64,000 nt of DNA from Microbacterium sp. M28 (GTDB lineage Bacteria; Actinomycetota; Actinomycetes; Actinomycetales; Microbacteriaceae): positions 2,418,001-2,482,000 of the forward strand of contig NZ_CP107546.1 in the NCBI RefSeq assembly GCF_025836995.1, read 5' to 3'. The notes beneath the pieces are model-generated. The model did no database searches. It was not told where the DNA came from and worked only from the letters and a program-made list of their open reading frames with translations. A program made the translations under genes and the position numbers. Numbering within the stretch: the first letter of the stretch is position 1; each line of letters opens with the position of its first letter. Shown here piece after piece: positions 1-64,000 of this stretch.

Positions 1-58
1 CACGCCGCCCTCACGTGCCCCGTGATGCCGAGCGAGCGTACGGGAACGGTGCGGCGGG

Positions 59-2473
59 TCAGAGCTTCTCGATCGGGGCGATCTTGATCAGGAGCTTCTT
101 CTGGCCGGCCGAATCGAAGCGCACGTGGGCGATGCGCTTCGCGCCCTCGCCGGTCACGGCATCCACCCTGCCCTCGCCGAAGTCGTCGTGACGGATGCGG
201 TCGCCCGCGGCGAGGACGAGGTCGCCGTTGTCGCGCACCTTCGAGGTGACCTTGTTCGGGAAACGGTCCATCGACGTCGACAGCGGCTTGAGCGAGCCGC
301 CGAGCGGCTTGACGCCGAATCGGTCGCCGCCGGTCGGCCTGCGTGCGTTGAGCGCACGCGACTGCGTGCCACCACGGGAGTTCACGTCTCCCGGTGACTG
401 ACGCCAATCGATGAGCCCCGCCGGGATCTCCTGCAGGAAGCGGCTCGGCATGGCCACGGACACCTCGCCGAACTGGGCGCGGGTCATCGCGAGCGACAGG
501 TGCAGGCGCTTGCGGGCACGCGTGATGCCGACGTAGAACAGCCGGCGCTCCTCCTGCGGACCCCCCGGTTCACCCGCGGAGATGCGGTGCGGGATGAGGT
601 CCTCCTCAACACCCGTGACGAACACCGCGTCGTACTCCAGGCCCTTCGCCGTGTGCATCGTCATGAGCGAGACCGAGCCGGACTCGTCGTCCAGGTCGTC
701 GGCATCCGACACCAGGGCGACGTCGGTGAGGAAGTCGACGATCGTGCCTTCGGGGTTGTTGCGGGCGAAGTCCCGCGTGACGGCCACGAACTCGTCGAGG
801 TTCTCGACGCGCGCCTCGTCCTGCGGATCCCGGCTCGCGCGCAACGCGTCCAGGTAGCCGCTCTTGGCGAGCAGCAGGGTGAGTCCGTCCGCGACCGATG
901 TCGCCGGCGGCACCTCACCGGACGAGGGCATCAGGATCTCGGATGCTTCGGCGAGCACGGCATCCAGTCGGCCGATCGCGGCCTGCAGCTTGGGCCCGAC
1001 GCCGAGCTCGGCTGGGCGCGACAGCGCCTCCCGGAACGTGATGCCGTGGTCCTCGGCGAACCGGGCGATCGCGGTCGCCGTGACGTCGCCGATGCCACGG
1101 CGGGGCCGGTTCAGGATGCGCCGCAGAGCCATCTCGTCCGCGGGGTTGGCGACCGAGACGAGGTAGGCGAGGGCGTCCTTGATCTCGGCGCGCTCGTAGA
1201 ACTTCGTGCCGCCCATGATCTTGTACGGAACGGCCGAGCGGATGAAGATCTCCTCCAGCGCGCGGGACTGCGAGTTCGTGCGGTAGAACACCGCCATCTC
1301 GGAGTACGGGAAGCCCTTGCGGTGCAGCGCCTCGACCTCGTCGGCGACGAACTGCGCCTCATCGTGCTGGGAGTAGCCGGTGAACCCGACGATCTTCTCG
1401 CCGTCGCCGCGGTCGGTCCACAGCTTCTTGTCCTTGCGGTCGAAGTTGTTGCCGATGACGGCGTTCGCCGCCGAGAGGATGTTCTGCGTCGATCGGTAGT
1501 TCTGCTCGAGCAGCACGACCTTGGCACCGGGGAAGTCGCGCTCGAACTCGCTGATGTTGCGGATGTCGGCGCCGCGGAACGCGTAGATCGACTGGTCGCT
1601 GTCACCGACGACGGTCAATGACGCCCCCTCGAGGGCCGGGGTCGTCTCCGGCTCGAAGATCATCATGCCGTTCGAGGCATACGGATCCGGTGCCGTCGAG
1701 GACACCGGTCGTGTCAGTTCGTGGATGAGTGCGTACTGGGCGTGGTTGGTGTCCTGGTACTCGTCGACGAGGATGTGCCGGAATCGGCGCCGGTACGTGT
1801 CCGCGACCTGCGGGAACGCGCGGAACAGGAACACCGTCTGACCGATGAGATCGTCGAAGTCGAACGCGTTCGCCTTCTGCAGCTGCCGCTGGTAGTCGCC
1901 GAAGATCTCGACGAACAGCCGCTCGGCCGGATCGGACATGTTGGCCTGACGGGCGTACGACTCGGCGTCCGACAGCTCGTTTTTCAGCTTCGAGATGCGC
2001 GACTGCACGGATGCCGGGGTGAGCCCGTACGCATCGGCCTCGTGGTCTTTCACGAGCCGCTTGATCAGCGCGCGCGAGTCGCCGGAGTCGTAGATCGTGA
2101 ATGTCTTGGTGAAGCCGAAGTGCTCGGCCTCGCGCCGGAGGATCCGCACGCAGGCGGAGTGGAACGTGGAGATCCACATGCCGCGGGAGGCTTCGCCCAC
2201 CAGCGACCCGACGCGCTCGCGCATCTCGCCCGCGGCTTTGTTCGTGAACGTGATCGCGAGGATCTGGCTCGGCCACGCCTCGCGTCCCCGCAGCAGCGAG
2301 GCGATGCGGCGGGTCAGCACGCTCGTCTTGCCCGATCCGGCACCCGCCACGATGAGCAGCGCGGGGCCTCGGTAGGTCACGGCTTCGAGCTGCTGCGGAT
2401 TGAGCCCGGCGAGGAGGTCGTCCTGCGCCTGGGGCCCTGCTGTTCCGGGAACGATGAGGGGTGCGTCTGTCAT
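59..2473 (-). CDS. pcrA: ATP-dependent DNA helicase PcrA/UvrD (UvrD-REP family)
   Basis: This is a superfamily 1A 3'-5' DNA helicase acting in nucleotide excision repair, replication restart and removal of protein roadblocks. The 804-residue length fits actinobacterial PcrA. Visible motifs are Walker A AGAGSGKT (about residues 43-50), Walker B/motif II DEYQDTN (237-243), motif III GDSDQSIYAFRGAD (about 291-304), LLEQNYRST, and TMHTAKGLEYDAVFVTGVEE near residue 615. The last 45 residues (FGEGRVDAV onward) look like the Tudor-like tail that in PcrA contacts RNA polymerase. An unusual stretch of about 27 residues (near 257-283, rich in Pro, Ser and Thr) lies between motifs II and III; it is probably a clade-specific loop. 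The gene stands alone downstream of a large palindrome. Family assignment is secure. Confidence 0.97.
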   Translation of the reverse strand: MTDAPLIVPGTAGPQAQDDLLAGLNPQQLEAVTYRGPALLIVAGAGSGKTSVLTRRIASLLRGREAWPSQILAITFTNKAAGEMRERVGSLVGEASRGMWISTFHSACVRILRREAEHFGFTKTFTIYDSGDSRALIKRLVKDHEADAYGLTPASVQSRISKLKNELSDAESYARQANMSDPAERLFVEIFGDYQRQLQKANAFDFDDLIGQTVFLFRAFPQVADTYRRRFRHILVDEYQDTNHAQYALIHELTRPVSSTAPDPYASNGMMIFEPETTPALEGASLTVVGDSDQSIYAFRGADIRNISEFERDFPGAKVVLLEQNYRSTQNILSAANAVIGNNFDRKDKKLWTDRGDGEKIVGFTGYSQHDEAQFVADEVEALHRKGFPYSEMAVFYRTNSQSRALEEIFIRSAVPYKIMGGTKFYERAEIKDALAYLVSVANPADEMALRRILNRPRRGIGDVTATAIARFAEDHGITFREALSRPAELGVGPKLQAAIGRLDAVLAEASEILMPSSGEVPPATSVADGLTLLLAKSGYLDALRASRDPQDEARVENLDEFVAVTRDFARNNPEGTIVDFLTDVALVSDADDLDDESGSVSLMTMHTAKGLEYDAVFVTGVEEDLIPHRISAGEPGGPQEERRLFYVGITRARKRLHLSLAMTRAQFGEVSVAMPSRFLQEIPAGLIDWRQSPGDVNSRGGTQSRALNARRPTGGDRFGVKPLGGSLKPLSTSMDRFPNKVTSKVRDNGDLVLAAGDRIRHDDFGEGRVDAVTGEGAKRIAHVRFDSAGQKKLLIKIAPIEKL

Positions 2474-2539
2474 GTCCTTTCGAGTCTAGGCGGCGCCACG
2501 GACACGCACGCGCGGTCGCCCGCAGCTGCTGCGCGGACG

Positions 2540-2596
2540 GAGAGATCCCGGACGCGGAGGACTTCGGCGTGAAGTCTCCGGCATCCGGGATCTCTC
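2540..2596. repeat. Large imperfect palindrome (element A), possible terminator
   Basis: The outer arms 2540-2552 and 2584-2596 pair over 13 bp. An inner stem pairs 2556-2565 with 2571-2579 with one bulge. It lies between the stop of the lamin-tail protein gene (2610) and the pcrA start (2473), both on the minus strand, so it could terminate the former. There is no long T tract. Its two-tier architecture resembles the palindromes at 46826, 51423 and 54672. Confidence 0.6.
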
Positions 2597-2609
2597 GAGG
2601 CGAAGAGCG

Positions 2610-5402
2610 TCAGCCCTGTGCCGGACCCGCATCAGCGGCGCGGATCCGGCGGGTGCGCACGAGGAGTCCTCCTGCGGCCACGAGAAGCGCGGCGAACACC
2701 ACAGCCGTGATCGGGAGCTGAGCGCCGGTCGCGGCCAGGCCCGCGCTCTGCGAGACGGTGATGTCCGCCCAGCCGATGAGCTCGCCGTTCGCGTCGTACA
2801 CCGCGATCCGATGGGGGCCGGCCGCCGCGTCCGCCGGGATCGTGACCGTGATCTCCCCGGTCGCGTCGAAGGCTCCCGCCGCGAGTCGCACAGGCTCCGA
2901 GTACATCCAGACGGACACGCCGGCACCGGCGTGCGCCGCGCCCGCGATCACCCTGACCGCCTGCCCCGGGGTCGCGACCGAGGGGTTCACGACCAGACCG
3001 TTGCGATTCGCGTCCACCAGCTCCGTTCCCGCCGGCGGCGTCTGACCGTCCGGCTCGCCGCCAGGGTTCTCACCGCCGGGGTTCTCACCGCCGTTCGCGA
3101 TCGGAAGCGTCCCGGCGCGCAGCGCTTCGGACGCGAAACCGTCGGCGAACCACCACACCGGACGTTCGCCGTCGACGGCGAGAGACGCGGGTGCCGTGAC
3201 GAACCCCTCGTTGTTGATGTCGGGCATTCCCGCCGGACGCGCGAAGTGGGCGATGTCGGGCGAGACCGTGCCGTTGAGCGCGATCTGCGCCGAACGCCCC
3301 TGGCAGCCGTCGTCGCACACGGCCCACAGCACATCGAGCGCGCTGTCGTAGTCGAGAGCCATGACGCCTGCGAGCCCCGGCTCGATCTCGGACACGAGCG
3401 TCGCCGATCCGTCCGCGCGGAACGCAAAGGCGTAGACGTGGCCGGTGTCCTCGACGGCGACGAAGAACAGTCCGTCACCGTGGCCGTGGTGCTCGGCCGG
3501 ATCGTACGCCGCGCCCGTCGTGTCGTCGAAGAGGGCTCCGGCGAGGACATCGTCGGAGATCCACTCGACGGCCTCGATGCCGAGGTTCGCTCCGACCGCC
3601 GGGAGCAGAGCCGTGAGGTCCCACTCCTGCTCGGCGACGAGATCGCCGGCCGCGGCATCCGGATCCACCTTCAGCACCACGTTCTGGTTCACGCCCTTCG
3701 CGCTGTTGTCGCGCTCCGAGGCGACGTAGACGGAACCGGCTCCGTCGACCGTGATGCCCTCGGTGTCAGGACCGGCCGCGCCGGCATCCGCCGCGTCCTT
3801 CTGGAATCGGACGCGCTTGCCCTTGTCCCAGCCGTCGGCCATGACGATCGAGCCGTCCGCGTTCGCCTCGAGCTTCCAGATCCGCCCCTCGCCGTTGTCG
3901 ACCGCCCAGAGGAACGCTCCCTCAGCCGTCTCCTGCAGATCGAGACCCGAGCTGTCCTCGAGGAATGTCGGGGCGGTGTCGAGCACCCGCACCTCTGCCG
4001 AACCCGGCCACGGCGAGACGGTCACCTCACCGGGCTCTTCGCCCTCGCCCGGTTCCTCGCCACCGCCCTCGCACGCGTTGCGCAGTCCCTTGGTCGCGGA
4101 CGCGAGATCGACGAAGTCACCGGTCCCGTCCGCGCATCGAGCCCACACGCCGGCCGCGTGGGCGGCGTAGGCGTGCTCCGCGACCGTGCTGCCGTCCGCT
4201 TCGCGGATGGTGACGGTGTCGCCACCGCCGAGGCCGAACACGAAATCACGGGGCTGATCGAACACGAAGTACGCACCAGGCTCGAGAACCGTGCCGGCGG
4301 GCACCGGCGTGGTCTCGCCGGCGTGCCCCACCGGATCCGAATCCATCAGCGTCCACCCCGAGATGTCCACGGACGTCGCCTCGAGGTTCACGATCTCGAC
4401 CCAGTCGGTCGCGTCGCCGTTCGATTCGATCTCGTTGATCGCCACGTCCGGTGTCACGCACGTGTTCGCCGCCCCTGGCGTCGCATGCGCCAGCACGAAC
4501 GCCCCGACACCGTCAGGGCAGCGGGCGAGCGTCGCCGCAGCGAAGTCGCCGTCGATCGCGGCGTGGCCGCTCCACGGCTGGGTGTCATCGAGCAGGGAGC
4601 CGGCGGCATCGAACAGGCGGATGCGGTCGGCGCTGCCGATCCCGATCGGATCGCGGAATGCGGTCTCGACGCCGTCGACGATCCCGATCGAGCCCTCGTC
4701 GACCACGAGGAACTCGCCGGCGTCGATCACCGATCCGGTCGGGAACTTCCAGCGATGATCGTCGGAGTTGTCGCGGATCTCGTAGCCTGAGACGTCCAGC
4801 GGCTCCGTACCGGGGTTGTGGAACTCCACCCAGTCGGCGGGCTGCGAATCGACCTCGTTGATGCGGATCGATCCGGCCACCGGCTCGATCGTGCAGTCGT
4901 TCCGAGCACCAGGAGTCGCCGCGGTCGCGTGCGCCCACACCCCCGTGCCGTCCGGGCAGCGGGCCCACACCGCGAGCGGCGCCGTGTTCTCGTACGCGAA
5001 GGCGTCCACCTCGGCATCCGTCGGATCGAACAGGACGACCTCGTCGCCCTTGCCGAGCCCGAAGCCGAAGTCGACGTCCTTCTCGAGCACCAGGAAACCG
5101 CCCGGCTCGAGCACACTGCCCGCCGGCGCCTGGCCGAACTCGTCGCGGTTCTCGTCGGCGATCCGCCAGCCGTCGAGGTCGACGGCCTCGGTGCCGGCGT
5201 TGAACAGCTCGACCTGGTCGGCGAGACCGGTCGCGGCGTCGTCGTAGACGATCTCATTGAGGACGATCGTCGGTGCGGCGGCGGTCTCGGTGGATCGGAT
5301 GCCGGGCTCGGCGCCGATGGCGGCAGCGGGTGCGGCGAGCAGGGCGGCAGCGCTCAGAGCGCTGACCGCCGTGAGCGCGACCCCGCGGTGCAGGCGGGAC
5401 AT
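2610..5402 (-). CDS. Wall-anchored protein with three lamin-tail domains and a phytase/esterase-like region
   Basis: This is a secreted 930-residue protein. A signal peptide covers about residues 1-31 (ends AAAIGA). Three lamin-tail domains follow at about 44-170, 176-315 and 320-446. Each closes with a similar Cys-containing segment, as in WARCPDGTGVWAHATAATPG, and each ends in a further Cys. Residues about 460-765 resemble the esterase-like activity of phytase (SdiA-regulated-like) beta-propeller family. A Gly/Asn/Pro-rich linker (GGENPGGENPGGEPDG) and an Ig-like domain lead to LAATG, a hydrophobic helix and a basic tail, which is an LAxTG-type sortase signal. The start has AGGAG five bases upstream. 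An upstream PHO-box-like array suggests phosphate control. Extracellular phosphoester hydrolysis is plausible but not shown; lamin-tail domains may bind DNA or wall polymers. Confidence 0.85.
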   Translation of the reverse strand: MSRLHRGVALTAVSALSAAALLAAPAAAIGAEPGIRSTETAAAPTIVLNEIVYDDAATGLADQVELFNAGTEAVDLDGWRIADENRDEFGQAPAGSVLEPGGFLVLEKDVDFGFGLGKGDEVVLFDPTDAEVDAFAYENTAPLAVWARCPDGTGVWAHATAATPGARNDCTIEPVAGSIRINEVDSQPADWVEFHNPGTEPLDVSGYEIRDNSDDHRWKFPTGSVIDAGEFLVVDEGSIGIVDGVETAFRDPIGIGSADRIRLFDAAGSLLDDTQPWSGHAAIDGDFAAATLARCPDGVGAFVLAHATPGAANTCVTPDVAINEIESNGDATDWVEIVNLEATSVDISGWTLMDSDPVGHAGETTPVPAGTVLEPGAYFVFDQPRDFVFGLGGGDTVTIREADGSTVAEHAYAAHAAGVWARCADGTGDFVDLASATKGLRNACEGGGEEPGEGEEPGEVTVSPWPGSAEVRVLDTAPTFLEDSSGLDLQETAEGAFLWAVDNGEGRIWKLEANADGSIVMADGWDKGKRVRFQKDAADAGAAGPDTEGITVDGAGSVYVASERDNSAKGVNQNVVLKVDPDAAAGDLVAEQEWDLTALLPAVGANLGIEAVEWISDDVLAGALFDDTTGAAYDPAEHHGHGDGLFFVAVEDTGHVYAFAFRADGSATLVSEIEPGLAGVMALDYDSALDVLWAVCDDGCQGRSAQIALNGTVSPDIAHFARPAGMPDINNEGFVTAPASLAVDGERPVWWFADGFASEALRAGTLPIANGGENPGGENPGGEPDGQTPPAGTELVDANRNGLVVNPSVATPGQAVRVIAGAAHAGAGVSVWMYSEPVRLAAGAFDATGEITVTIPADAAAGPHRIAVYDANGELIGWADITVSQSAGLAATGAQLPITAVVFAALLVAAGGLLVRTRRIRAADAGPAQG

Positions 5403-5474
5403 AGGACTCCTGGGTCAGGAAGGACGGGTGTTCCCTCAGACCAGCGATCCCGCGTGGACGCGTGGCGACGCGCA

Positions 5475-5503
5475 GGTGTATCGACGGTGAACAGCCGGTG
5501 GCC
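5475..5503 (-). promoter_or_regulatory. Candidate PHO box (PhoP operator) upstream of the lamin-tail protein
   Basis: Read on the gene strand, three 11-nt units follow one another: GGCCACCGGCT, GTTCACCGTCG and ATACACCTGCG. The central unit begins with an exact copy of the actinobacterial PhoP repeat core GTTCACC, and the flanking units each match it at five of seven positions. The array ends about 73 bases before the start codon, a usual activator distance. It is a pattern match only, but the downstream protein has a phytase-like region. Confidence 0.45.
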
Positions 5504-5505
5504 GT

Positions 5506-6525
5506 TCAGGCGATGCGCGTCCCCGGGGGCAGCCGTCGCGCCGGCGTCCGCGTGCGCGACCAGGCGCCGGCGAACAGGCCACCCGCGATCAGGATCTGGA
5601 TGCCGAGTCCCACGAACCAGCTCGGCACCGTGCCCTCCATGAGCTCCTCCGGTGTGTGAGCGTCGCCGTACTCCTCGGAGCAGCCATCCCAGCGCTGCTC
5701 GACCGGGGGATGCTGCGCCATCCGGACGCCGAGCTTGATCTGACCGAACATGTCCACCGGGTATCCGTCCGGGTTGAAGTCGGTGGGTGTCGCATCAGCG
5801 AGGACGACGAACGGGTTGGCCGCCAGCACCCACCACACCCGATCGAACCGCGGCACCTCGTACGTGTACGTCTCCCATCGGTCGCACTCGAGCTGGCCGT
5901 CCGCGTCGTACGGGCGGCTGTAGCTGGTCGCTTCGCTGCGGATCGCGGCGCCGCCCAGTCCGAACGCGATGAGGGTCCCGATCGTGAGCCCGGCGACGAC
6001 GAGGTAGGTCGCTGCGACGGAGAACAGCGGGCGTGCGATGAGACCGCTCAGGCCGACGCCTATCGCGGCGACGACGACGATCTCGACGGCCAGCACGAGC
6101 AGCGAGACGAGCAGTACGAGCGCGTTCACTCCCCCGCCGAGCAGGGCGATCGCGAGGAACGGGAGCGCGACGAGCAGGAAGGCTCCGCCGGTGGCGACCG
6201 CGGCGAGGAGCTTTCCGAGCATGATGTCGCCCGTGGATGCCGCGGTCACCTGGACCGCAGCGAGGGTCGCCGCTTCCCTGTCGCCGTTGATCGCGTTGCC
6301 GCTGAGCGTGGGTGAGACGAGCACGACGAGCAGGAGCACGACGTTCACGACGATCGAGTACACGCCGGCACCGACGAAATCGCCCCACGAATACACCATG
6401 AACGCGAGGACGGTGACGCCGATCAGCACCAGGGCGAAGACGCCGAGGAGGATGTACCAGCCGACGCTGCGCAGGCGCTGCGTCAGTTCGAGGCGGGCGA
6501 TGGTGGCGATGTGCGCGGCGCTCAT
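5506..6525 (-). CDS. ABC-2 type transporter permease
   Basis: This integral membrane protein of 339 residues is the channel half of an ABC exporter. It has a first membrane helix near residues 20-45, then helices around 57-80, 105-135 and 138-165, one near 180-200, and a last helix near the C terminus (LGIQILIAGGLFAGAW). An extracytoplasmic loop of roughly 100 residues separates the last two. Its start codon overlaps the stop of the upstream ATPase by four bases (ATGA), so the two are translationally coupled and surely form one transporter. The substrate cannot be read from sequence. Export of a drug, peptide or lipid, or an NatA/NatB-like role, are all possible. Confidence 0.88.
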   Translation of the reverse strand: MSAAHIATIARLELTQRLRSVGWYILLGVFALVLIGVTVLAFMVYSWGDFVGAGVYSIVVNVVLLLVVLVSPTLSGNAINGDREAATLAAVQVTAASTGDIMLGKLLAAVATGGAFLLVALPFLAIALLGGGVNALVLLVSLLVLAVEIVVVAAIGVGLSGLIARPLFSVAATYLVVAGLTIGTLIAFGLGGAAIRSEATSYSRPYDADGQLECDRWETYTYEVPRFDRVWWVLAANPFVVLADATPTDFNPDGYPVDMFGQIKLGVRMAQHPPVEQRWDGCSEEYGDAHTPEELMEGTVPSWFVGLGIQILIAGGLFAGAWSRTRTPARRLPPGTRIA

Positions 6526-7496
6526 ACCGCCGCCTCCGTTCCGGACGATGGTTGTGCAGGCGGCGGCGCGGTCTGGGCGGCGCCGCGGATGTTGAGGAAG
6601 GCGTGCTCCAACGCGCTCTGCGCCGGCGCGAACTCGGCGACGGCGAGCCGTGCCTCGATGAGCAGACGGAGGGCGTGCGCCGCGGCGTCCTCACCAGGGA
6701 AACCAACGACGACGGCACCGCGGTCCGCCCCGACCGACTCGGTGGGGATGCCGAGCGTCGATGCGACCTGCCAGGCGTCGGCACTGAAGCGCTCCTCGCT
6801 CGCGCCGGCGAGACGGACACGCCACGCCCTGGTCGACGGTTGCGCCGCTGTGGCATCGACGACGGACCCGGCGACGAGGAACACGGCGTCGTCGACGACC
6901 TCCTCCAGCTCGGAGAGGATGTGGCTGGAGATCAGCACGGTTCGACCCTGGCTTGCGAGATCGCGCAGCAGCACCCGCAGGTGCACGCGCGCCTCCGGAT
7001 CCAGTCCGGACGCCGGCTCGTCGAGCAGCAGCACCTGCGGGTCGTGCACGAGCGCACGCGCCAGACCCAGCTTCTGCTTCTGCCCGCGCGAGAGCACCTT
7101 CGCCGGCGCGTCGGCGAGGTCGCCGAGCCCGACCAGAGCGAGCAGTTCGGCGGCGCGGGCGGCGGCATCCTGCTTAGACATGTCGAACAGCCGAGCCGTC
7201 GTGACGATCGTCTCCCTGGCGGTCAGCGACGGCCAGGCCCCGAGCGCGTCCGGCATCCAACCGAGGAGCCGTCTGGCGGCGAGCGGATCGGCCATCGGAT
7301 CGATCTCGCCGATGCGGATGCTGCCGGAGTCCGGCGCGAGCAGTGAGGCGAGCATCAGCAGCAGCGTGGTCTTGCCTGCGCCGTTCGGACCCACCAGGCC
7401 GGTCACCCGACCTGCTCTGGCGTGGAAGCTCGCGTGTCGGACGGCGCGTACCTGGCCGAATGATCTGGTGACGCCCTCGGCGACGATTCCGCTCAT
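6522..7496 (-). CDS. ABC transporter ATP-binding protein (exporter type)
   Basis: This is the 324-residue ATPase partner of the ABC-2 permease that overlaps its stop codon. It shows Walker A GPNGAGKTT, a signature LSRGQKQKL (Arg-Gly replacing the common Gly-Gly), Walker B VLLLDEPASGLDP and the switch His in SSHILSELE. A C-terminal extension of about 100 residues is typical of drug or antibiotic-exporter ATPases (CcmA/NatA class). I chose the start at 7496 (MSGIVAEGV) because the family begins there. The frame remains open upstream without a recognisable N terminus, and a divergent promoter for the YccF gene is needed in 7497-7594. Confidence 0.92.
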   Translation of the reverse strand: MSGIVAEGVTRSFGQVRAVRHASFHARAGRVTGLVGPNGAGKTTLLLMLASLLAPDSGSIRIGEIDPMADPLAARRLLGWMPDALGAWPSLTARETIVTTARLFDMSKQDAAARAAELLALVGLGDLADAPAKVLSRGQKQKLGLARALVHDPQVLLLDEPASGLDPEARVHLRVLLRDLASQGRTVLISSHILSELEEVVDDAVFLVAGSVVDATAAQPSTRAWRVRLAGASEERFSADAWQVASTLGIPTESVGADRGAVVVGFPGEDAAAHALRLLIEARLAVAEFAPAQSALEHAFLNIRGAAQTAPPPAQPSSGTEAAV

Positions 7497-7594
7497 CCGG
7501 TCATCATGGCATCGACCGGCTTCCGATCTTCGGAACTGCCAGGTGACGCTCAGCGCCGGGCCGATCCCCAGGCACACGCTGGCAGAATCGGAGC

Positions 7595-7993
7595 ATGCGC
7601 ACGATCCTCAACATCATCTGGCTGATCCTCGCCGGATGGGCACTGTTCCTCGGTTACGTGCTCGCGGGCATCCTGCTGTGCGTCCCGATCATCACCATCC
7701 CGTGGGCGATCGCGTCGTTCCGTATCGCCGGCTACGCCATCTGGCCGTTCGGCCGGGAGGTCGTGAGCAGGCCGACTGCCGGTGTCGGGTCCTTCCTCGG
7801 CAACGTCATCTGGGTGATCCTCGCCGGCTGGTGGTTGGCGATCGGGCACATCGTGTCGGGGATCGCCCTGTGCATCACGATCATCGGCATCCCGATGGGC
7901 ATCGCCGATTTCAAGCTCGTGCCGGTATCCCTCATGCCGCTCGGCAAGGAGATCGTCAAATCAGGGACCGGGGCCTTCGACCGGACGCTGTGA
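7595..7993 (+). CDS. YccF domain-containing inner membrane protein
   Basis: This 132-residue protein contains two tandem YccF repeats. Each has the shape N-x-I-W-x-I-L-A-G-W (MRTILNIIWLILAGWALFLG and GNVIWVILAGWWLAIG) followed by a hydrophobic helix and a short amphipathic segment (PITIPWAIASFRIAGYAIWP-like; IIGIPMGIADFK). The family is a small, widely distributed membrane protein of unknown function. The gene is monocistronic, is divergent from the ABC ATPase, and ends 17 bases before the convergent glycerophosphodiesterase gene. Confidence 0.9.
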   Translation: MRTILNIIWLILAGWALFLGYVLAGILLCVPIITIPWAIASFRIAGYAIWPFGREVVSRPTAGVGSFLGNVIWVILAGWWLAIGHIVSGIALCITIIGIPMGIADFKLVPVSLMPLGKEIVKSGTGAFDRTL

Positions 7994-8010
7994 CACCGGA
8001 CGCTGTGAAC

Positions 8011-8997
8011 TCAGCCGCGGAAGAAGCCGGCGCCGAGATCCGGGTGATCGACGAACACGCCGTCCACTCCCGTGCGCGCTATCGCGCTCCACTCCCCCTC
8101 GTAGTCGCCGAAGGCTTCGCGTCCGCCGGCGCCACGGAACTCGGGTGCGAGGAAGGCGTTCTCGGGGCGGCACGTCCACGTGAACACCTGCAGTCCTCGG
8201 TCATGCGCGTCGTCGACGATGGAATTCGGGCCTTTCAGCAGCATCCGCTTGTTCACGCTGATGCCGTCGAACCGTCCGACGAGCCCGTCGAGGCCGGCGG
8301 GCTCCACCGTGGCCGGATAGGTCAGCGCCTGCTTGCCCTGGGCGACGAGCAGGTCGTACGGTCGCCCCTTCGCCTCGATGAGGTACACGTACGACGCCGC
8401 GATCCCGGCTGTGCGCAGCTGCTCGAGCACGGTCGACTCGAAGGACTCGATGATCAGCGGCAGCTCGCCCTCCGCCCAGCCGGCGGACCGCAGATCGCGC
8501 GCGATCAGAGGGGCGAGACCGAGTCCGATGCTGTCGAAATAGGTCGCGTGCTTGATCTCCAGCACGACCCCGATCTCCCGCCCGTGCTCGGCCGAACCAG
8601 CGCGGACGAGGTCGAGGACGTCGACGAGACGCAGGATCGGCTGCGCACCGTCGAAGCTGGCACTCGACGGGCGCACCTCCGGTACGCGTTCGCGTGTACG
8701 AAGGGTGGTGAGTTCCGCCCAGGTGAAGTCCTCCGTGAACCAGCCGGTCAGCGCCTGGCCGTCGATCCGCTTGGTGGTCTTGCGATCGGCGAACTCCGGA
8801 TGCGCCGCGACGTCCGTCGTCCCGGAGATCTCGTTCTCATGGCGGACGACGAGCACTCCGTCGCTCGTCGCGACGACGTCCGGTTCGACGGCGTCCACGC
8901 CCATCGCCAGGGCGAGCTCGTAGGCCGAGCGGCTGTGTTCGGGGCGATACCCGGAAGCGCCGCGATGGCCGATGACGAGAGGCGCGTTCCTGGGCAT
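8011..8997 (-). CDS. Glycerophosphodiester phosphodiesterase family protein
   Basis: This 328-residue enzyme is predicted to hydrolyse glycerophosphodiesters to glycerol-3-phosphate and an alcohol. The GDPD TIM-barrel motifs are present: VIGHRGASGYRPEHS at the N terminus (catalytic His-Arg; PEH replaces the usual PEN), EPDVVATSDGVLVVRHE (metal-binding Glu and Asp, catalytic His), LEIKH near residue 150, and a C-terminal VFVDHPD. There is no signal peptide, so it is probably cytoplasmic. The start at 8997 (MPRNAPLVIGHRG) gives the usual GDPD N terminus; an upstream in-frame ATG at 9051 would overlap the promoter region of the next gene. No PHO-box-like sequence was seen upstream. Confidence 0.92.
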   Translation of the reverse strand: MPRNAPLVIGHRGASGYRPEHSRSAYELALAMGVDAVEPDVVATSDGVLVVRHENEISGTTDVAAHPEFADRKTTKRIDGQALTGWFTEDFTWAELTTLRTRERVPEVRPSSASFDGAQPILRLVDVLDLVRAGSAEHGREIGVVLEIKHATYFDSIGLGLAPLIARDLRSAGWAEGELPLIIESFESTVLEQLRTAGIAASYVYLIEAKGRPYDLLVAQGKQALTYPATVEPAGLDGLVGRFDGISVNKRMLLKGPNSIVDDAHDRGLQVFTWTCRPENAFLAPEFRGAGGREAFGDYEGEWSAIARTGVDGVFVDHPDLGAGFFRG

Positions 8998-9084
8998 GCT
9001 CTCAGCGTAGAACAGCGCATGCGGCTGGCCGCCCGGGTAGTGTAAGAACAAGCGATATCAAGACCCCCTTGGAGTGAGGCCACG

Positions 9085-10005
9085 ATGAGCAACTTCGCAT
9101 TCAACAATCCTGCTTTCCAGCAGCAGGACCCGCGCAATGTCGCGACGTATCCCGGCGGACCGCAGGCGGCTCAGGGTGCTCAGGCCGCCTCGTTCCAGCA
9201 CGCCGGTGTGGATGCCGCCACGAACGCGCAGTTGGAGGGCATGTACGCCGCTCCGGCCGCAGGTGCGATCGAGACCGACCGGATGAGCGTCGAGGACACG
9301 GTCTGGAAGACCGTCGGCCTCTTCGTCATTCTGCTCGCCACCGCCGCCGTCGGCTGGGTCTGGACTCTGGGTGGGACACCCTTCCCTGACCGTGCCGATA
9401 CGGCTTCGGTCTCGATGGTGCCGTGGATGGTCGGCGCGCTCGTCGGCTTCGTGCTGGCGATGGTCGTCACCTTCACCTCCCGCAAGAAGGTGCGCCCCGC
9501 GCTGATCTTCGCGTACGCCGCCTTCGAGGGTCTCTTCATCGGTGCCATCTCCGCGTTCTTCGAGATGATCTGGCCCGGCATCGTCGGCCAGGCCACGCTC
9601 GCGACGGTCGCCGTCGTCGGTGTCACCCTCGCGCTGTTCGCCAGCGGCAAGGTCCGCGCCTCCAAGAAGATGACGAAGATCGTCATGATCGCGATGATCG
9701 GCTACCTCGTCTTCGGTGTTCTGAACCTCATCGGCATGTGGACCGGTCTCGTCGACCCGCAGCTGACGTTCGGCATCTACAGCATGAAGATCATGGGCAT
9801 CCCGGTGGGCCTGCTCATCGGACTCCTGGTCGTTTTCATGGCGGCCTACTCGCTCGTGATGGACTTCGACCAGATCCAGCAGGGCGTGCGCAATGGCGCC
9901 CCCCGCAAGTACGGCTGGCTCGGTGCCTTCGGCATCATGGTCACCGTGGTGTGGCTGTACGTCGAGATCCTGCGCATCATCGCGATCGTCCGCGGCGACA
10001 ACTGA
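9085..10005 (+). CDS. Bax inhibitor-1/YccA family membrane protein
   Basis: This 306-residue protein belongs to the Bax inhibitor-1 like (BI-1/YccA, TMBIM) superfamily. A Gln/Ala/Asn-rich soluble N terminus of about 70 residues is followed by seven predicted membrane helices from about residue 78 to the end. They include the family-typical FAYAAFEGLFIGAISAFFE and the C-terminal DFDQIQQGVRNGAPRKYGWL segment, which carries the Asp residues linked to pH or calcium gating in relatives. GGAGTGAGG just upstream serves as ribosome binding site. The gene is divergent from the glycerophosphodiesterase and ends at a strong terminator. Its physiological role in actinobacteria is not established. Confidence 0.93.
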   Translation: MSNFAFNNPAFQQQDPRNVATYPGGPQAAQGAQAASFQHAGVDAATNAQLEGMYAAPAAGAIETDRMSVEDTVWKTVGLFVILLATAAVGWVWTLGGTPFPDRADTASVSMVPWMVGALVGFVLAMVVTFTSRKKVRPALIFAYAAFEGLFIGAISAFFEMIWPGIVGQATLATVAVVGVTLALFASGKVRASKKMTKIVMIAMIGYLVFGVLNLIGMWTGLVDPQLTFGIYSMKIMGIPVGLLIGLLVVFMAAYSLVMDFDQIQQGVRNGAPRKYGWLGAFGIMVTVVWLYVEILRIIAIVRGDN

Positions 10006-10016
10006 CCCAGCGCTCC

Positions 10017-10062
10017 GCATCGAAGAAAGGCCGTCCCATCGGGGGCGGCCTTTCTTCGATGC
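10017..10062 (+). terminator. Intrinsic terminator, perfect 17-bp stem
   Basis: Arms 10017-10033 and 10046-10062 pair perfectly around a 12-base loop. The right arm itself holds the T-rich run (CCTTTCTTC). It follows the Bax inhibitor stop by 11 bases and precedes the ROK regulator. Confidence 0.85.
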
Positions 10063-10114
10063 GCGCGCATGCCGGTACTGTCTGCGGGACGATAGTGTGC
10101 GCTCGGGAGGAACC

Positions 10115-11332
10115 ATGAAACGCGGATCCAACATGCCCGCCGTCGGGACGTACAATCAGACCCTGGTGCTCGACATGATCCGCCGGTCGCCGACGGGCCT
10201 GAGCCGGATCGAACTGGCGGAGCTGACCGGCCTGTCCGCACAGACGCTCAGCAACGTCGCCCGCAAGCTGTCGGTCGCTGGCCTCATCCTCGAGGGAGAG
10301 CGCGTCGTCTCAGGCCCGGGCAAGCCGCGGACCATGCTCCAGCTGAACCGTCGTGCCCGCTTCGCCGCCGGTATTCACCTCGATCCTTCGATCGACACCT
10401 TCGTGGTGGTCGATCTCTCGGGAAGCATCGTCGCGCACAGGGAAGCGCCCCCGGGCGACACGGACTCGACACCGGATCTGATCGCAGCGCTCGCCGCCAA
10501 CACTCGCGCACTCCTGAGATCAGCCGACGTCCCGTCGGACCGTGTCCTCGGCATCGGCGCGGCGCTGCCAGGTCCGATCGACGATGCCGAAGGCATGCTC
10601 CTGGCGCCGCCACTGCTGCCCAATTGGCACCACACCCGTGTGCGCGACCTCCTGATCCAGTCGACGGATCTGCCGGTGGTGGTCGAGAAGGATGTCATCG
10701 CCGCGATGGTCGGCGAGCAGTGGGCCGATGCCGACCACGCGCTCAGAGATGCCGCGCTCCTCTACTACGGCGCGGGGGTGGGCCTCGGCATCGCACACGA
10801 TGGGGAAGCCGTCCGAGGGCGTACAGGCAACGCCGGTGACATCGGTCACCTCGTCGTCGATCCGAATGGTCCGCAGTGCCAATGCGGGATGCGAGGCTGT
10901 CTCGGCTTCACGGTCGCACCGGAGCGCCTGCTCTTCGATGCCGGCGTCACGGCTTCGCTCGACCTCCCGTGGCGTGCGGTGCCCGCGGGCCTGGACGAAC
11001 TGCGCGCGCGGGCGCACGACGGCGACGCTCGCGCGCTCGCGGTGTGCGCTCGTGCGGCTGAAGCGCTGGCACGGGCGATCGTCCTCATCAACAACATGCT
11101 CGATGCCGGGACGGTCGTGATCGGCGGTCCGGCGTGGAGTCGGCTCAGCGAACTCCTGGAGCCGCGATTGCGTACCATCCTCCCCACGGTGTCGCAGATC
11201 ACGACGACACGCCCGCTCCGCCTCGTCGAGGCTCGGCTGGGCACGGATCTCGCGGCAGCCGGCGCTGCGTGCCTGGTTCTGGACAACATGTTCAGCGCGC
11301 GGGCCTCCGGCCTGATGATCAGCGACTCCTGA
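10115..11332 (+). CDS. ROK family transcriptional repressor of the mannoside operon
   Basis: This is a 405-residue NagC/XylR-type ROK regulator. An N-terminal winged helix-turn-helix (about residues 10-70, SRIELAELTGLSAQTLSNVA) is followed by a ROK sugar-kinase-like domain. The latter has the zinc-binding signature CQCGMRGCLG and a GAALPGP segment of the sugar-binding fold. The start at 10115 has a strong GGGAGG five bases upstream; longer in-frame starts would overlap the Bax inhibitor gene. It lies directly before the ABC sugar operon, and a palindrome (AAACATGTTT) sits in the promoter between them. It therefore most likely represses that operon until a mannose-containing ligand binds. Confidence 0.92.
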   Translation: MKRGSNMPAVGTYNQTLVLDMIRRSPTGLSRIELAELTGLSAQTLSNVARKLSVAGLILEGERVVSGPGKPRTMLQLNRRARFAAGIHLDPSIDTFVVVDLSGSIVAHREAPPGDTDSTPDLIAALAANTRALLRSADVPSDRVLGIGAALPGPIDDAEGMLLAPPLLPNWHHTRVRDLLIQSTDLPVVVEKDVIAAMVGEQWADADHALRDAALLYYGAGVGLGIAHDGEAVRGRTGNAGDIGHLVVDPNGPQCQCGMRGCLGFTVAPERLLFDAGVTASLDLPWRAVPAGLDELRARAHDGDARALAVCARAAEALARAIVLINNMLDAGTVVIGGPAWSRLSELLEPRLRTILPTVSQITTTRPLRLVEARLGTDLAAAGAACLVLDNMFSARASGLMISDS

Positions 11333-11340
11333 GCGCACTC

Positions 11341-11360
11341 GCCCCGATCGAAATTGGGGC
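11341..11360 (+). terminator. Short hairpin after the ROK gene
   Basis: GCCCCGAT and ATTGGGGC pair over 8 bp with one G-T wobble around a CGAA tetraloop. It is followed at once by TTGACTTGAT. It probably ends ROK transcription and abuts the next promoter. Confidence 0.5.
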
Positions 11361-11391
11361 TTGACTTGATATCTAAACATGTTTGAATAAC
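11361..11391 (+). promoter_or_regulatory. Promoter and ROK operator for the mannoside transport operon
   Basis: TTGACT at 11361-11366 is a good -35 box. An AT-rich -10 region (TGAATAAC, 11384-11391) follows 17 to 19 bases later. The perfect 10-bp palindrome AAACATGTTT (11375-11384) lies between the boxes, where a bound repressor would block RNA polymerase. The A/T-rich site stands out in this GC-rich DNA and is a natural target for the ROK protein encoded just upstream. Confidence 0.7.
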
Positions 11392-11437
11392 ACGAGCGCG
11401 ACGTCTGCGCACCACACGCGTGAGCAAAGGAGCTTCG

Positions 11438-12790
11438 ATGAAGAAATCACTGGCCGGACTGAGCATCCTCGCCGTGGGCGGCCTGACCGTCGCCCTGAGC
11501 GGCTGCACCGGGGGCACGTCGGGCGGTGGCGACGACGTGCTTCGCGTCGCCTACCAGAAGACGTCGTCGTTCACCGCGATGGACGACCTCATGAAGACCG
11601 TCAAGGCGGAGTACGAGAAGCAGTATCCGGATCGCGAGGTCGAGCTCGTGCCCATCGAGGCGGAGCAGGATCAGTACTTCACCAAGCTCGCCCTCATGAA
11701 CGGATCCGCAGACACCGCTCCGGACGTCATCTACGAGGACACCTTCCAGATCCGCTCGGATGCGGCCGCCGGTTACCTCCTGCCCATCGACGAGTACCTG
11801 GCCGAGTGGGAGGACTGGGATCTCTACGACGAGGGCGCGAAGCAGGCCGGCGTCGGCGACGACGGCAAGATGTACGGGGTTTCACTCGGCACCGACACAC
11901 GCGGGATCTACTTCAACAAGGACCTCTTCGAGGCGGCCGGACTGCCTACCGACTGGCAGCCCACCTCATGGGATGAGATCCTCGAGGCTGCGCGTGCGAT
12001 CAAGGAGAGCCATCCCGATGTGACACCCCTCAACATCTATGCGGCGAAGACCCTCGGCGAGGCCACCTCGATGCAGGGCTTCGAGATGCTGCTGTACGGC
12101 ACCGGTGACGAGCTCCTGGACACCTCGTCGAACAAGTGGGTGGCCGGATCGGCCGGGTTCCGCGATGCACTCGGCTTCTACGAGACCGCCTTCGAAGAAG
12201 GACTCGCGCCCGATCCCGCCGAGGCCCTCGATCCGGGCTGGGGATCCAAGGTTCAGAACGAGCTCATCCCTCAGAGCAAGCTCGCGATCGCGATCGACGG
12301 CTCGTGGCTTCCCAGCGGATGGATCGACGGCGACAACGCGTGGCCCGAGTGGCAGGAGACGATGGGACTCGCCGCGATGCCGACCCAGGATGGCGGCGGA
12401 GACGGCTTCACGTCGATGTCCGGTGGCTGGACGCTCGCCGTCGGCGCCAATGCCGACGACCCGCAGGCCGCGTTCGACTTCATCGCCCAGGCGATGACGC
12501 CCGAGAACGCACTGACCTACCACCAGCAGGCAGGGCAGATCGCCGTGCGCTCCGACGTCGCCTCCAGCCAGGAGTACCTCGACTACAACCCGTCGTTCGA
12601 GTTCTTCTCGTCGCTGGTCCAGTACACGCATTTCCGCCCGGCGACCCCCGACTATTCGCAGATCTCGTCGAACATCCCTGTTGCGACCGAGTCGGTCATC
12701 ACGGGGCAGTCCTCGCCGGAAGAGGCGCAGAAGGCCTACGACGAAGCGCTGATCGGCATCGTCGGCGAAGACAACGTCACCGCGGGCTGA
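11438..12790 (+). CDS. Extracellular sugar-binding lipoprotein of an ABC importer
   Basis: This 450-residue protein is a family 1 (MalE-like) solute-binding lipoprotein. It has a signal peptide with lipobox LSGC, placing the lipidated Cys near residue 23, followed by a Gly/Ser/Thr linker. The mature part shows typical features: DVIYEDTFQIRSDAAAGYLLPID, GVSLGTDTRGIYFNKDLFE, and a C-terminal SPEEAQKAYDE helix. I chose the ATG at 11438 because AAAGGAG lies seven bases before it; an in-frame GTG 18 bases upstream would destroy that spacing. It is first in the operon with two permeases and a GH38 alpha-mannosidase, which points to alpha-mannoside or N-glycan-derived oligosaccharides as substrate. 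Confidence 0.93.
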   Translation: MKKSLAGLSILAVGGLTVALSGCTGGTSGGGDDVLRVAYQKTSSFTAMDDLMKTVKAEYEKQYPDREVELVPIEAEQDQYFTKLALMNGSADTAPDVIYEDTFQIRSDAAAGYLLPIDEYLAEWEDWDLYDEGAKQAGVGDDGKMYGVSLGTDTRGIYFNKDLFEAAGLPTDWQPTSWDEILEAARAIKESHPDVTPLNIYAAKTLGEATSMQGFEMLLYGTGDELLDTSSNKWVAGSAGFRDALGFYETAFEEGLAPDPAEALDPGWGSKVQNELIPQSKLAIAIDGSWLPSGWIDGDNAWPEWQETMGLAAMPTQDGGGDGFTSMSGGWTLAVGANADDPQAAFDFIAQAMTPENALTYHQQAGQIAVRSDVASSQEYLDYNPSFEFFSSLVQYTHFRPATPDYSQISSNIPVATESVITGQSSPEEAQKAYDEALIGIVGEDNVTAG

Positions 12791-12797
12791 GCTTCGC

Positions 12798-13733
12798 ATG
12801 ACCGCCGTCACCGCCGGCGGGCTCGGGCACCGTGGTCGGGGATCCGTTCCCCGACCACGGCACAGCTCGAGCCGCGCCCTCATCCGCCTGCTGCCGATCG
12901 TTCCCGCCGTGCTGCTGCTGGCCGCCTTCATGCTGGGTCCGATCGTCTATTCGCTGTACGGCTCGCTCACCGACCGGGCCATGACCGGTCCGCGCGCCGC
13001 CAACCCGCAGTTCGTCGGCATCGACAACTACGTCGAGCTGCTGGGTTCCGCCGAGTTCTGGAACGCGCTCGTCCTCACGGTCGTGTTCGTCCTCGCGTCC
13101 GCCGTCATCGGCCAGAACGTGCTCGGGATGCTCCTGGCCGTGCTCATGCAGAGCTCGTCCAAGCTCGTGCGGACGATGGTCAGCGGAATCGTGGTCCTCG
13201 CCTGGGTGCTTCCCGAGATCGTCGCGGCCTTCGCCCTCTACGCCTTCTTCTCGAAGGACGGCACGCTCAACGCTGCCCTGGGGTGGTTCGGCCTCGAGCC
13301 GACCGCATGGCTCTATCATCTGCCGATGCTGTCAGTCATCATCGCGAACATCTGGCGCGGAACGGCGTTCTCGATGCTCGTGTACAACGCGGCACTCGCC
13401 GAGGTGCCGCCCGATCTGATCGAGGCGGCGACCATCGACGGCGCATCGGCCTGGCAGCGGTTCACCCAGGTCACCCTGCCGGTGATCCGCCGTTCGATCT
13501 CCACGAACCTCCTCCTGACGACCCTCCAGACGCTGGGTGTGTTCACGCTCATCTGGGTCATGACCGGCGGCGGTCCAGGCACCGCCTCCGCGACGTTGCC
13601 CGTGCTCGCCTACCAGGAGGCCTTCAAGTTCGCGCAGGTCGGATACGGCACGGCTATCGCCACCGTCACCCTGCTGATCGGCGCGGTCTTCTCGATCATC
13701 TACATTCGAGTTCTCAAGCCGGAGGTGGACTGA
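12798..13733 (+). CDS. ABC sugar importer permease (MalF/UgpA type)
   Basis: This 311-residue permease is of the carbohydrate uptake 1 family. It has six predicted membrane helices, a long first periplasmic segment with the family sequence NPQFVGIDNYVELLGSAEFW, and the EAA loop EAATIDGASAWQRFTQVTLP near residues 210-230 that docks the ATPase. It starts seven bases after the binding-protein stop and ends one base before the next permease. No ATPase gene is in the operon, so a shared MsiK-type ATPase encoded elsewhere is expected to energise it. Confidence 0.94.
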   Translation: MTAVTAGGLGHRGRGSVPRPRHSSSRALIRLLPIVPAVLLLAAFMLGPIVYSLYGSLTDRAMTGPRAANPQFVGIDNYVELLGSAEFWNALVLTVVFVLASAVIGQNVLGMLLAVLMQSSSKLVRTMVSGIVVLAWVLPEIVAAFALYAFFSKDGTLNAALGWFGLEPTAWLYHLPMLSVIIANIWRGTAFSMLVYNAALAEVPPDLIEAATIDGASAWQRFTQVTLPVIRRSISTNLLLTTLQTLGVFTLIWVMTGGGPGTASATLPVLAYQEAFKFAQVGYGTAIATVTLLIGAVFSIIYIRVLKPEVD

Positions 13734-13734
13734 G

Positions 13735-14628
13735 ATGGCCTCGCAGACCATGACGGAGACGCGCACGCTCCTCACCCCGGGGAGCAGATCCCTCAGCGTG
13801 TCCGCTCCGCGCAAGCGCGCTCAGACGGTGACGACGAGCATCATCCTGAGCATCATCGGCGTGCTGTTCCTCGTCCCCCTCCTGTGGGTCGTCTTCGCCT
13901 CGTTCGACGCGAATGCGACCGTGTCGATGCGGATACCGGAGACGTGGACGCTCGAGAACTACACGAACGTCATGACCTGGGAGCTTGCATGGCTCCCCCT
14001 GCTCAATTCGGTGCTGATATCGCTCGGTACCGCGGTCATCACTGTCGTCGTCTCCCTCCTGGCGGCCTACCCCCTCTCGCGGTATGCGGCCCGATATCAG
14101 AAGCCGTTCATGTACGCGATCCTGTTCGGCACGGGCCTTCCGATCACGGCCATGATGGTGCCGGTCTACTCGCTGTTCGTGGCCTTCGGCATCCTCGACT
14201 CCACGTGGGGGGTCATCGTGTTCATGTCGGCGACATCGTTGCCGATGGCGATCTGGATGCTGAAGAACTTCATGGACTCGGTCCCGATCTCACTGGAGGA
14301 GGCGGCCTGGGTCGACGGCGCCAGTTCCATGCAGGCACTCGCGCGCATCGTCGTGCCCCTCATGCGTCCGGGCATCGGTGTGGTGTTCATCTTCGTGTTC
14401 ACCGGCGCCTGGGGGAACTTCTTCGTTCCGTTCGTTCTCCTGTTCACCTCGGACCGTTTTCCCGCCGCCGTATCGATCTTCAATTTCTTCGGTCAGTACG
14501 GCACGATCGCGTACGGCCAGCTCGCGGCATACTCGGTGCTGTATGCGGCGCCGATGGTCATCCTGTACGTCATCGTCCAGAAACTGTCCGGCTCCTCCTT
14601 CGCGCTCGCCGGATCCGTCAAGGGCTGA
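13735..14628 (+). CDS. ABC sugar importer permease (MalG/UgpE type)
   Basis: This is the 297-residue partner permease of the carbohydrate uptake 1 family. It has six predicted helices after a cytoplasmic N terminus of about 35 residues and an EAA loop EEAAWVDGASSMQALARIVVP near residue 190. Characteristic segments are VPLLWVVFASF near the first helix and SRYAARYQKPFMYAILFG. It begins one base after the preceding permease stop, so the two are cotranslated. It is followed 31 bases later by the GH38 enzyme of the same operon. Confidence 0.94.
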   Translation: MASQTMTETRTLLTPGSRSLSVSAPRKRAQTVTTSIILSIIGVLFLVPLLWVVFASFDANATVSMRIPETWTLENYTNVMTWELAWLPLLNSVLISLGTAVITVVVSLLAAYPLSRYAARYQKPFMYAILFGTGLPITAMMVPVYSLFVAFGILDSTWGVIVFMSATSLPMAIWMLKNFMDSVPISLEEAAWVDGASSMQALARIVVPLMRPGIGVVFIFVFTGAWGNFFVPFVLLFTSDRFPAAVSIFNFFGQYGTIAYGQLAAYSVLYAAPMVILYVIVQKLSGSSFALAGSVKG

Positions 14629-14659
14629 CCCAGCCCTCTTCTCACACGAAAGCTCTCTC

Positions 14660-17600
14660 ATGCATGACCGTTCTCGCCTTGCTCTCCTCCGTGTCGACCG
14701 GTTCGTCCGCGAACGGCTGCGACCCCGCATCCACCGGGCGTCGGAACCGCTTGCCGCAACGCATTGGAACGCCGCCGGCGAACCCGTCTCCTTCGCCGAG
14801 GCCGCGGCGGGCGTGTACACGCCGATCGCTCCCGGAGATCTCTGGGGGCGCCCGTGGGGAACGACCTGGTTCCGCGTGCACGGCGCCGTGCCCGCATCCT
14901 GGCGGGGGCCGGACGGATCGCTCCCGTCACGCACCCGAGCCGAGGTCGTCGTCGACCTCGGCTTCACCCAGGGCCAACCCGGATTCCAATGCGAAGCCAT
15001 GGTGTGGGATGTCGCGGGCCGGCCGCTTCGAGGAATCGCGCCACTCAACAACGCCGTCTCGGAAGCGGTGGACGAGGCGGGCGACATCGACGTGTACATC
15101 GAGGCCGCCTCCAATCCGGATGTCGGCAGCCTCTTCACGTTCGATCCGACGCCGGTGGGCGATCTCGCGACGGCTGGTACCGACCCCATCTACACGCTCC
15201 GCGACCTCGAGGTGCGTCTGCGCGACCTCGAGGTCACCGACCTGCTCGCCGACACGCTGACGCTGCGCGGCCTCGCCGAGCAGCTCGACGACGGCTCCCC
15301 TCGACGCGCCGACATCCTGATCGCCCTGGAACGGATGATCGACGTCATCGATCCCGATGACGTGACCGGGACCGCGGCCTCAGGTCGCGAGGTTCTCGCG
15401 CCGTTGCTGGCGAAGCCGGCCTCCGCCTCCGCTCACACGCTGCACGCCGTCGGCCACGCGCACATCGATTCCGCCTGGCTGTGGCCCGTGCGGGAAACCG
15501 TCCGCAAGGTGTCGAGGACCTTCTCGAACGTCCTGTCGCTCATGGACGAGGACCCCGACTTCGTCTTCGTCGCCTCGAGCGCGCAGCAGTACGCCTGGAT
15601 CAAGGAGTACTACCCCGACCTGTTCGAGCGGATCCGAGCCCGTGTCGCCGAAGGCCGATTCATCCCGGTGGGGAGCATGTGGGTCGAATCGGACACGAAC
15701 ATGCCGGGATCCGAGGCGATGGCTCGCCAGTTCATCGCGGGCAAGTCCTTCTTCCTGCGCGAGTTCGGAATCGACACGCCGGAGGCGTGGCTCCCCGACT
15801 CGTTCGGATACTCGGGCTCGCTGCCGCAGATCGCCAGGTCGGCCGGCGTCCGATGGTTCCTGACGCAGAAGATCTCCTGGAACGAGACGAACAAGTTCCC
15901 CCACCACACGTTCGATTGGGAGGGGATCGACGGCACCCGGATCTTCACGCATTTCCCGCCCGTCGACACGTACAACTCACGCGTGACCGCGGATGAACTC
16001 GCTCACGCCGAGCGCAACTTCGCCGACAAGGGGCGCGCCACCGTGTCGCTCCTCCCTTACGGCTACGGCGACGGCGGCGGCGGGCCGACGCGCGAGATGA
16101 CCGCAGCCGTCGCCCGCGCCGAGTCGCTCGAGGGGTCACCGCGCGTCGTGCACAGCACCCCCAGGAGATTCTTCGAAGCCGCCCAGGCCGAGTACCCGCG
16201 GCCCGAGGTCTGGTCTGGAGAGCTCTACCTGGAGTTCCATCGCGGAACCTATACGAGCCAACTCGCCACGAAGCAGGGAAACCGACGCAGTGAGCATCTG
16301 CTGCGTGAGGCGGAGCTCTGGGCCGCGACGGCGACCGTTCGCCTGGGCATCCCGTACCCTGCGGAGCGACTGCAGCGCGTCTGGGAGACCGTCCTGCTGC
16401 AGCAGTTCCACGACATCCTCCCTGGGTCGTCGATCGCGTGGGTCTACCAGGACGCCGAGCGCAACTACGCGTTCGTGGCTCGGGAGCTCGAGGAGCTGAT
16501 CGGCGACAGCCTGCGAGCCCTTGCGGGGCAAGGGGAAAGGACGCTCATCGCGAACGCGTCCCCGCACGCGCGTCAGGGAGTGTCGGCTCTCGGCGCCGCT
16601 GCCGCGGACGACGTCGAGCTCATCGAGCCGAGCCGCGCCGGAGCCGCGGGATGGGTGCTCGACAACGGCATCGTCCGCGTGACGGTGGACGACCGGGGTC
16701 TGGTCGTCTCGGCCGTCGACCTCCGTACGGGACGCGATGTCGTCGCCCCAGGGCGCCCCGCTGGGATGCTTCAGCTTCACCGCGACACCCCCACGCAGTG
16801 GGATGCCTGGGACGTGGACGTCCACTATCGCAACACCGTCACCGATCTGACCGACGTCGCATCAATCGAGGTCGACGGCTCGGCCATCGTCGTCGAGCGC
16901 CGGTTCGGTGCGTCGACGGTGATCGAGCGGATCAGTCTGCGCGCCGAATCGCGCGTGCTGTCGTTCGACCTCGAACTGGACTGGCACGAGAAGCAGAAGA
17001 TGCTCAAGTTCGCCTTCCCGCTCGACCTGCACACCGACCGGGCCGCGTCGGAGATCCAGTTCGGACACATCGAGCGGGCGACGCACACGAACACGTCGTG
17101 GGATGCCGCACGATTCGAGACCGTCGCCCACCGATGGATCCATGTCGCCGAACCCGACTTCGGCGCCTCGATCGTCAACGACTCGACCTACGGCCACGAC
17201 ATCACGCGCGAACAGCGCGATGAGCACGGCGGCACGATCACGATCGCTCGGCTGTCGCTCATCCGCTCCGCGCTGTTCCCCGACCCCACGCAGGATGAGG
17301 GCTCCCACACGTTGCAGGTCGGTCTCGTGATCGGCGCCGACGTCGTCACGACGGTCGCGGAGGGCTACCACATCAACCTCCCCGCTCGTCGTGTCGAGAG
17401 CGCCGCGGTCGATGCGATCGATCCACTCGTGCTCGTCGACAACCCGGGCGTCGTCGTCGAGGCGGTCAAGCTCGCAGAGGACGCAAGCGGCGATGTGGTC
17501 GTGCGCCTCTATGAGGCGCTCGGCACCCGGGCGCGCGCGACGCTGACGACCGGCTTCTCCTTCGCGAACGCGCGACAGGTCGATCTGCTCGAACGCGACG

Positions 17601-17692
17601 TGGCTCCCGATGGCTCCTCGGTCAGCGGCGATGGTGTGCGACTCGAGCTGCGCCCCTTCCAGATCGTCACGATGCGCTTCAGCCGCGGCTGA
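14660..17692 (+). CDS. Alpha-mannosidase, glycoside hydrolase family 38
   Basis: This 1010-residue retaining alpha-mannosidase is predicted to be cytoplasmic, as no signal peptide is visible. The N-terminal domain (about 1-250) is followed by the zinc-dependent GH38 catalytic domain. The latter shows VGHAHIDSAWLWPVRE (zinc ligands His and Asp near residue 267) and LPDSFGYSGSLPQI (nucleophile Asp near residue 380). The middle domain contains LQQFHDILPGSSIAWV with a further metal-ligand His, and a C-terminal beta-sandwich domain ends the chain. Length and order match ManA-type GH38 enzymes. It is the last gene of the ROK-regulated transport operon and should cleave the imported mannosides to mannose. 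A terminator follows. Confidence 0.95.
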   Translation: MHDRSRLALLRVDRFVRERLRPRIHRASEPLAATHWNAAGEPVSFAEAAAGVYTPIAPGDLWGRPWGTTWFRVHGAVPASWRGPDGSLPSRTRAEVVVDLGFTQGQPGFQCEAMVWDVAGRPLRGIAPLNNAVSEAVDEAGDIDVYIEAASNPDVGSLFTFDPTPVGDLATAGTDPIYTLRDLEVRLRDLEVTDLLADTLTLRGLAEQLDDGSPRRADILIALERMIDVIDPDDVTGTAASGREVLAPLLAKPASASAHTLHAVGHAHIDSAWLWPVRETVRKVSRTFSNVLSLMDEDPDFVFVASSAQQYAWIKEYYPDLFERIRARVAEGRFIPVGSMWVESDTNMPGSEAMARQFIAGKSFFLREFGIDTPEAWLPDSFGYSGSLPQIARSAGVRWFLTQKISWNETNKFPHHTFDWEGIDGTRIFTHFPPVDTYNSRVTADELAHAERNFADKGRATVSLLPYGYGDGGGGPTREMTAAVARAESLEGSPRVVHSTPRRFFEAAQAEYPRPEVWSGELYLEFHRGTYTSQLATKQGNRRSEHLLREAELWAATATVRLGIPYPAERLQRVWETVLLQQFHDILPGSSIAWVYQDAERNYAFVARELEELIGDSLRALAGQGERTLIANASPHARQGVSALGAAAADDVELIEPSRAGAAGWVLDNGIVRVTVDDRGLVVSAVDLRTGRDVVAPGRPAGMLQLHRDTPTQWDAWDVDVHYRNTVTDLTDVASIEVDGSAIVVERRFGASTVIERISLRAESRVLSFDLELDWHEKQKMLKFAFPLDLHTDRAASEIQFGHIERATHTNTSWDAARFETVAHRWIHVAEPDFGASIVNDSTYGHDITREQRDEHGGTITIARLSLIRSALFPDPTQDEGSHTLQVGLVIGADVVTTVAEGYHINLPARRVESAAVDAIDPLVLVDNPGVVVEAVKLAEDASGDVVVRLYEALGTRARATLTTGFSFANARQVDLLERDVAPDGSSVSGDGVRLELRPFQIVTMRFSRG

Positions 17693-17716
17693 GCAGCGAC
17701 GCCGTCTGCGACCCGT

Positions 17717-17748
17717 CGAAGGCCCGTCTCCTCTGAGACGGGCCTTCG
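17717..17748 (+). terminator. Intrinsic terminator of the mannoside operon
   Basis: The arms 17717-17730 and 17735-17748 pair perfectly over 14 bp around a CTCT loop, starting 24 bases after the alpha-mannosidase stop. The sequence after it (TCGTTGTC) is only weakly T-rich. Confidence 0.85.
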
Positions 17749-17823
17749 TCGTTGTCAAGGGGTTGTCGTGAGGCGGTTCTCCCGCCATCCTGGGGTGCAC
17801 CGACTACAGAAAAGGAGCGCATC

Positions 17824-18096
17824 ATGAGCTTCCTCGGATTCCTTCTCCTCGGCCTGATCGCCGGAGCGATCGCCAAATTGATCCTGCCCGGACGGCAGGG
17901 CGGCGGGTGGTTCATCACCCTTCTGCTCGGCGTCGTCGGCGCGATCCTCGGCGGCTGGTTGGGCAGCCTCCTTCTCAACCGCCCACTCACCGAGTTCTGG
18001 GATCTCGGCACCTGGCTGCTCGCCATCGGCGGCGCGATCATCGTGCTGCTGATCTACGGCCTCATCGCCGGGCGCGGCCAGAAGGTCAACGACTGA
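17824..18096 (+). CDS. GlsB/YeaQ/YmgE family stress-response membrane protein
   Basis: This 90-residue membrane protein is of the transglycosylase-associated (GlsB/YeaQ) family. It has three hydrophobic helices with the family pattern GLIAGAIAKLILPGRQGGGW near residues 10-30 and GVVGAILGGWLG in the second helix. AAAAGGAGC upstream gives a clear ribosome binding site. The role of the family is unclear and is usually tied to general or acid stress. Its 3' end overlaps the 3' end of the convergent sigma-factor gene by 11 bases, so the two transcripts would be antisense to each other at their ends. Confidence 0.92.
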   Translation: MSFLGFLLLGLIAGAIAKLILPGRQGGGWFITLLLGVVGAILGGWLGSLLLNRPLTEFWDLGTWLLAIGGAIIVLLIYGLIAGRGQKVND

Positions 18097-19372
18097 CGTC
18101 GGCGGCCTTCGCCTCCAGAATCGTACGTTCGCGGTCGTTGCCCGCCAGTCGGGCAGCGGCCGCGAACTCTGTGCGCGCCTCGTCCGCTCGCCCCAGCCGC
18201 AGCAGCAGCTCCCCCCGAGTGGCGGGCAGCAGGTGGTATCCCTTCAGGGCTCCGGATGCCGCGAGCCGATCGATCTCCCGCAGCGCGGATGCCGGGCCGG
18301 TGGCCATGGCGATCGCGGCCGCACGGTTGAGATCGACGACCGGCGACGGCGCGACCCGACCGAGCGCCTCATACAGTACGACGATGCGATCCCAATCGGT
18401 GTCCTCGATGGATGCCGCGACCGCGTGGCACTCGGCGATCGCCGCCTGTAGACCGTACGCGGTGCGGGCCCCGAGCGCATCCGCGCGGGCGAGCGCCGCT
18501 CTCCCCGCGGCAATGCGCCCCCGGTCCCAGCGACGCCGGTCCTGGTCCGCGAGCAGGACCGGGTCCCCGTTCGCATCGACGCGGGCCGGGAAGCGCGCGG
18601 CCGTGAGCTCCATCAGCGCCAGGATGCTGTGCGCGTCGCGCTCCCCGGGCAGCAGCGCCACGAGCACGCGGGCGAGGCGGATGGCCTCGACGCTGAGTTC
18701 CGGACGCATCCAGTCCGCGCCGCTCGAGGCGGCGTGGCCTTCGTTGAAGATCAGATAGAGCACTGCGAGCACGGCGCCGAGCCGCGCCGGCTGCTCCTCC
18801 CGCGGCGGCACCTCGAACGGAACGTTCGCCGCGCTGAGCGTCTTCTTGGCGCGCACGATGCGCTGCTGCACCGTCGCGGTCGGGACCATGAACGCGCGCG
18901 CGATCTCCTCGCTCGACAGGCCTGCGACGACGCGCAGCGTCAGCGCCACCTGCGCCTCGCGCGACAGCACGGGATGGCACGAGATGAAGACGAGACGGAG
19001 CACGTCGTCGTCGATCTCGTCGGGGTCCCACGGGTCGGCGCCGGCGGCATCCGCCTGTTCGCGTTCGAGATCGTGGGCGATCGCGGCGACCCGGTCGTCA
19101 AGGCGCTCCTGTCGTCTCCAGCCGTCGATCGCGCGACGTTTCGCGACGGCCGTGAGCCAGGCGGCGGGGTTGCGCGGCACGCCCTCGGTCGGCCACTGCT
19201 TCAGCGCCTCGACGAGCGCCTCCTGCGCGAGGTCCTCGGCCAGGGGGAAGTCACCGACCATGCGAGTGAGGGTCGCCGTGATCTTCGCTGATTCGATGCG
19301 CCAGACGGCGGCGAGGGCGCGCTCCACGTCCTGCGTGGAGTGCGCCCTCGGCGCGGATTCCCGATCGGCCAT
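18086..19372 (-). CDS. ECF42-group RNA polymerase sigma factor with C-terminal TPR-like domain
   Basis: This 428-residue protein has ECF sigma region 2 (about residues 12-85, FPLAEDLAQEALVEAL and NPAAWLTAVAKRRAIDGWRR). Region 4 follows (about 125-185, LTLRVVAGLSSEEIARAFMV). A helical DUF6596/TPR-like extension of about 230 residues fills the rest, where ordinary ECF factors stop. That extension, together with the immediately upstream YCII-domain gene, is the hallmark of group ECF42, which has no classical anti-sigma factor. Activity is thought to depend on the C-terminal domain. The start at 19372 overlaps the YCII stop (ATGA). An upstream promoter fits the group's own recognition motif, so autoregulation is likely. 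Confidence 0.92.
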   Translation of the reverse strand: MADRESAPRAHSTQDVERALAAVWRIESAKITATLTRMVGDFPLAEDLAQEALVEALKQWPTEGVPRNPAAWLTAVAKRRAIDGWRRQERLDDRVAAIAHDLEREQADAAGADPWDPDEIDDDVLRLVFISCHPVLSREAQVALTLRVVAGLSSEEIARAFMVPTATVQQRIVRAKKTLSAANVPFEVPPREEQPARLGAVLAVLYLIFNEGHAASSGADWMRPELSVEAIRLARVLVALLPGERDAHSILALMELTAARFPARVDANGDPVLLADQDRRRWDRGRIAAGRAALARADALGARTAYGLQAAIAECHAVAASIEDTDWDRIVVLYEALGRVAPSPVVDLNRAAAIAMATGPASALREIDRLAASGALKGYHLLPATRGELLLRLGRADEARTEFAAAARLAGNDRERTILEAKAADVSR

Positions 19373-19797
19373 CAGCCCTCGGCGCGCTGCGCCTGCTCCT
19401 CGCGCCAGCCCTCTTCCTTCTGGATCCACTCGTTGTCCTCGGGGAAGTCGCTCATCTCGGTGACGCGACGCACCTCGAGGTAGGCGCCGGGTCCGAGCGG
19501 TGCGCGCTTGGCCCACTCCGCGGCCTCCTCACGGGACGAGACCTCGATGATCCAGAAGCCGTTGAACAGCTCCTTCGTCTCGCCGTAGGGGCCGTCGGTG
19601 ACCAGCGGCGCCTCGGCCGAGAAGTCGACGACGAAGCCTTCGGCCGCGTCGGTCAGACCTTCGCCGGCGAGCAGCACGCCCGCCTTCATCATCGACTCGT
19701 TGTACTTGCCCATCGCCTCGATGATCTGCTCGAAGGGGATGTCCTGGTACGCCTCGACGCCCGAGTCGTCCGCGCGCATGATCAGCATGTACTTCAT
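19372..19797 (-). CDS. YCII/DGPF-domain protein paired with the ECF42 sigma factor
   Basis: This 141-residue YCII-related (DGPF) protein shows MKYMLIMRADDSGVEAYQDI at its start and VTDGPYGETKELFNGFWIIEV in the middle, the motif that gave the family its name (here DGPY). The fold is a ferredoxin-like alpha/beta barrel with a presumed active-site His/Asp pair in some relatives. Function in the ECF42 system is unknown; it may be a target product or a sensor partner. The gene has AAGGAG at good spacing and overlaps the sigma-factor start by four bases. Conserved co-occurrence of these two genes is well documented for the group. Confidence 0.93.
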   Translation of the reverse strand: MKYMLIMRADDSGVEAYQDIPFEQIIEAMGKYNESMMKAGVLLAGEGLTDAAEGFVVDFSAEAPLVTDGPYGETKELFNGFWIIEVSSREEAAEWAKRAPLGPGAYLEVRRVTEMSDFPEDNEWIQKEEGWREEQAQRAEG

Positions 19798-19847
19798 GGT
19801 TGTTCTCCTTGATGATGGGGCCGCCTCTCGACCCTCTCACTGAAGAC

Positions 19848-19874
19848 GTCGAACGGGAAGACACCGGATCGACA
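19848..19874 (-). promoter_or_regulatory. ECF42-type promoter driving YCII and the sigma factor
   Basis: On the minus strand, TGTCGA (19874-19869) is followed after 17 bases by CGAC (19851-19848), about 50 bases before the YCII start codon. Published ECF42 promoters have -35 TGTCGA and -10 CGA/TC, so both elements match, implying an autoregulated operon. Confidence 0.7.
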
Positions 19875-19931
19875 CGGCATCCGGATTTCTTTCGAAATTC
19901 TTCGAGATCGCCGACGCGATAGCCTCTGGGG

Positions 19932-21863
19932 GTGACGAAGCGGAGACCACTCGCGCGCTGGGGAACGACCGCGCTGCTCAGCACTCTCATCATCGGATCC
20001 GGGGCCGCCGCGCACGCCGAGACGCCGCCGGAGCTCGATTCCGGGTACATCACCGATGTGTCCGGCGTGCTCGACGCTGCGGATGAAGCCCGGTTGGAAG
20101 AACGTCTGCGTGAGCTCGCATCCACCGAAGGCGTGCCGGAGCTCTTCGTCGTCCTGGTGCCCGACTTCGAGGACCCGGTCAACGCGCTCGCCTGGGCCGA
20201 CGAGACCGCTCTGCGCAACAACCTCGCGGCGGATCAGTATCTGCTGGCGATCGCGACCGACGGCCGCAGCCTCGCGATCTCCGCCGAGTACGGCGACGGC
20301 GGAGCCGCGGCAGGGCCGCTCTCCGAAGGCCGCGTGCTCGAGATCGAGGACGGACTCGGCAGCGACCATCTCGCCGACGACGACTGGGCGGGCGGGATCG
20401 ACTATGTCGCGGATGAGTTCGAGAAGGTCCCGTGGCCATGGTGGGTGTGGGTGCTCGGCATCGCCGCACTGGCGCTGATCATCTTCCTCGTCACGCGGCT
20501 CGTGCTGTTCCTGCGACGGCGGGCCGCTCGCGCCGCCGAACTGCGCACGCTCGAAGGCCAGAAGAAGCGGGCGGCGCGCCTTCTCGTCCAGGCCGATGAG
20601 GCGGTGCGCACGAGCGAACAGGAGCTCGGCTTCGTGACCGCGGAGTTCGGAGAAGAGTCCACGGCCGAGTTCGTCGCCGTGCTCGCCACCTGCCGCGTCC
20701 GCCTGCAGGAGGCGTTCCAGCTCCTGGAGAAGCTGCAGGATGCCGATGAGGACGAGCCGCACGAGACGCGCGCCTGGACCGACACGATCATCCGGTTGTG
20801 CGGGCAGGTGGATGACGATCTCGAGGGTCGCAAGCGCGCGTTGGCCTCGCTCCGGGCTCTGGCGGACGGGGCAGCGGAAACACTGGCGCGCCTGAGATCG
20901 GAGCGCGAGGCCGCTTCGGCCTTCGCCGGCGTGGCCGCCGAGCGCCTCGCCGCTCTCGCGACGGCGTTCTCTGCGGCCGAGCTCGCCGGCGTGGCCGACA
21001 ACCCCGCTGAGATCACGGGTCGCCTGCGGGCGGCCGATGCGCAGCTCGAGGCGCTGCAGAAGGCGGTGGACGCGCGCAAGCCCGACGCGATCTCGCAGAG
21101 CGTGCACGAGATCGAGCGGCTGCTCGCCGAGGCGAAGGACCTGCAGGATGCGGTCGGCGCCGAGGCGGAGGCTCTCGCCGCCCGAGCGGCCGCCCCGGCT
21201 GCCGAGACCGGATCGACCCTCGAGCGGGCGAAGGCCGCGGTGCGCGCCGCCGAGCTCTCCGTTCAGGCCCGGTCGGGTGAGGTGAGCTCGTTTCCGCTGA
21301 CGCGTCTGTACTTCGCCCAGCGGCAGCTCGCCGAAGCGACGGCCGCCACTGAATCGGAGGACGTCGAGCTGCGTGCGGCATCAGCGCTGGCCGCCGCGGA
21401 GCAGGTGCAGAGCCTCGTCGGCTCGCCGGTCGCGTCGGAGAGTCGCCGGTTCGTCCGTTCCGCGTCGCCCTCCGAGAACCGGGCGATCATGTACGACCCG
21501 CCGTCCTCCGACTCCGGCACGCGGTCAGCGTGGCGGCGTTCATACGCTTACGACGATGATGAGGGCACCGGAGGCAAGGCGGTGCTGGGCGGGATCAGCG
21601 GTGGCGTGGTCGGATTCTTCAGCAGCGTGGGCCTCTCCGACGGTGCGCCTGGGCTGATCGTGATGTTCGTTCTCGGCGGCGTCGTGCTCGGCGCGCTGTC
21701 CGGCGCGTTCGGCGGCAACGGTGGCGGCGGCAGCTCTTCCGGGTGGGGAGGCTCTTCGCGCTCCTCGTCGCGCACGTCGTGGGGCGGTTCTTCTCGCTCG
21801 TCCAGCAGCCGGTCGTCCGGCGGGAGCCGCTCCTCCGGGCGGTCCGGCGGGCGCCGGTTCTGA
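19932..21863 (+). CDS. Secreted/membrane TPM-domain protein with long coiled coil
   Basis: This 643-residue protein starts with GTG at 19932. A signal peptide ends near AAAHAE. A TPM domain (TLP18.3/Psb32/MOLO-1 fold, about residues 35-155) begins ELDSGYITDVSGVLDAADEA. A membrane helix follows at about 170-192 (WWVWVLGIAALALIIFLVTR). A mostly helical Ala/Glu/Arg-rich segment runs over about 195-500. A further hydrophobic Gly-rich region (about 550-590) leads to a Gly/Ser/Arg tail that ends GRSGGRRF. TPM domains occur in phosphatases and in assembly or repair factors, and the function here is unknown. The gene is divergent from the YCII-sigma pair. Confidence 0.85.
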   Translation: MTKRRPLARWGTTALLSTLIIGSGAAAHAETPPELDSGYITDVSGVLDAADEARLEERLRELASTEGVPELFVVLVPDFEDPVNALAWADETALRNNLAADQYLLAIATDGRSLAISAEYGDGGAAAGPLSEGRVLEIEDGLGSDHLADDDWAGGIDYVADEFEKVPWPWWVWVLGIAALALIIFLVTRLVLFLRRRAARAAELRTLEGQKKRAARLLVQADEAVRTSEQELGFVTAEFGEESTAEFVAVLATCRVRLQEAFQLLEKLQDADEDEPHETRAWTDTIIRLCGQVDDDLEGRKRALASLRALADGAAETLARLRSEREAASAFAGVAAERLAALATAFSAAELAGVADNPAEITGRLRAADAQLEALQKAVDARKPDAISQSVHEIERLLAEAKDLQDAVGAEAEALAARAAAPAAETGSTLERAKAAVRAAELSVQARSGEVSSFPLTRLYFAQRQLAEATAATESEDVELRAASALAAAEQVQSLVGSPVASESRRFVRSASPSENRAIMYDPPSSDSGTRSAWRRSYAYDDDEGTGGKAVLGGISGGVVGFFSSVGLSDGAPGLIVMFVLGGVVLGALSGAFGGNGGGGSSSGWGGSSRSSSRTSWGGSSRSSSSRSSGGSRSSGRSGGRRF

Positions 21864-21912
21864 TCGTCGCGGCATCCGCCTGACCGCCGTGATCGGAGAG
21901 ACCCGCAAACGA

Positions 21913-21946
21913 CACAGGAGCGGATGCCGAGGCATCCGCTCCTGTG
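21913..21946. terminator. Bidirectional terminator built on the GGATGCC word
   Basis: The arms 21913-21928 and 21931-21946 pair perfectly over 16 bp with GA between them; the core reads CGGATGCC-GA-GGCATCCG. It lies between the convergent TPM gene and guaA. The same core recurs in terminators at 37393 and 43371. Confidence 0.85.
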
Positions 21947-21952
21947 CTCAGA

Positions 21953-23530
21953 TCACTCCCACTCGATGGTCCCCGGGGGCTTGGACGTGACGTCGAGCAC
22001 GACCCGGTTGACCTCGCGCACCTCGTTCGTGATGCGGTTGGAGATCTTCGAGAGCACGTCATAGGGCAGGCGCGTCCAGTCGGCCGTCATGGCGTCCTCG
22101 CTGGAGACCGGACGCAGCACGATCGGGTGGCCGTAGGTGCGGCCGTCGCCCTGGACACCGACCGAGCGGACATCGGCGAGCAGCACGACGGGGCACTGCC
22201 AGATCTCCTGGTCGAGCCCCGCCTTGGTCAGCTCCTCGCGGGCGATGGCGTCGGCGTCACGCAGGATCTCGAGGCGGTCAGCGGTGACCTCGCCCACGAT
22301 GCGGATGCCGAGGCCTGGCCCCGGAAACGGCTGTCGTCCGACGATCGCCTCCGGCAGACCGAGCTCGCGGCCGATCGCGCGGACCTCGTCCTTGAACAGG
22401 GTGCGCAGCGGCTCGATGAGTTCGAAGTCGAGGTCTTCCGGAAGCCCGCCGACGTTGTGGTGCGACTTGATGTTCGCGGTGCCGGTGCCGCCGCCGGATT
22501 CGACCACGTCCGGGTAGAGCGTGCCCTGCACCAGGAACTTCACCGGTTCGCCGGAGGCCTTGGCCTCCTCGACGAGCTCGCGCTGCACCTTCTCGAACGC
22601 GCGGATGAACTCGCGGCCGATGATCTTGCGCTTCTGCTCCGGGTCGGTGACGCCCGCGAGGTGTCCGAGGAACGTGTCCGCCGCATCCACCGTGATCAGA
22701 CGCACGCCGGTCGAGGCGACGTAGTCCTGCTCGACCTGTTCGCGCTCGCCCTTGCGCAGCAGTCCGTGGTCGACGAAGACCGCCGTCAGCTGGTCGCCGA
22801 TCGCCTTGTGCACGAGAGCGGTCGAGACGGCCGAGTCGACACCACCGGAGAGGGCGGAGATGACACGGGCGGAGCCGACCTGCTCGCGGATGCGCGCGAC
22901 CTGCTCCTCGATGACGTTGTCGCTGTTCCAATCAGCGGCGAGACCAGCGGCCTTGTGCAGGAAGTTCTCGATGACCTCCTGGCCGTGATCGGAGTGCTTG
23001 ACCTCGGGATGCCACTGCACGCCGTAGAAGCACTTCTCGGCGCTTCCGAACGCCGCGACGGGCGTCGCCTCGGTGGATGCCAGAACCTCGAAGCCCTCCG
23101 GCGCGCGCGCGACCTGGTCGCCATGGCTCATCCAGACGTTCTGCGTGTCCGGCTGCCCGCCGAGCAGCACTCCCCCGTCGCCGGTGAGCGCGGCATCCGT
23201 CGCACCGTACTCGCGCAGGCCTGTGTTCGCGACCTCGCCGCCCAGAGCGCGGGCCATGACCTGGAAGCCGTAGCAGATGCCGAGCGTCGGGATGCCGAGG
23301 TCGAAGATCCCGCCGTCGAGCGACGGCGCCCCCTCTTCGTACACCGAGGACGGGCCGCCCGAGAGGATCAGCGCAACGGGATTCTGCGCCGCGATGTCTG
23401 CGGCGGAGACGGTGTGCGGGACGATCTCGCTGTAGACGCCGGCTTCGCGGACGCGGCGGGCGATCAGCTGGGCGTACTGGGCGCCGAAGTCGACGACGAG
23501 CACGGGACGCTGGGCGGTGTCAGCGCTCAT
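21953..23530 (-). CDS. guaA: GMP synthase (glutamine-hydrolysing)
   Basis: This 525-residue enzyme amidates XMP to GMP, the last step of guanine nucleotide synthesis. The N-terminal class I glutamine amidotransferase domain has nucleophile Cys86 in LGICYGFQ and the His/Glu pair in GVQWHPEV. The ATP-pyrophosphatase domain shows the P-loop LSGGVDSAV near residue 230. The C-terminal dimerisation domain ends with the conserved KPPGTIEWE. Its start overlaps the stop of the upstream DUF3817 gene by four bases, and a perfect terminator follows the stop by seven bases. Confidence 0.98.
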
Positions 23531-24060
23531 CGCGCGGCCTCCTGGGTGGTGTGGTCGGATGCGTCGGCCGCGATCGCGGCCTCGCGGGAAGCGAGATAGG
23601 TCTTCACCTCACGGGAGACCTTGGCCTCCATGAAGAACGACAGCAGCGGCACGATGCCGCCGAGCGCGAGCATGATGAAGCGACCGAACGGCCAGCGCAT
23701 CAGGCTCCACACACGGAAGCAGGCGAACAGGTACACGACATAGAACCAGCCGTGCGCCACGAGGACGAACAGCGACAGGTTCAGCCCGCCGGCCGTCTGC
23801 CCGGTCGATTCGAGGTCGCAGCCCATCCCGCCGGGCACGAACAGCGAATACCACTGGCAGCCGTCGCCGACGATGACCGGTGCGAACCAGAGGAAGCCGC
23901 CCGACCCGCCGGCGAAGAGCTCGACGTGGGTGGGGCTGTACTTCAGGATCATCTCCCCCAGAAGCAGCAGCAGCATGACGCCCGTGATGATCGACGCGAC
24001 CTGGTAGAACTTCAGCGCCCCACGGATCTTCGGGAAGGAGGCGGCTTTCGGTTCGGGCAT
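23527..24060 (-). CDS. DUF3817 domain-containing membrane protein
   Basis: This 177-residue actinobacterial membrane protein has the DUF3817 pattern. A cytoplasmic N terminus is followed by [20 protein letters not shown] (helix 1), then an outside loop with two Cys residues (DGCQW and GMGCDLES). Helices with [23 protein letters not shown] and [16 protein letters not shown] segments complete it. It is cotranscribed and translationally coupled with guaA, a pairing common in actinobacteria although no mechanistic link is known. I chose the start at 24060 (MPEPKAASF); longer in-frame starts would run into the divergent VOC gene's leader. Confidence 0.88.
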
Positions 24061-24163
24061 GGCGTCCAGTCTACCGGGCGCGGACGGCCCTCCTGGCGTG
24101 CGCAGCGGACCGCAGAGTCGGTCAGGAATCGAGAAGCGCGCCCCGAACGCCGCTCGTAGCGTG

Positions 24164-24772
24164 ATGGACATGAACAGCATCGACTCCCTCACCCTCGAAG
24201 TCGCCGACCTCGCGGGGGCTCAGAGCTTCTACTCCCGTGTCTTCGGCCTCGGCGACCGCCTTCGCCTGCGTGAATCGGATGCCGCGACCACCGGGTTCCG
24301 CGGATTCACCGTTTCACTGATCGTCGCCCAACCCGCGGATGCCCGATTGCTGCTGGACGAAGCGATCACTGCCGGCGCTATGGTCCTCAAGCCGGCCGCG
24401 AAATCGCTCTGGGGTTTCGGCGGCTCCGTGCAGGCTCCGGACGGCACCGTGTGGAACATCGCGACGTCGAGCAAGAAGGACACGAAGCCCGCGGGCCGGG
24501 CGATCGAGAACATCGTGCTGCTGCTGGGCACCGAGAACGTCGCTGAGAGCAAGCACTTCTACACCGACCAGGGCTTCTCGGTGAAGAAGAGCTTCGGCAG
24601 TTACGTGGATTTCGACACACCGGAAGGCTCGATCGGTCTGGGCCTCTACAAGCGTGCCGCTCTCGCGAAGTCGGCAGGCATCGCGAGCGACGGCGGCGGT
24701 TCGCATCGCCTGGTGATCAACGGGACCAGCGCCGGGGCCACAGACCCGGATGGCTTCGTCTGGGCCGCATGA
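24164..24772 (+). CDS. VOC (glyoxalase/bleomycin resistance) superfamily protein
   Basis: This protein of about 202 residues has two tandem vicinal-oxygen-chelate modules. The first starts LTLEVADLAGAQSFYSRVFG and the second near residue 110 (IENIVLLLGTENVAESKHFY). Both end in a APDGTVWNI / TDPDGFVWAA element. The metal-ligand pattern is incomplete, with no obvious first-strand His and aliphatic residues in its place, so catalytic activity is uncertain. Either ATG, 24164 or 24170, could be the start. A convergent terminator lies seven bases past the stop. Confidence 0.85.
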   Translation: MDMNSIDSLTLEVADLAGAQSFYSRVFGLGDRLRLRESDAATTGFRGFTVSLIVAQPADARLLLDEAITAGAMVLKPAAKSLWGFGGSVQAPDGTVWNIATSSKKDTKPAGRAIENIVLLLGTENVAESKHFYTDQGFSVKKSFGSYVDFDTPEGSIGLGLYKRAALAKSAGIASDGGGSHRLVINGTSAGATDPDGFVWAA

Positions 24773-24781
24773 TCAGAGCAC

Positions 24782-24819
24782 GACGAAGGCCGCCGGGATC
24801 GCTCCCGACGGCCTTCGTC
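24782..24819. terminator. Bidirectional terminator
   Basis: The arms 24782-24792 and 24809-24819 (GACGAAGGCCG with its complement) pair over 11 bp. The stem continues inward for five more pairs after one mismatch. It separates the convergent VOC gene and the nuclease gene. Confidence 0.85.
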
Positions 24820-24832
24820 CCGTTTCAGCGGA

Positions 24833-27800
24833 TCAGAACCAGCCCGTGATCAGATCCCAGAGCCAGTCCAGGACATCTCGCACTCCGCCGCCGCGGTTGA
24901 CGCCGACCGTCGCGGACGCCGTGTCGCCGTCGGCCTGCGCGACCTCGACGCTGTACTTGCCGGGGTGGGTGTTCTTCGGCACCGTGACGGATGCCTGGAA
25001 TGAGCCGTTCTCGCCCACCACGACCTCGCCGAGCTCGATCGCCGAGCCCTTCTTGGGCTGCAGGCGGACGGTGACCGTCTCGCCCGGTTCGAAGTCGGCA
25101 CCCGTGATGCTGAGCTTCTTGCCTGCGGCGACCTTCTTCGGAACCTCGATGGTGCCGGTGAACTCCACCGGCTCGGAGCCCGCGATCGTGAACGGCACCT
25201 GCACGGTCGTGCCCGTACTGGTGACCGCGACCGTGAGCGACTGCTCGCCGAACACCCCATCCGGCACCGTGAACGACAGGCTGGCGCGGCCGACCTCGTC
25301 GGTCGTGTCGACGATGGTCGGATCGATCTGGCCGGACGCGAGAACCGTCTCCCCCAGCGACACGGCCACCTCGGCACCGTTCGCCTCGCCGGCGCTGAAG
25401 TTCAGCGAGGAGAGCGCGATCGTCACCTGGTCACCCGCGGTGTAGCCGTCCGCATCGGCGGGGCTCAGCGTCACGCCGACCGCGCGCTGCGCGAGATCAG
25501 GCGTCGCGGTGCCGTTGGCGTCGAACCACTCGACCGTCGAGGCGAGGTCCACCTTGCCGGTGTCCTTCTTGTTCACGCCCTCCCGGAAGCTGGCGAAGTT
25601 GTCTCCGCCGGCCGCGAGGAAGGAGTTCGCCGCGACGACGTACGTCGCGTCCGGGTCGATCGCCGTGCCGTCGAGCGTGATCGAGGTGATCCGCTCACCG
25701 GCCGCGGCGGTCGGGTCGTAGGTGTACACGAGCCCTTCCGAGACGCCGAGCTTCAGGAACGGACGGCTCGCGCCGGCCGGCTGCCACTGCTCCTCGAGCA
25801 CGCTCTCCAGCTGCGCGCCGGTGAGCTCGAGCGTGACGAGCGTGTTGGCGAACGGCTGTACCGTCGCCGCCTCACGGAACGTCACGTTGCCGTCGGGGTC
25901 GTTCTGGCCCGCGCTCGCGTACGCGAGGTTCGCGCGGATCCCGCCCGGGTTCATCAGCGCCACGTCCGCGCCGGTCGCCCACTTGTGGACGTCGGCCACG
26001 AAGTTCCCGATCGTGGACTCGCCACCCCGGTTCTCGGAGCCGTTGGTCTGACGTGCCCGGTTGAAGTCGGCCGTGATCTCCCCGACCTTCTCGGCGCCGA
26101 GCACGTCGGCCTCGGCCTTGGCCGCGTCGACGATCGCCTGGACCTCGGGGTCAGCGGGGTACAGGGCCTTGCCCGCCTCGGTGAGCGGCTTGATCTCGTT
26201 CTCGATCGAGAGGAGCTCCTTGGTCTCCGGATCGACCTCGATGCTCGTCAACGCGAAGTTCTCGCCGTACTGCCCGGCCTGGAACACGGGCCGGCCATCG
26301 ATGACCTCGCTGTACGCGCCGTGCGTGTGGCCGGTCGAGATGGCGTCGACCTCCGGGCCGACGCCGGCGAGGATGTCGCCGAGCGGGGTGCCGGGCTCGA
26401 ACTCCGCCGGCTCCGTCGACGCCGCGCCCTCGTGCACGAGGAGGATGATGACGTCCGCCTCGCCGTTGGCCTGGTCGCCGTCGGTCAGCGCCGCGGCTTC
26501 CGCGTTGACGGAGTCCGCGATGTCGCGCACCTCGAGCTCGGAGATCGCGTCCGGCGACACGAGCGTCGGAAGGTCCTCCGTGACGGCGCCGATGAATCCG
26601 ACGTCCACGCCGTCGACCTCGGTGACCCAGGACGGCTCGAGGGCGTGCTCGTCCGTACCGGCGAGGTAGACGTTCGCGGCGAGGTACGGCCAGTCGGCGC
26701 GCGCCTCGATCCGTTCAGACAGGTCGGCCCAACCCTGGTCGTACTCGTGGTTGCCCGTCGAGCTCACCTGGAGTCCCGCCAGGTTGAGCGCGTCGATCGT
26801 CGGGTTGTCGTCCTGGATGAACGACGTGAACGTCGATGCGCCGACGAGGTCGCCGTTCGCCGTGAAGAGCGTGTTCGGGTTGCCGTCGCGCAGCTGCTGC
26901 ACGGCCCCGGCGAGCACGGCCGCACCCGCTGCGGCGCCGTCGGCCTCGATCCGACCGTGGAAGTCGTTGATCGTGACGATGTCGATCGACACGGGCGGGA
27001 TCTCGCTCGAGATGCCCACGACGATCGGATCGTGGTCGCTGGAGCGGTACGGGGTCCCCGCCTCGGCGGCGCCGAACGCGTAGCCGCGGTCGCTCCACTC
27101 CGGCGAGTTGATCGCCCAGACACCCGTGCCCGTGACGGACTCGGTCAGCGACGGGGACGCGATCGCGTGGTCGAGTGACCCGAGCTCACCGTCGAACGTG
27201 TACGTGTAGTGGCCTGCGGCCTGCGCCGGAACCAGGTCGGTCCAGCCGGCCTGGGCGAACACGTCGATCGGGTCCTCCTGGCCGTACGCGTTGAAGTCGC
27301 CGAGCAGCAGGATGTCGTCGCTTCCACTGGTCTCGGCGAGCGTCTCGGTGAACGCCAGCAGGGACTGCGCCTGCGCGATGCGGTCGGCGTTGAAGAAGCC
27401 CTGGCCGTCGGCAGGCTCGGCCCCGCCACCGGACGGCGGCGACTTCGACTTGAAGTGGTTCGCGACGACCGAGACGAGCTTGCCGTCCACGTCGAAGGTC
27501 TGCGCGACGGGCTCGCGCGCGTTGTCCCACACCGTCTCGTCGATGATGGTGGCGCTGTCGCCCACCGGTGTGACGGCATCCTTCTTGTAGATGATCGCGT
27601 TCGTGATGACGTCGGTCTCGGTCTGCAGCAGAGCGGCGGGGGTGGGCACGAACGCCCACACCTCGGAGCCCGCATCGGCGTTGAGACCGTCGACGAGGTC
27701 GCTCAGCGCGGCGTCGGCCGGCTTGCCGAAGTGGATCGAGTTCTCGATCTCCATCAGCGACACGACCTCGGCGTCCAGTGCGTTGATCGCCGTGACGATC

Positions 27801-29446
27801 TTCGACTTCTGGATCGCGAACTCCTCTGCCGTCTCCGCTCCACGCGCGTCCGGATTCTCGCCGGAGAGCGTCGTGAAGTAGTTGTAGACGTTGAACGCGC
27901 CGACCTGCACGTCGCCGCCGACCTCGGGGGCCGCGTCCGTGCGCGGGTTCTGCGCCGTGAATCCGGCCTTGTAGCCCGCGTCGCTGGTGTCGTCGATCGG
28001 CACGACCGGCTGCAGTCGCCAGTCGTCGAAGCCGTACTGCAGCACGTACCCGGCGTCCGCGAAGTCGACCGCGTCGCCGTTGCGCACCACGGTGTCGGCC
28101 GTGAAGTACGGCTGCTGTCCTGGGTGGGCGTTGCTGGTGACCTGCGACGACCATCCGTCGTCCAGGAGGATGCGCTCGGCGCGGTTCTCGGCGGCGATCG
28201 CGTTCGCCGCGTCGCCGGGGCGGGTGGTCTCGGTGCTCTTGACGTTGAGCTCACCCGGGTTCAGCCACAGGGTCCCGTAGTTGTAGAGCTGGTGGCTGGA
28301 GGCGACCAGGTACGACCCGGTCGGCGCGACGAGCATGTTCTCGAAGGCCTCGCGATCGGCGCCGGTGACCGTGTCGGCGAGCGGAGTCTGAGCGGGCACC
28401 CCCGCAGCGGCGGTGACGACCGAGACGTCGGATGCCGCTGCCGGGTTGATCTGCGTCTGGCCGAAGTACTCACTGACCGTTCCCGTGACCGACACGAGGT
28501 CGCCGATGGCGAGCGTCGGTGCGAGGGCGTTCAGGTAGACGAAGACGCCGTCCGAAGCTCCGGGGGTCGCGTCGGTGTCGCCGCCCGAGCCCTGGGTCTG
28601 GATCGTGACGCCCTTGTAGCCGCCCGTGCGGTAGTCGCCGGTCACGACGCCGGAGACCGTGACGTTCTGGCCGGCCAACGGCGAGACGTCGCCGGAACCC
28701 TGCACCTCGGCGATCGAGACCGCGGTGGGCTCTTCCGGTTCCTCGGGCTCTTCGGGCCCTGTGCCGCCGGAGTTCTGCGGGGTGATCGTCGCGGACAGCG
28801 TGAAGTCCGCGCTGTTGTCGTCGGTGTCGGCGGCGTTCGTCCGGTTCAGCGACTTGACGTCGGTGTTGCCGGCCGGCGGGGTGGCCGCTGCCGTCTCGAA
28901 TGTGTTCGAGGTGCCGTATCCGAGCAGGTCGACGACTCCCGCCGTGCCCGTGATCGACCCGGGCGCGAGGGTGACCGCGGCGGTGCCCTCGACGAGTGCG
29001 AGCGTCCCGTTGGTGCCGCTCGGGTTCAGGTTGCCGACGGCATCCGCGGTCGGCAGCGCCTGACCGTTCGCGCCGTTGCTGCCGCCCTGCACGAGGTAGT
29101 GGCCGCCGGCGGGAATCGTGCCCGTGAGGGGGACGACGCCGTTGAAGGCCGCGGTCCCGGTCGCCGAGCGGTACTGCAGGGAGAGTCCGTCGAGGGAGAC
29201 CGGCTCGGAGGTGGGGTTGTAGAGCTCCACGAACTTGTTCGTGAACAGCGCCCCTGCGCTGCCACCGGAAAGGTACGCCTCGTTGATGACGACCCCCGTC
29301 CCGGTCGTGTTCGCGAAGGCGGGTGTCGCGACCAGGGCGCCGGCGCCCAGGGCGGCGACACAGGTTACGGCGAGGACGCTGACGCGCCCCCTGCTGCGGA
29401 AGGACGCCGGAACCGTTCGGTTCCCGGCATCGGGGGCTGGCATCAT
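24833..29446 (-). CDS. Giant secreted ExeM/NucH-type nuclease fused to a 5'-nucleotidase
   Basis: This is a 1537-residue secreted protein. A signal peptide ends near TPAFAN. It continues with a lamin-tail domain (about 45-175) and an OB-fold-like region (about 240-350). An endonuclease/exonuclease/phosphatase domain (about 510-810) contains GAFNVYNYF, SLMEIEN, LLLGDFNAYG and SSDHDPIV. A metallophosphatase of the UshA type has NDFHGR near residue 825, GNHEYD near 900 and STGHTHG near 1038. The 5'-nucleotidase C-terminal domain is near 1105-1290, and Ig-like repeats end in the aromatic tail VLDWLWDLITGWF. It can plausibly degrade extracellular DNA and then dephosphorylate the nucleotides. I chose the start at 29446 because GAGGAG lies nine bases upstream. 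There is no sortase motif. A promoter with a PHO-box-like array precedes it. Confidence 0.92.
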   Translation of the reverse strand: MMPAPDAGNRTVPASFRSRGRVSVLAVTCVAALGAGALVATPAFANTTGTGVVINEAYLSGGSAGALFTNKFVELYNPTSEPVSLDGLSLQYRSATGTAAFNGVVPLTGTIPAGGHYLVQGGSNGANGQALPTADAVGNLNPSGTNGTLALVEGTAAVTLAPGSITGTAGVVDLLGYGTSNTFETAAATPPAGNTDVKSLNRTNAADTDDNSADFTLSATITPQNSGGTGPEEPEEPEEPTAVSIAEVQGSGDVSPLAGQNVTVSGVVTGDYRTGGYKGVTIQTQGSGGDTDATPGASDGVFVYLNALAPTLAIGDLVSVTGTVSEYFGQTQINPAAASDVSVVTAAAGVPAQTPLADTVTGADREAFENMLVAPTGSYLVASSHQLYNYGTLWLNPGELNVKSTETTRPGDAANAIAAENRAERILLDDGWSSQVTSNAHPGQQPYFTADTVVRNGDAVDFADAGYVLQYGFDDWRLQPVVPIDDTSDAGYKAGFTAQNPRTDAAPEVGGDVQVGAFNVYNYFTTLSGENPDARGAETAEEFAIQKSKIVTAINALDAEVVSLMEIENSIHFGKPADAALSDLVDGLNADAGSEVWAFVPTPAALLQTETDVITNAIIYKKDAVTPVGDSATIIDETVWDNAREPVAQTFDVDGKLVSVVANHFKSKSPPSGGGAEPADGQGFFNADRIAQAQSLLAFTETLAETSGSDDILLLGDFNAYGQEDPIDVFAQAGWTDLVPAQAAGHYTYTFDGELGSLDHAIASPSLTESVTGTGVWAINSPEWSDRGYAFGAAEAGTPYRSSDHDPIVVGISSEIPPVSIDIVTINDFHGRIEADGAAAGAAVLAGAVQQLRDGNPNTLFTANGDLVGASTFTSFIQDDNPTIDALNLAGLQVSSTGNHEYDQGWADLSERIEARADWPYLAANVYLAGTDEHALEPSWVTEVDGVDVGFIGAVTEDLPTLVSPDAISELEVRDIADSVNAEAAALTDGDQANGEADVIILLVHEGAASTEPAEFEPGTPLGDILAGVGPEVDAISTGHTHGAYSEVIDGRPVFQAGQYGENFALTSIEVDPETKELLSIENEIKPLTEAGKALYPADPEVQAIVDAAKAEADVLGAEKVGEITADFNRARQTNGSENRGGESTIGNFVADVHKWATGADVALMNPGGIRANLAYASAGQNDPDGNVTFREAATVQPFANTLVTLELTGAQLESVLEEQWQPAGASRPFLKLGVSEGLVYTYDPTAAAGERITSITLDGTAIDPDATYVVAANSFLAAGGDNFASFREGVNKKDTGKVDLASTVEWFDANGTATPDLAQRAVGVTLSPADADGYTAGDQVTIALSSLNFSAGEANGAEVAVSLGETVLASGQIDPTIVDTTDEVGRASLSFTVPDGVFGEQSLTVAVTSTGTTVQVPFTIAGSEPVEFTGTIEVPKKVAAGKKLSITGADFEPGETVTVRLQPKKGSAIELGEVVVGENGSFQASVTVPKNTHPGKYSVEVAQADGDTASATVGVNRGGGVRDVLDWLWDLITGWF

Positions 29447-29499
29447 CGTTGCTGTCTCCTCGATCGGGTGGTGCGGCGGCTCTCGTGAATCCACCGTCC

Positions 29500-29520
29500 G
29501 TGTGCGCTCTCAGCGCACAC
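29500..29520 (-). promoter_or_regulatory. Inverted repeat in the nuclease leader, possible operator
   Basis: GTGTGCGCT and AGCGCACAC pair perfectly over 9 bp around CTC. The repeat starts only a few bases downstream of the expected transcription start for the nuclease gene. It could be a repressor site or an mRNA leader hairpin. I cannot name a cognate regulator. Confidence 0.45.
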
Positions 29521-29531
29521 ACATATTCGGG

Positions 29532-29560
29532 AGCATACGGAGGGCCGGGGACAGGAGCAA
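29532..29560 (-). promoter_or_regulatory. Promoter of the secreted nuclease/5'-nucleotidase gene
   Basis: On the minus strand, TTGCTC (29560-29555) and TATGCT (29537-29532) are separated by exactly 17 bases. The PHO-box-like repeats end five bases upstream of the -35 box, a normal position for an activator. Confidence 0.6.
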
Positions 29561-29564
29561 CGGT

Positions 29565-29597
29565 GTTCGCCGAATGGTCACCGCTCGCTCATCGAAT
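29565..29597. promoter_or_regulatory. Candidate PHO box (three 11-nt PhoP repeats)
   Basis: Read on the plus strand, three adjoining 11-nt units are GTTCGCCGAAT, GGTCACCGCTC and GCTCATCGAAT. They match the PhoP core GTTCACC at six, six and five of seven positions. The array adjoins the -35 box of a gene for a secreted nuclease/5'-nucleotidase, a typical phosphate-starvation target. The repeats are inverted relative to the gene, which lowers confidence somewhat. Confidence 0.5.
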
Positions 29598-29654
29598 CGC
29601 CGCGAAGACGCTCAGATGCGCATTACCGCCTGCTCGGATGCGCGCTCGACGGGC

Positions 29655-30452
29655 TCAGGATGCCGCGGCTGCCGCATCCTCGAGATCCTCGACCTCGCGC
29701 TCCCAGGCATCCTTCGCCAGGCGGTACCAGATGTAGAACGCGAAGCCCGCGAAGATCGCCCACTCGGCCGCGTAGAACACGTTCAGCCAGTTCACCGGCG
29801 ACAGCTCGTCCGGCGGCGAGGAGGAGATGTCCACGAGCCCGTCCGGAGCGTCGAAGCTCGCGAGGTAGGGCCGGTAGACCGCGAGCTGCTCTGCATCGTG
29901 CCAGTGGCCCAGCAGCGCTGCCGGCGACATCCGGTCCATGCGCTGCGGGTCATCGGCCGGTGGGACCTGCACGCCCTCGTCCGAGATGAGTCGCCCGCTG
30001 ATCGTGGCCTCGGTGCCGGCGGCGCTCTGCTCGAGGGCTGCGACCGCGGCATCCGCGTCTTCACGTTCCTGGGCCCAGCCCAGCGCGACGGCGATCGAGA
30101 CGCGATCGCCCACGCGCAACTGGCCGGTGACCCAGTACCCCTCGACGTCGTCGTTGTAGCGGGACGAGACGACGAGGAAGTCGCCGCCGATCCAGCTGCC
30201 CGTCGCCTCGGTGCGCTGACCGACGTACGGCTCCGGCAGATACTCGCCCGGCGCGACGACGTCATCCAGGGCACGGACCTGCTCCGTCACGCCGGCGGGG
30301 GGCGGATCTGTCTCGATCGCGCGGCCGAGCTGCCACTGGCCGAGGAACGCGAAGACACCGGCGACGACCAGGCACAGCGCGAGGACGCCGATCCAGCGCG
30401 GACGCAGCATCACCTCGCGCAGCGTCGGCGGGAAGACCTCTGGTGTCGTCAC
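29655..30452 (-). CDS. SURF1 family cytochrome oxidase assembly protein
   Basis: This 265-residue SURF1-like protein is implicated in cytochrome c oxidase (aa3) assembly. It shows the family layout. A first membrane helix (RPRWIGVLALCLVVAGVFAFLGQWQLGRA) ends in the conserved GQWQ motif. A periplasmic domain includes VTGQLRVGDRVSIAVALGWA. A second helix near the C terminus (NVFYAAEWAIFAGFAFYIWYRL) has a charged tail. The GTG at 30452 lies 13 bases after the guaB3 stop and gives the usual N terminus. A longer frame would overlap guaB3 and has no SURF1 similarity. Confidence 0.9.
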   Translation of the reverse strand: MTTPEVFPPTLREVMLRPRWIGVLALCLVVAGVFAFLGQWQLGRAIETDPPPAGVTEQVRALDDVVAPGEYLPEPYVGQRTEATGSWIGGDFLVVSSRYNDDVEGYWVTGQLRVGDRVSIAVALGWAQEREDADAAVAALEQSAAGTEATISGRLISDEGVQVPPADDPQRMDRMSPAALLGHWHDAEQLAVYRPYLASFDAPDGLVDISSSPPDELSPVNWLNVFYAAEWAIFAGFAFYIWYRLAKDAWEREVEDLEDAAAAAS

Positions 30453-30465
30453 GGCAGGCGGATGC

Positions 30466-31584
30466 TCAGACCTGCTCGTACGGGGCCAGCACGACCTCGA
30501 CGCGCTGGAACTCCTTGAGGTCGGAGTATCCGGTCGTGGCCATGGACTTGCGCAGCGCACCGATGAGGTTCGCGGTGCCGTCCGCGACGGGCGCAGGGCC
30601 GAACAGGATCTCCTCGAGCGGCGCGATGCCGTCGACGGCGACGCGGCGGCCGCGGGGCAGCTTGGGGTGGTGCGCCTCGGGCCCCCAGTGGAAGCCGCGA
30701 CCTGGAGCGTCCGTCGCGCGAGCGAGTGCGACGCCGAGCATCACGGCATCCGCGCCCATCGCGAGCGCCTTGACGATGTCGCCCGAGGTGCCCACACCGC
30801 CGTCGGCGATCACGTGGACGTAACGCCCGCCCGACTCGTCGAGGTAGTCGCGCCGAGCGGCGGCGACATCGGAGACCGCGGTCGCCATCGGCGCGTGGAT
30901 GCCGAGAGTCGCGCGCGTCGTGGACGCCGCTCCCCCACCGAAGCCGACGAGCACACCGGCCGCGCCGGTGCGCATGAGGTGCAGGGCCGCGGTGTAGGTC
31001 GCAGCCCCTCCGACGATCACGGGGACGTCGAGGTCGTAGATGAACTTCTTCAGGTTCAGCGGTTCGGCGGCACTCGAGACGTGCTCAGCCGACACCGTCG
31101 TGCCGCGGATGACGAACAGATCGACACCGGCGGCGACCACCGTCTCGTACAGCTCCTGCGTGCGCTGCGGCGTCAGGGAACCGGCCACCGTCACGCCGCC
31201 TGCGCGGATCTCGGCGAGACGCGCCTTGATCAGCTCGGGCTTGATGGGCTCGCTGTACAGCTGCTGCATGCGCTGCGTCGCCTCGGCGGGTGCGAGACCC
31301 GCGATCTCGGCGAGCAGAGGCTCGGGGTTCTCGTAACGGGTCCACAGACCCTCGAGGTCGAGCACGCCCAGACCACCGAGCTGGCCCAGCTTGATCGCCG
31401 TCGCCGGGCTCACGACGGAGTCCATCGGCGCGCCGAGCACGGGGATGTCGAAGCCGTAGGCGTCGATCGTCCAGGCCGTCGAGACGTCCTCCGGGTTGCG
31501 CGTGCGCCGCGACGGCACCACCGCGATGTCGTCGAACGTGTACGCGCGACGCGCGCGCTTGCCTCGGCCGAGTTCGATGTCCAT
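30466..31584 (-). CDS. guaB3: GuaB3 family IMP dehydrogenase-related protein
   Basis: This 372-residue TIM-barrel protein is of the IMPDH/GMP reductase superfamily. It shows the FDDIAVVPSRRT start, LGAPMDSVVSP, and [27 protein letters not shown]. It has no CBS domains. At the active-site loop, where IMP dehydrogenase has GSICTT with the catalytic Cys, this protein has GGAASTTR, so Ser stands at the Cys position. That is typical of GuaB3 proteins and argues against ordinary IMP dehydrogenase activity. I placed the start at the ATG 31584, seven bases after GGAGG. The GTG two codons upstream is too close to that site. SURF1 follows in the same direction. Confidence 0.92.
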   Translation of the reverse strand: MDIELGRGKRARRAYTFDDIAVVPSRRTRNPEDVSTAWTIDAYGFDIPVLGAPMDSVVSPATAIKLGQLGGLGVLDLEGLWTRYENPEPLLAEIAGLAPAEATQRMQQLYSEPIKPELIKARLAEIRAGGVTVAGSLTPQRTQELYETVVAAGVDLFVIRGTTVSAEHVSSAAEPLNLKKFIYDLDVPVIVGGAATYTAALHLMRTGAAGVLVGFGGGAASTTRATLGIHAPMATAVSDVAAARRDYLDESGGRYVHVIADGGVGTSGDIVKALAMGADAVMLGVALARATDAPGRGFHWGPEAHHPKLPRGRRVAVDGIAPLEEILFGPAPVADGTANLIGALRKSMATTGYSDLKEFQRVEVVLAPYEQV

Positions 31585-31650
31585 GGTCACCCCTCCAGCC
31601 TACCCGGGGCGACCGCAGCTGAGAGACTGGTCGGGATCGGGAGGTTCGGG

Positions 31651-32736
31651 ATGGCGCAGGATGCCGTGGACGTCGCCGTCGTGGGCGGCGGCGTCATGGG
31701 GCTGGCGACGGCGTGGGAGCTCGTGCGCCGCGGTCTCCGACCGGTCGTCCTGGAGCGTTTCGCGCGCGGTCACACGCAGGGCGCATCCCACGGCGCCACC
31801 CGCAACTTCAACGACGCCTATACCGAGGATCACTACCTCGACCTGCTGGAGCGTTCGCGCGCCGGCTGGGAGGCGCTCGGCACCGTGGACGGCGCCCCGC
31901 TGCTGCGCCTGCACGGCCTGGTCACCCACGGCGACGTCGACATCGCTGCGGTACAGGCGGGACTCGCGCGCCGCGGCATCCCGGCCGACCTGCTCACGGC
32001 GGCGGAGGCGCAGCGGCGGTGGCCGGGGATGCGCTTCGCGTCGGACGTGCTGTGGTCGGCGGATGCCGGAGTCATCCGCGCCGCCGACACCCTCCGCGAG
32101 CTGGAGCGGCGGATCGTCGCCGGCGGCGGCACGGTCCGATGGGAGACCCCTGTCGAACGCATTGGTCAGGATCCGGCGAGCGCTCTGCTCGCCCTGGCGG
32201 ACGGGACGACCCTGCGCGCGGACACCGTGATCGTGACGGCCGGTGCATGGACCTCGACTCTGCTCGGCGGCATCGGGCTGCCGCGGCTGCGTGTCACGGA
32301 GGAGACGCCGGCGCACTTCCAGCCCGTGACGGATACCGCGTGGCCGTCCTTCAACCACTACGTCGCACCGAGCGACTACCCCGCCACGGTCTACGGCATG
32401 CCCACGCCTGGCGAGGGCGTCAAAGTGGGCTTCCACCAGGTCGGCGACGAGGTCGACCCCGACGACCGTCCGCACCGCACGACGCATGCGGACGCGCTCC
32501 GCTCGTATGTGCGCGAGTGGATGCCGGGGCTCGACGCCGACTCCGCGGTGCATCTGAGCTGCACGTACACGTCGACCGACGACAGCGATTTCGTGCTCGA
32601 CCGGCGAGGGCGGTTCGTGATCGGCGCCGGCTTCTCGGGACACGGCTTCAAGTTCGCGCCCGGCGTCGGCGCCGTGCTGGCCGATCTCGCGCTCGACCAG
32701 ACGGCGCGCGCCGCCTGGCCGTTCCGTCTCGCCTGA
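31651..32736 (+). CDS. FAD-dependent N-methyl amino acid oxidase (sarcosine oxidase/MTOX family)
   Basis: This 361-residue flavoprotein has the dinucleotide-binding motif VAVVGGGVMGLATAWELVRR at its N terminus and GASHGATRNF near residue 48, characteristic of monomeric sarcosine oxidase and N-methyltryptophan oxidase. SCTYTSTDDSDFVLDR near residue 305 contains a Cys at the position used for covalent FAD attachment. FVIGAGFSGHGFKFAPGVG follows near the end. The enzyme should oxidatively demethylate a secondary amine and make hydrogen peroxide; the substrate is unknown. GGGAGG precedes the ATG. It is divergent from guaB3 across about 66 bases and convergent with the ABC-F gene. Confidence 0.9.
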   Translation: MAQDAVDVAVVGGGVMGLATAWELVRRGLRPVVLERFARGHTQGASHGATRNFNDAYTEDHYLDLLERSRAGWEALGTVDGAPLLRLHGLVTHGDVDIAAVQAGLARRGIPADLLTAAEAQRRWPGMRFASDVLWSADAGVIRAADTLRELERRIVAGGGTVRWETPVERIGQDPASALLALADGTTLRADTVIVTAGAWTSTLLGGIGLPRLRVTEETPAHFQPVTDTAWPSFNHYVAPSDYPATVYGMPTPGEGVKVGFHQVGDEVDPDDRPHRTTHADALRSYVREWMPGLDADSAVHLSCTYTSTDDSDFVLDRRGRFVIGAGFSGHGFKFAPGVGAVLADLALDQTARAAWPFRLA

Positions 32737-32745
32737 CCGAGTGGC

Positions 32746-34434
32746 TCAGCGGGTTCGAGCCACGCGGCGCTCATCCCACACCGGCTCGTCGGCCGCGTAC
32801 ACCTCTCCGTCCGATCCGAATACGAGGAATCGATCGAACGACCGCGCGAACCAGCGATCGTGTGTCACCGCCAGGACCGTCCCGTCGAAGCGCGTCAGCG
32901 CGTCCTCCAGCGCCTCGGCGGATTCCAGATCCAGGTTGTCCGTCGGCTCGTCGAGCAGCAGCAGCGTCGCCCCGGAGAGCTCCAGCAGCAGCACCTGGAA
33001 CCGCGCCTGCTGGCCACCGGACAGCGAGTCGAAGCTCTGCTGCGCCTGCCGGACGAGTCCGTAGCGGTCCAGGGCGCTGCTGGCGGCATCCCGAGGCAGA
33101 CCCTGGCGTCGATCGTCGCCGCGGTGCAGGATCTCGAGCAGCGTGCGGCCGACGAACTCAGGATGCGCGTGCGTCTGCGCGAACAGCCCTGGCACCACTC
33201 GGGCGCCGAGGATCGCGCGGCCCGTGTGCGGCACCTCCGCCACCAGCTCGCCCGTCGACGTGACGTGCCCGAGCGTCGGATCAGGGTCGGTGCCTCCTCT
33301 GGCGAGCAGACGGAGGAAGTGCGACTTGCCCGACCCGTTCGATCCGAGCACACCGATGCGGTCCCCGAACCAGATCTCAGCGTCGAACGGTCGCATGAGG
33401 CCGGTCAGCTCCAGCCGCTCGGCGATCACGGCGCGCTTGCCGGTGCGCGCTCCCCGCAGCCGCATGTCGAAGTCCTGCGCCGGTGGACGCTCTTCGGGCG
33501 GCCCGGCCTCCTCGAACTTGCGCAGCCGGGTCTGCGCCGCCCGATACCGTGATGCGAAGCCGTCGTTCGCCTCGGCCTTCACCTTGAGCGTCGCGACGAG
33601 GGTGCGCAGCTTCTCGTGCTGCTCGTCCCAGCGACGCCGCAGCTCGTCCAGGCGATCCATCCGGTCCTCGCGCGCCTGGTGATACGTGGCGAAACCGCCG
33701 CCGTGCACCCATGCGGTCGCGCCGGCGCCACCGGGTTCGAGCGTGATGATCCGGTCGGCCGCTCTCGCGAGCAGCTCCCGGTCGTGCGACACGAGCAGCA
33801 CCGTCTTCGGGGTCTGCCGCAGCTGCTCCTCCAGCCAGCGCTTGGCCGGGACGTCCAGGTAGTTGTCCGGCTCGTCCAGCAGCAGCACGTCGTCCGGGCC
33901 CCGCAGCAGCGCCTCGAGGGCGAGCCGCTTCTGCTCGCCGCCGGACAGCGTGACGAGCTCGCGGTATCTGGCGCGTTCGTACGGCACGCCGAGAGCGGCG
34001 ATGGTGCACTGGTCCCACACCGTCTCGTGCTCGTACCCGCCCGCATCGGCGTACTCGGCGATCGCCGCGGCGTACGCCATCTGGGTGTCGTGCTCGTCGC
34101 GTTCGATGAGCGCGTTCTCCGCCGATTCCAGTGTCTCGGCGGCGGCGCGGATGCGACGCGGGGCCACCCGCGTCAGCAGATCCTGCACCGTCTGACCTGC
34201 CTCGCCGTGACCGATGAACTGATCCATGACGCCGAGGCCGCCGTCGATGGTGACGGCGCCGGAGTCGGCGGCGGCATCGCCGCGGATGATGCGCAGCAGC
34301 GTCGTCTTGCCTGCGCCGTTCGGCCCGATCAGCGCGCTGGTCGAGCCGGCGCCGACGCGGAACGTCGCCTCATCGAGCAGCGGTCTGCCATCCGGCAGGG
34401 TGAGTGAGATCGCCGAGACGTCGATGTAGCCCAC
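32746..34434 (-). CDS. ABC-F family ATP-binding cassette protein
   Basis: This 562-residue soluble twin-ATPase has Walker A GPNGAGKTT and signature LSGGEQKRL in the first half, and GSNGSGKSH and LSGGQQARF in the second. Walker B sequences are LLLDEPDNYLD and LLLDEPTDNLD. A charged linker rich in Arg/Glu (about 235-320) corresponds to the P-site tRNA interaction motif of ABC-F proteins. There are no membrane helices, so the protein most likely acts at the ribosome as a translation or antibiotic-resistance factor. Subfamily is not clear from sequence. I favour the GTG at 34434, which has GGAAGGA about ten bases upstream; a longer frame starts at 34470. Confidence 0.9.
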   Translation of the reverse strand: MGYIDVSAISLTLPDGRPLLDEATFRVGAGSTSALIGPNGAGKTTLLRIIRGDAAADSGAVTIDGGLGVMDQFIGHGEAGQTVQDLLTRVAPRRIRAAAETLESAENALIERDEHDTQMAYAAAIAEYADAGGYEHETVWDQCTIAALGVPYERARYRELVTLSGGEQKRLALEALLRGPDDVLLLDEPDNYLDVPAKRWLEEQLRQTPKTVLLVSHDRELLARAADRIITLEPGGAGATAWVHGGGFATYHQAREDRMDRLDELRRRWDEQHEKLRTLVATLKVKAEANDGFASRYRAAQTRLRKFEEAGPPEERPPAQDFDMRLRGARTGKRAVIAERLELTGLMRPFDAEIWFGDRIGVLGSNGSGKSHFLRLLARGGTDPDPTLGHVTSTGELVAEVPHTGRAILGARVVPGLFAQTHAHPEFVGRTLLEILHRGDDRRQGLPRDAASSALDRYGLVRQAQQSFDSLSGGQQARFQVLLLELSGATLLLLDEPTDNLDLESAEALEDALTRFDGTVLAVTHDRWFARSFDRFLVFGSDGEVYAADEPVWDERRVARTR

Positions 34435-34500
34435 GGTGGGTCGTCCTTCCGCCCACCGCGACCGTCGCACAGCAAGCCGACCAGGCTATCACCATCCGGG

Positions 34501-35958
34501 TCAGCGCGGCTCCGACATCCGCGCCAGCAGCTCGGCGAGCAGCGCCTCGGCGACGGGTGCCGGGAGTTCCTCGATCAATGCCATCAGGGTCGACATCGGC
34601 TGACCCTGCGTCACCCGGCCGGCGCCGGCCAGTCGCAGCAGACGCCAGGATGCTGCAGGTCCCGGCACGCGATCGGCAGCGTATCCGAGCGTGCGCACCG
34701 CCCCGGCCATCCATCGGCCGTCCGCCGGACGGCGCCCTCGCACGGCGTCGGCTGCGTGGGTCAACGCACGCCGGAAATCCTTCAGGCGACGCTCGAGCAC
34801 CGGGGTCAGGGTGAGATGTGCACTGCGCGGCAGGCGGGTGCCGTCGCTCTGCACGAACCCCGGTTGATGCTGGATCCGCCAGCCGTGGTCGGCCAGCTCG
34901 TCCGCGAGCCGATGCGGATCCACGCGGACGTCGATCGGAGCGGCGACGTCCGCGACGAGGGTGATCGCCGGACCGACCGGATCCCCCATCACCACCAGCC
35001 CAGGGATGCGCGCGACCTCGTCTCTGATGCCGGCAGCGACGCGCTCGATCGACGCGGTCAGCTCCGCGAATCCGTCGTCGCCCAACCGCTGCACGATCGC
35101 CCAGGCCGCCGCCAGCGGGGACGCGGACCTCGACCCGAGCAGCGTCGCATTCACGACGGGGTAGCCGGGCCACCGAGTCGTGGCGAAGAACTGGGCCCGG
35201 TGCTGGCGCCTGCCCCGGTGCAGCAGCACCGAGACGCCCTTCGGCGCGTACCCGAACTTGTGAAGGTCCGCCGACAGGCTCGTCACACCGGGAAGGCGGA
35301 AGTCCCACGGCGCTGCGTCCCGCCACCATGGCAGCACGAGTCCCCCGAAGCAGGCGTCGACGTGGCACCGGATGCCGCGGACCTTCGCCGCCGCGGCGAC
35401 CGCGCCGACCGGATCGAGTGCACCGCTCGGATACGCGGGCGCCGACACGACGACGAGCGCGACGTCGTCGCCCATCCTCGCGATCAGATCCGCCGCCGCA
35501 ACGGTCCCGTCGGGAGCGCACGGCACCGGGTCGAACTCCAGGTCGAACAGCCGTGCCGCCTTTTGGAACGCCGCGTGGGCCGTGGATGGCGCGAGCAGGC
35601 GTGGTCGCGTCCCCTGGGCCGCGGCATCCGGATGCTCAGTGCGCCACAGGTCGCGCGCCGTCTTCACCGCCAGCAGGCAGCTCTCGGTTCCCCCGCTGGT
35701 CACGGAACCTGTGACGTCGCGTCCTCCGTGCACTGCTCGGCGCACGAAGCCGAGGAGGTCGCGCTCCATCGCCGCGACGGACGGGAAGACGGTGGGGTCG
35801 AGACCGTTCACCGGACGGGCGAGGGATGCCGCGGCATCTGCCAGCTCGTCCAGCTCCGGCATCCCCGAGTCGTAGACATACGCCAGGACGTGCCCGCCGT
35901 GTGTCGGAGCGTCGAGCGCCCGGAGGTCGCGCAGCCGGCCCAGGATGCCGCCGCTCAT
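34501..35958 (-). CDS. PLP-dependent decarboxylase/lyase, sphingosine-1-phosphate lyase-like
   Basis: This 485-residue fold-type I, group II PLP enzyme shows VTSGGTESCLLAVK for cofactor phosphate binding, HVDACFGGLVLPW with the PLP-contacting Asp, and SLSADLHKFGYAPKG with the Schiff-base Lys near residue 232. The pattern GGTES with ADLHKFGYAPKG is closer to sphingosine-1-phosphate lyases than to glutamate or aromatic amino acid decarboxylases. The C-terminal 80 residues are hydrophobic and Leu/Ala-rich. Its start overlaps the stop of the upstream MFS transporter gene by four bases, which implies that the transported compound or its product is the substrate. The exact substrate is unknown. Confidence 0.88.
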   Translation of the reverse strand: MSGGILGRLRDLRALDAPTHGGHVLAYVYDSGMPELDELADAAASLARPVNGLDPTVFPSVAAMERDLLGFVRRAVHGGRDVTGSVTSGGTESCLLAVKTARDLWRTEHPDAAAQGTRPRLLAPSTAHAAFQKAARLFDLEFDPVPCAPDGTVAAADLIARMGDDVALVVVSAPAYPSGALDPVGAVAAAAKVRGIRCHVDACFGGLVLPWWRDAAPWDFRLPGVTSLSADLHKFGYAPKGVSVLLHRGRRQHRAQFFATTRWPGYPVVNATLLGSRSASPLAAAWAIVQRLGDDGFAELTASIERVAAGIRDEVARIPGLVVMGDPVGPAITLVADVAAPIDVRVDPHRLADELADHGWRIQHQPGFVQSDGTRLPRSAHLTLTPVLERRLKDFRRALTHAADAVRGRRPADGRWMAGAVRTLGYAADRVPGPAASWRLLRLAGAGRVTQGQPMSTLMALIEELPAPVAEALLAELLARMSEPR

Positions 35959-37313
35959 GCCGCCGTCCCCGCGATGTCGCGTTCACGCAGCCGGTAGCGC
36001 GCGAGCACGACGAGGCTCAGCGCCATCAGAGCTGCGGGCAGGATGCTGAACGCGACGGCGATGCCATCGACGGCCGCGGCGGGTTGGTCCATCGCCACGC
36101 CCGCCGTGGACTCGAGGTAGCCGGTGGTCGCGAGCACGACCGAGAGCACGGCTGCCCCGAGGGCCATCCCCGTCGTCTCCCCCGCCGTCCAGACCCCGCT
36201 GAACACGCCTGACCGATTCGTCCCGGAGTGCGCGGAGCGATCGTGCGCGATGACGTCGGGCAGCATGGCCATCGGCAGCGTCTGCATGCCGGCGTACGCC
36301 GCGCCGGCGAGCGCCACCGGGGCGAGGATCCACCAGCCGGGCACCCAGATCATCACCACGAGTGCGAGGGTCGAGAGCAGGAAGATCAGACTCGCCATCC
36401 GAAAAGCGCGTTCCTTGCCCACGCGATCGGCGATGCCCTTCCAGACCGGAGCCATCAGCAGCGCGGGGGCGATCAGCGACGCGAACAGCGGCGTGACGGC
36501 TCCCTCGTCCTGGAGGATCCACCGCGCGACGTACTGGGCCGATGCCAGCATCAGACCGGTCGCGAGCCCCTGCAGCATGAACGCCGACAGCAGCGCCCGG
36601 AACGGCTGGCTCTCGCGGAGCACGCGGATGCCGGCGCGATAGTGCGCGCCGATCGACATGCCGGCGACGACCGGAAGCGGTGGCCGCTGCGGCGCCACGG
36701 ATGCCGACACCAGCATCCCGACGGCCAGGACGACGCCCGCGACCAGCGCCATCACGAGGTACCCGCGTAGCGGATCGTCCGGGAACAGACCGCGCAGCTC
36801 TGGTCCACCGGCGCCGAACAGCAGGATCGCGGTGGTCAGCACCACCACGCGCCAGGTGAGCAGCCTGGTGCGTTCGTGGTAGCTGTCGGTGAGTTCGGCC
36901 GGCAGGGCGATGTACGGAACCTGGAACAGGCTGAAGCACGTCGCCGCGAGCATGAAGGCGATCAGCACCCACACTCCGGACGTGACCGGCCCGAGCCCGC
37001 CGGGGACCGCGAACGTGAGCACGAACGCGATCGGCAGGCCGATACCCCCGAGGATCATGAATCGACGTCGCGACCCGGCCTGCGCGTAGGAGCGGTCGCT
37101 GAGTCCGCCGATCACCGGGTCGATCAGGACGTCCCAGGCCTTCGCAGCCGTGACGATCGCGCCGGCTGCGAGCGCCGTGACGCCGAGCGAATCGGTGAGG
37201 TAGTAGACGAGGACGAGCCCCGGCAACGTGGCGAAACCGCCGGTGCCGAGCGAGCCGATCGCGTAGCGGGCGACCTGGCTCCTGGTCAGCGCCGAACTCC
37301 CCGGTGAATCCAT
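35955..37313 (-). CDS. MFS transporter, glycoside-pentoside-hexuronide cation symporter type
   Basis: This 452-residue protein has about 12 predicted membrane helices. It shows the GPH-type signature around the second and third helices: KAWDVLIDPVIGGLSDRS and GSRRRFMILGGIGLPIAF. The PYIALPAELTDSYHERTRL segment near residue 135 is also typical of this group, whose members carry sugars or small organic acids with cations. It is the first gene of a two-gene operon with the S1P-lyase-like PLP enzyme, so the physiological cargo may be unusual for the family, for example a long-chain base or an amino compound. The start is 112 bases from the guaB stop region. Confidence 0.88.
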   Translation of the reverse strand: MDSPGSSALTRSQVARYAIGSLGTGGFATLPGLVLVYYLTDSLGVTALAAGAIVTAAKAWDVLIDPVIGGLSDRSYAQAGSRRRFMILGGIGLPIAFVLTFAVPGGLGPVTSGVWVLIAFMLAATCFSLFQVPYIALPAELTDSYHERTRLLTWRVVVLTTAILLFGAGGPELRGLFPDDPLRGYLVMALVAGVVLAVGMLVSASVAPQRPPLPVVAGMSIGAHYRAGIRVLRESQPFRALLSAFMLQGLATGLMLASAQYVARWILQDEGAVTPLFASLIAPALLMAPVWKGIADRVGKERAFRMASLIFLLSTLALVVMIWVPGWWILAPVALAGAAYAGMQTLPMAMLPDVIAHDRSAHSGTNRSGVFSGVWTAGETTGMALGAAVLSVVLATTGYLESTAGVAMDQPAAAVDGIAVAFSILPAALMALSLVVLARYRLRERDIAGTAA

Positions 37314-37392
37314 GCGCTCACTCTAGTGGCGCCCGTGAGACGGTCGCTCGACGCCGTTGCGACGCGTTCGTGCGGACCACCTCGACAGACGG

Positions 37393-37420
37393 ACGGCCGG
37401 ATGCCGAGGCATCCGGCCGT
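37393..37420 (-). terminator. Terminator of guaB built on the GGATGCC word
   Basis: The arms 37393-37405 and 37408-37420 pair perfectly over 13 bp with GA between; the core is CCGGATGCC-GA-GGCATCCGG. It lies six bases past the guaB stop. Confidence 0.85.
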
Positions 37421-37425
37421 TCGGG

Positions 37426-38979
<1,554 letters not shown>

Positions 38980-39039
38980 AGCGCCGCCGACTCGCGTACT
39001 ATTCCCGCGCGCGAGCGCGGATCGTGAGCAGATCGTGCA

Positions 39040-39069
39040 TTGGCTGAAACAGAATCGACACACTACGCT
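39040..39069 (+). promoter_or_regulatory. Candidate promoter of the liv operon
   Basis: TTGGCT (39040-39045) and TACGCT (39064-39069) are separated by 18 bases and lie about 67 bases before the livH start. Apart from these and the guaB -10 box, nothing further was recognised in the 207-base divergent region. Confidence 0.45.
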
Positions 39070-39135
39070 CATACCGTCGTACATCAGGGCCGATGAACAA
39101 CTCCGTCTTGGCCTGTGTACTGGACGGGAGGTTCT

Positions 39136-40488
39136 GTGAGTCCGATGATCTCGGCGAAGCGGAGCGGAATCCGATGGGCGATCGCCCTGGTCGGGACGCT
39201 CCTCGCTTTCGCCTTCCTGGCGCTCCAGCCGCCGTCACCCGCCTCAGCAGAGGAGACCGACGACGGCCAGGAGATCACCGACTTCTATCTCGCCGGAGTC
39301 ATCACGTTCGACGACGATCCCGTCGCCGACGTCACGATGTCCGTCGAGGGCGAGGGCTTCGAAGCCGACACCGAGACGGATGCCGAGGGCAAATGGCGTC
39401 TCTACGTCCCCGAGGCCGCGACTTACACGCTCACCGTCGATGAGGACTCGCTCCCCGACGGCGTGATCGTGGACGCGACGCAGCTGCCGGAGGGCATGCA
39501 GCCGATCTCCGGCACGACGGCGTCGTTCGAGGTCGAGTTCGGACTCACCGGGACGAAGATCGTCAACCTGTTCCTCGGCGAGGGCGTCCGCGAGACGACG
39601 TCGTTCCTGGACCAGTTGCTGTCCAGGACTGTCGGCGGGCTGAACTTCGGCCTGCTGCTCGGACTCGCCTCGATGGGCGCCGCGCTCATCTACGGCACGA
39701 CGAAGCTGTCGAACTTCGCGCACGGCGAGATGGTCACCTGGGGTGCGGTCGTCGCGCTGCTGGTCAGCTCGTTCTGGCAGCTGCCGATGTGGCTCGGCAT
39801 CATCGCCGCCATCATCGCCGGCGGCCTGCTCGGGTGGGGTCTGGATGCCGGTCTCTGGCGTCCGCTGCGGCGCCGTGGACTCGGCGTGGTGCAGCTCATG
39901 ATCGTCAGCATCGGCCTCTCCCTGGCGTTGCGCTACGCGCTGCAGTTCATGATCGGCGGCGGCACGTATCAGCTGCCGGGGTCCAGCCCGACTCCGATCA
40001 AGCTCGGCCCGATCTCGCTGTCGTACATCGACATGATCGGCATGGGTGTCAGCCTGCTCGTCATCCTCGGCGTCGCGTTCTTCCTGACGCGCACGAGGGT
40101 CGGCAAGGCCACCCGGGCGATCTCCGACAACCCGCAGCTGGCTGCTGCATCCGGCATCGACGTCGACAAGGTCATCCGCATCGTGTGGATCCTCGCCGGC
40201 GTCCTCGCCGCGATCTCCGGCATCCTGTGGGCGTACTTCCGCCCTGGCGTGAAGTGGGACATGGGCATGCAGATGCTGCTGCTCATCTTCTGCGCCATCA
40301 CGCTCGGCGGCCTCGGCTCGGCCATCGGCGCGCTGATCGGCTCGATCATCGTCGGTCTCGCCGTCGAGGTGTCGACCCTGTTCGGCGTCCCGAGCGACCT
40401 CAAGTACGCCAGCGCCCTCGTCGCGCTGATCGTGATCCTGCTGGTACGGCCCCAGGGCCTGCTCGGCCGCAAGGAAAGGTTGGGCTGA
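39136..40488 (+). CDS. livH: Branched-chain amino acid ABC permease LivH with an N-terminal exported domain
   Basis: This 450-residue fusion begins with a signal-like helix (about 10-38, ending PASAEE). An extracytoplasmic beta-sandwich of roughly 100 residues resembles carboxypeptidase-regulatory/CNA-B-like domains (VITFDDDPVADVTMSVEGEG, DAEGKWRLYVPEAATYTLTV). The LivH permease body follows from about residue 155, with LGLASMGAALIYGTTKLSNFAHGEMVTWGAVVALL and LGGLGSAIGALIGSIIVGLA. LivH proteins are usually about 290-310 residues, so the first 150 residues are an addition. GGGAGG lies four bases before the GTG at 39136; the ATG at 39145 is the alternative. It is first in livHMGF. Confidence 0.93.
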   Translation: MSPMISAKRSGIRWAIALVGTLLAFAFLALQPPSPASAEETDDGQEITDFYLAGVITFDDDPVADVTMSVEGEGFEADTETDAEGKWRLYVPEAATYTLTVDEDSLPDGVIVDATQLPEGMQPISGTTASFEVEFGLTGTKIVNLFLGEGVRETTSFLDQLLSRTVGGLNFGLLLGLASMGAALIYGTTKLSNFAHGEMVTWGAVVALLVSSFWQLPMWLGIIAAIIAGGLLGWGLDAGLWRPLRRRGLGVVQLMIVSIGLSLALRYALQFMIGGGTYQLPGSSPTPIKLGPISLSYIDMIGMGVSLLVILGVAFFLTRTRVGKATRAISDNPQLAAASGIDVDKVIRIVWILAGVLAAISGILWAYFRPGVKWDMGMQMLLLIFCAITLGGLGSAIGALIGSIIVGLAVEVSTLFGVPSDLKYASALVALIVILLVRPQGLLGRKERLG

Positions 40489-40491
40489 CGC

Positions 40492-41469
40492 ATGGACTTC
40501 GGCAACATCCTCGGCAACACCGCCGCATATCTCTTCAGCCCGACCACGATGGCCTACGCGTTGGCGGCGACCGGTCTGGCCGTGCACTTCGGCTACACCG
40601 GCCTGCTGAACTTCGGCATGGCGGCCTTCATGGCGGTCGGCGGCTACGGCTACGCGATCTCGGTGCTCAGCTTCGGCCTCCCGTGGTGGATCGGCATGCT
40701 GATCGGCCTCATCGCCGGCGCGGGCTTCGCGTTGATCCTCGGCATCCCGACACTGCGCCTTCGTGCCGACTACCTCGCCATCGCGACGATCGCGGCGGCG
40801 GAGGTCGTGCGACTGCTGTTCCTCACCGAGCTGTTCAAGAAGTGGACGAACTCGGCCGGTGGCCTGTCGGGCTACCATCAGAGCTTCCGCGACATCAACC
40901 CGTTCCCGCCCGGGACCTACGGCTTCGGCCCGTGGACCTACAACGCGAACGACCTGTGGGTGCGCGTGTTCGGACTCATCATGCTCACGATCGCCGTGCT
41001 CTTCGTCTGGGCCCTCATGCGCAGTCCGTGGGGCCGCGTGCTCAAGGGCATCCGCGAGGACGAGGACGCAGTGCGCTCGCTCGGCAAGAACGTGTTCGCG
41101 TACAAGATGCAGGCGCTCGTCGTCGGCGGCGTGCTCGGTGCGCTCGGCGGCATCGTGTTCGTCCTGCCGTCGGCCGTGATCCCCGGCAGCTACTCGACGT
41201 CGCTGACGTTCTTCCTGTGGACCATCCTGCTCCTCGGGGGAGCTGCGACCGTTCTCGGCCCGACTCTCGGCGCCGTGCTGTTCTGGGTCGTCTTCGCGTT
41301 CCTCGGCAGCCTGCTGCCCGCGATGGCGGACGCCGGCCTGCTGCCGATGACCGCGGCCCAGGCGGACATGGTGCGCTACATCCTGATCGGCGTCGTGCTG
41401 ATGCTGATCGTGATCTTCCGGCCGCAGGGCATCCTCGGAAACAAGAGGGAGATGACCTTTGTCAAGTGA
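40492..41469 (+). CDS. livM: Branched-chain amino acid ABC permease LivM
   Basis: This 325-residue membrane permease is the partner of LivH. It has the family segments GYTGLLNFGMAAFMAVGGYGYAI, LRADYLAIATIAAAEVVRLL and SPWGRVLKGIREDEDAVRSLGKNVFAYKMQALVVGGVLGALGG, the last containing the ATPase-contact loop. About eight to nine helices are predicted. It starts three bases after the livH stop and overlaps the following ATPase gene by 11 bases. Confidence 0.95.
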   Translation: MDFGNILGNTAAYLFSPTTMAYALAATGLAVHFGYTGLLNFGMAAFMAVGGYGYAISVLSFGLPWWIGMLIGLIAGAGFALILGIPTLRLRADYLAIATIAAAEVVRLLFLTELFKKWTNSAGGLSGYHQSFRDINPFPPGTYGFGPWTYNANDLWVRVFGLIMLTIAVLFVWALMRSPWGRVLKGIREDEDAVRSLGKNVFAYKMQALVVGGVLGALGGIVFVLPSAVIPGSYSTSLTFFLWTILLLGGAATVLGPTLGAVLFWVVFAFLGSLLPAMADAGLLPMTAAQADMVRYILIGVVLMLIVIFRPQGILGNKREMTFVK

Positions 41470-42466
41470 ATCCACCCCTACCGGCCCGGCTCCGGCCGCG
41501 CCGCGGGCGAAGACGACCGGCCTCGCCAAGGGTCCAGCGGCTCCCGGCGTCGCCAAGGTCGACCCCATCCTCGTCGCGGACAGCGTGACGCGCCGCTTCG
41601 GCGGCCTGACCGCGGTCGACGTCGACCACCTCGAGATCCCGCGCGGCGCCATCACCGCGCTCATCGGTCCGAACGGTGCAGGCAAGACGACTCTGTTCAA
41701 CCTGCTCTGCGGGTTCGACAGGCCCAACTCCGGAACGTGGTCGTTCGACGGCAAGAACCTGTCGGGTGTTCCCTCGTTCAAGGTCGCCCAGATGGGTCAG
41801 GTGCGCACGTTCCAGCTGACCAAGTCGCTGTCGCTGCTGACCGTCCTGGAGAACATGAAGCTCGGCGCCCCGCATCAGCGCGGCGAGGGCTTCTGGGCCG
41901 GCCTGTTCCCGTTCCTCTGGCGCGATCAGGAGGCGCAGATCGAGGAGCGGGCGCGTGAGCTGCTCGCCCGATTCAAGCTGGACGCCAAGGAGAAGGACTT
42001 CGCCGCTTCGCTGTCCGGCGGTCAGCGCAAGCTCCTCGAGATGGCTCGTGCGCTGATGAGCGATCCGACCCTGGTGATGCTCGACGAACCGATGGCCGGC
42101 GTCAACCCGGCGCTCACGCAGTCTCTCCTGGAGCACATCCTCAGCCTGAAGGACCTCGGCATGACCGTGCTGTTCGTCGAGCACGACATGCACATGGTCC
42201 GCCACATCGCCGACTGGGTGGTCGTCATGGCCGAGGGCCGCGTCGTGGCGGAGGGCCCGCCCGAGCAGGTCATGGAGGACCCGGCCGTCGTGGATGCCTA
42301 TCTCGGCGCCCACCAGGATGTCGACCTCGGTGCCGTCACCGGCCGCATCCCCGTCGTGGCGGATGCCGCGGCGACCCGCCTGCGGGCGCAGATCGAAGCG
42401 GAGGCCGAAGCCGAGCTGGAAGCCGATTTCGCCGCATCCGACGATCCCAAGGAGGAGAAGCCATGA
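41459..42466 (+). CDS. livG: Branched-chain amino acid ABC ATPase LivG
   Basis: This 335-residue ATPase has Walker A GPNGAGKTT, the Q-loop region GQVRTFQLTKSLSLLTVLEN, signature LSGGQRKLLEMARAL and Walker B LVMLDEPMAGVNP. A C-terminal tail of about 50 residues rich in Glu and Ala follows the ATPase core. The only in-frame start before Walker A that also has a ribosome binding site (AGGGAG, eight bases upstream) is TTG at 41459, which lies inside the end of livM. This rare start and the overlap suggest translational coupling and lower translation than livM. Confidence 0.94.
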   Translation: MSSESTPTGPAPAAPRAKTTGLAKGPAAPGVAKVDPILVADSVTRRFGGLTAVDVDHLEIPRGAITALIGPNGAGKTTLFNLLCGFDRPNSGTWSFDGKNLSGVPSFKVAQMGQVRTFQLTKSLSLLTVLENMKLGAPHQRGEGFWAGLFPFLWRDQEAQIEERARELLARFKLDAKEKDFAASLSGGQRKLLEMARALMSDPTLVMLDEPMAGVNPALTQSLLEHILSLKDLGMTVLFVEHDMHMVRHIADWVVVMAEGRVVAEGPPEQVMEDPAVVDAYLGAHQDVDLGAVTGRIPVVADAAATRLRAQIEAEAEAELEADFAASDDPKEEKP

Positions 42467-43263
42467 CCGGCGAAGACAACCGCGACGTCTCATCGACCGG
42501 CTCGGGACAGGCGACGCCCGACGTCCACGCACGCGGGGACGTCGTCGTCGAGCTGAAGGACGTGCACGCCGGATACCTTCCCGGCGTGAACATCCTCAAC
42601 GGCGCGAATCTCGTCGCCCGCAAGGGCGAGCTCATCGGCATCATCGGCCCGAACGGTGCCGGAAAGTCGACGCTGCTCAAGGCGATCTTCGGCATGGTGC
42701 AGATCCGCGGGGGCGACGTCACCGTCAACGGCGAGAGCATCGTCGGCTTGAAGGCCGACAAACTCGTCGCCCGGGGCGTCGGGTTCGTGCCACAGACGAA
42801 CAACGTGTTCCCGTCGCTGACGATCGAGGAGAATCTGCAGATGGGGCTCTACCAGAACCCCAAGATCTTCGCGGCCCGCCTGGAGTTCGTCACCGGAATC
42901 TTCGCCGAACTCGGCAAGCGCCTCAAGCAGCGCGCCGGTTCCCTGTCCGGCGGTGAGCGTCAGATGGTCGCGATGTCCCGCGCGCTCATGATGGACCCCG
43001 CCGTGCTGCTGCTCGACGAGCCGTCGGCCGGGCTGTCGCCGGTTCGTCAGGACGATGCGTTCATCCGCGTCTCGGACATCAACAAGGCAGGCGTGACGAC
43101 GATCATGGTCGAGCAGAACGCGCGCCGCTGCCTGCAGATCTGCGACCGCGGCTACGTGCTCGACCAGGGGCGCGACGCGTACGAGGGATCAGGACGCGAC
43201 CTGCTCAACGACCCCAAGGTCATCGGCCTCTACCTCGGCACGCTGGGCACGGACGCCGCGTAG
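42463..43263 (+). CDS. livF: Branched-chain amino acid ABC ATPase LivF
   Basis: This 266-residue ATPase is the second nucleotide-binding subunit of the importer. It shows Walker A GPNGAGKST, FVPQTNNVFPSLTIEENLQM around the Q-loop, signature LSGGERQMVAMSRAL, and Walker B VLLLDEPSAGLSP. It overlaps livG by four bases (ATGA) and is the last gene of livHMGF. A palindrome and then a very strong terminator follow. Confidence 0.95.
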   Translation: MTGEDNRDVSSTGSGQATPDVHARGDVVVELKDVHAGYLPGVNILNGANLVARKGELIGIIGPNGAGKSTLLKAIFGMVQIRGGDVTVNGESIVGLKADKLVARGVGFVPQTNNVFPSLTIEENLQMGLYQNPKIFAARLEFVTGIFAELGKRLKQRAGSLSGGERQMVAMSRALMMDPAVLLLDEPSAGLSPVRQDDAFIRVSDINKAGVTTIMVEQNARRCLQICDRGYVLDQGRDAYEGSGRDLLNDPKVIGLYLGTLGTDAA

Positions 43264-43294
43264 GTCGAGCGCCGCGTCCCGGGCGGGCAGGTAG

Positions 43295-43335
43295 CGCAAA
43301 TCGTCGCCTCGCCACGCGCGAGGTGACCACACGCG
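43295..43335. repeat. Imperfect palindrome (element D)
   Basis: Arms 43295-43311 and 43319-43335 pair at 12 of 17 positions around a 7-base loop; the innermost five pairs are perfect. It lies between livF and the strong terminator at 43371. It is the weakest of the palindromes reported for this window. Confidence 0.4.
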
Positions 43336-43370
43336 ACCCCTCCCGCACCGCGCGACACCGACCTTGGCGC

Positions 43371-43414
43371 ACGAAAAGGGCTCCGGATGCCGAGGCATCC
43401 GGAGCCCTTTTCGT
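43371..43414. terminator. Bidirectional terminator with a perfect 21-bp stem
   Basis: Arms 43371-43391 and 43394-43414 are perfectly complementary with GA between. The core is again GGATGCC-GA-GGCATCC, flanked by GGAGCCCTTTTCGT. The outer A/T runs provide a T tract for both strands, fitting the convergent livF and livK genes. Confidence 0.93.
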
Positions 43415-43421
43415 ATGCGTC

Positions 43422-44678
43422 TTACTTCAGACGGGTCTGCACGTTCTCGGCGTCGTACTCGTAGACGCCGATGTCAGCGCCCTTCGGGTCGTTGTTCTCG
43501 TCGAACGTGACCTTGCCCGAGTAGCCGTCGTAGTCCGGCGTGCCGCCGGCGTTGATGATCTCGGCGCAGTCGGCGAAGCTCGTGCACGGCTCGCCCTCGC
43601 CCTCGCCACCGGACACCGTGCGCATCGCTCCCGCGATGTCGGCGCCTTCGACGGAAACCGCGTACAGGGCCGACAGCGCGATGAGCGTCGCGGCGTCGTA
43701 CGCCTCAGCGGAGTAGGTCAGCGCGTCGATGGGCTCGTTGCCACCGGCGGTCCAGACCTCGTTGAGCTGGTCGATGAAGTCGTCAGGCAGCTCGGCGCCG
43801 GCACGGGTGCCCTTCGACCCCTCGAGGCTGACGGGAAGGTCCGGCCAGTCCTTGAGGTTGCCGTCGACCAGGTACAGTGCACCGGTGTCGATGCCCGCAT
43901 TGCCCAGCAGCGGCGCGATGGTCGCGAACTGGTCGTACGAGACGACGGCGACCGCGTCTGGCTTCTCGGCGGCGATCGTCTGCACCTGAGCGTTGAACTG
44001 GCCATCGCCCTGGTTGTAGGACGCCTCGGCGACGACCTCGCCACCGGTGCCCTCGAACGTCGTCTTGATGGCCTCGAACAGGCCCGTGCCGTACGGGTCG
44101 TTCTGGTAGATGATGCCGAGCGTCTTGTGCCCGTCCTCGGCGATCTGGTTGCCCAGGACCTCGCCCTGGAGCAGGTCGCTCGGCGCGGTGCGGAAGTAGA
44201 GGTCGTTGATGCCCGAGAAGTCCGGCGACGTGTTCGACGGCGAGACCGTGAGGATGCCCGCACCGGCGTTGCCGTCGAGGATCAGCTTCGTCACGCTCGA
44301 GGACGCGGCACCGACCATGGCCGTGATGCCCGCGCTCTGGAGGTTCGTGATCGAGGTCTCGTACGCCTTGTTGTCCAGGTCGCCCTCGTCTTCGCTGACG
44401 AGCTCCACCTGGATGCCTGCATCCGCTTCGTTGATCTGCTCGACGGCGAGCTGGACGCCCGCCTCCATGGGAGCGCCGAGGAAGGCCAGCGTTCCCGTCG
44501 CGGGCAGGAGCGAGCCCAGCGTCAGCGACAGATCGACGTTCTCGGGACGCTCGTTCGTCGCCTCAGACGACTCGGGGGCGGGTGTGGGTGTGCTGCACCC
44601 CGCCATGACCAGCGCCGACGCTCCCAGCAGTGCGATTCCTGCCAGCAGCTTGGGGCGCGAACCCTGCAAACCGTTCAT
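43422..44678 (-). CDS. livK: Branched-chain amino acid type substrate-binding lipoprotein
   Basis: This 418-residue periplasmic-binding-fold lipoprotein (Leu/Ile/Val-binding type, Peripla_BP_6) has a lipobox LVMAGC with the lipidated Cys near residue 27. Typical segments are GSLLPATGTLAFLGAPMEAGVQLAVEQIN, VGAASSSVTKLI, VSPSNTSPDFS and IGIIYQNDPYGTGLFEAI-like (LGIIYQNDPYGTGLFEA). It belongs to the livHMGF importer but is transcribed convergently, from its own promoter, opposite the operon. AAGGAG precedes the ATG. TAGTGT at 44735-44730 is a possible -10 box. The ligand could be amino acids, amides or urea-like compounds. Confidence 0.93.
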   Translation of the reverse strand: MNGLQGSRPKLLAGIALLGASALVMAGCSTPTPAPESSEATNERPENVDLSLTLGSLLPATGTLAFLGAPMEAGVQLAVEQINEADAGIQVELVSEDEGDLDNKAYETSITNLQSAGITAMVGAASSSVTKLILDGNAGAGILTVSPSNTSPDFSGINDLYFRTAPSDLLQGEVLGNQIAEDGHKTLGIIYQNDPYGTGLFEAIKTTFEGTGGEVVAEASYNQGDGQFNAQVQTIAAEKPDAVAVVSYDQFATIAPLLGNAGIDTGALYLVDGNLKDWPDLPVSLEGSKGTRAGAELPDDFIDQLNEVWTAGGNEPIDALTYSAEAYDAATLIALSALYAVSVEGADIAGAMRTVSGGEGEGEPCTSFADCAEIINAGGTPDYDGYSGKVTFDENNDPKGADIGVYEYDAENVQTRLK

Positions 44679-44812
44679 ATTGCTCCTTCGACAACAGCGA
44701 ACATGGCGGTACCACGTCCGGGTGCTCTAACACTATGACCGGGCCCGGCGCCTGCGGGTATCGGTGCGCTAACGATCTGATTTCGCGCAGATGACGACGC
44801 GGATGCCGCGGA

Positions 44813-45745
44813 TCAGACGAGTTCGGCCGCCGGCATTCGGCGGTGCCGCCGTGCGGCGAGGACGAGGTCGACCACGAAGACGGCAACCGCCGCCCAGACC
44901 AGGATGAAGCCGATCCAGCGCTCGGTCGGCATCGGTTCGTGCAGGAGGACCACGCCGATGAGGAACTGCATGATCGGGGTGATGAACTGGATCATCCCGA
45001 TCACGGTGAGATTGATGCGTCGTGCACCGGAGGCGAACAGCAGCAGGGGAACCGCGGTCGCGACGCCGGCGAAGGACAGCAGGAGCGTGTGCCAGACGCC
45101 GTTGTTCCCGATCGTGATGCCGGTGGTCGCGCCGACCGCGATCAACTGGACGACCGCGATGGGGATGAGCCAGAACGATTCGACGGTCAGCCCGCTGACG
45201 GCATCCACCGACGGACCGATCTTCTTCTTGATCAGACCGTAGACGCCGAACGAGAGCGTGAGCGTCAGCGCGATCCACGGGACCGTGCCGTACCCCACGA
45301 TGATCACGACGACCGCGAGCGCGGCGATGCCGACCGCTGCCCACTGCAGCCGGCGCATCCGCTCGTGCAGGACGAACACTCCCAGCAGCACCGTCGTGAT
45401 CGGGTTGATGAAGTACCCCAGGGCGGTTTCGACCACCTTGTCGTCGAGCGTGCCGATGAGGAACGCCTGCCAGTTGACGTAGATGAGGACGCCGGCGAGC
45501 GCGGTGAGGCCGAGCAGGCGCGGCTGCCGGACGATGGCCAGGAGCCGCTGCCACCCCCGCGTGATCGCGAGCAGGATGACGCAGAACGCGAGCGAGAAGA
45601 GCACCCGCCAGGCGACGACCTCCCAGGGGCCGGTGGGCGCGAGCAGGAGGAAGTACAGCGGGAGGACGCCCCAGAGCAGGTACGCGCCGAGGGCGTACAA
45701 CGCCCCGGTGGTCTGCTCCGTGCGGGGCGGGGTCTTCGTGATCAC
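44813..45745 (-). CDS. rarD: EamA family transporter RarD
   Basis: This 310-residue protein of the drug/metabolite transporter superfamily has about ten predicted membrane helices in two EamA repeats. RarD signatures include GALYALGAYLLWGVLPLYFLLL, EVVAWRVLFSLAFC, VNWQAFLIGTLDDKVVETALGYFINPI and a second-repeat GMIQFITPIMQFLIGVVLLHEPM. The start is GTG at 45745. The cargo of RarD proteins is not established. The gene stands alone between livK and the groES terminator. Confidence 0.93.
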   Translation of the reverse strand: MITKTPPRTEQTTGALYALGAYLLWGVLPLYFLLLAPTGPWEVVAWRVLFSLAFCVILLAITRGWQRLLAIVRQPRLLGLTALAGVLIYVNWQAFLIGTLDDKVVETALGYFINPITTVLLGVFVLHERMRRLQWAAVGIAALAVVVIIVGYGTVPWIALTLTLSFGVYGLIKKKIGPSVDAVSGLTVESFWLIPIAVVQLIAVGATTGITIGNNGVWHTLLLSFAGVATAVPLLLFASGARRINLTVIGMIQFITPIMQFLIGVVLLHEPMPTERWIGFILVWAAVAVFVVDLVLAARRHRRMPAAELV

Positions 45746-45831
45746 TGATCCACCCTACGACCGGGCCCGGACGTCGGATGCCACGAGCTGCCACGTTGGC
45801 AGGAAACGGATCAGCCCTGGCCGGGGAAGCA

Positions 45832-45866
45832 CGAAGGCCCGGATGCGTGATGCATCCGGGCCTTCG
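45832..45866 (-). terminator. Terminator of groES
   Basis: Arms 45832-45846 and 45852-45866 pair perfectly over 15 bp (CGAAGGCCCGGATGC with its complement) around a 5-base loop. It is located 19 bases past the groES stop and again contains GGATGC...GCATCC. Confidence 0.88.
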
Positions 45867-45884
45867 AAGCGATGGTCGCTCAGA

Positions 45885-46181
45885 TCAGCGCACGACGACC
45901 GCGAGGACGTCGCGGGCCGACAGGACGAGGAACTCGTCTGCGCCGAACTTCACCTCGGTGCCGCCGTACTTGCTGTAGAGCACGCGGTCGCCGACGGCGA
46001 CGTCGAGCGGAACACGGTTGCCGTTGTCATCGATGCGGCCGGGGCCCACGGCCACGACCTCGCCCTCCTGGGGCTTCTCCTTGGCGGTGTCGGGGATGAC
46101 CAGTCCACTCGCGGTGGTCTGCTCGGCCTCGACCTGCTTGATGACGATGCGGTCCTCGAGCGGCTTGATGGAAACCGACAC
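45885..46181 (-). CDS. groES: Co-chaperonin GroES (Cpn10)
   Basis: This 98-residue co-chaperonin caps GroEL during protein folding. It contains [20 protein letters not shown] with the mobile loop, [20 protein letters not shown], and [24 protein letters not shown]. The start is GTG at 46181 with AGAGG seven bases upstream. The gene is followed at once by a terminator, so no groEL is cotranscribed; groEL must lie elsewhere. Two CIRCE operators upstream show heat-shock control by HrcA. Confidence 0.97.
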
Positions 46182-46221
46182 GGTCTACCTCTTCTTTCTT
46201 GACGCTGACACGAAAGACTCG

Positions 46222-46248
46222 TTCGCACTCTCAACCCGAGAGTGCTAA
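46222..46248 (-). promoter_or_regulatory. CIRCE operator 1 (HrcA site) of groES
   Basis: On the minus strand TTAGCACTC, nine bases, then GAGTGCGAA. This matches the CIRCE consensus TTAGCACTC-N9-GAGTGCTAA with one mismatch. It lies just downstream of the -10 box, over the expected transcription start. Confidence 0.92.
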
Positions 46249-46252
46249 TGCC

Positions 46253-46282
46253 AGTGTATGACGTCGGCTGGCACTCACGCAA
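46253..46282 (-). promoter_or_regulatory. groES promoter
   Basis: On the minus strand TTGCGT (46282-46277) and TACACT (46258-46253) are separated by 18 bases. The -35 box lies in the spacer of CIRCE operator 2 and operator 1 follows the -10 box, so HrcA would cover both ends of the promoter. Confidence 0.65.
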
Positions 46283-46294
46283 TGCGAGTGCCAG
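46268..46294 (-). promoter_or_regulatory. CIRCE operator 2 (HrcA site) of groES
   Basis: CTGGCACTC, nine bases, then GAGTGCCAG: a perfect 9-bp inverted repeat with the canonical CIRCE spacing. GCACTC-N9-GAGTGC is exact. It overlaps the -35 region. Confidence 0.9.
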
Positions 46295-46340
46295 TGAGGC
46301 GTAACGCGCTGGGCGAACGCGTGCCGCGTAGGCTGAACCG

Positions 46341-47600
46341 GTGGAGATGACCGAGCTCGCCGCCCTGCTCACCCCGGACGGACTGGATCTGCTCGACGAC
46401 GTCGGGAGCATCGAGTCCACAACCGATGTGGCGAGAGTCGTCTCACGTCTGCGTGCCGCCGGCCACTCCCCCGAACTGGTCTCCGCCGTCGTCGGTCAGG
46501 CGAGGCTGCGCACCAAGGCCACCGCGAAGTTCGGCCCGTTCGCACAGCGGATGCTGTTCACGCAGGCAGGTCTCGAGCAGGCCACGCGTCTGGGCGTCGC
46601 GGCTCGGCACGCCGGGCGCATGCGGAACGCGGGGATCGCGCACGTGGCGGATCTCGGCTGCGGCATCGGCGGAGACGCGCTCGCGTTCGCGGGCGCCGGG
46701 CTGACCGTCACGGCCGTCGACGTCGATGAGGTCACGGCGGCGATCGCGGCGTACAACCTGGCGGCGTTCGGCGAGGATGCCTCCGTGTCGCACGGGACGG
46801 CGGAGGATGCGGTGAGCACGATCTTCGGAGATGTGCGCCATCTTCGGAGGTTCACCCCCGAAACGTCCGAAGACGACGCACATCTCCGCGGGAACAGCAC
46901 AGCGATCTGGATGGACCCGGCGCGCCGCACCTCCGGTCACAGCGAGACGCTGCGCGTGACGGCATCCGACTACTCCCCCTCGCTGGACTGGGCGTTCGAC
47001 GTGGCCACCCGCATCCCGACCGGCATCAAGCTCGGTCCGGGGCACGACAGGGACGCGCTCCCCGAGGATGCCGAGGCGCAATGGGTGAGCGCTGAGGGCA
47101 GCGTCGTCGAGCTCGTCGTCTGGACCGGCGCTCTGGCGCGGGAAGGCGTCCGCCGCGCCGCGCTCGTGATCCGCGGCGACGAGTCGCACGAGCTGACTGC
47201 GGGAGCCGATGCCGAGGATGCCGAGGTGCGCCCGCTCGGCGCCTTCGTCCACGAACCGGACGGCGCTGTCATCCGTGCCCGTCTGATCGGCGACGTCGCA
47301 CGGAGCCTCGACGCCGGGATGCTGGACGAGCACATCGCGTATCTCACGGGGGATGCCGCGGTCACCAGCCCGTTCGTGCAGTCGTTCCGCGTGCGCGAGT
47401 CGATGCCGGCGAACATCAAGGCGATCAACGCCGCCCTGCGCCGAGCCGACATCGGAACGCTGGAGATCAAGAAGCGCGGCATGGACATCGATCCGGCATC
47501 CTTCCGCCGCAAGCTGAAGCTGAGCGGGTCGCGGAGCGCGACGCTGATCCTCGCGCGGATCGGCGATCACCGGACGGCTGTGCTGGCCGATCGGGTCTGA
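46341..47600 (+). CDS. Class I SAM-dependent methyltransferase with THUMP-like C-terminal domain
   Basis: This protein of about 419 residues has a Rossmann methyltransferase fold with VADLGCGIGGDALAFAGAG as SAM-binding motif I (near residue 110). VTAVDVDEVTAAIAAYNLAA follows it, and MDPARRT at motif IV (near residue 193) is typical of this uncharacterised actinobacterial group. The C-terminal part from about residue 330 (ESMPANIKAINAALRRADIGTLEIKKRG) is the THUMP-like domain, suggesting an RNA substrate. Residues 162-183 are encoded by a palindromic element and look like an insertion before motif IV. GTG 46341 or ATG 46347 is the start. It ends six bases from the convergent membrane paralog gene. 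Confidence 0.88.
   Translation: MEMTELAALLTPDGLDLLDDVGSIESTTDVARVVSRLRAAGHSPELVSAVVGQARLRTKATAKFGPFAQRMLFTQAGLEQATRLGVAARHAGRMRNAGIAHVADLGCGIGGDALAFAGAGLTVTAVDVDEVTAAIAAYNLAAFGEDASVSHGTAEDAVSTIFGDVRHLRRFTPETSEDDAHLRGNSTAIWMDPARRTSGHSETLRVTASDYSPSLDWAFDVATRIPTGIKLGPGHDRDALPEDAEAQWVSAEGSVVELVVWTGALAREGVRRAALVIRGDESHELTAGADAEDAEVRPLGAFVHEPDGAVIRARLIGDVARSLDAGMLDEHIAYLTGDAAVTSPFVQSFRVRESMPANIKAINAALRRADIGTLEIKKRGMDIDPASFRRKLKLSGSRSATLILARIGDHRTAVLADRV
46826..46888. repeat. Intragenic palindrome (element B) inside the methyltransferase gene
   Basis: Arms 46826-46848 and 46866-46888 pair at 20 of 23 positions; the outer 12 pairs are perfect. The element lies in frame and encodes residues 162-183, between the SAM-binding half and the MDPARR motif. 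A palindrome of this length inside a coding region is unusual. Confidence 0.75.
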
Positions 47601-47606
47601 GGCTGC

Positions 47607-48668
47607 TCAGCCGATGGGCTGGATCTCGTCCTCTGGTGTGCGCGTGATCAGGAGCTGACGCGACGCCGGGTCGGGGAACGTGAGCTCGAACGTGGTCCGT
47701 TCTCCGGCGCCGTCCGGTTCGCCCATGTCGTGGGAGATGATGTCGAGACGCAGCGGCGCGTCCGCCACGCCCTGTGTCGAGGTGCAAGTGAAGAACGGAC
47801 CGCCGGACTCGCCGACGTAGGTCAGGCACGACTGCCCTCCGGCGATCGTGGTGAGCCACACCGGGTACTCCTCGAAGGCTCCGACCACCTCGAACGATTC
47901 CACGACGAACTCCCGTGAGATCAGGGCGGTGTCCCGCGCGAGAGCATCCGCGGACACGGGTCCTGCCTCCGAGGACTCGATCCAGTGCGTCGAGAGCCGA
48001 CCGGTGAGCTCACCGTCGGGCGATATCAGCGCCAGCGCCGTCGTGATCGTGACGGAGTCGCGCTCCGCGTCGGCACGCGGGTAGGACGCCACGAGCGAAT
48101 CCCGCCGCACGACGTACTCCTCCGCGCACGTCGCTGCATCGCCGTCCGCATCCCCGACGATGACGCAGAGCTCCGCGCCGTGATCCTTCGTCGCGGCCCA
48201 CACGACGGGGCTCGCGTCGCCACTGATCTGCGTGGCGGTGTCGACCGCGATGGCCCGCAACGAGCCTTCGTCGTACTCCCCCGCCGCGGCGAGGGCGTCC
48301 TGCCACTCCTGCTGCTGCGAGGTCAGCTCGATCGTGGACGACGACGCTCCGGTCGCCAGCGCCCATCCGACGCCGGTCCCCACGACGACCGCGAGAGCGA
48401 TGACGGCCGCCGGAATGAGCCTGCGTCGACGCGGCGGCGGTGACTGCGCGTCGTCGACGGGCCCGGTGGCGGGTTCTTCCGGCTCGACCGGCTCGACCGG
48501 GTCGGTCGTCTGGGATGCCCCAGGCGCTGGATCGGCGACTCGGTCCGGCGTGCGCGTCGCGTCCTGCAACTCCCTGAGCCGCTCCGCCTCGGCATCCGTG
48601 AGCGAGCCGTTCGGTCCGTAGGCCTTCGCTCTCAGAGAAGCGAGCTCCGCAGCATCCGCTTCCCTCAC
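47607..48668 (-). CDS. Single-pass membrane protein of unknown function, tandem paralog 2
   Basis: I do not recognise this 353-residue protein. A cytoplasmic N terminus begins with LASLRAKAYGPNGSLTDAEAERLRELQD. A Pro/Glu-rich acidic linker and a basic PPPRRRRL stop follow, then one membrane helix at about 105-125 (IPAAVIALAVVVGTGVGWAL). An extracytoplasmic domain of about 230 residues has Cys residues in paired positions (ELCVIVG and AATCAEE; SCLTYVG and FFTCTS). It is clearly homologous to the gene just upstream (shared KAYGP, AEAERL, GEYDEGS/GDYDPGS, VWAATK/VWNATR). The GTG start overlaps that gene's stop (GTGA). The tandem pair probably arose by duplication. Confidence 0.8.
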   Translation of the reverse strand: MREADAAELASLRAKAYGPNGSLTDAEAERLRELQDATRTPDRVADPAPGASQTTDPVEPVEPEEPATGPVDDAQSPPPRRRRLIPAAVIALAVVVGTGVGWALATGASSSTIELTSQQQEWQDALAAAGEYDEGSLRAIAVDTATQISGDASPVVWAATKDHGAELCVIVGDADGDAATCAEEYVVRRDSLVASYPRADAERDSVTITTALALISPDGELTGRLSTHWIESSEAGPVSADALARDTALISREFVVESFEVVGAFEEYPVWLTTIAGGQSCLTYVGESGGPFFTCTSTQGVADAPLRLDIISHDMGEPDGAGERTTFELTFPDPASRQLLITRTPEDEIQPIG

Positions 48669-49789
48669 GGCTCCACGTCTCCGGTCCGGTCGTCGATCCC
48701 TGTATCGACACCGGGAGCGGGCACGCGTTCGATCGTGAGCAACGGGCCGCGCGAGCTGGAGACGGTCACCTGGTAGCGCGTGACGGTGCCGTCGGGGCCG
48801 GCGATCTCCAGGGTCACGTCCTCGTCGGCGTACTGGGTGCACGCCCGATCGACGCCGTCGATCACGGCGACGAGGATGCACGTGCCCATGCCCGTGTACT
48901 CCAGCCAGATCGGGGTCTCGTCGTCGTATCCGACGATCTGCAGCGTCTCTCCGGGGATGCCGGTCTCGCTCTCGATCCGATCGATGTAGGCGAGCTCGCT
49001 CGCGGTGTACTGCGCGCGCCAGTCCCACCGGTCAGCCGTCCAGAAACGACTGACCATCGTGATGTCGCCGTCGACGTCTCGGACGAGGCTGACATCCAGG
49101 CTTCCGGCCGGGCTGCCTTCGGTCTCCGGAATGTCCAGCGAGGTGCCCAGCCAGAACCCGTTCTCCTCGATCTGATCGGTCGGGTGGCACCCGTTCGCCT
49201 CGCTCGTGTCGCGAGTGATGACGACGCACTGCATCTCGCCGTCCTGCCTGGTCGCGTTCCAGACCGTCGCGCCGTGCGACTGCCCGATGGGCGTGATCGA
49301 GCCGGGGTCGTAATCTCCCGCTTCCTCGAGCGCGGCCTGCTCGGCACCGACCGCGATCGAGAGCGCGATCGATCGCACCACGCTCTGTCCGAACACGGCG
49401 AAGCCCGCACCGAATCCGAGGAGGAGCGCGACGGCGACGGCCGCGAACGGGAACCACCGGCGTTTCGAGATGCCGCGCAGACCGGCGGATGCCGCACGGG
49501 TGTCGGCCGGCTCGGTGTCCGTGCCTTCCTCAGGCTCGTCGAGGGACTCCGGCTCCCGGAATACGGTGGAGCCCGCAGCCGGCGGGTCGATCGTGCGGCT
49601 GGCCTGCGCCGGCGCTTCGTCGTGATGTCCGGCCTCGAGCTCCGTGCTCGCTGCGCGCGCAGGGGCCGTCCCGCGTGCGCGCGCCTGCAACTCCTCGAGG
49701 CGCTCCGCCTCGGCAGCCGTCAGCTCGCCACCGGGTCCGTAGGCCTTCTCCCGCAGTTCGCGCAGCTCGTCGTCAACGCTCTCCGCCAT
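48665..49789 (-). CDS. Single-pass membrane protein of unknown function, tandem paralog 1
   Basis: I do not recognise this 374-residue protein. It shares its plan with the gene that follows. The cytoplasmic N terminus has ELREKAYGPGGELTAAEAERLEELQARAR. An acidic Pro/Glu/Thr linker leads to one membrane helix at about 115-138 (FPFAAVAVALLLGFGAGFAVF). The exported domain contains spaced Cys residues (MQCVVIT, NGCHPTD, GTCILVA, DRACTQY), which could form disulfides. It lies 84 bases downstream of the DUF4190-like gene at the end of the tsaD block. A short KAYGP-(x)-G-(x)-LT-(x)-AEAERL motif at the N terminus of both proteins may bind a common cytoplasmic partner. Confidence 0.8.
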   Translation of the reverse strand: MAESVDDELRELREKAYGPGGELTAAEAERLEELQARARGTAPARAASTELEAGHHDEAPAQASRTIDPPAAGSTVFREPESLDEPEEGTDTEPADTRAASAGLRGISKRRWFPFAAVAVALLLGFGAGFAVFGQSVVRSIALSIAVGAEQAALEEAGDYDPGSITPIGQSHGATVWNATRQDGEMQCVVITRDTSEANGCHPTDQIEENGFWLGTSLDIPETEGSPAGSLDVSLVRDVDGDITMVSRFWTADRWDWRAQYTASELAYIDRIESETGIPGETLQIVGYDDETPIWLEYTGMGTCILVAVIDGVDRACTQYADEDVTLEIAGPDGTVTRYQVTVSSSRGPLLTIERVPAPGVDTGIDDRTGDVEP

Positions 49790-49872
49790 CGCCGCTCCCC
49801 CTCATCAGTCCGCGTCGTCCGGACCGTCGACGCCCGCGCCGCTCTGCGCGTTCCCCCGGCGACAGCATCCGA

Positions 49873-50319
49873 CTACCCGAAGGTTCCCGGTTGCATGGCT
49901 GCCCAGACGAGCCAGCCACCGCTGTACAGTGTCGCGATGATTCCCAGCACGAGCGCCCAGATCGCGATCGGCCGGCTCTCCAACGGGCGCCGCAGCGACA
50001 TGATGGCCGCGATCACGGCGACGATCGCCACCGGGATGCCCCAGCCGACGAAGAACGAGGCGATCAGCGCGACGACCGCGGCCAGCAGCGCCCACGGAGC
50101 GAGTCGCGTGTTGTCCTCGATCGGATCGGTCGTGCTCGGCTCCCACGAGCCCACAGCGTCCGCGTCCGGACCGCTCACCACCACGGGTTCGATGCCGACG
50201 GGTCCCGTGGGCAGCTTCGTGTAGCCCTCGCGCCGCGCACCCGGCAGTCGCGCGCTTCCGGCAGGCCTCTCCACGTCGGGGCTGGCGCCCTCCAGCTGCG
50301 GACGTGTCTCATCGCTCAT
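49873..50319 (-). CDS. DUF4190-like small membrane protein
   Basis: This 148-residue protein has a polar N terminus of about 75 residues and two to three hydrophobic helices from about residue 75 ([58 protein letters not shown]). The pattern resembles DUF4190 membrane proteins, which have no known function. Its ATG overlaps the tsaD stop by four bases, so it is coupled to the t6A operon. A longer upstream frame is only an antisense-like extension into tsaD in another frame. Confidence 0.75.
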
Positions 50320-51389
50320 GCGGCGGCCTCCGCGCGCTCGGCGATCTGGATCTCGGTCACCGGCAGTGTCGAGTCGGCGCCGAAGGCCAGCGTGGACGGG
50401 CGTCGCCCGGACGAGATCAGCTCGGCCGCCAGCGCCGCGATCATGGCACCGTTGTCTGTGCACAGCGACAGCGGCGGGATGCGCACGGTCACGCCCGCAG
50501 CCTGCGCCCGTGTCAGCGCGACCTCGCGCAGGCGTCTGTTGGCGATGACGCCTCCGCCGAGCAGCAGACGGGGCACACCCAGATCCTGACACGCGGCGAG
50601 CGCCTTCGTCACGAGCACGTCGACGACCGCTTCGCGGAAGCTCGCGGCGACGTCCGCGACGGGAACCGGCGACCCTTCGGCCTCGCAGCGCTCGACCCAC
50701 CGTGCGACCGCGGTCTTGAGCCCGGAGAACGAGAAGTCGTACCGGTGCTTCGCCATGTCGGATGCCCGGGACAGCCCTCGGGGGAATCGGATGGCGTTCG
50801 GGTCGCCGTCCGCTGCCGCCCGGTCGATCTCCGGTCCGCCGGGGTACGGCAGCGACAGCAGCCGAGCGACCTTGTCGAACGCCTCCCCCGCCGCGTCGTC
50901 CATGGTCTCGCCGAGCAGCTCGACGTCCGTGGTCAGATCGCGCACATGCAGCAGCGACGTGTGGCCGCCGGACACGAGCAGCGCGATCGTCGGATACTCC
51001 AGCGGCTCGGCATCCGGGGTCAGGATGTCGGCCGCGATGTGCCCGACGAGATGGTTGACCGCATAGAGGGGCTTGTCGAGTGAGACGGCGAGGCCCTTCG
51101 CCGCGCCGACGCCCACCATGAGCGCGCCGGCGAGCCCTGGGCCCGACGTGACCGCGACCGCATCCAGATCCGCCAGGCTCACCCGAGCCTCGGCGAGTGC
51201 GGCCTCGATCGACGGCTGCAGCGCCTCGAGGTGCGCACGCGCCGCGACTTCGGGCACGACGCCTCCGTAACGGGCGTGCGCGTCCATGCTCGAGGCGATC
51301 GTGTTGGACAGCAGGGTCCGCCCGCGGACGATCCCGATCCCGGTCTCGTCGCAGCTCGTCTCGATGCCGAGCACCAGGGGTTCGCTCAT
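50316..51389 (-). CDS. tsaD: tRNA N6-threonylcarbamoyltransferase TsaD
   Basis: This 357-residue catalytic subunit transfers the threonylcarbamoyl group to A37 of ANN-decoding tRNAs. Kae1/TsaD signatures are present: [15 protein letters not shown] at the N terminus, [16 protein letters not shown], the metal-ligand pair in VNHLVGH near residue 111, [11 protein letters not shown], and [11 protein letters not shown]. It overlaps rimI by four bases and lies with tsaB and tsaE in one reverse-strand block; TsaC is not in this window. Confidence 0.97.
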
Positions 51390-51961
51390 GCCGTGGCCTC
51401 CTTCGCCGTCTGCGCGTCGCTCGATCCGGAGGAGATCACTCGATCCGGAGGAGCGATAGCGCCGTTCCGGTCCTCCGAATCGTGCGATGTCCTCCCGTTC
51501 GGGGGCTCCGTCTGCCACGCCCGCAGATCCAGCTTCATGACGATCGCGTCGACGCCGTCCGGCTGGTAGTAGCGCGGTCGACGGCCGAGCTCGGTGAACC
51601 CCTCCGAGAGGTAGAGCCCCTCCGCGCCCGGGTTGTCGGCGCGGACCTCGAGGAACACCTCGCGGTTGCCCCTGGCGGATGCTTCGGACAGCAGCGCCAC
51701 CAGGAGCGCACGCCCTCGTCCTGCGCCGCGGTGCGCGTCGAGCAGGGCGATCGTCTGGATGTCGGCATCCGACGCGCCGCGCACCGAGCGCAGTCCGGCG
51801 TACCCGACGACGCGGCCGTCCTGCTCGTCGACGAGATAATGGCTGTACTCGCCCGCGAGTTCGGCCGCCATCGTCTCGGCGCTCCACGCGTCGGTCGGGA
51901 AAGACGCGTGCTCGATCGCCATGATGGCCTCGAGGTCGTCCGATGTCGCTCGGCGGATCAT
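51386..51961 (-). CDS. rimI: Ribosomal protein S18-alanine N-acetyltransferase RimI with extended C terminus
   Basis: This 191-residue GNAT acetyltransferase shows [20 protein letters not shown] at the start, the acetyl-CoA loop [17 protein letters not shown] near residue 88, and [19 protein letters not shown] followed by [21 protein letters not shown]. RimI is usually about 150 residues. Here about 45 polar residues follow, and residues 154-180 are encoded by a long imperfect palindrome (51423-51500). The gene overlaps both tsaB and tsaD by four bases, the usual actinobacterial order. The substrate may be S18 or another protein N terminus. Confidence 0.94.
51423..51500. repeat. Intragenic palindrome (element E) in the rimI 3' extension
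   Basis: Over about 32 bp, left 51423-51454 and right 51469-51500 arms pair at roughly three quarters of positions. The best inner part is CGATCCGGAGGA (51441-51452) against TCCTCCGAATCG (51471-51482). The left arm also holds a 15-bp direct repeat, CTCGATCCGGAGGAG, at 51420-51434 and 51439-51453. It encodes the extra C-terminal residues of RimI. Confidence 0.7.
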
Positions 51962-52581
51962 GAGCCGACCTTCTTCGGCGCACCGGGCAGCGTCACGTCG
52001 GGCTGCCTGAGGTACAGCGGCTCCTGGCCGACGAGGACGCGCCCCGCACGGGACGCGCGCAGACCGACGCGGGCGAGGGCTGCGGCGTCCAGCGCGATCG
52101 TCTCGATGGATCGGATGCCGGCGAGGTGCGTCTCGGCATCCGCTCGCGGCACCAGGATCGTGTCGGCCACGACGTGCGGGATGCCGTGGTCATCCAGCCC
52201 GTCGAACACCGTGATCGCGACTTCGCGGCGACGGGCATCCGTCACGATCGCGAAGCGGCCGGCCGCGGCATCCCTCTCCAGCTCGGTGAGCGCCGGCGCG
52301 AAGTGGCTCGGGACCGCGATCACGTCGACGCCGCGACCGAGGGCGAACGTGCGGGCGGTGGCGATGCCGATGCGCAGACCGGTGAACGGGCCGGGCCCCA
52401 TACCGGCGACGACGTGGTCGATGCGGCCGGGTCCGGCTTCCTCGACAGCGCGGACGAGCAGATCGCCGATCACCTCGGCGTGGCCGAGCGGGTCGGGACT
52501 GGAGGCATCCGAGAGGTGCGCTCCGTCGCCGTCGACGATGGCGACGGCCGAGCCCAGCGAGGTGTCGACAGCGAGGATCAC
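51958..52581 (-). CDS. tsaB: tRNA threonylcarbamoyladenosine biosynthesis protein TsaB
   Basis: This 207-residue TsaD-like scaffold protein of the t6A complex begins [19 protein letters not shown] and contains [23 protein letters not shown] near residue 60, the typical TsaB signature. It has no metal-binding His pair, as expected for TsaB, which partners TsaD and TsaE. The start is GTG at 52581. It ends in a four-base overlap with rimI. An 81-base gap with no recognisable feature separates it from tsaE. Confidence 0.95.
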
Positions 52582-52662
52582 GCTTCCCAGGGTAGTCGCG
52601 GCGATGCGCCGCAGCCGCCTCCGATCGGGATCAGGCCGCGCGGGTCGTGCCGGATTCCGCGC

Positions 52663-53145
52663 TCATCGCTCGACGCGGGTGATCTCCACGAGGCGCGGAG
52701 CGTCGGCATCCAGATCCTCGTCCGCGATGCCGTCGGCTCCGCCGATGGGTCGGGACAGCTCGATGTCCCACCAGCTGTCGGCCACGGCATCCGCCATGCC
52801 CCTGCCCCACTCGATCACGACGACCGAGCGGGCGAAGTCGATGTCGAGATCGTCCAGCTCGGCGGCCGAGCCCAACCGATAGGCGTCGACGTGCACGAGC
52901 GGTGCGCGTCCGACGAGCGACGGGTGCGTCCGGGCGATCACGAAGGTCGGGCTCTGCACCGGACCTCGGACGCCGAGCCCTTCGGCGAGCCCGCGCGTGA
53001 AGGTCGTCTTTCCCGCGCCGAGCGGACCGGTGAGCACCAGCAGGTCGCCGGCTCCCAACTGCTCGCCGATGCGGAGGCCGAGCTGCTCCATCTCCTCGGC
53101 CGTCGCGATCTCGCGGCGTCCGAGGAACGCGGGGTCGATGCTCAT
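52663..53145 (-). CDS. tsaE: tRNA threonylcarbamoyladenosine biosynthesis ATPase TsaE
   Basis: This 160-residue P-loop ATPase assists TsaBD in t6A formation. It shows LTGPLGAGKTTFTRGLAEGLG as Walker A near residue 38, VQSPTFVIARTH with the conserved Ser-Pro-Thr-Phe, HVDAYRL with the Walker B-like Asp, and VIEWGRGM. The start at 53145 overlaps the alanine racemase stop by four bases and gives the usual length. Confidence 0.95.
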   Translation of the reverse strand: MSIDPAFLGRREIATAEEMEQLGLRIGEQLGAGDLLVLTGPLGAGKTTFTRGLAEGLGVRGPVQSPTFVIARTHPSLVGRAPLVHVDAYRLGSAAELDDLDIDFARSVVVIEWGRGMADAVADSWWDIELSRPIGGADGIADEDLDADAPRLVEITRVER

Positions 53146-54248
53146 GCGCCCCGCCTCGGTACGCGAGGGCCGATGCGCGTCACGATCTCGTAATTGATGG
53201 TGCCCGCGGCGTTCGCCCACTCGGTCGCCGAGGGGACGCCGAGGGTGGGGTCGCCGAACAGCACGACCTCGTCACCCACGGAGACGGGCGTATCGCCGAC
53301 GTCGACGACGAACTGATCCATCGCGATTCGACCGGCCACGGTGAACCGGCGTCCGCCGATCGTCACGGGGCCGCGATCGGACGCCTGCCGCGGCACGCCG
53401 TCGGCATAGCCCAGCGGGACGAGAGCGAGCGTCGTGTCCCGGTCCGTGCGGTGCACGTAGCCGTAGGACACACCGGTGCCTGCGGGCACGCGGCGAACGG
53501 CGGCGACCGCGGCACGCAGCGTCATCGCCGGACGCAGGCCCAGTTCGCCGGAGGATCGGTCGTCGAAGGGCGAGAGGCCGTACAGCCCGATGCCGATGCG
53601 CACGGCGTCGAGGCGGGACTCCGGCAGGTCGATCGCCGCGGCGGTGGCGGCGATGTGCCGGATCTCCGGATGGATGCCGAAGGATGCCGCCTCGGTGACG
53701 CCCTGCTCGAATCGCGCGAGCGCCGTGCGATCGTCCTGCGGCGACGTGTTGGAGAGGTGGCTGAAGAGCCCGACGATCCTCACCCGGCCGATGCGCTCAA
53801 GGCGCGCGGCTTCGGCGAACACCCGCCGCCAGTCGCGCGGAGCGATCCCGTTGCGGCTCAGGCCGGTCTCGAGTTTGAGATGGACCCCGACCGGGCGATC
53901 GACCGCAGCAGCGGTGCCGGCGGCTTCGAGCTGGTCGAACGAGGAGATGCCCACCTCGACGTCGGCGGCGGCCGCCTCGACGAACGTCTCCCCCGGCTGG
54001 TGCAGCCACGCCATGATCGGCGCGCGGATGCCCTGCCGCCGCAGGTGCAGCGCCTCGGCGATCTCGGCGACGCCGAGTCGGGTCGCTCCGCCCGCGAGCG
54101 CGGCGACGGCGGCGGTCGCAGCGCCGTGCCCGTAGGCATCCGCCTTGACGACAGCGATGACCTCGACGCCGGTGAGGGCGCGCAGGTGCCGCACGTTGTC
54201 GGCGATCGCGTCGAGATCGATCCTGGCCTCGCGGAACGGAACGGTCAC
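53142..54248 (-). CDS. alr: Alanine racemase
   Basis: This 368-residue PLP enzyme makes D-alanine for peptidoglycan. It contains AVVKADAYGHGA with the PLP Lys near residue 34, the GLFSHLS and HIAATAAAIDLPESRLDAVRIGIGLYG segments, and GYVHRTDR near the second catalytic Tyr region. RIAMDQFVVDVG is also present. The GTG start overlaps the acpS stop (GTGA) and the end overlaps tsaE, so acpS-alr-tsaE is a tightly coupled unit. Confidence 0.97.
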   Translation of the reverse strand: MTVPFREARIDLDAIADNVRHLRALTGVEVIAVVKADAYGHGAATAAVAALAGGATRLGVAEIAEALHLRRQGIRAPIMAWLHQPGETFVEAAAADVEVGISSFDQLEAAGTAAAVDRPVGVHLKLETGLSRNGIAPRDWRRVFAEAARLERIGRVRIVGLFSHLSNTSPQDDRTALARFEQGVTEAASFGIHPEIRHIAATAAAIDLPESRLDAVRIGIGLYGLSPFDDRSSGELGLRPAMTLRAAVAAVRRVPAGTGVSYGYVHRTDRDTTLALVPLGYADGVPRQASDRGPVTIGGRRFTVAGRIAMDQFVVDVGDTPVSVGDEVVLFGDPTLGVPSATEWANAAGTINYEIVTRIGPRVPRRGA

Positions 54249-54604
54249 AGCGGAACTCCTTCCGCCACGACGAACGCGGCGGCGAGGCCGGCGTCATGGC
54301 TCAGGGACAGGTGGAGGGTCAGGATGCCGCGATCGGCCACGACCTCGGCCGTCGTGCCGCTGAGCTCGAACCGGGGGCGACCAGAGGCCTCCGATGTGAT
54401 CTCGATGTCGATCCAGTGCACGCCGTCCGAACCACCGAGCGCCTTGATCAGGGCCTCTTTGGCGGCGTACCGCGCGGCGAGCGACGGCAGACGCAGCGTC
54501 CGCTCTGCGGGGGCGAACAGGCGCTCCATCAGGCGCGGTGTCCGGGTTACCGTGCGCTCGAAGCGCGCGATGTCGACGATGTCGATGCCGGTGCCGATGA
54601 TCAC
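54245..54604 (-). CDS. acpS: Holo-[acyl-carrier-protein] synthase
   Basis: This 119-residue 4'-phosphopantetheinyl transferase activates acyl carrier protein for fatty acid synthesis. It starts IIGTGIDIVDIARFER with the magnesium-ligand Asp and has LAARYAAKEALIKALGG with the second ligand Glu, followed by LSLSHDAGLAAAFVVAE. The start is GTG at 54604. It is the first gene of the block that runs to tsaE, and a large palindrome separates it from glmS. Confidence 0.96.
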   Translation of the reverse strand: MIIGTGIDIVDIARFERTVTRTPRLMERLFAPAERTLRLPSLAARYAAKEALIKALGGSDGVHWIDIEITSEASGRPRFELSGTTAEVVADRGILTLHLSLSHDAGLAAAFVVAEGVPL

Positions 54605-54671
54605 CGATTCAGCCTACCCGGGCGCCGACACGCGGCACGGATGCCGACCGCGCCGTCGCACGAGAAGGGAG

Positions 54672-54730
54672 GCCGACACGCCAGTTGTCGGACGCTTCGG
54701 CGAAGAACGTCCGACATGTGGCGTGTCGGC
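54672..54730. repeat. Large intergenic palindrome (element C) between glmS and acpS
   Basis: Arms 54672-54698 and 54705-54730 pair over about 24 positions with two mismatches and one bulge, around a short loop. GTCGG/CCGAC motifs recur within it. It lies 16 bases past the glmS stop, so it may act as terminator, but it lacks a T tract. Its core (TCGGACG...AACGTCCGA) resembles that of element B. Confidence 0.7.
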
Positions 54731-54745
54731 CCCCGACACGATCAA

Positions 54746-56593
<1,848 letters not shown>

Positions 56594-56600
56594 GCTCACA

Positions 56601-56606
56601 AGGGTA
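56601..56606 (-). promoter_or_regulatory. Candidate leaderless -10 box of glmS
   Basis: TACCCT on the minus strand (56606-56601) ends seven bases before the ATG at 56593. TANNNT-N7-ATG is the standard spacing for leaderless actinobacterial transcripts, and no Shine-Dalgarno sequence is present. Confidence 0.5.
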
Positions 56607-56654
56607 AGCGGCGTTTTTTGCGAGGGTTCCGAACAATATTCGGGGCATCGCGTC

Positions 56655-57608
56655 TCACAGCTTGCGCAGCAGCACGCTCTCCACGGCGTGATCGGCGCCC
56701 TTGTTCAGCACGAGGGTCGCGCGGTGCTTGGTTGGCATGACGTTCTCGACGAGGTTCGGCATATTGATGTCGTTCCAGTAGCCCAGCGCCGTCTGCACCG
56801 CCTCGTCGTCCGTGAGGTGCGCGAAGACGTTGAAGTACGACGACGGGTTGCTGAATGCACCCTGACGCAGCGCGAGGAAGCGGTCGACGTACCAGCTCTC
56901 GATGTGCGCCGTGTCGGCGTCGACGAAGATCGAGAAGTCGAACAGGTCGCTGACGGCGACGTCGTTCGGCACGGGCGGCGGCTGCAGGACGTTGAGCCCC
57001 TCGACGATCACGACGTCGGGGCGGCGGACGACGACGTGCGCATCAGGCACGATGTCGTACCGCATGTGCGAGTAGAACGGTGCCCGCACCTCAGGGGCGC
57101 CGGACTTCACCTCGGTGAGGAACGAGAGCAGCGCGCGGCGGTCGTACGACTCCGGGAAGCCCTTGCGCTCCATGAGCCCTCGACGCTCGAGCTCCGCGTT
57201 CGGATACAGGAACCCGTCGGTGGTCACCAGCTCCACGCGCGGCGTGCCGGGCCAGCGGCTCATCAGCTCGCGCAGCAGACGCGCGATGGTCGACTTGCCG
57301 ACGGCGACCGATCCGGCGACTCCCACGACGAACGGGGTCGTGGTGTCCTCCTCCTGGAGGAAGTCGCTCGTCGCCGCTCCCAGACGCTTCGTCGACGTGG
57401 CGTACAGGCTGAGCAGCCGGCTCAGCGGCAGGTACACCTCGCGCACCTCTGTGAGATCGAGCCGGTCCCCGATGCCGCGGATCTCGACGACCTCGGTCTC
57501 GCTCAGCGGCTGATCGAGGTCGGCCGCGAGCCGCGCCCACTCCGCGCGGCCGATCTCCCGATAGGGGGACAGCGGCAGCGTCGGCTCGGCGGTGGTCACG
57601 GCATCCAT
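56655..57608 (-). CDS. coaA: Pantothenate kinase, type I
   Basis: This 317-residue kinase phosphorylates pantothenate in the first step of coenzyme A synthesis. It has the P-loop [17 protein letters not shown] near residue 95, [29 protein letters not shown], and EGLNVLQPP, all diagnostic of bacterial type I CoaA. It is followed after 61 bases by the glmS start region on the same strand. No other coenzyme A gene is nearby. Confidence 0.97.
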
Positions 57609-57634
57609 CGTATCCGCGCGCCGGACCGGCGCGC

Positions 57635-60124
57635 TCAGTCGACGATGCGCAGCGGCGCGGCGACCTCCAGTGCGTCCGCGGACGGGCCGGCGGCGATCCG
57701 GTACTCCCCCGCCTGCACGCGCAGCGCACCCGTGTGCAGCCAGTCGTCGAGGGCACCGTCGATCCGGAGGTTCTCATCCCACACCGCGAACCGCGCGGTC
57801 TGGAAGGAGATCTCGACCTCGCGGGTCTCTCCAGGCTCCAATCGCACCCGCCGGTAGCCCAGCAGCAGGCGCCGCGCCGGCGGGATCGGCAGGCCGTCGG
57901 GCGCGAGCCCGTACACCTGCACGAGCTCGTCCGCCGCCCGCTCGCCGGCGTTGGTCACGCGAACGGTCGCGGTCACCTCACCCGCTTCGCCGAAGGCGGG
58001 ATGCCGATGCGACGGCTCCCCCGCAGTGACGGTGGAGACGGAGATCGAGACCTGCTCGTACGCGATGTCCGTGTAGGTCAGGCCGTGCCCGAACGCGAAC
58101 GCGTACGGCGCCGGCTGGTGCCGATAGGTCGCCTGCTGGCGCTGCGTGTCGTAGTCGAAGAGGTCGCCCGCCTGCGCCGGGTCGGCCGGCCACGACTGCG
58201 CCAGACGTCCCGTGGGCTCACGATCGCCGCTGAAGACATCGGCGATGCCGTGTCCCAGTTCCTGACCGGCGTGACTCGTCCAGATGACCGTCGCGGCCTC
58301 CGCGGCATCACCGAGGACATACGGATAGCTGGAGACGATCGTGAGGACCGTGGGCGTTCCGGTCTCGTGCGCGGTGCGCCAGATCCCCGTCGCCGCCTCC
58401 GGCAGGTACAGGTGCGGCCGGTCCTCGGTCTCCCGTCCCGCGAGATGCGGATCGTTGCCGACCACGACGACCGCGAGATCGGCGCATGCCGCGACATCCG
58501 CGACGGCCTGCGCACCGGAGCGCACCGTCCGCACGGCGAACCGTTCGGCGCGATCGGGCGTCACGCCCTCGGCGAGTACGATGCCCACCTCACGCGAGAC
58601 GCGCACCCAGCGACCCGAGCCGAGATGCAGCAGCGACCAGGTGCCGTCGGCGTGCACGTGCTTGCGGAAGCTCTCCTGCACGACCCAGCCGCCGACCCGG
58701 TCCGCGTCCGCGCGCATCGGCCAGGCACCGCCGGTGAGCAGCCGCCCCGAGGCGTGCGACCGGAAGGTGAGGATGCCGTCGCCCCAGTCGGTCACGTCCC
58801 ACAGCGCGTCGTCGCCCGCCGACGAAGCCACTGCGGCGACGTGCGCTCCCGTCTCATCGGAGCGCAGGTAGGAGCCGTTGCTCGTCGATCGCAGCGCGAT
58901 CGTGTCCGCGCCGGTCTCGACGCGCACCTCGGCATCCGGGTAGCGCTCGGCGAGTCCCCGAGCGACGCCGACCGCGTACGGCGGCGTCCCCGAGTACCAG
59001 TCGGTCAGCACGAGATCGGCGAGCTGACCGACCACCGCGATCGACCGCGGCGCCGCCAGCGGCAGAACGCCGTCGTCGTTGCGCAGCACCACGACACCGG
59101 CTGCAGCTGCCTCGCGCGCCAGTTCTCGTGCCGCGGGTGCGTCGATCGCATCCATGCCGATTCCGGCATACGGGTCCGCGTCGCCGTCGAACTCGCCGCT
59201 GCGCACCCGCATCTCGAGCAGGCGCAGCGCCGCACGGTCGATGTCGGCCTCCTCGAGCAGACCCGCGTCGAGGGCGGCGCGGAGGTTCGTCAGCGTGGGC
59301 GTCGCGTCCGCGTCGTTGTCGGTGAACGAGTCCATGCCGCTGCGCACGAGTGCGGCCGCAGCGTGCGTCATGTCCGGCTGCGCGCCCTGGATCGACACGA
59401 CGAACGTGGGCGCGCCGGCATCCGACACGATCGCGAGCGAACCGGGCGCCCAGCTGCGCGCCTCGTCGGTGAGCTGTGGTTGGGTGTGCGCTGGCGAGCC
59501 GTTGACCTGGTTGTAGGCGAGCATGATGCTGCCGGCGGCCTCGGCCTCGATCGGCCCGCGGAAGGCCGGGAGCTCCTCCTCGTGCAGCGTCCGCAGCGAC
59601 ATGTTCGACGACGTCACCGACCGATCGGTCTCGTTGCTGTACGCGAGGAAGTGCTTGAGCGCGGGGACCGTCTTCCACACCCTCTCGTGGCATCCGCGGA
59701 GCCCGCGGGCATACGCGGTGCCGAACGCGGCGGTCAGGTGCGGGTCCTCCGAATAGCCCTCCTCGTTGCGCCCCCATGCCGGGTGACGCAGCGTGTTGAC
59801 GACCGGAGCCCACACGTTCAGACTCACGAGCGGGTTCTCGGCGCGCTTCGCGCGCACCTCGGTCGACGCGACCCCGCCGACGCGTTCGATCAGCTCGGTG
59901 TCCCAGGTCGCCGCGAGGCCAACCGGCTGCGGAAAGACGGTCGCGGTGCCCAGCCAGGCGGCGCCGTGCAGCGCCTCGCAGCCGGTGCGGTACTCGGCGA
60001 CGCCGAGCCGCTCGATCGCCGGCGCGGCCTGATGCAGCAGCGCGAGTCGCTCGTCGGACGTCAGACGGGACAGCAGGTCGGCGGCGCGGTCGGCCACGGA
60101 TGCCGAGATGTCGCGGAAGAGCAT
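57635..60124 (-). CDS. Glycoside hydrolase family 3 beta-glucosidase with an inserted trefoil-like domain
   Basis: This 829-residue cytoplasmic enzyme starts [20 protein letters not shown]. The GH3 catalytic barrel includes [60 protein letters not shown] and the nucleophile region [10 protein letters not shown] near residue 235. In the second GH3 domain, where many relatives carry a PA14 domain, residues about 405-535 look like a beta-trefoil/fascin-like module ([44 protein letters not shown]). A C-terminal fibronectin III-like domain ends the chain. The start overlaps the GH31 stop (TGATG). It probably removes glucosyl residues from xyloglucan-type oligosaccharides. Confidence 0.9.
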
Positions 60125-62445
60125 CAGCGGTTCTCCTCGATCGTGATCGTCAGTTCTCCTGCGCCGTCGGCGGTCGCGGAGACGGCACCGGCCGAGAGCG
60201 ACCAGGATGCCGCGGCATCCGTGCTGGACGCGACGATCCGTTCGCCCTCGCGGCGCACCCGGAACGTGGTGGCGGCCGTGCCGTCGTGACCTGGGACGGT
60301 CGTGACCGCGTCGTACCCGTCCGGGAGCGCGAAGCAGCGCAGGGTGACGCCGTCGGCCCAGTCGTAGTCCGGCCGGTCGTCGACGCTTCCCCACGGCAGC
60401 ACCGTTCCGGGGCGCACGCGCAACGGCACGGACAGGTAGTCGTGCTGCTCGCGCACCCAGCGTCCGCCCGCGACCTCGGATCCGTCCAACAGGGACGTCC
60501 ACAGACCGGACGGCAGGTAGTACTCGGCCGCGCCGTCGGCGTCGAAGACGGGCGCGACGAGGAGCGCGTCGCCGAGCATGTACTGCGTATCGGCGTCGAA
60601 GCCGCTGCGGTCGTCGGGGAACTCCAGCGCCATCGGACGCATCATCGGGATGCCCGTGGATGCCGCCTGCTCAGCCGCACCGCCGAGATACGGCATGAGG
60701 CGCATCTTGAGCCTGGTGAACAGACGCGTCACGTCGACGGCCTCCTCGTCGAACTGCCACGGCACGCGGAAGCTCGAGGACCCGTGCAGGCGCGAGTGCG
60801 ACGACAGCAGCCCGAACGCGAGCCAGCGCTTGAAGAGTCCCGCGTCCGGTGTCCCCTCGAAGCCGCCGATGTCGTGGCTCCAGTACCCGAAGCCGCTCAT
60901 CGCGAGCGAGAGCCCGCCTCGGAGCGATTCCGCCATCGACAAGAACGTGGAGTCGCTGTCGCCGCCCCAGTGAACCGGGAACTGCTGCGTCCCGGCGGTG
61001 GCCGAGCGCGCGAACAGCACCGCGTCCCCCTTTCCGCGGCGGCGCTCGAGCGCTCGGAACACGACCTCGTTGTACAACCGCGGATAGTGGTTGTGCATGC
61101 GGGCGGGGTCAGATCCGTCGTGCCAGACGACGCCCTCGGACGGGATCCGCTCGCCGAAGTCGGTCTTGAACGTGTCGACGCCCTGGTCCATGAGGCGTTC
61201 GATGTGACCGACGTACCAGTCTGCCGCCTCCGGGTTCGTGAAGTCCACGATGCCCATGCCGGCCTGCCACAGGTCCCACTGCCAGACACCGCCGTCGGTG
61301 CGCTTGAGCAGGTAGCCCTTCTCGGCGGCCTCGTCGAACAGCGCCGAGCGCTGGGCGATGTAGGGGTTGATCCATGCCGAGACCTTCAGACCGCGCTCGT
61401 GCAGGCGTGCGAGCTGGCCCTCCGGATCCGGGAACATCCGCGGGTCCCATTCGAAGTCGGTCCACTGGAACTCGCGCATCCAGAAGCAGTCGTAGTGGAA
61501 CACGCTCAGCGGCAGGTCGCGCTCGGCGAACCCGTCGATGAACGCGTTCACGGTCGCCTCGTCGTAGTCGGCGGTGAACGACGTCGTCAGCCACAGGCCG
61601 AACGACCAGGCCGGCACGCGGGCCGGCCGGCCCGTGAACGCGGTGTATCGGCCCAGGACGTCCTTCGGGGTGGGGCCGCCGAACACGTAGTAGTCCAGGG
61701 TCTCCCCCGGCACCGAGAACTGCACGCGCGAGTTGACCTCGCTGCCGACCTCGAACGACACCCGGTCCGGGCTGTCGACGAGCACCCCGTAGCCGCGGCT
61801 GGTGAGGTAGAACGGCACCGACTTGTACGACTGCTCGCTGGACGTGCCGCCGTCCGCGTTCCACGATTCGACGACCTGGCCGTTCTTCACGAAGGCGCCG
61901 AAGCGCTCGCCGAACCCGAACACCCGCTCGCCCGGCTCGATCGAGAGCTGCTGGTGCACCCAGGTGTCCCCCGCGACGGTCTGCGGCCCGCCGTCGGCGT
62001 GGAACGAATCGTCGGCCGTGAAGTGTCCGATCGAGCGAGGAAGCGACCGGGTCAGCACGCGCCCGTCCTGCTCGAAGCGCACGTCCCACGCGCCGTCTCG
62101 GGTGACGACCACGCGCAGGTCGCCGGTCTCGAGCACGCCCTGCTCGTCGTCGACCGAGACCGTCGGCACGAAGCCCTCCTCGGGGAACGTCTCGAAGTCG
62201 GGCCCGCCGTTGATGCGGCCTGCGTGACGCTGCACCCTGACCTTGACGACGCCGGATGCCGGTGACGAGAACGTGACCGTCAGCATCGGCCGGTTGAGCG
62301 TGTCGCCGCGCTGACGGATCACCGCCGTCGGGGCGTAGACGGTCATGGTCCCGGCATCCGCGTCGATGCGGATGTCGTCGACCTGCGTCGCGTAGAGCGG
62401 GGTCAGACCCGGTCGGGTCAGCCAGTAGCCATCGGTGAACTTCAC
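60124..62445 (-). CDS. Alpha-xylosidase, glycoside hydrolase family 31 (YicI type)
   Basis: This 773-residue enzyme is a close YicI-type GH31 alpha-xylosidase. KTDFGERIPSEGVVWHDGSD (nucleophile Asp near residue 430) and HWGGDSDSTF followed by MAESLRGGLSLAMSGFGYWS (acid/base Asp near 495) match the motifs of characterised alpha-xylosidases rather than alpha-glucosidases. The N-terminal beta-sandwich includes GFGERFGAFVKNGQVVESWN. The start is GTG at 62445, which overlaps the GH42 stop (GTGA) and has AGAAAGG upstream. No signal peptide is present, so it acts on imported oligosaccharides. It should remove the terminal xylose of xyloglucan side chains. Confidence 0.95.
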   Translation of the reverse strand: MKFTDGYWLTRPGLTPLYATQVDDIRIDADAGTMTVYAPTAVIRQRGDTLNRPMLTVTFSSPASGVVKVRVQRHAGRINGGPDFETFPEEGFVPTVSVDDEQGVLETGDLRVVVTRDGAWDVRFEQDGRVLTRSLPRSIGHFTADDSFHADGGPQTVAGDTWVHQQLSIEPGERVFGFGERFGAFVKNGQVVESWNADGGTSSEQSYKSVPFYLTSRGYGVLVDSPDRVSFEVGSEVNSRVQFSVPGETLDYYVFGGPTPKDVLGRYTAFTGRPARVPAWSFGLWLTTSFTADYDEATVNAFIDGFAERDLPLSVFHYDCFWMREFQWTDFEWDPRMFPDPEGQLARLHERGLKVSAWINPYIAQRSALFDEAAEKGYLLKRTDGGVWQWDLWQAGMGIVDFTNPEAADWYVGHIERLMDQGVDTFKTDFGERIPSEGVVWHDGSDPARMHNHYPRLYNEVVFRALERRRGKGDAVLFARSATAGTQQFPVHWGGDSDSTFLSMAESLRGGLSLAMSGFGYWSHDIGGFEGTPDAGLFKRWLAFGLLSSHSRLHGSSSFRVPWQFDEEAVDVTRLFTRLKMRLMPYLGGAAEQAASTGIPMMRPMALEFPDDRSGFDADTQYMLGDALLVAPVFDADGAAEYYLPSGLWTSLLDGSEVAGGRWVREQHDYLSVPLRVRPGTVLPWGSVDDRPDYDWADGVTLRCFALPDGYDAVTTVPGHDGTAATTFRVRREGERIVASSTDAAASWSLSAGAVSATADGAGELTITIEENR

Positions 62446-64000
62446 CAGGTGCGCCTTTCTGTCAGTGCTCGCACTTCGCCGGGCGCGATGCCGACGGAGT
62501 CGATGGTCTCTTCTCCGGTGAGCAGGTCGACGTGCGACCCGGTCACCGTGATGTCCGTGCGGGTGTCCGCGTGGTTGAGCAGGAACAGGACGTCCCCGCG
62601 GCGGACGGCTTCGAGGCCGTCGGGGAGCAGCCCCGCCGGCCCGCCCAGCGCATCGGTGATGCCCGCGGCCGCGAGCGCATCCGCGATCACCGCCGACAGA
62701 GTCGCCTGATCGAGGACCGCGCCCACGTACCAGGCCGCCCCCGTCCCGACGGTGCGCCGGGTGATGGCGGGGATACCTGCGAGGTCGCCGTCCGCGTGCC
62801 GCGCGAGCACGTCGGCGTCCTCGGCGCGGAGGCGTTCGGCGAGGATGCCCGCGTGCGGCTGAGCGACGGCGCGTCCGGCATCCCAATCGTCGGCCGGAGC
62901 GAGCGGGCTCCCGGCATCCGGCACCGCCCCCCATTCCTCTCCGCTCACACCGAGCAGATCGCGCAGCAGCACGGGGGAACGCCCCGTGAGAACCTGCGCG
63001 TTCTCGTCGGCGACGCCGCTGAACGGACCGATCACGACGTGCGCGCCGGCGTCGACGGCCGTGCGCAGGGCCGACGCGGTCTCGGGCGTCACGATGTAGG
63101 AGTGCGGCACGAGGATCGTCCGATAGCCGGCCAGGTCGGATGCCGCGGGCACGACGTCCGCGACCACGCCGCGACGCCACAGCTCGCGGTACCAGCGCGT
63201 CACCTCGGTCATGGTGCTCAGCCGCTCGGTCGGCCGAGCCGGCTCCTCACCGGCCCACCACGACGACCAGTCGAACAGGATCGCGACCTCGGCCGGGACG
63301 CGCGCACCCGCGACGGCGGTCAGCTTCTTCAGATCCTCGCCCTGACGACGGACGCCGCGGAAGACGTCGGAATCCGACCCTGCGTGCGGAAGCATCGCGG
63401 AGTGGAAGCGCTCCGCACCGGCCTTCGCCTGGCGCCACTGGAAATAGCAGACCGCATCGGCGCCGCGGGCGACGGCCTGCAGCGAATCACGGCGTGCGCG
63501 CAGCGGGGACTTCGGCAGGTTGTGCTCCCGCCACGAGGTCGCACTGATCGCCTGCTCCATGAGCACCCACGAGCGTCCCCGGCCGAGCGAACGCATGAGG
63601 TCCTGCACGAGAGCGATGTCCGCCGGCGAATCCGACGAGGCCGGATCCGGGTACTGATCGTCCGACACGACATCCACGTCGTCCGCCCACGCCCAGTAGT
63701 CGGTGAGCGCATGGAACCCCATGAAGTTGGTGGTGATGGGCTGAGCGGCCCCGGTCGCGCGGATGACGTCGCGCAGTTCCCGGTAGCACTCCCGCAGCTG
63801 GTCGGAGCTGTACCGGCGGAAATCCAGCGACTGGGTGGGGTTGACCAGGTACGGCATGCGGCGCGGCGGCAGGATCTCGTCGAAGTCGGCGTAGCGCTGC
63901 GACCAGAACGCGGTCCCCCATGCCTCGTTGAGCGCCTCGATGGTGCCGTAGCGGCGCCCCAGCCAGAGCCGGAACTCACGGGCGGCTTCGTCTCCGTGAT
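62442..64000 (-). CDS. Beta-galactosidase, glycoside hydrolase family 42 (5' end beyond the window)
   Basis: The visible 519 residues are the C-terminal three quarters of a GH42 enzyme. From the right edge the frame reads HGDEAAREFRLWLGRRYGTI and AWGTAFWSQRYADFDEI, standard for the catalytic barrel. NPTQSLDFRRYSSDQL, TTNFMG, VSDDQYPDP and LMEQAISATSWREHN (nucleophile Glu) follow. A trimerisation domain (about 220-420 of the visible part) and a small beta domain close the protein. The acid/base Glu and the true start lie beyond position 64000. It is not a pseudogene, since the frame is open to the edge. It is the upstream partner of the GH31 and GH3 genes. Confidence 0.93.
   Translation of the reverse strand, partial: HGDEAAREFRLWLGRRYGTIEALNEAWGTAFWSQRYADFDEILPPRRMPYLVNPTQSLDFRRYSSDQLRECYRELRDVIRATGAAQPITTNFMGFHALTDYWAWADDVDVVSDDQYPDPASSDSPADIALVQDLMRSLGRGRSWVLMEQAISATSWREHNLPKSPLRARRDSLQAVARGADAVCYFQWRQAKAGAERFHSAMLPHAGSDSDVFRGVRRQGEDLKKLTAVAGARVPAEVAILFDWSSWWAGEEPARPTERLSTMTEVTRWYRELWRRGVVADVVPAASDLAGYRTILVPHSYIVTPETASALRTAVDAGAHVVIGPFSGVADENAQVLTGRSPVLLRDLLGVSGEEWGAVPDAGSPLAPADDWDAGRAVAQPHAGILAERLRAEDADVLARHADGDLAGIPAITRRTVGTGAAWYVGAVLDQATLSAVIADALAAAGITDALGGPAGLLPDGLEAVRRGDVLFLLNHADTRTDITVTGSHVDLLTGEETIDSVGIAPGEVRALTERRTW

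Follow-up and report, generated by a model that had tools for sequence, protein, structure and literature searches.

A palindrome lying in frame within a Microbacterium methyltransferase gene is probably one copy of a dispersed REP/MITE-like element

Microbacterium sp. M28 carries, within a gene for a THUMP-like methyltransferase, an in-frame palindromic segment that is missing in many orthologues, belongs to a dispersed family with a four-box architecture and covarying arms, and has been gained or lost repeatedly at the same protein loop. We consider it likely that this segment represents a copy of a REP/MITE-like Microbacterium palindrome that is dispersed and non-autonomous and is carried in protein linkers as a tolerated passenger. 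The window referred to below is the whole 64,000-nt stretch of M28 DNA that was analysed, out of a genome of 3.37 Mb.

The palindrome and its four-box architecture

The features of the window that concern us are as follows, with the basis for each in brackets.
46341–47600, forward strand: methyltransferase gene with the insert, THUMP-like class I SAM type, 419 aa (ORF)
46814–46900, forward strand: full palindromic element, 87 nt or 29 codons, in frame (box layout, lag-19 identity, R2 match)
46826–46888, no strand: 63-nt core with 27-nt arms, 24/27 paired (inverted-repeat search)
46814–46829, forward strand: box 1, 13/16 identical to box 2 (box layout)
46833–46848, forward strand: box 2, 14/16 complementary to box 2' (box layout)
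46849–46865, no strand: loop, 17 nt (box layout)
46866–46881, reverse strand: box 2' (box layout)
46885–46900, reverse strand: box 1', complementary to box 1 at only 8/16 positions (box layout)
51386–51961, reverse strand: rimI, ribosomal protein S18-alanine N-acetyltransferase, with a palindromic tail (ORF, TIGR01575)
51418–51505, no strand: another palindrome of four boxes, 88 nt, at the 3' end of rimI (same four-box, 19-nt layout)

The 419-aa methyltransferase has a C-terminal Thump_like domain (Pfam PF18096, E value 5.5e-20), and the best PDB match of its predicted fold in Foldseek is the putative methyltransferase PG_1098 (3ll7, E value 9.5e-19). A preliminary description of this DNA had reported a long palindrome at 46826–46888 that encodes residues 162–183, in frame and ahead of the DPARR motif. 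The palindrome is real and the residues agree with the coordinates; the extent holds for the core, while the 19-nt box repeat set out below gives a whole element of 87 nt, not 63, at 46814–46900. An inverted-repeat search of 46300–47400 reported a sole pair, the arms 46826–46852 and 46862–46888 (27 nt, 89 % complementary, 9-nt loop). The RNA fold reaches −42.3 kcal/mol versus −22.9 ± 3.2 in 200 dinucleotide shuffles, none of which was as good (z −6.1). When synonymous codons were reshuffled 300 times with the protein kept, the best 27-nt arm match was 21 as against 24 in the real sequence; the palindrome is therefore no by-product of the protein sequence. The Rfam search, which covered 46300–47600, returned nothing above gathering score, just sub-threshold microRNA models.

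In the predicted structure, the insert lies between helix 154–162 and strand 187–191, and pLDDT falls to 67 and 52 within residues 161–180, with the DPARR loop behind likewise low. A helix-to-strand loop should face away from the active site on a Rossmann sheet, and the position of the insert would thus place it away from the active-site face.

Two other inverted repeats were seen nearby in the window. At 46222–46248, TTCGCACTC-N9-GAGTGCTAA, which we take to be a CIRCE-like motif, stands upstream of what is presumably a groES-like gene, and at 43371–43414 there is a perfect 21-nt inverted repeat with a 2-nt loop, terminator-like in form.

When each arm was compared with itself, identity peaked sharply at a single shift, 19 nt. 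As R1, a covariance model built from nine copies, holds CGGA twice at this distance, the lag test was redone on 12 positions outside R1 and set against the inner segments of other elements. Lag-19 identity was then 0.461 versus 0.28 permuted in 19 elements of the M28 genome and 0.436 versus 0.293 permuted in 24 elements from across the genus (0 of 500 permutations in either set), both arms of each element being taken, so that the arms are not independent observations. Outside R1, shifts of 18 and 20 were under expectation, and a shift of 21 was slightly above it among the genus elements (z 2.8). Not all elements carry a clear repeat: a match of at least 8/9 at lag 19 on one arm was present in 10/19 M28 and 16/24 genus elements. 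Since the identity extends across the start of R1 for 16 positions in all, each arm consists of two 16-nt boxes 3 nt apart, and the canonical layout of ~87 nt reads 16+3+16+17+16+3+16 (box-3-box-loop-box'-3-box').

The lag-19 identity runs 8–9 nt past the R1 model start, which extends the methyltransferase element to 46814–46900. This copy scores 75.5 bits with R2, a second model of 87 positions built from 32 of the 38 copies with an R1 span of exactly 70, the copy itself being among the 32. With only 8/16 positions complementary, its outermost boxes (1 and 1') have decayed. R1 spans of 69–71, equivalent to elements of 86–88 nt, were found in 13/19 M28 copies, 24/24 genus copies and 18/19 copies of genomes G106 and G041, and the box sequences vary from genome to genome.

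Symmetric pairing in 32 elements of 87 nt, over 35 positions per arm, amounted to 76.8 % standard pairs, a count that leans towards structure as the elements were gathered by a pairing-scoring model. Their covariation score was 0.386, compared with 0.172 ± 0.013 when partners were shuffled and at most 0.142 when the arms were slid; kinship can inflate such scores, and the slid control retains relatedness. In the 12 methyltransferase inserts, which are coding, both sides had changed in 11/22 pairs versus 5.6 ± 1.5 when shuffled; further pair types, one of five measures, numbered 15 versus 13.2, with shuffles as high in 99/500. As judged from these alignments, the arms covary and their pairing has been kept, a pattern that would fit equally well with selection for a hairpin needed by a mobilising enzyme and with hairpin-templated repair that rewrites one arm from the other.

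A family dispersed through Microbacterium

Other genomic copies, as anticipated in the preliminary description, are present both in M28 and across the genus. A DNA search with the element found further copies in the M28 genome, where R1 gave 31 strand-matches at E ≤ 10 in 20 distinct places; 19 places at E ≤ 1 were kept, including 13 at E ≤ 0.01, and one at E 3.9 was dropped (150 of 2750 candidates scored). The second case that had been put forward, in rimI, stood as a four-box palindrome of 88 nt inside an ORF, but one that codes for much of the C-terminal tail (TIGR01575 stops at residue 142/191), is placed a short way upstream of where tsaD begins (51389, minus strand) and reaches no more than 16.1 bits with R1 (E value 0.17). 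More divergent copies thus exist beyond the 19 places, since the rimI copy is outside the R1 list.

Matches to R1 at E ≤ 1e-6 were found in 75/198 Microbacterium genomes (25 candidates scored per genome). A family-wide search with R2 returned matches in 3/299 genomes and 1/85 genera, all of them Microbacterium, of which six genomes were sampled and three lacked a match; the filters were strict (14 candidates per genome), weak or divergent relatives could escape, and the M28 copies match R2 partly by construction. In this family-wide sample, the element is restricted to Microbacterium. Copies compared within five genomes have diverged from each other, save pairs such as those at loci L256 and L264, which gives little indication that the family has lately expanded in a burst. 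A search with a single G106 copy gave no phage match, and a plasmid carrier was rejected, the one match (35 nt, Haloterrigena plasmid) being taken as chance.

A long palindrome of another kind (‘type B’, of the GGCCGACACGCCA type; 27-nt arms, 89 %) occupies 54668–54734 of the window, between what we take to be an acpS-like gene and glmS, and could be a terminator-like repeat. Type B recurs in the M28 genome (L052, L056, L062 and L066) and shows no 19-nt repeat; it is not counted in the four-box class, although these four sit among the 19 places.

Turnover at protein linkers and rival explanations

We read 158 orthologous methyltransferase loci from A-[AV]-[YF]-N-x-A-x-[FY] to [WF]-x-D-P-A-R-R; two were without the motifs and the remainder yielded 126 distinct loop sequences (among named loci that hold an orthologue, 75/80 have Microbacterium in the title). 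Loop length is bimodal, with 20–33 residues in 104/126 loops, 39 in one, 46–51 in 18 and 67–72 in three, although these counts are not population frequencies, as the choice of loci partly favoured close relatives and long frames. The segment had been suspected to be absent from orthologues, and in this sample, enriched for long loops, 104/126 are indeed short. The R1 family accounts for 17/22 loops of at least 39 aa, namely six among the nine model builders, ten found by search and L116, which has an N run and was assigned through its close relative L037; the other five are of other kinds.

Two loops of the 67–72-residue class, those of L098 (M. murale) and L186 (genome G253), contain a second in-frame insert with SLSERSETK-like residues just upstream of the palindrome; such peptides are frequent in actinobacterial proteins. 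Locus L150, on a 4138-base contig of Stenotrophomonas maltophilia P13, carries a Microbacterium-like methyltransferase gene and is probably contamination of the Stenotrophomonas assembly.

In a tree computed from the 126 proteins after removal of the loop, 22 rows carry the long-loop label, which required 11 changes, at least eight of them on well-supported branches. On a tree of 60 rows (16 R1-type rows and 44 of the 104 empties, with the broken row L182 and the five other-kind inserts left out), the R1-type label required seven changes, at least five of them forced by well-supported branches, and a single clade was rejected (p-AU 6.7e-58). The changes may be gains or losses.

Methyltransferase loops are one of several sites. 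The ThDP-dependent enzyme of M28 has an in-frame copy (34.6 bits) in the linker between its Pfam domains M (central) and C (C-terminal), and 27 of 29 orthologous linkers could be read (G181 and G351 were missed, G181 being seen in another alignment). Seven are short (G115, G063, G074, G114, G013, G191 and G050) and 20 long, several with palindromes that differ by eye: CTCGCA in M28, CGGA in G253, G319, G095, G106 and G068, and GAGAAACC in G146 and G004. The GAGAAACC-type palindromes, which were found by position and not by R1, show the 19-nt repeat with 9/9 matches; in the other types (G041, G005, G001, G172, G224 and G123), it is not clear. The linker of L301 (G142) has a compared stretch of 150 residues versus 58 in empties, with repeated CATCCGAAGC units, and gives the impression of a palindromic repeat that has undergone tandem multiplication within the gene. 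Additional in-frame copies lie in a GT4 glycosyltransferase (G009), a DUF1980/TIGR03943 protein (G064) and, in G106, an ABC-F-like ATPase (a fragment, with Pfam ABC_tran above and ABC-F models below cut-off) and an open frame that resembles a membrane protein by eye.

Genome G041 is close to G106, with clean flank pieces 93–97 % identical. Its ThDP and ABC-F-like linkers hold a CAACTCCGGAG-type palindrome, different from those of G106 at the same linkers, and the membrane-protein-like loop that is filled in G106 is 108 nt (36 codons) shorter in G041. Of all the signs of mobility in the sequences, turnover of this kind at fixed linkers is the strongest. A clean target-site duplication was seen at neither of two filled/shorter site pairs, as the flanks beside the element are themselves altered (118 nt versus 10, and 256 versus 13, the filled side of the latter being two tandem copies).

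The reading frame of the element differs between the methyltransferase (FGDVRHLRR...) and the ThDP enzyme (LRRSARSSEES...), which argues that the encoded peptide is probably neutral, and the length of 87 bp, being 29 codons, makes in-frame tolerance easy. Elements have 5.0 of 6 frames open compared with 2.9 in shuffles; however, flanking windows already have 4.47 of 6, and peptide-level adaptation is therefore not claimed.

One alternative is that a single ancestral insertion in the methyltransferase gene was followed only by decay and deletion, the family being an old relic in which nothing moves. Part of the methyltransferase pattern may indeed reflect an old insertion plus losses, since insert position and reading phase are nearly the same in all carriers; the loop of G004 resembles a partly deleted copy, and the divergence of most copies inside a genome is consistent with age. 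Yet the relic account would need near-complete in-frame loss to recur, and it is at odds with the at least five forced changes in the R1-type tree, with close relatives that differ (G208 filled and M. commune empty, at a fork with support 98) and with the different palindromes of G106 and G041 in two shared linkers. We consider it unlikely as an account of the whole.

Placement bears on a second alternative, in which the palindromes form hairpins that are functional in RNA or DNA (terminators, attenuators, mRNA-stability or nucleoid-protein sites) and under structural selection, the in-gene copies being exaptations. Using a home-made gene finder, whose counts are approximate, we placed two of the 19 M28 copies in genes, 11 between tandem, four between convergent and two between divergent genes; the 24 best-of-genome genus copies comprised two in genes, nine tandem, ten convergent, two divergent and one undecided, so that most classified copies are intergenic. 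The 38 intergenic sites of these sets (17 in M28, 21 in the genus) amount to 20 tandem, 14 convergent and four divergent, a distribution like that given for REPs in the passages of PMC3733652 drawn on here, and this, together with the strong covariation of the arms, is what functional hairpins would lead one to expect. The convergent excess is not seen, however, at 14 sites from copy-rich genomes, two of which repeat genus-set sites (one in a gene, nine tandem, two convergent and two divergent). Inside the methyltransferase or the ThDP gene, a terminator would do harm; whether a particular gene has a copy changes between close species, the boxes vary in sequence among genomes, and Rfam yielded no match above gathering score in 46300–47600. 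On this evidence, functional hairpins are distinctly improbable as the general explanation.

A DUF559 (Vsr-like) nuclease was tested as the mover of the element and dropped, as very improbable, because eight of nine DUF559 places lack a copy nearby. The candidate was suggested by two copies that flank a DUF559 gene at L227 (about 1891739–1892873) of the M28 genome, upstream of what we take by eye to be ileS, and by what appears, by eye, to be the same arrangement around L256 and L264 of G106. The latter is the orthologous locus by its neighbours and hence not independent, G114 has three copies with a different-looking gene of 214 aa between two of them, and of the nine DUF559 places in M28 (five over the Pfam cut-off), the other eight showed no copy in the fetched surroundings. 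Finally, ordinary low-complexity loop expansion with DNA that folds by chance we count as refuted: the loop is variable anyway, and the long loops of L208 (a tandem duplication) and L135 resemble repeats or low complexity, but 300 synonymous-codon shuffles never exceeded 21 against 24 and the same DNA family lies elsewhere in the genome.

The preferred reading thus remains a dispersed palindrome that would have spread, and probably still undergoes slow turnover, in the manner of REPs or MITEs. Movement would depend on an enzyme able to recognise the boxes, and copies within genes would persist if they preserve the frame and fall in a flexible surface linker of the host protein; in the methyltransferase, that linker would be the loop between helix and strand that precedes the DPARR motif. 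The encoded peptide would have no role of its own. As to the enzyme, the transposase search was confined to the Y1_Tnp family (PF01797), which is absent from the M28 genome and from 30/30 genomes (16 copy-rich and 14 without a strong match) and present in 5/14 control genomes; a RAYT/Y1 transposase was accordingly rejected as partner.

More tentatively, it is possible that these elements form a class of mobile palindrome set by architecture rather than sequence, with four boxes of ~16 bp that recur at a constant period of 19 nt, box sequences that vary between genomes and subfamilies, and a non-Y1 transposase or recombinase of drifting DNA specificity that reads them. The length of 87 bp (29 codons) would then make in-frame insertion the default, and linkers would be recurrent landing sites at which one type replaces another between close species. 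The two-box arm with its 19-nt period is a concrete lead to the missing enzyme.

Relation to known palindromic elements

In-frame palindromes are best known as a Rickettsia oddity, and a free-living actinobacterial genus now offers the same role. It makes testable what moves such palindromes, how proteins tolerate ~29 foreign codons and whether DNA repeats have contributed to the linkers of publicly deposited proteins, and it alerts annotators and modellers to loops of this kind as possible passengers at the DNA level. The supposition that elements of this sort had not been described in this group agrees with the open-access literature, the scope of our search (subscription papers lay outside it), where the best-ranked matches listed contain no description for Microbacterium or other Microbacteriaceae.

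The closest parallel in behaviour is the Rickettsia palindromic element (RPE), to which the preliminary description had likened the insert. As described in the relevant parts of PMC10969869 and PMC2229807, RPEs are palindromic repeats of several families, 105–146 or about 150 bp long, that lie in frame in unrelated protein genes and also between genes, and whose encoded peptide is conserved. The Microbacterium element is likewise a palindromic stem-loop in frame in protein genes. The similarity of behaviour holds, but membership does not: at 87 nt, the element falls outside 105–150 bp, it is read in at least two frames with no single conserved peptide or frame, and it belongs to an actinobacterial genus, has four 16-nt boxes with a 19-nt period, is mostly intergenic and varies in its boxes, all of which set it apart from the RPE as characterised in those parts. 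The term protein-coding insertion, as originally applied, suits the in-frame copy in the methyltransferase; the family, however, is mostly intergenic, and palindromes in ORFs have been reported beyond Rickettsia too, in the portion of PMC3733652 relied on here.

The same portion describes REPs as dispersed units of 20–40 bp with a GTAG or CGTC tag, the GTAG ones often near RAYT (Y1) transposases, that occur mainly between convergent or unidirectional genes, are often oppositely oriented and in several species lie within some ORFs (PMC3733652). The recB genes of two Xanthomonas species hold different REPs at about the same site (PMC3733652), and the main text of that paper mentions neither Actinobacteria nor Microbacterium. 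Like the REPs so described, the Microbacterium element is a short dispersed palindrome, mostly intergenic and sometimes in ORFs; unlike them, it measures 87 nt, its alignment and consensus contain no GTAG or CGTC tag, and its genomes (30/30 searched) lack the Y1 family.

MITEs such as Correia/NEMIS, ERIC and RUP are, in the pertinent sections of PMC10969869 and PMC2229807, short elements of non-coding origin with terminal inverted repeats and occasional in-frame fusions. The Microbacterium element shares the terminal inverted repeats, the shortness, the non-autonomy, the non-coding origin and the occasional fusion in frame and differs from MITEs, on that account, in the 19-nt direct repeat inside each arm. 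What is new, on our best reading, is a protein-coding palindrome in Microbacterium that is probably distinct in sequence from the RPEs of Rickettsia, of a kind already familiar from these and from REPs in ORFs.
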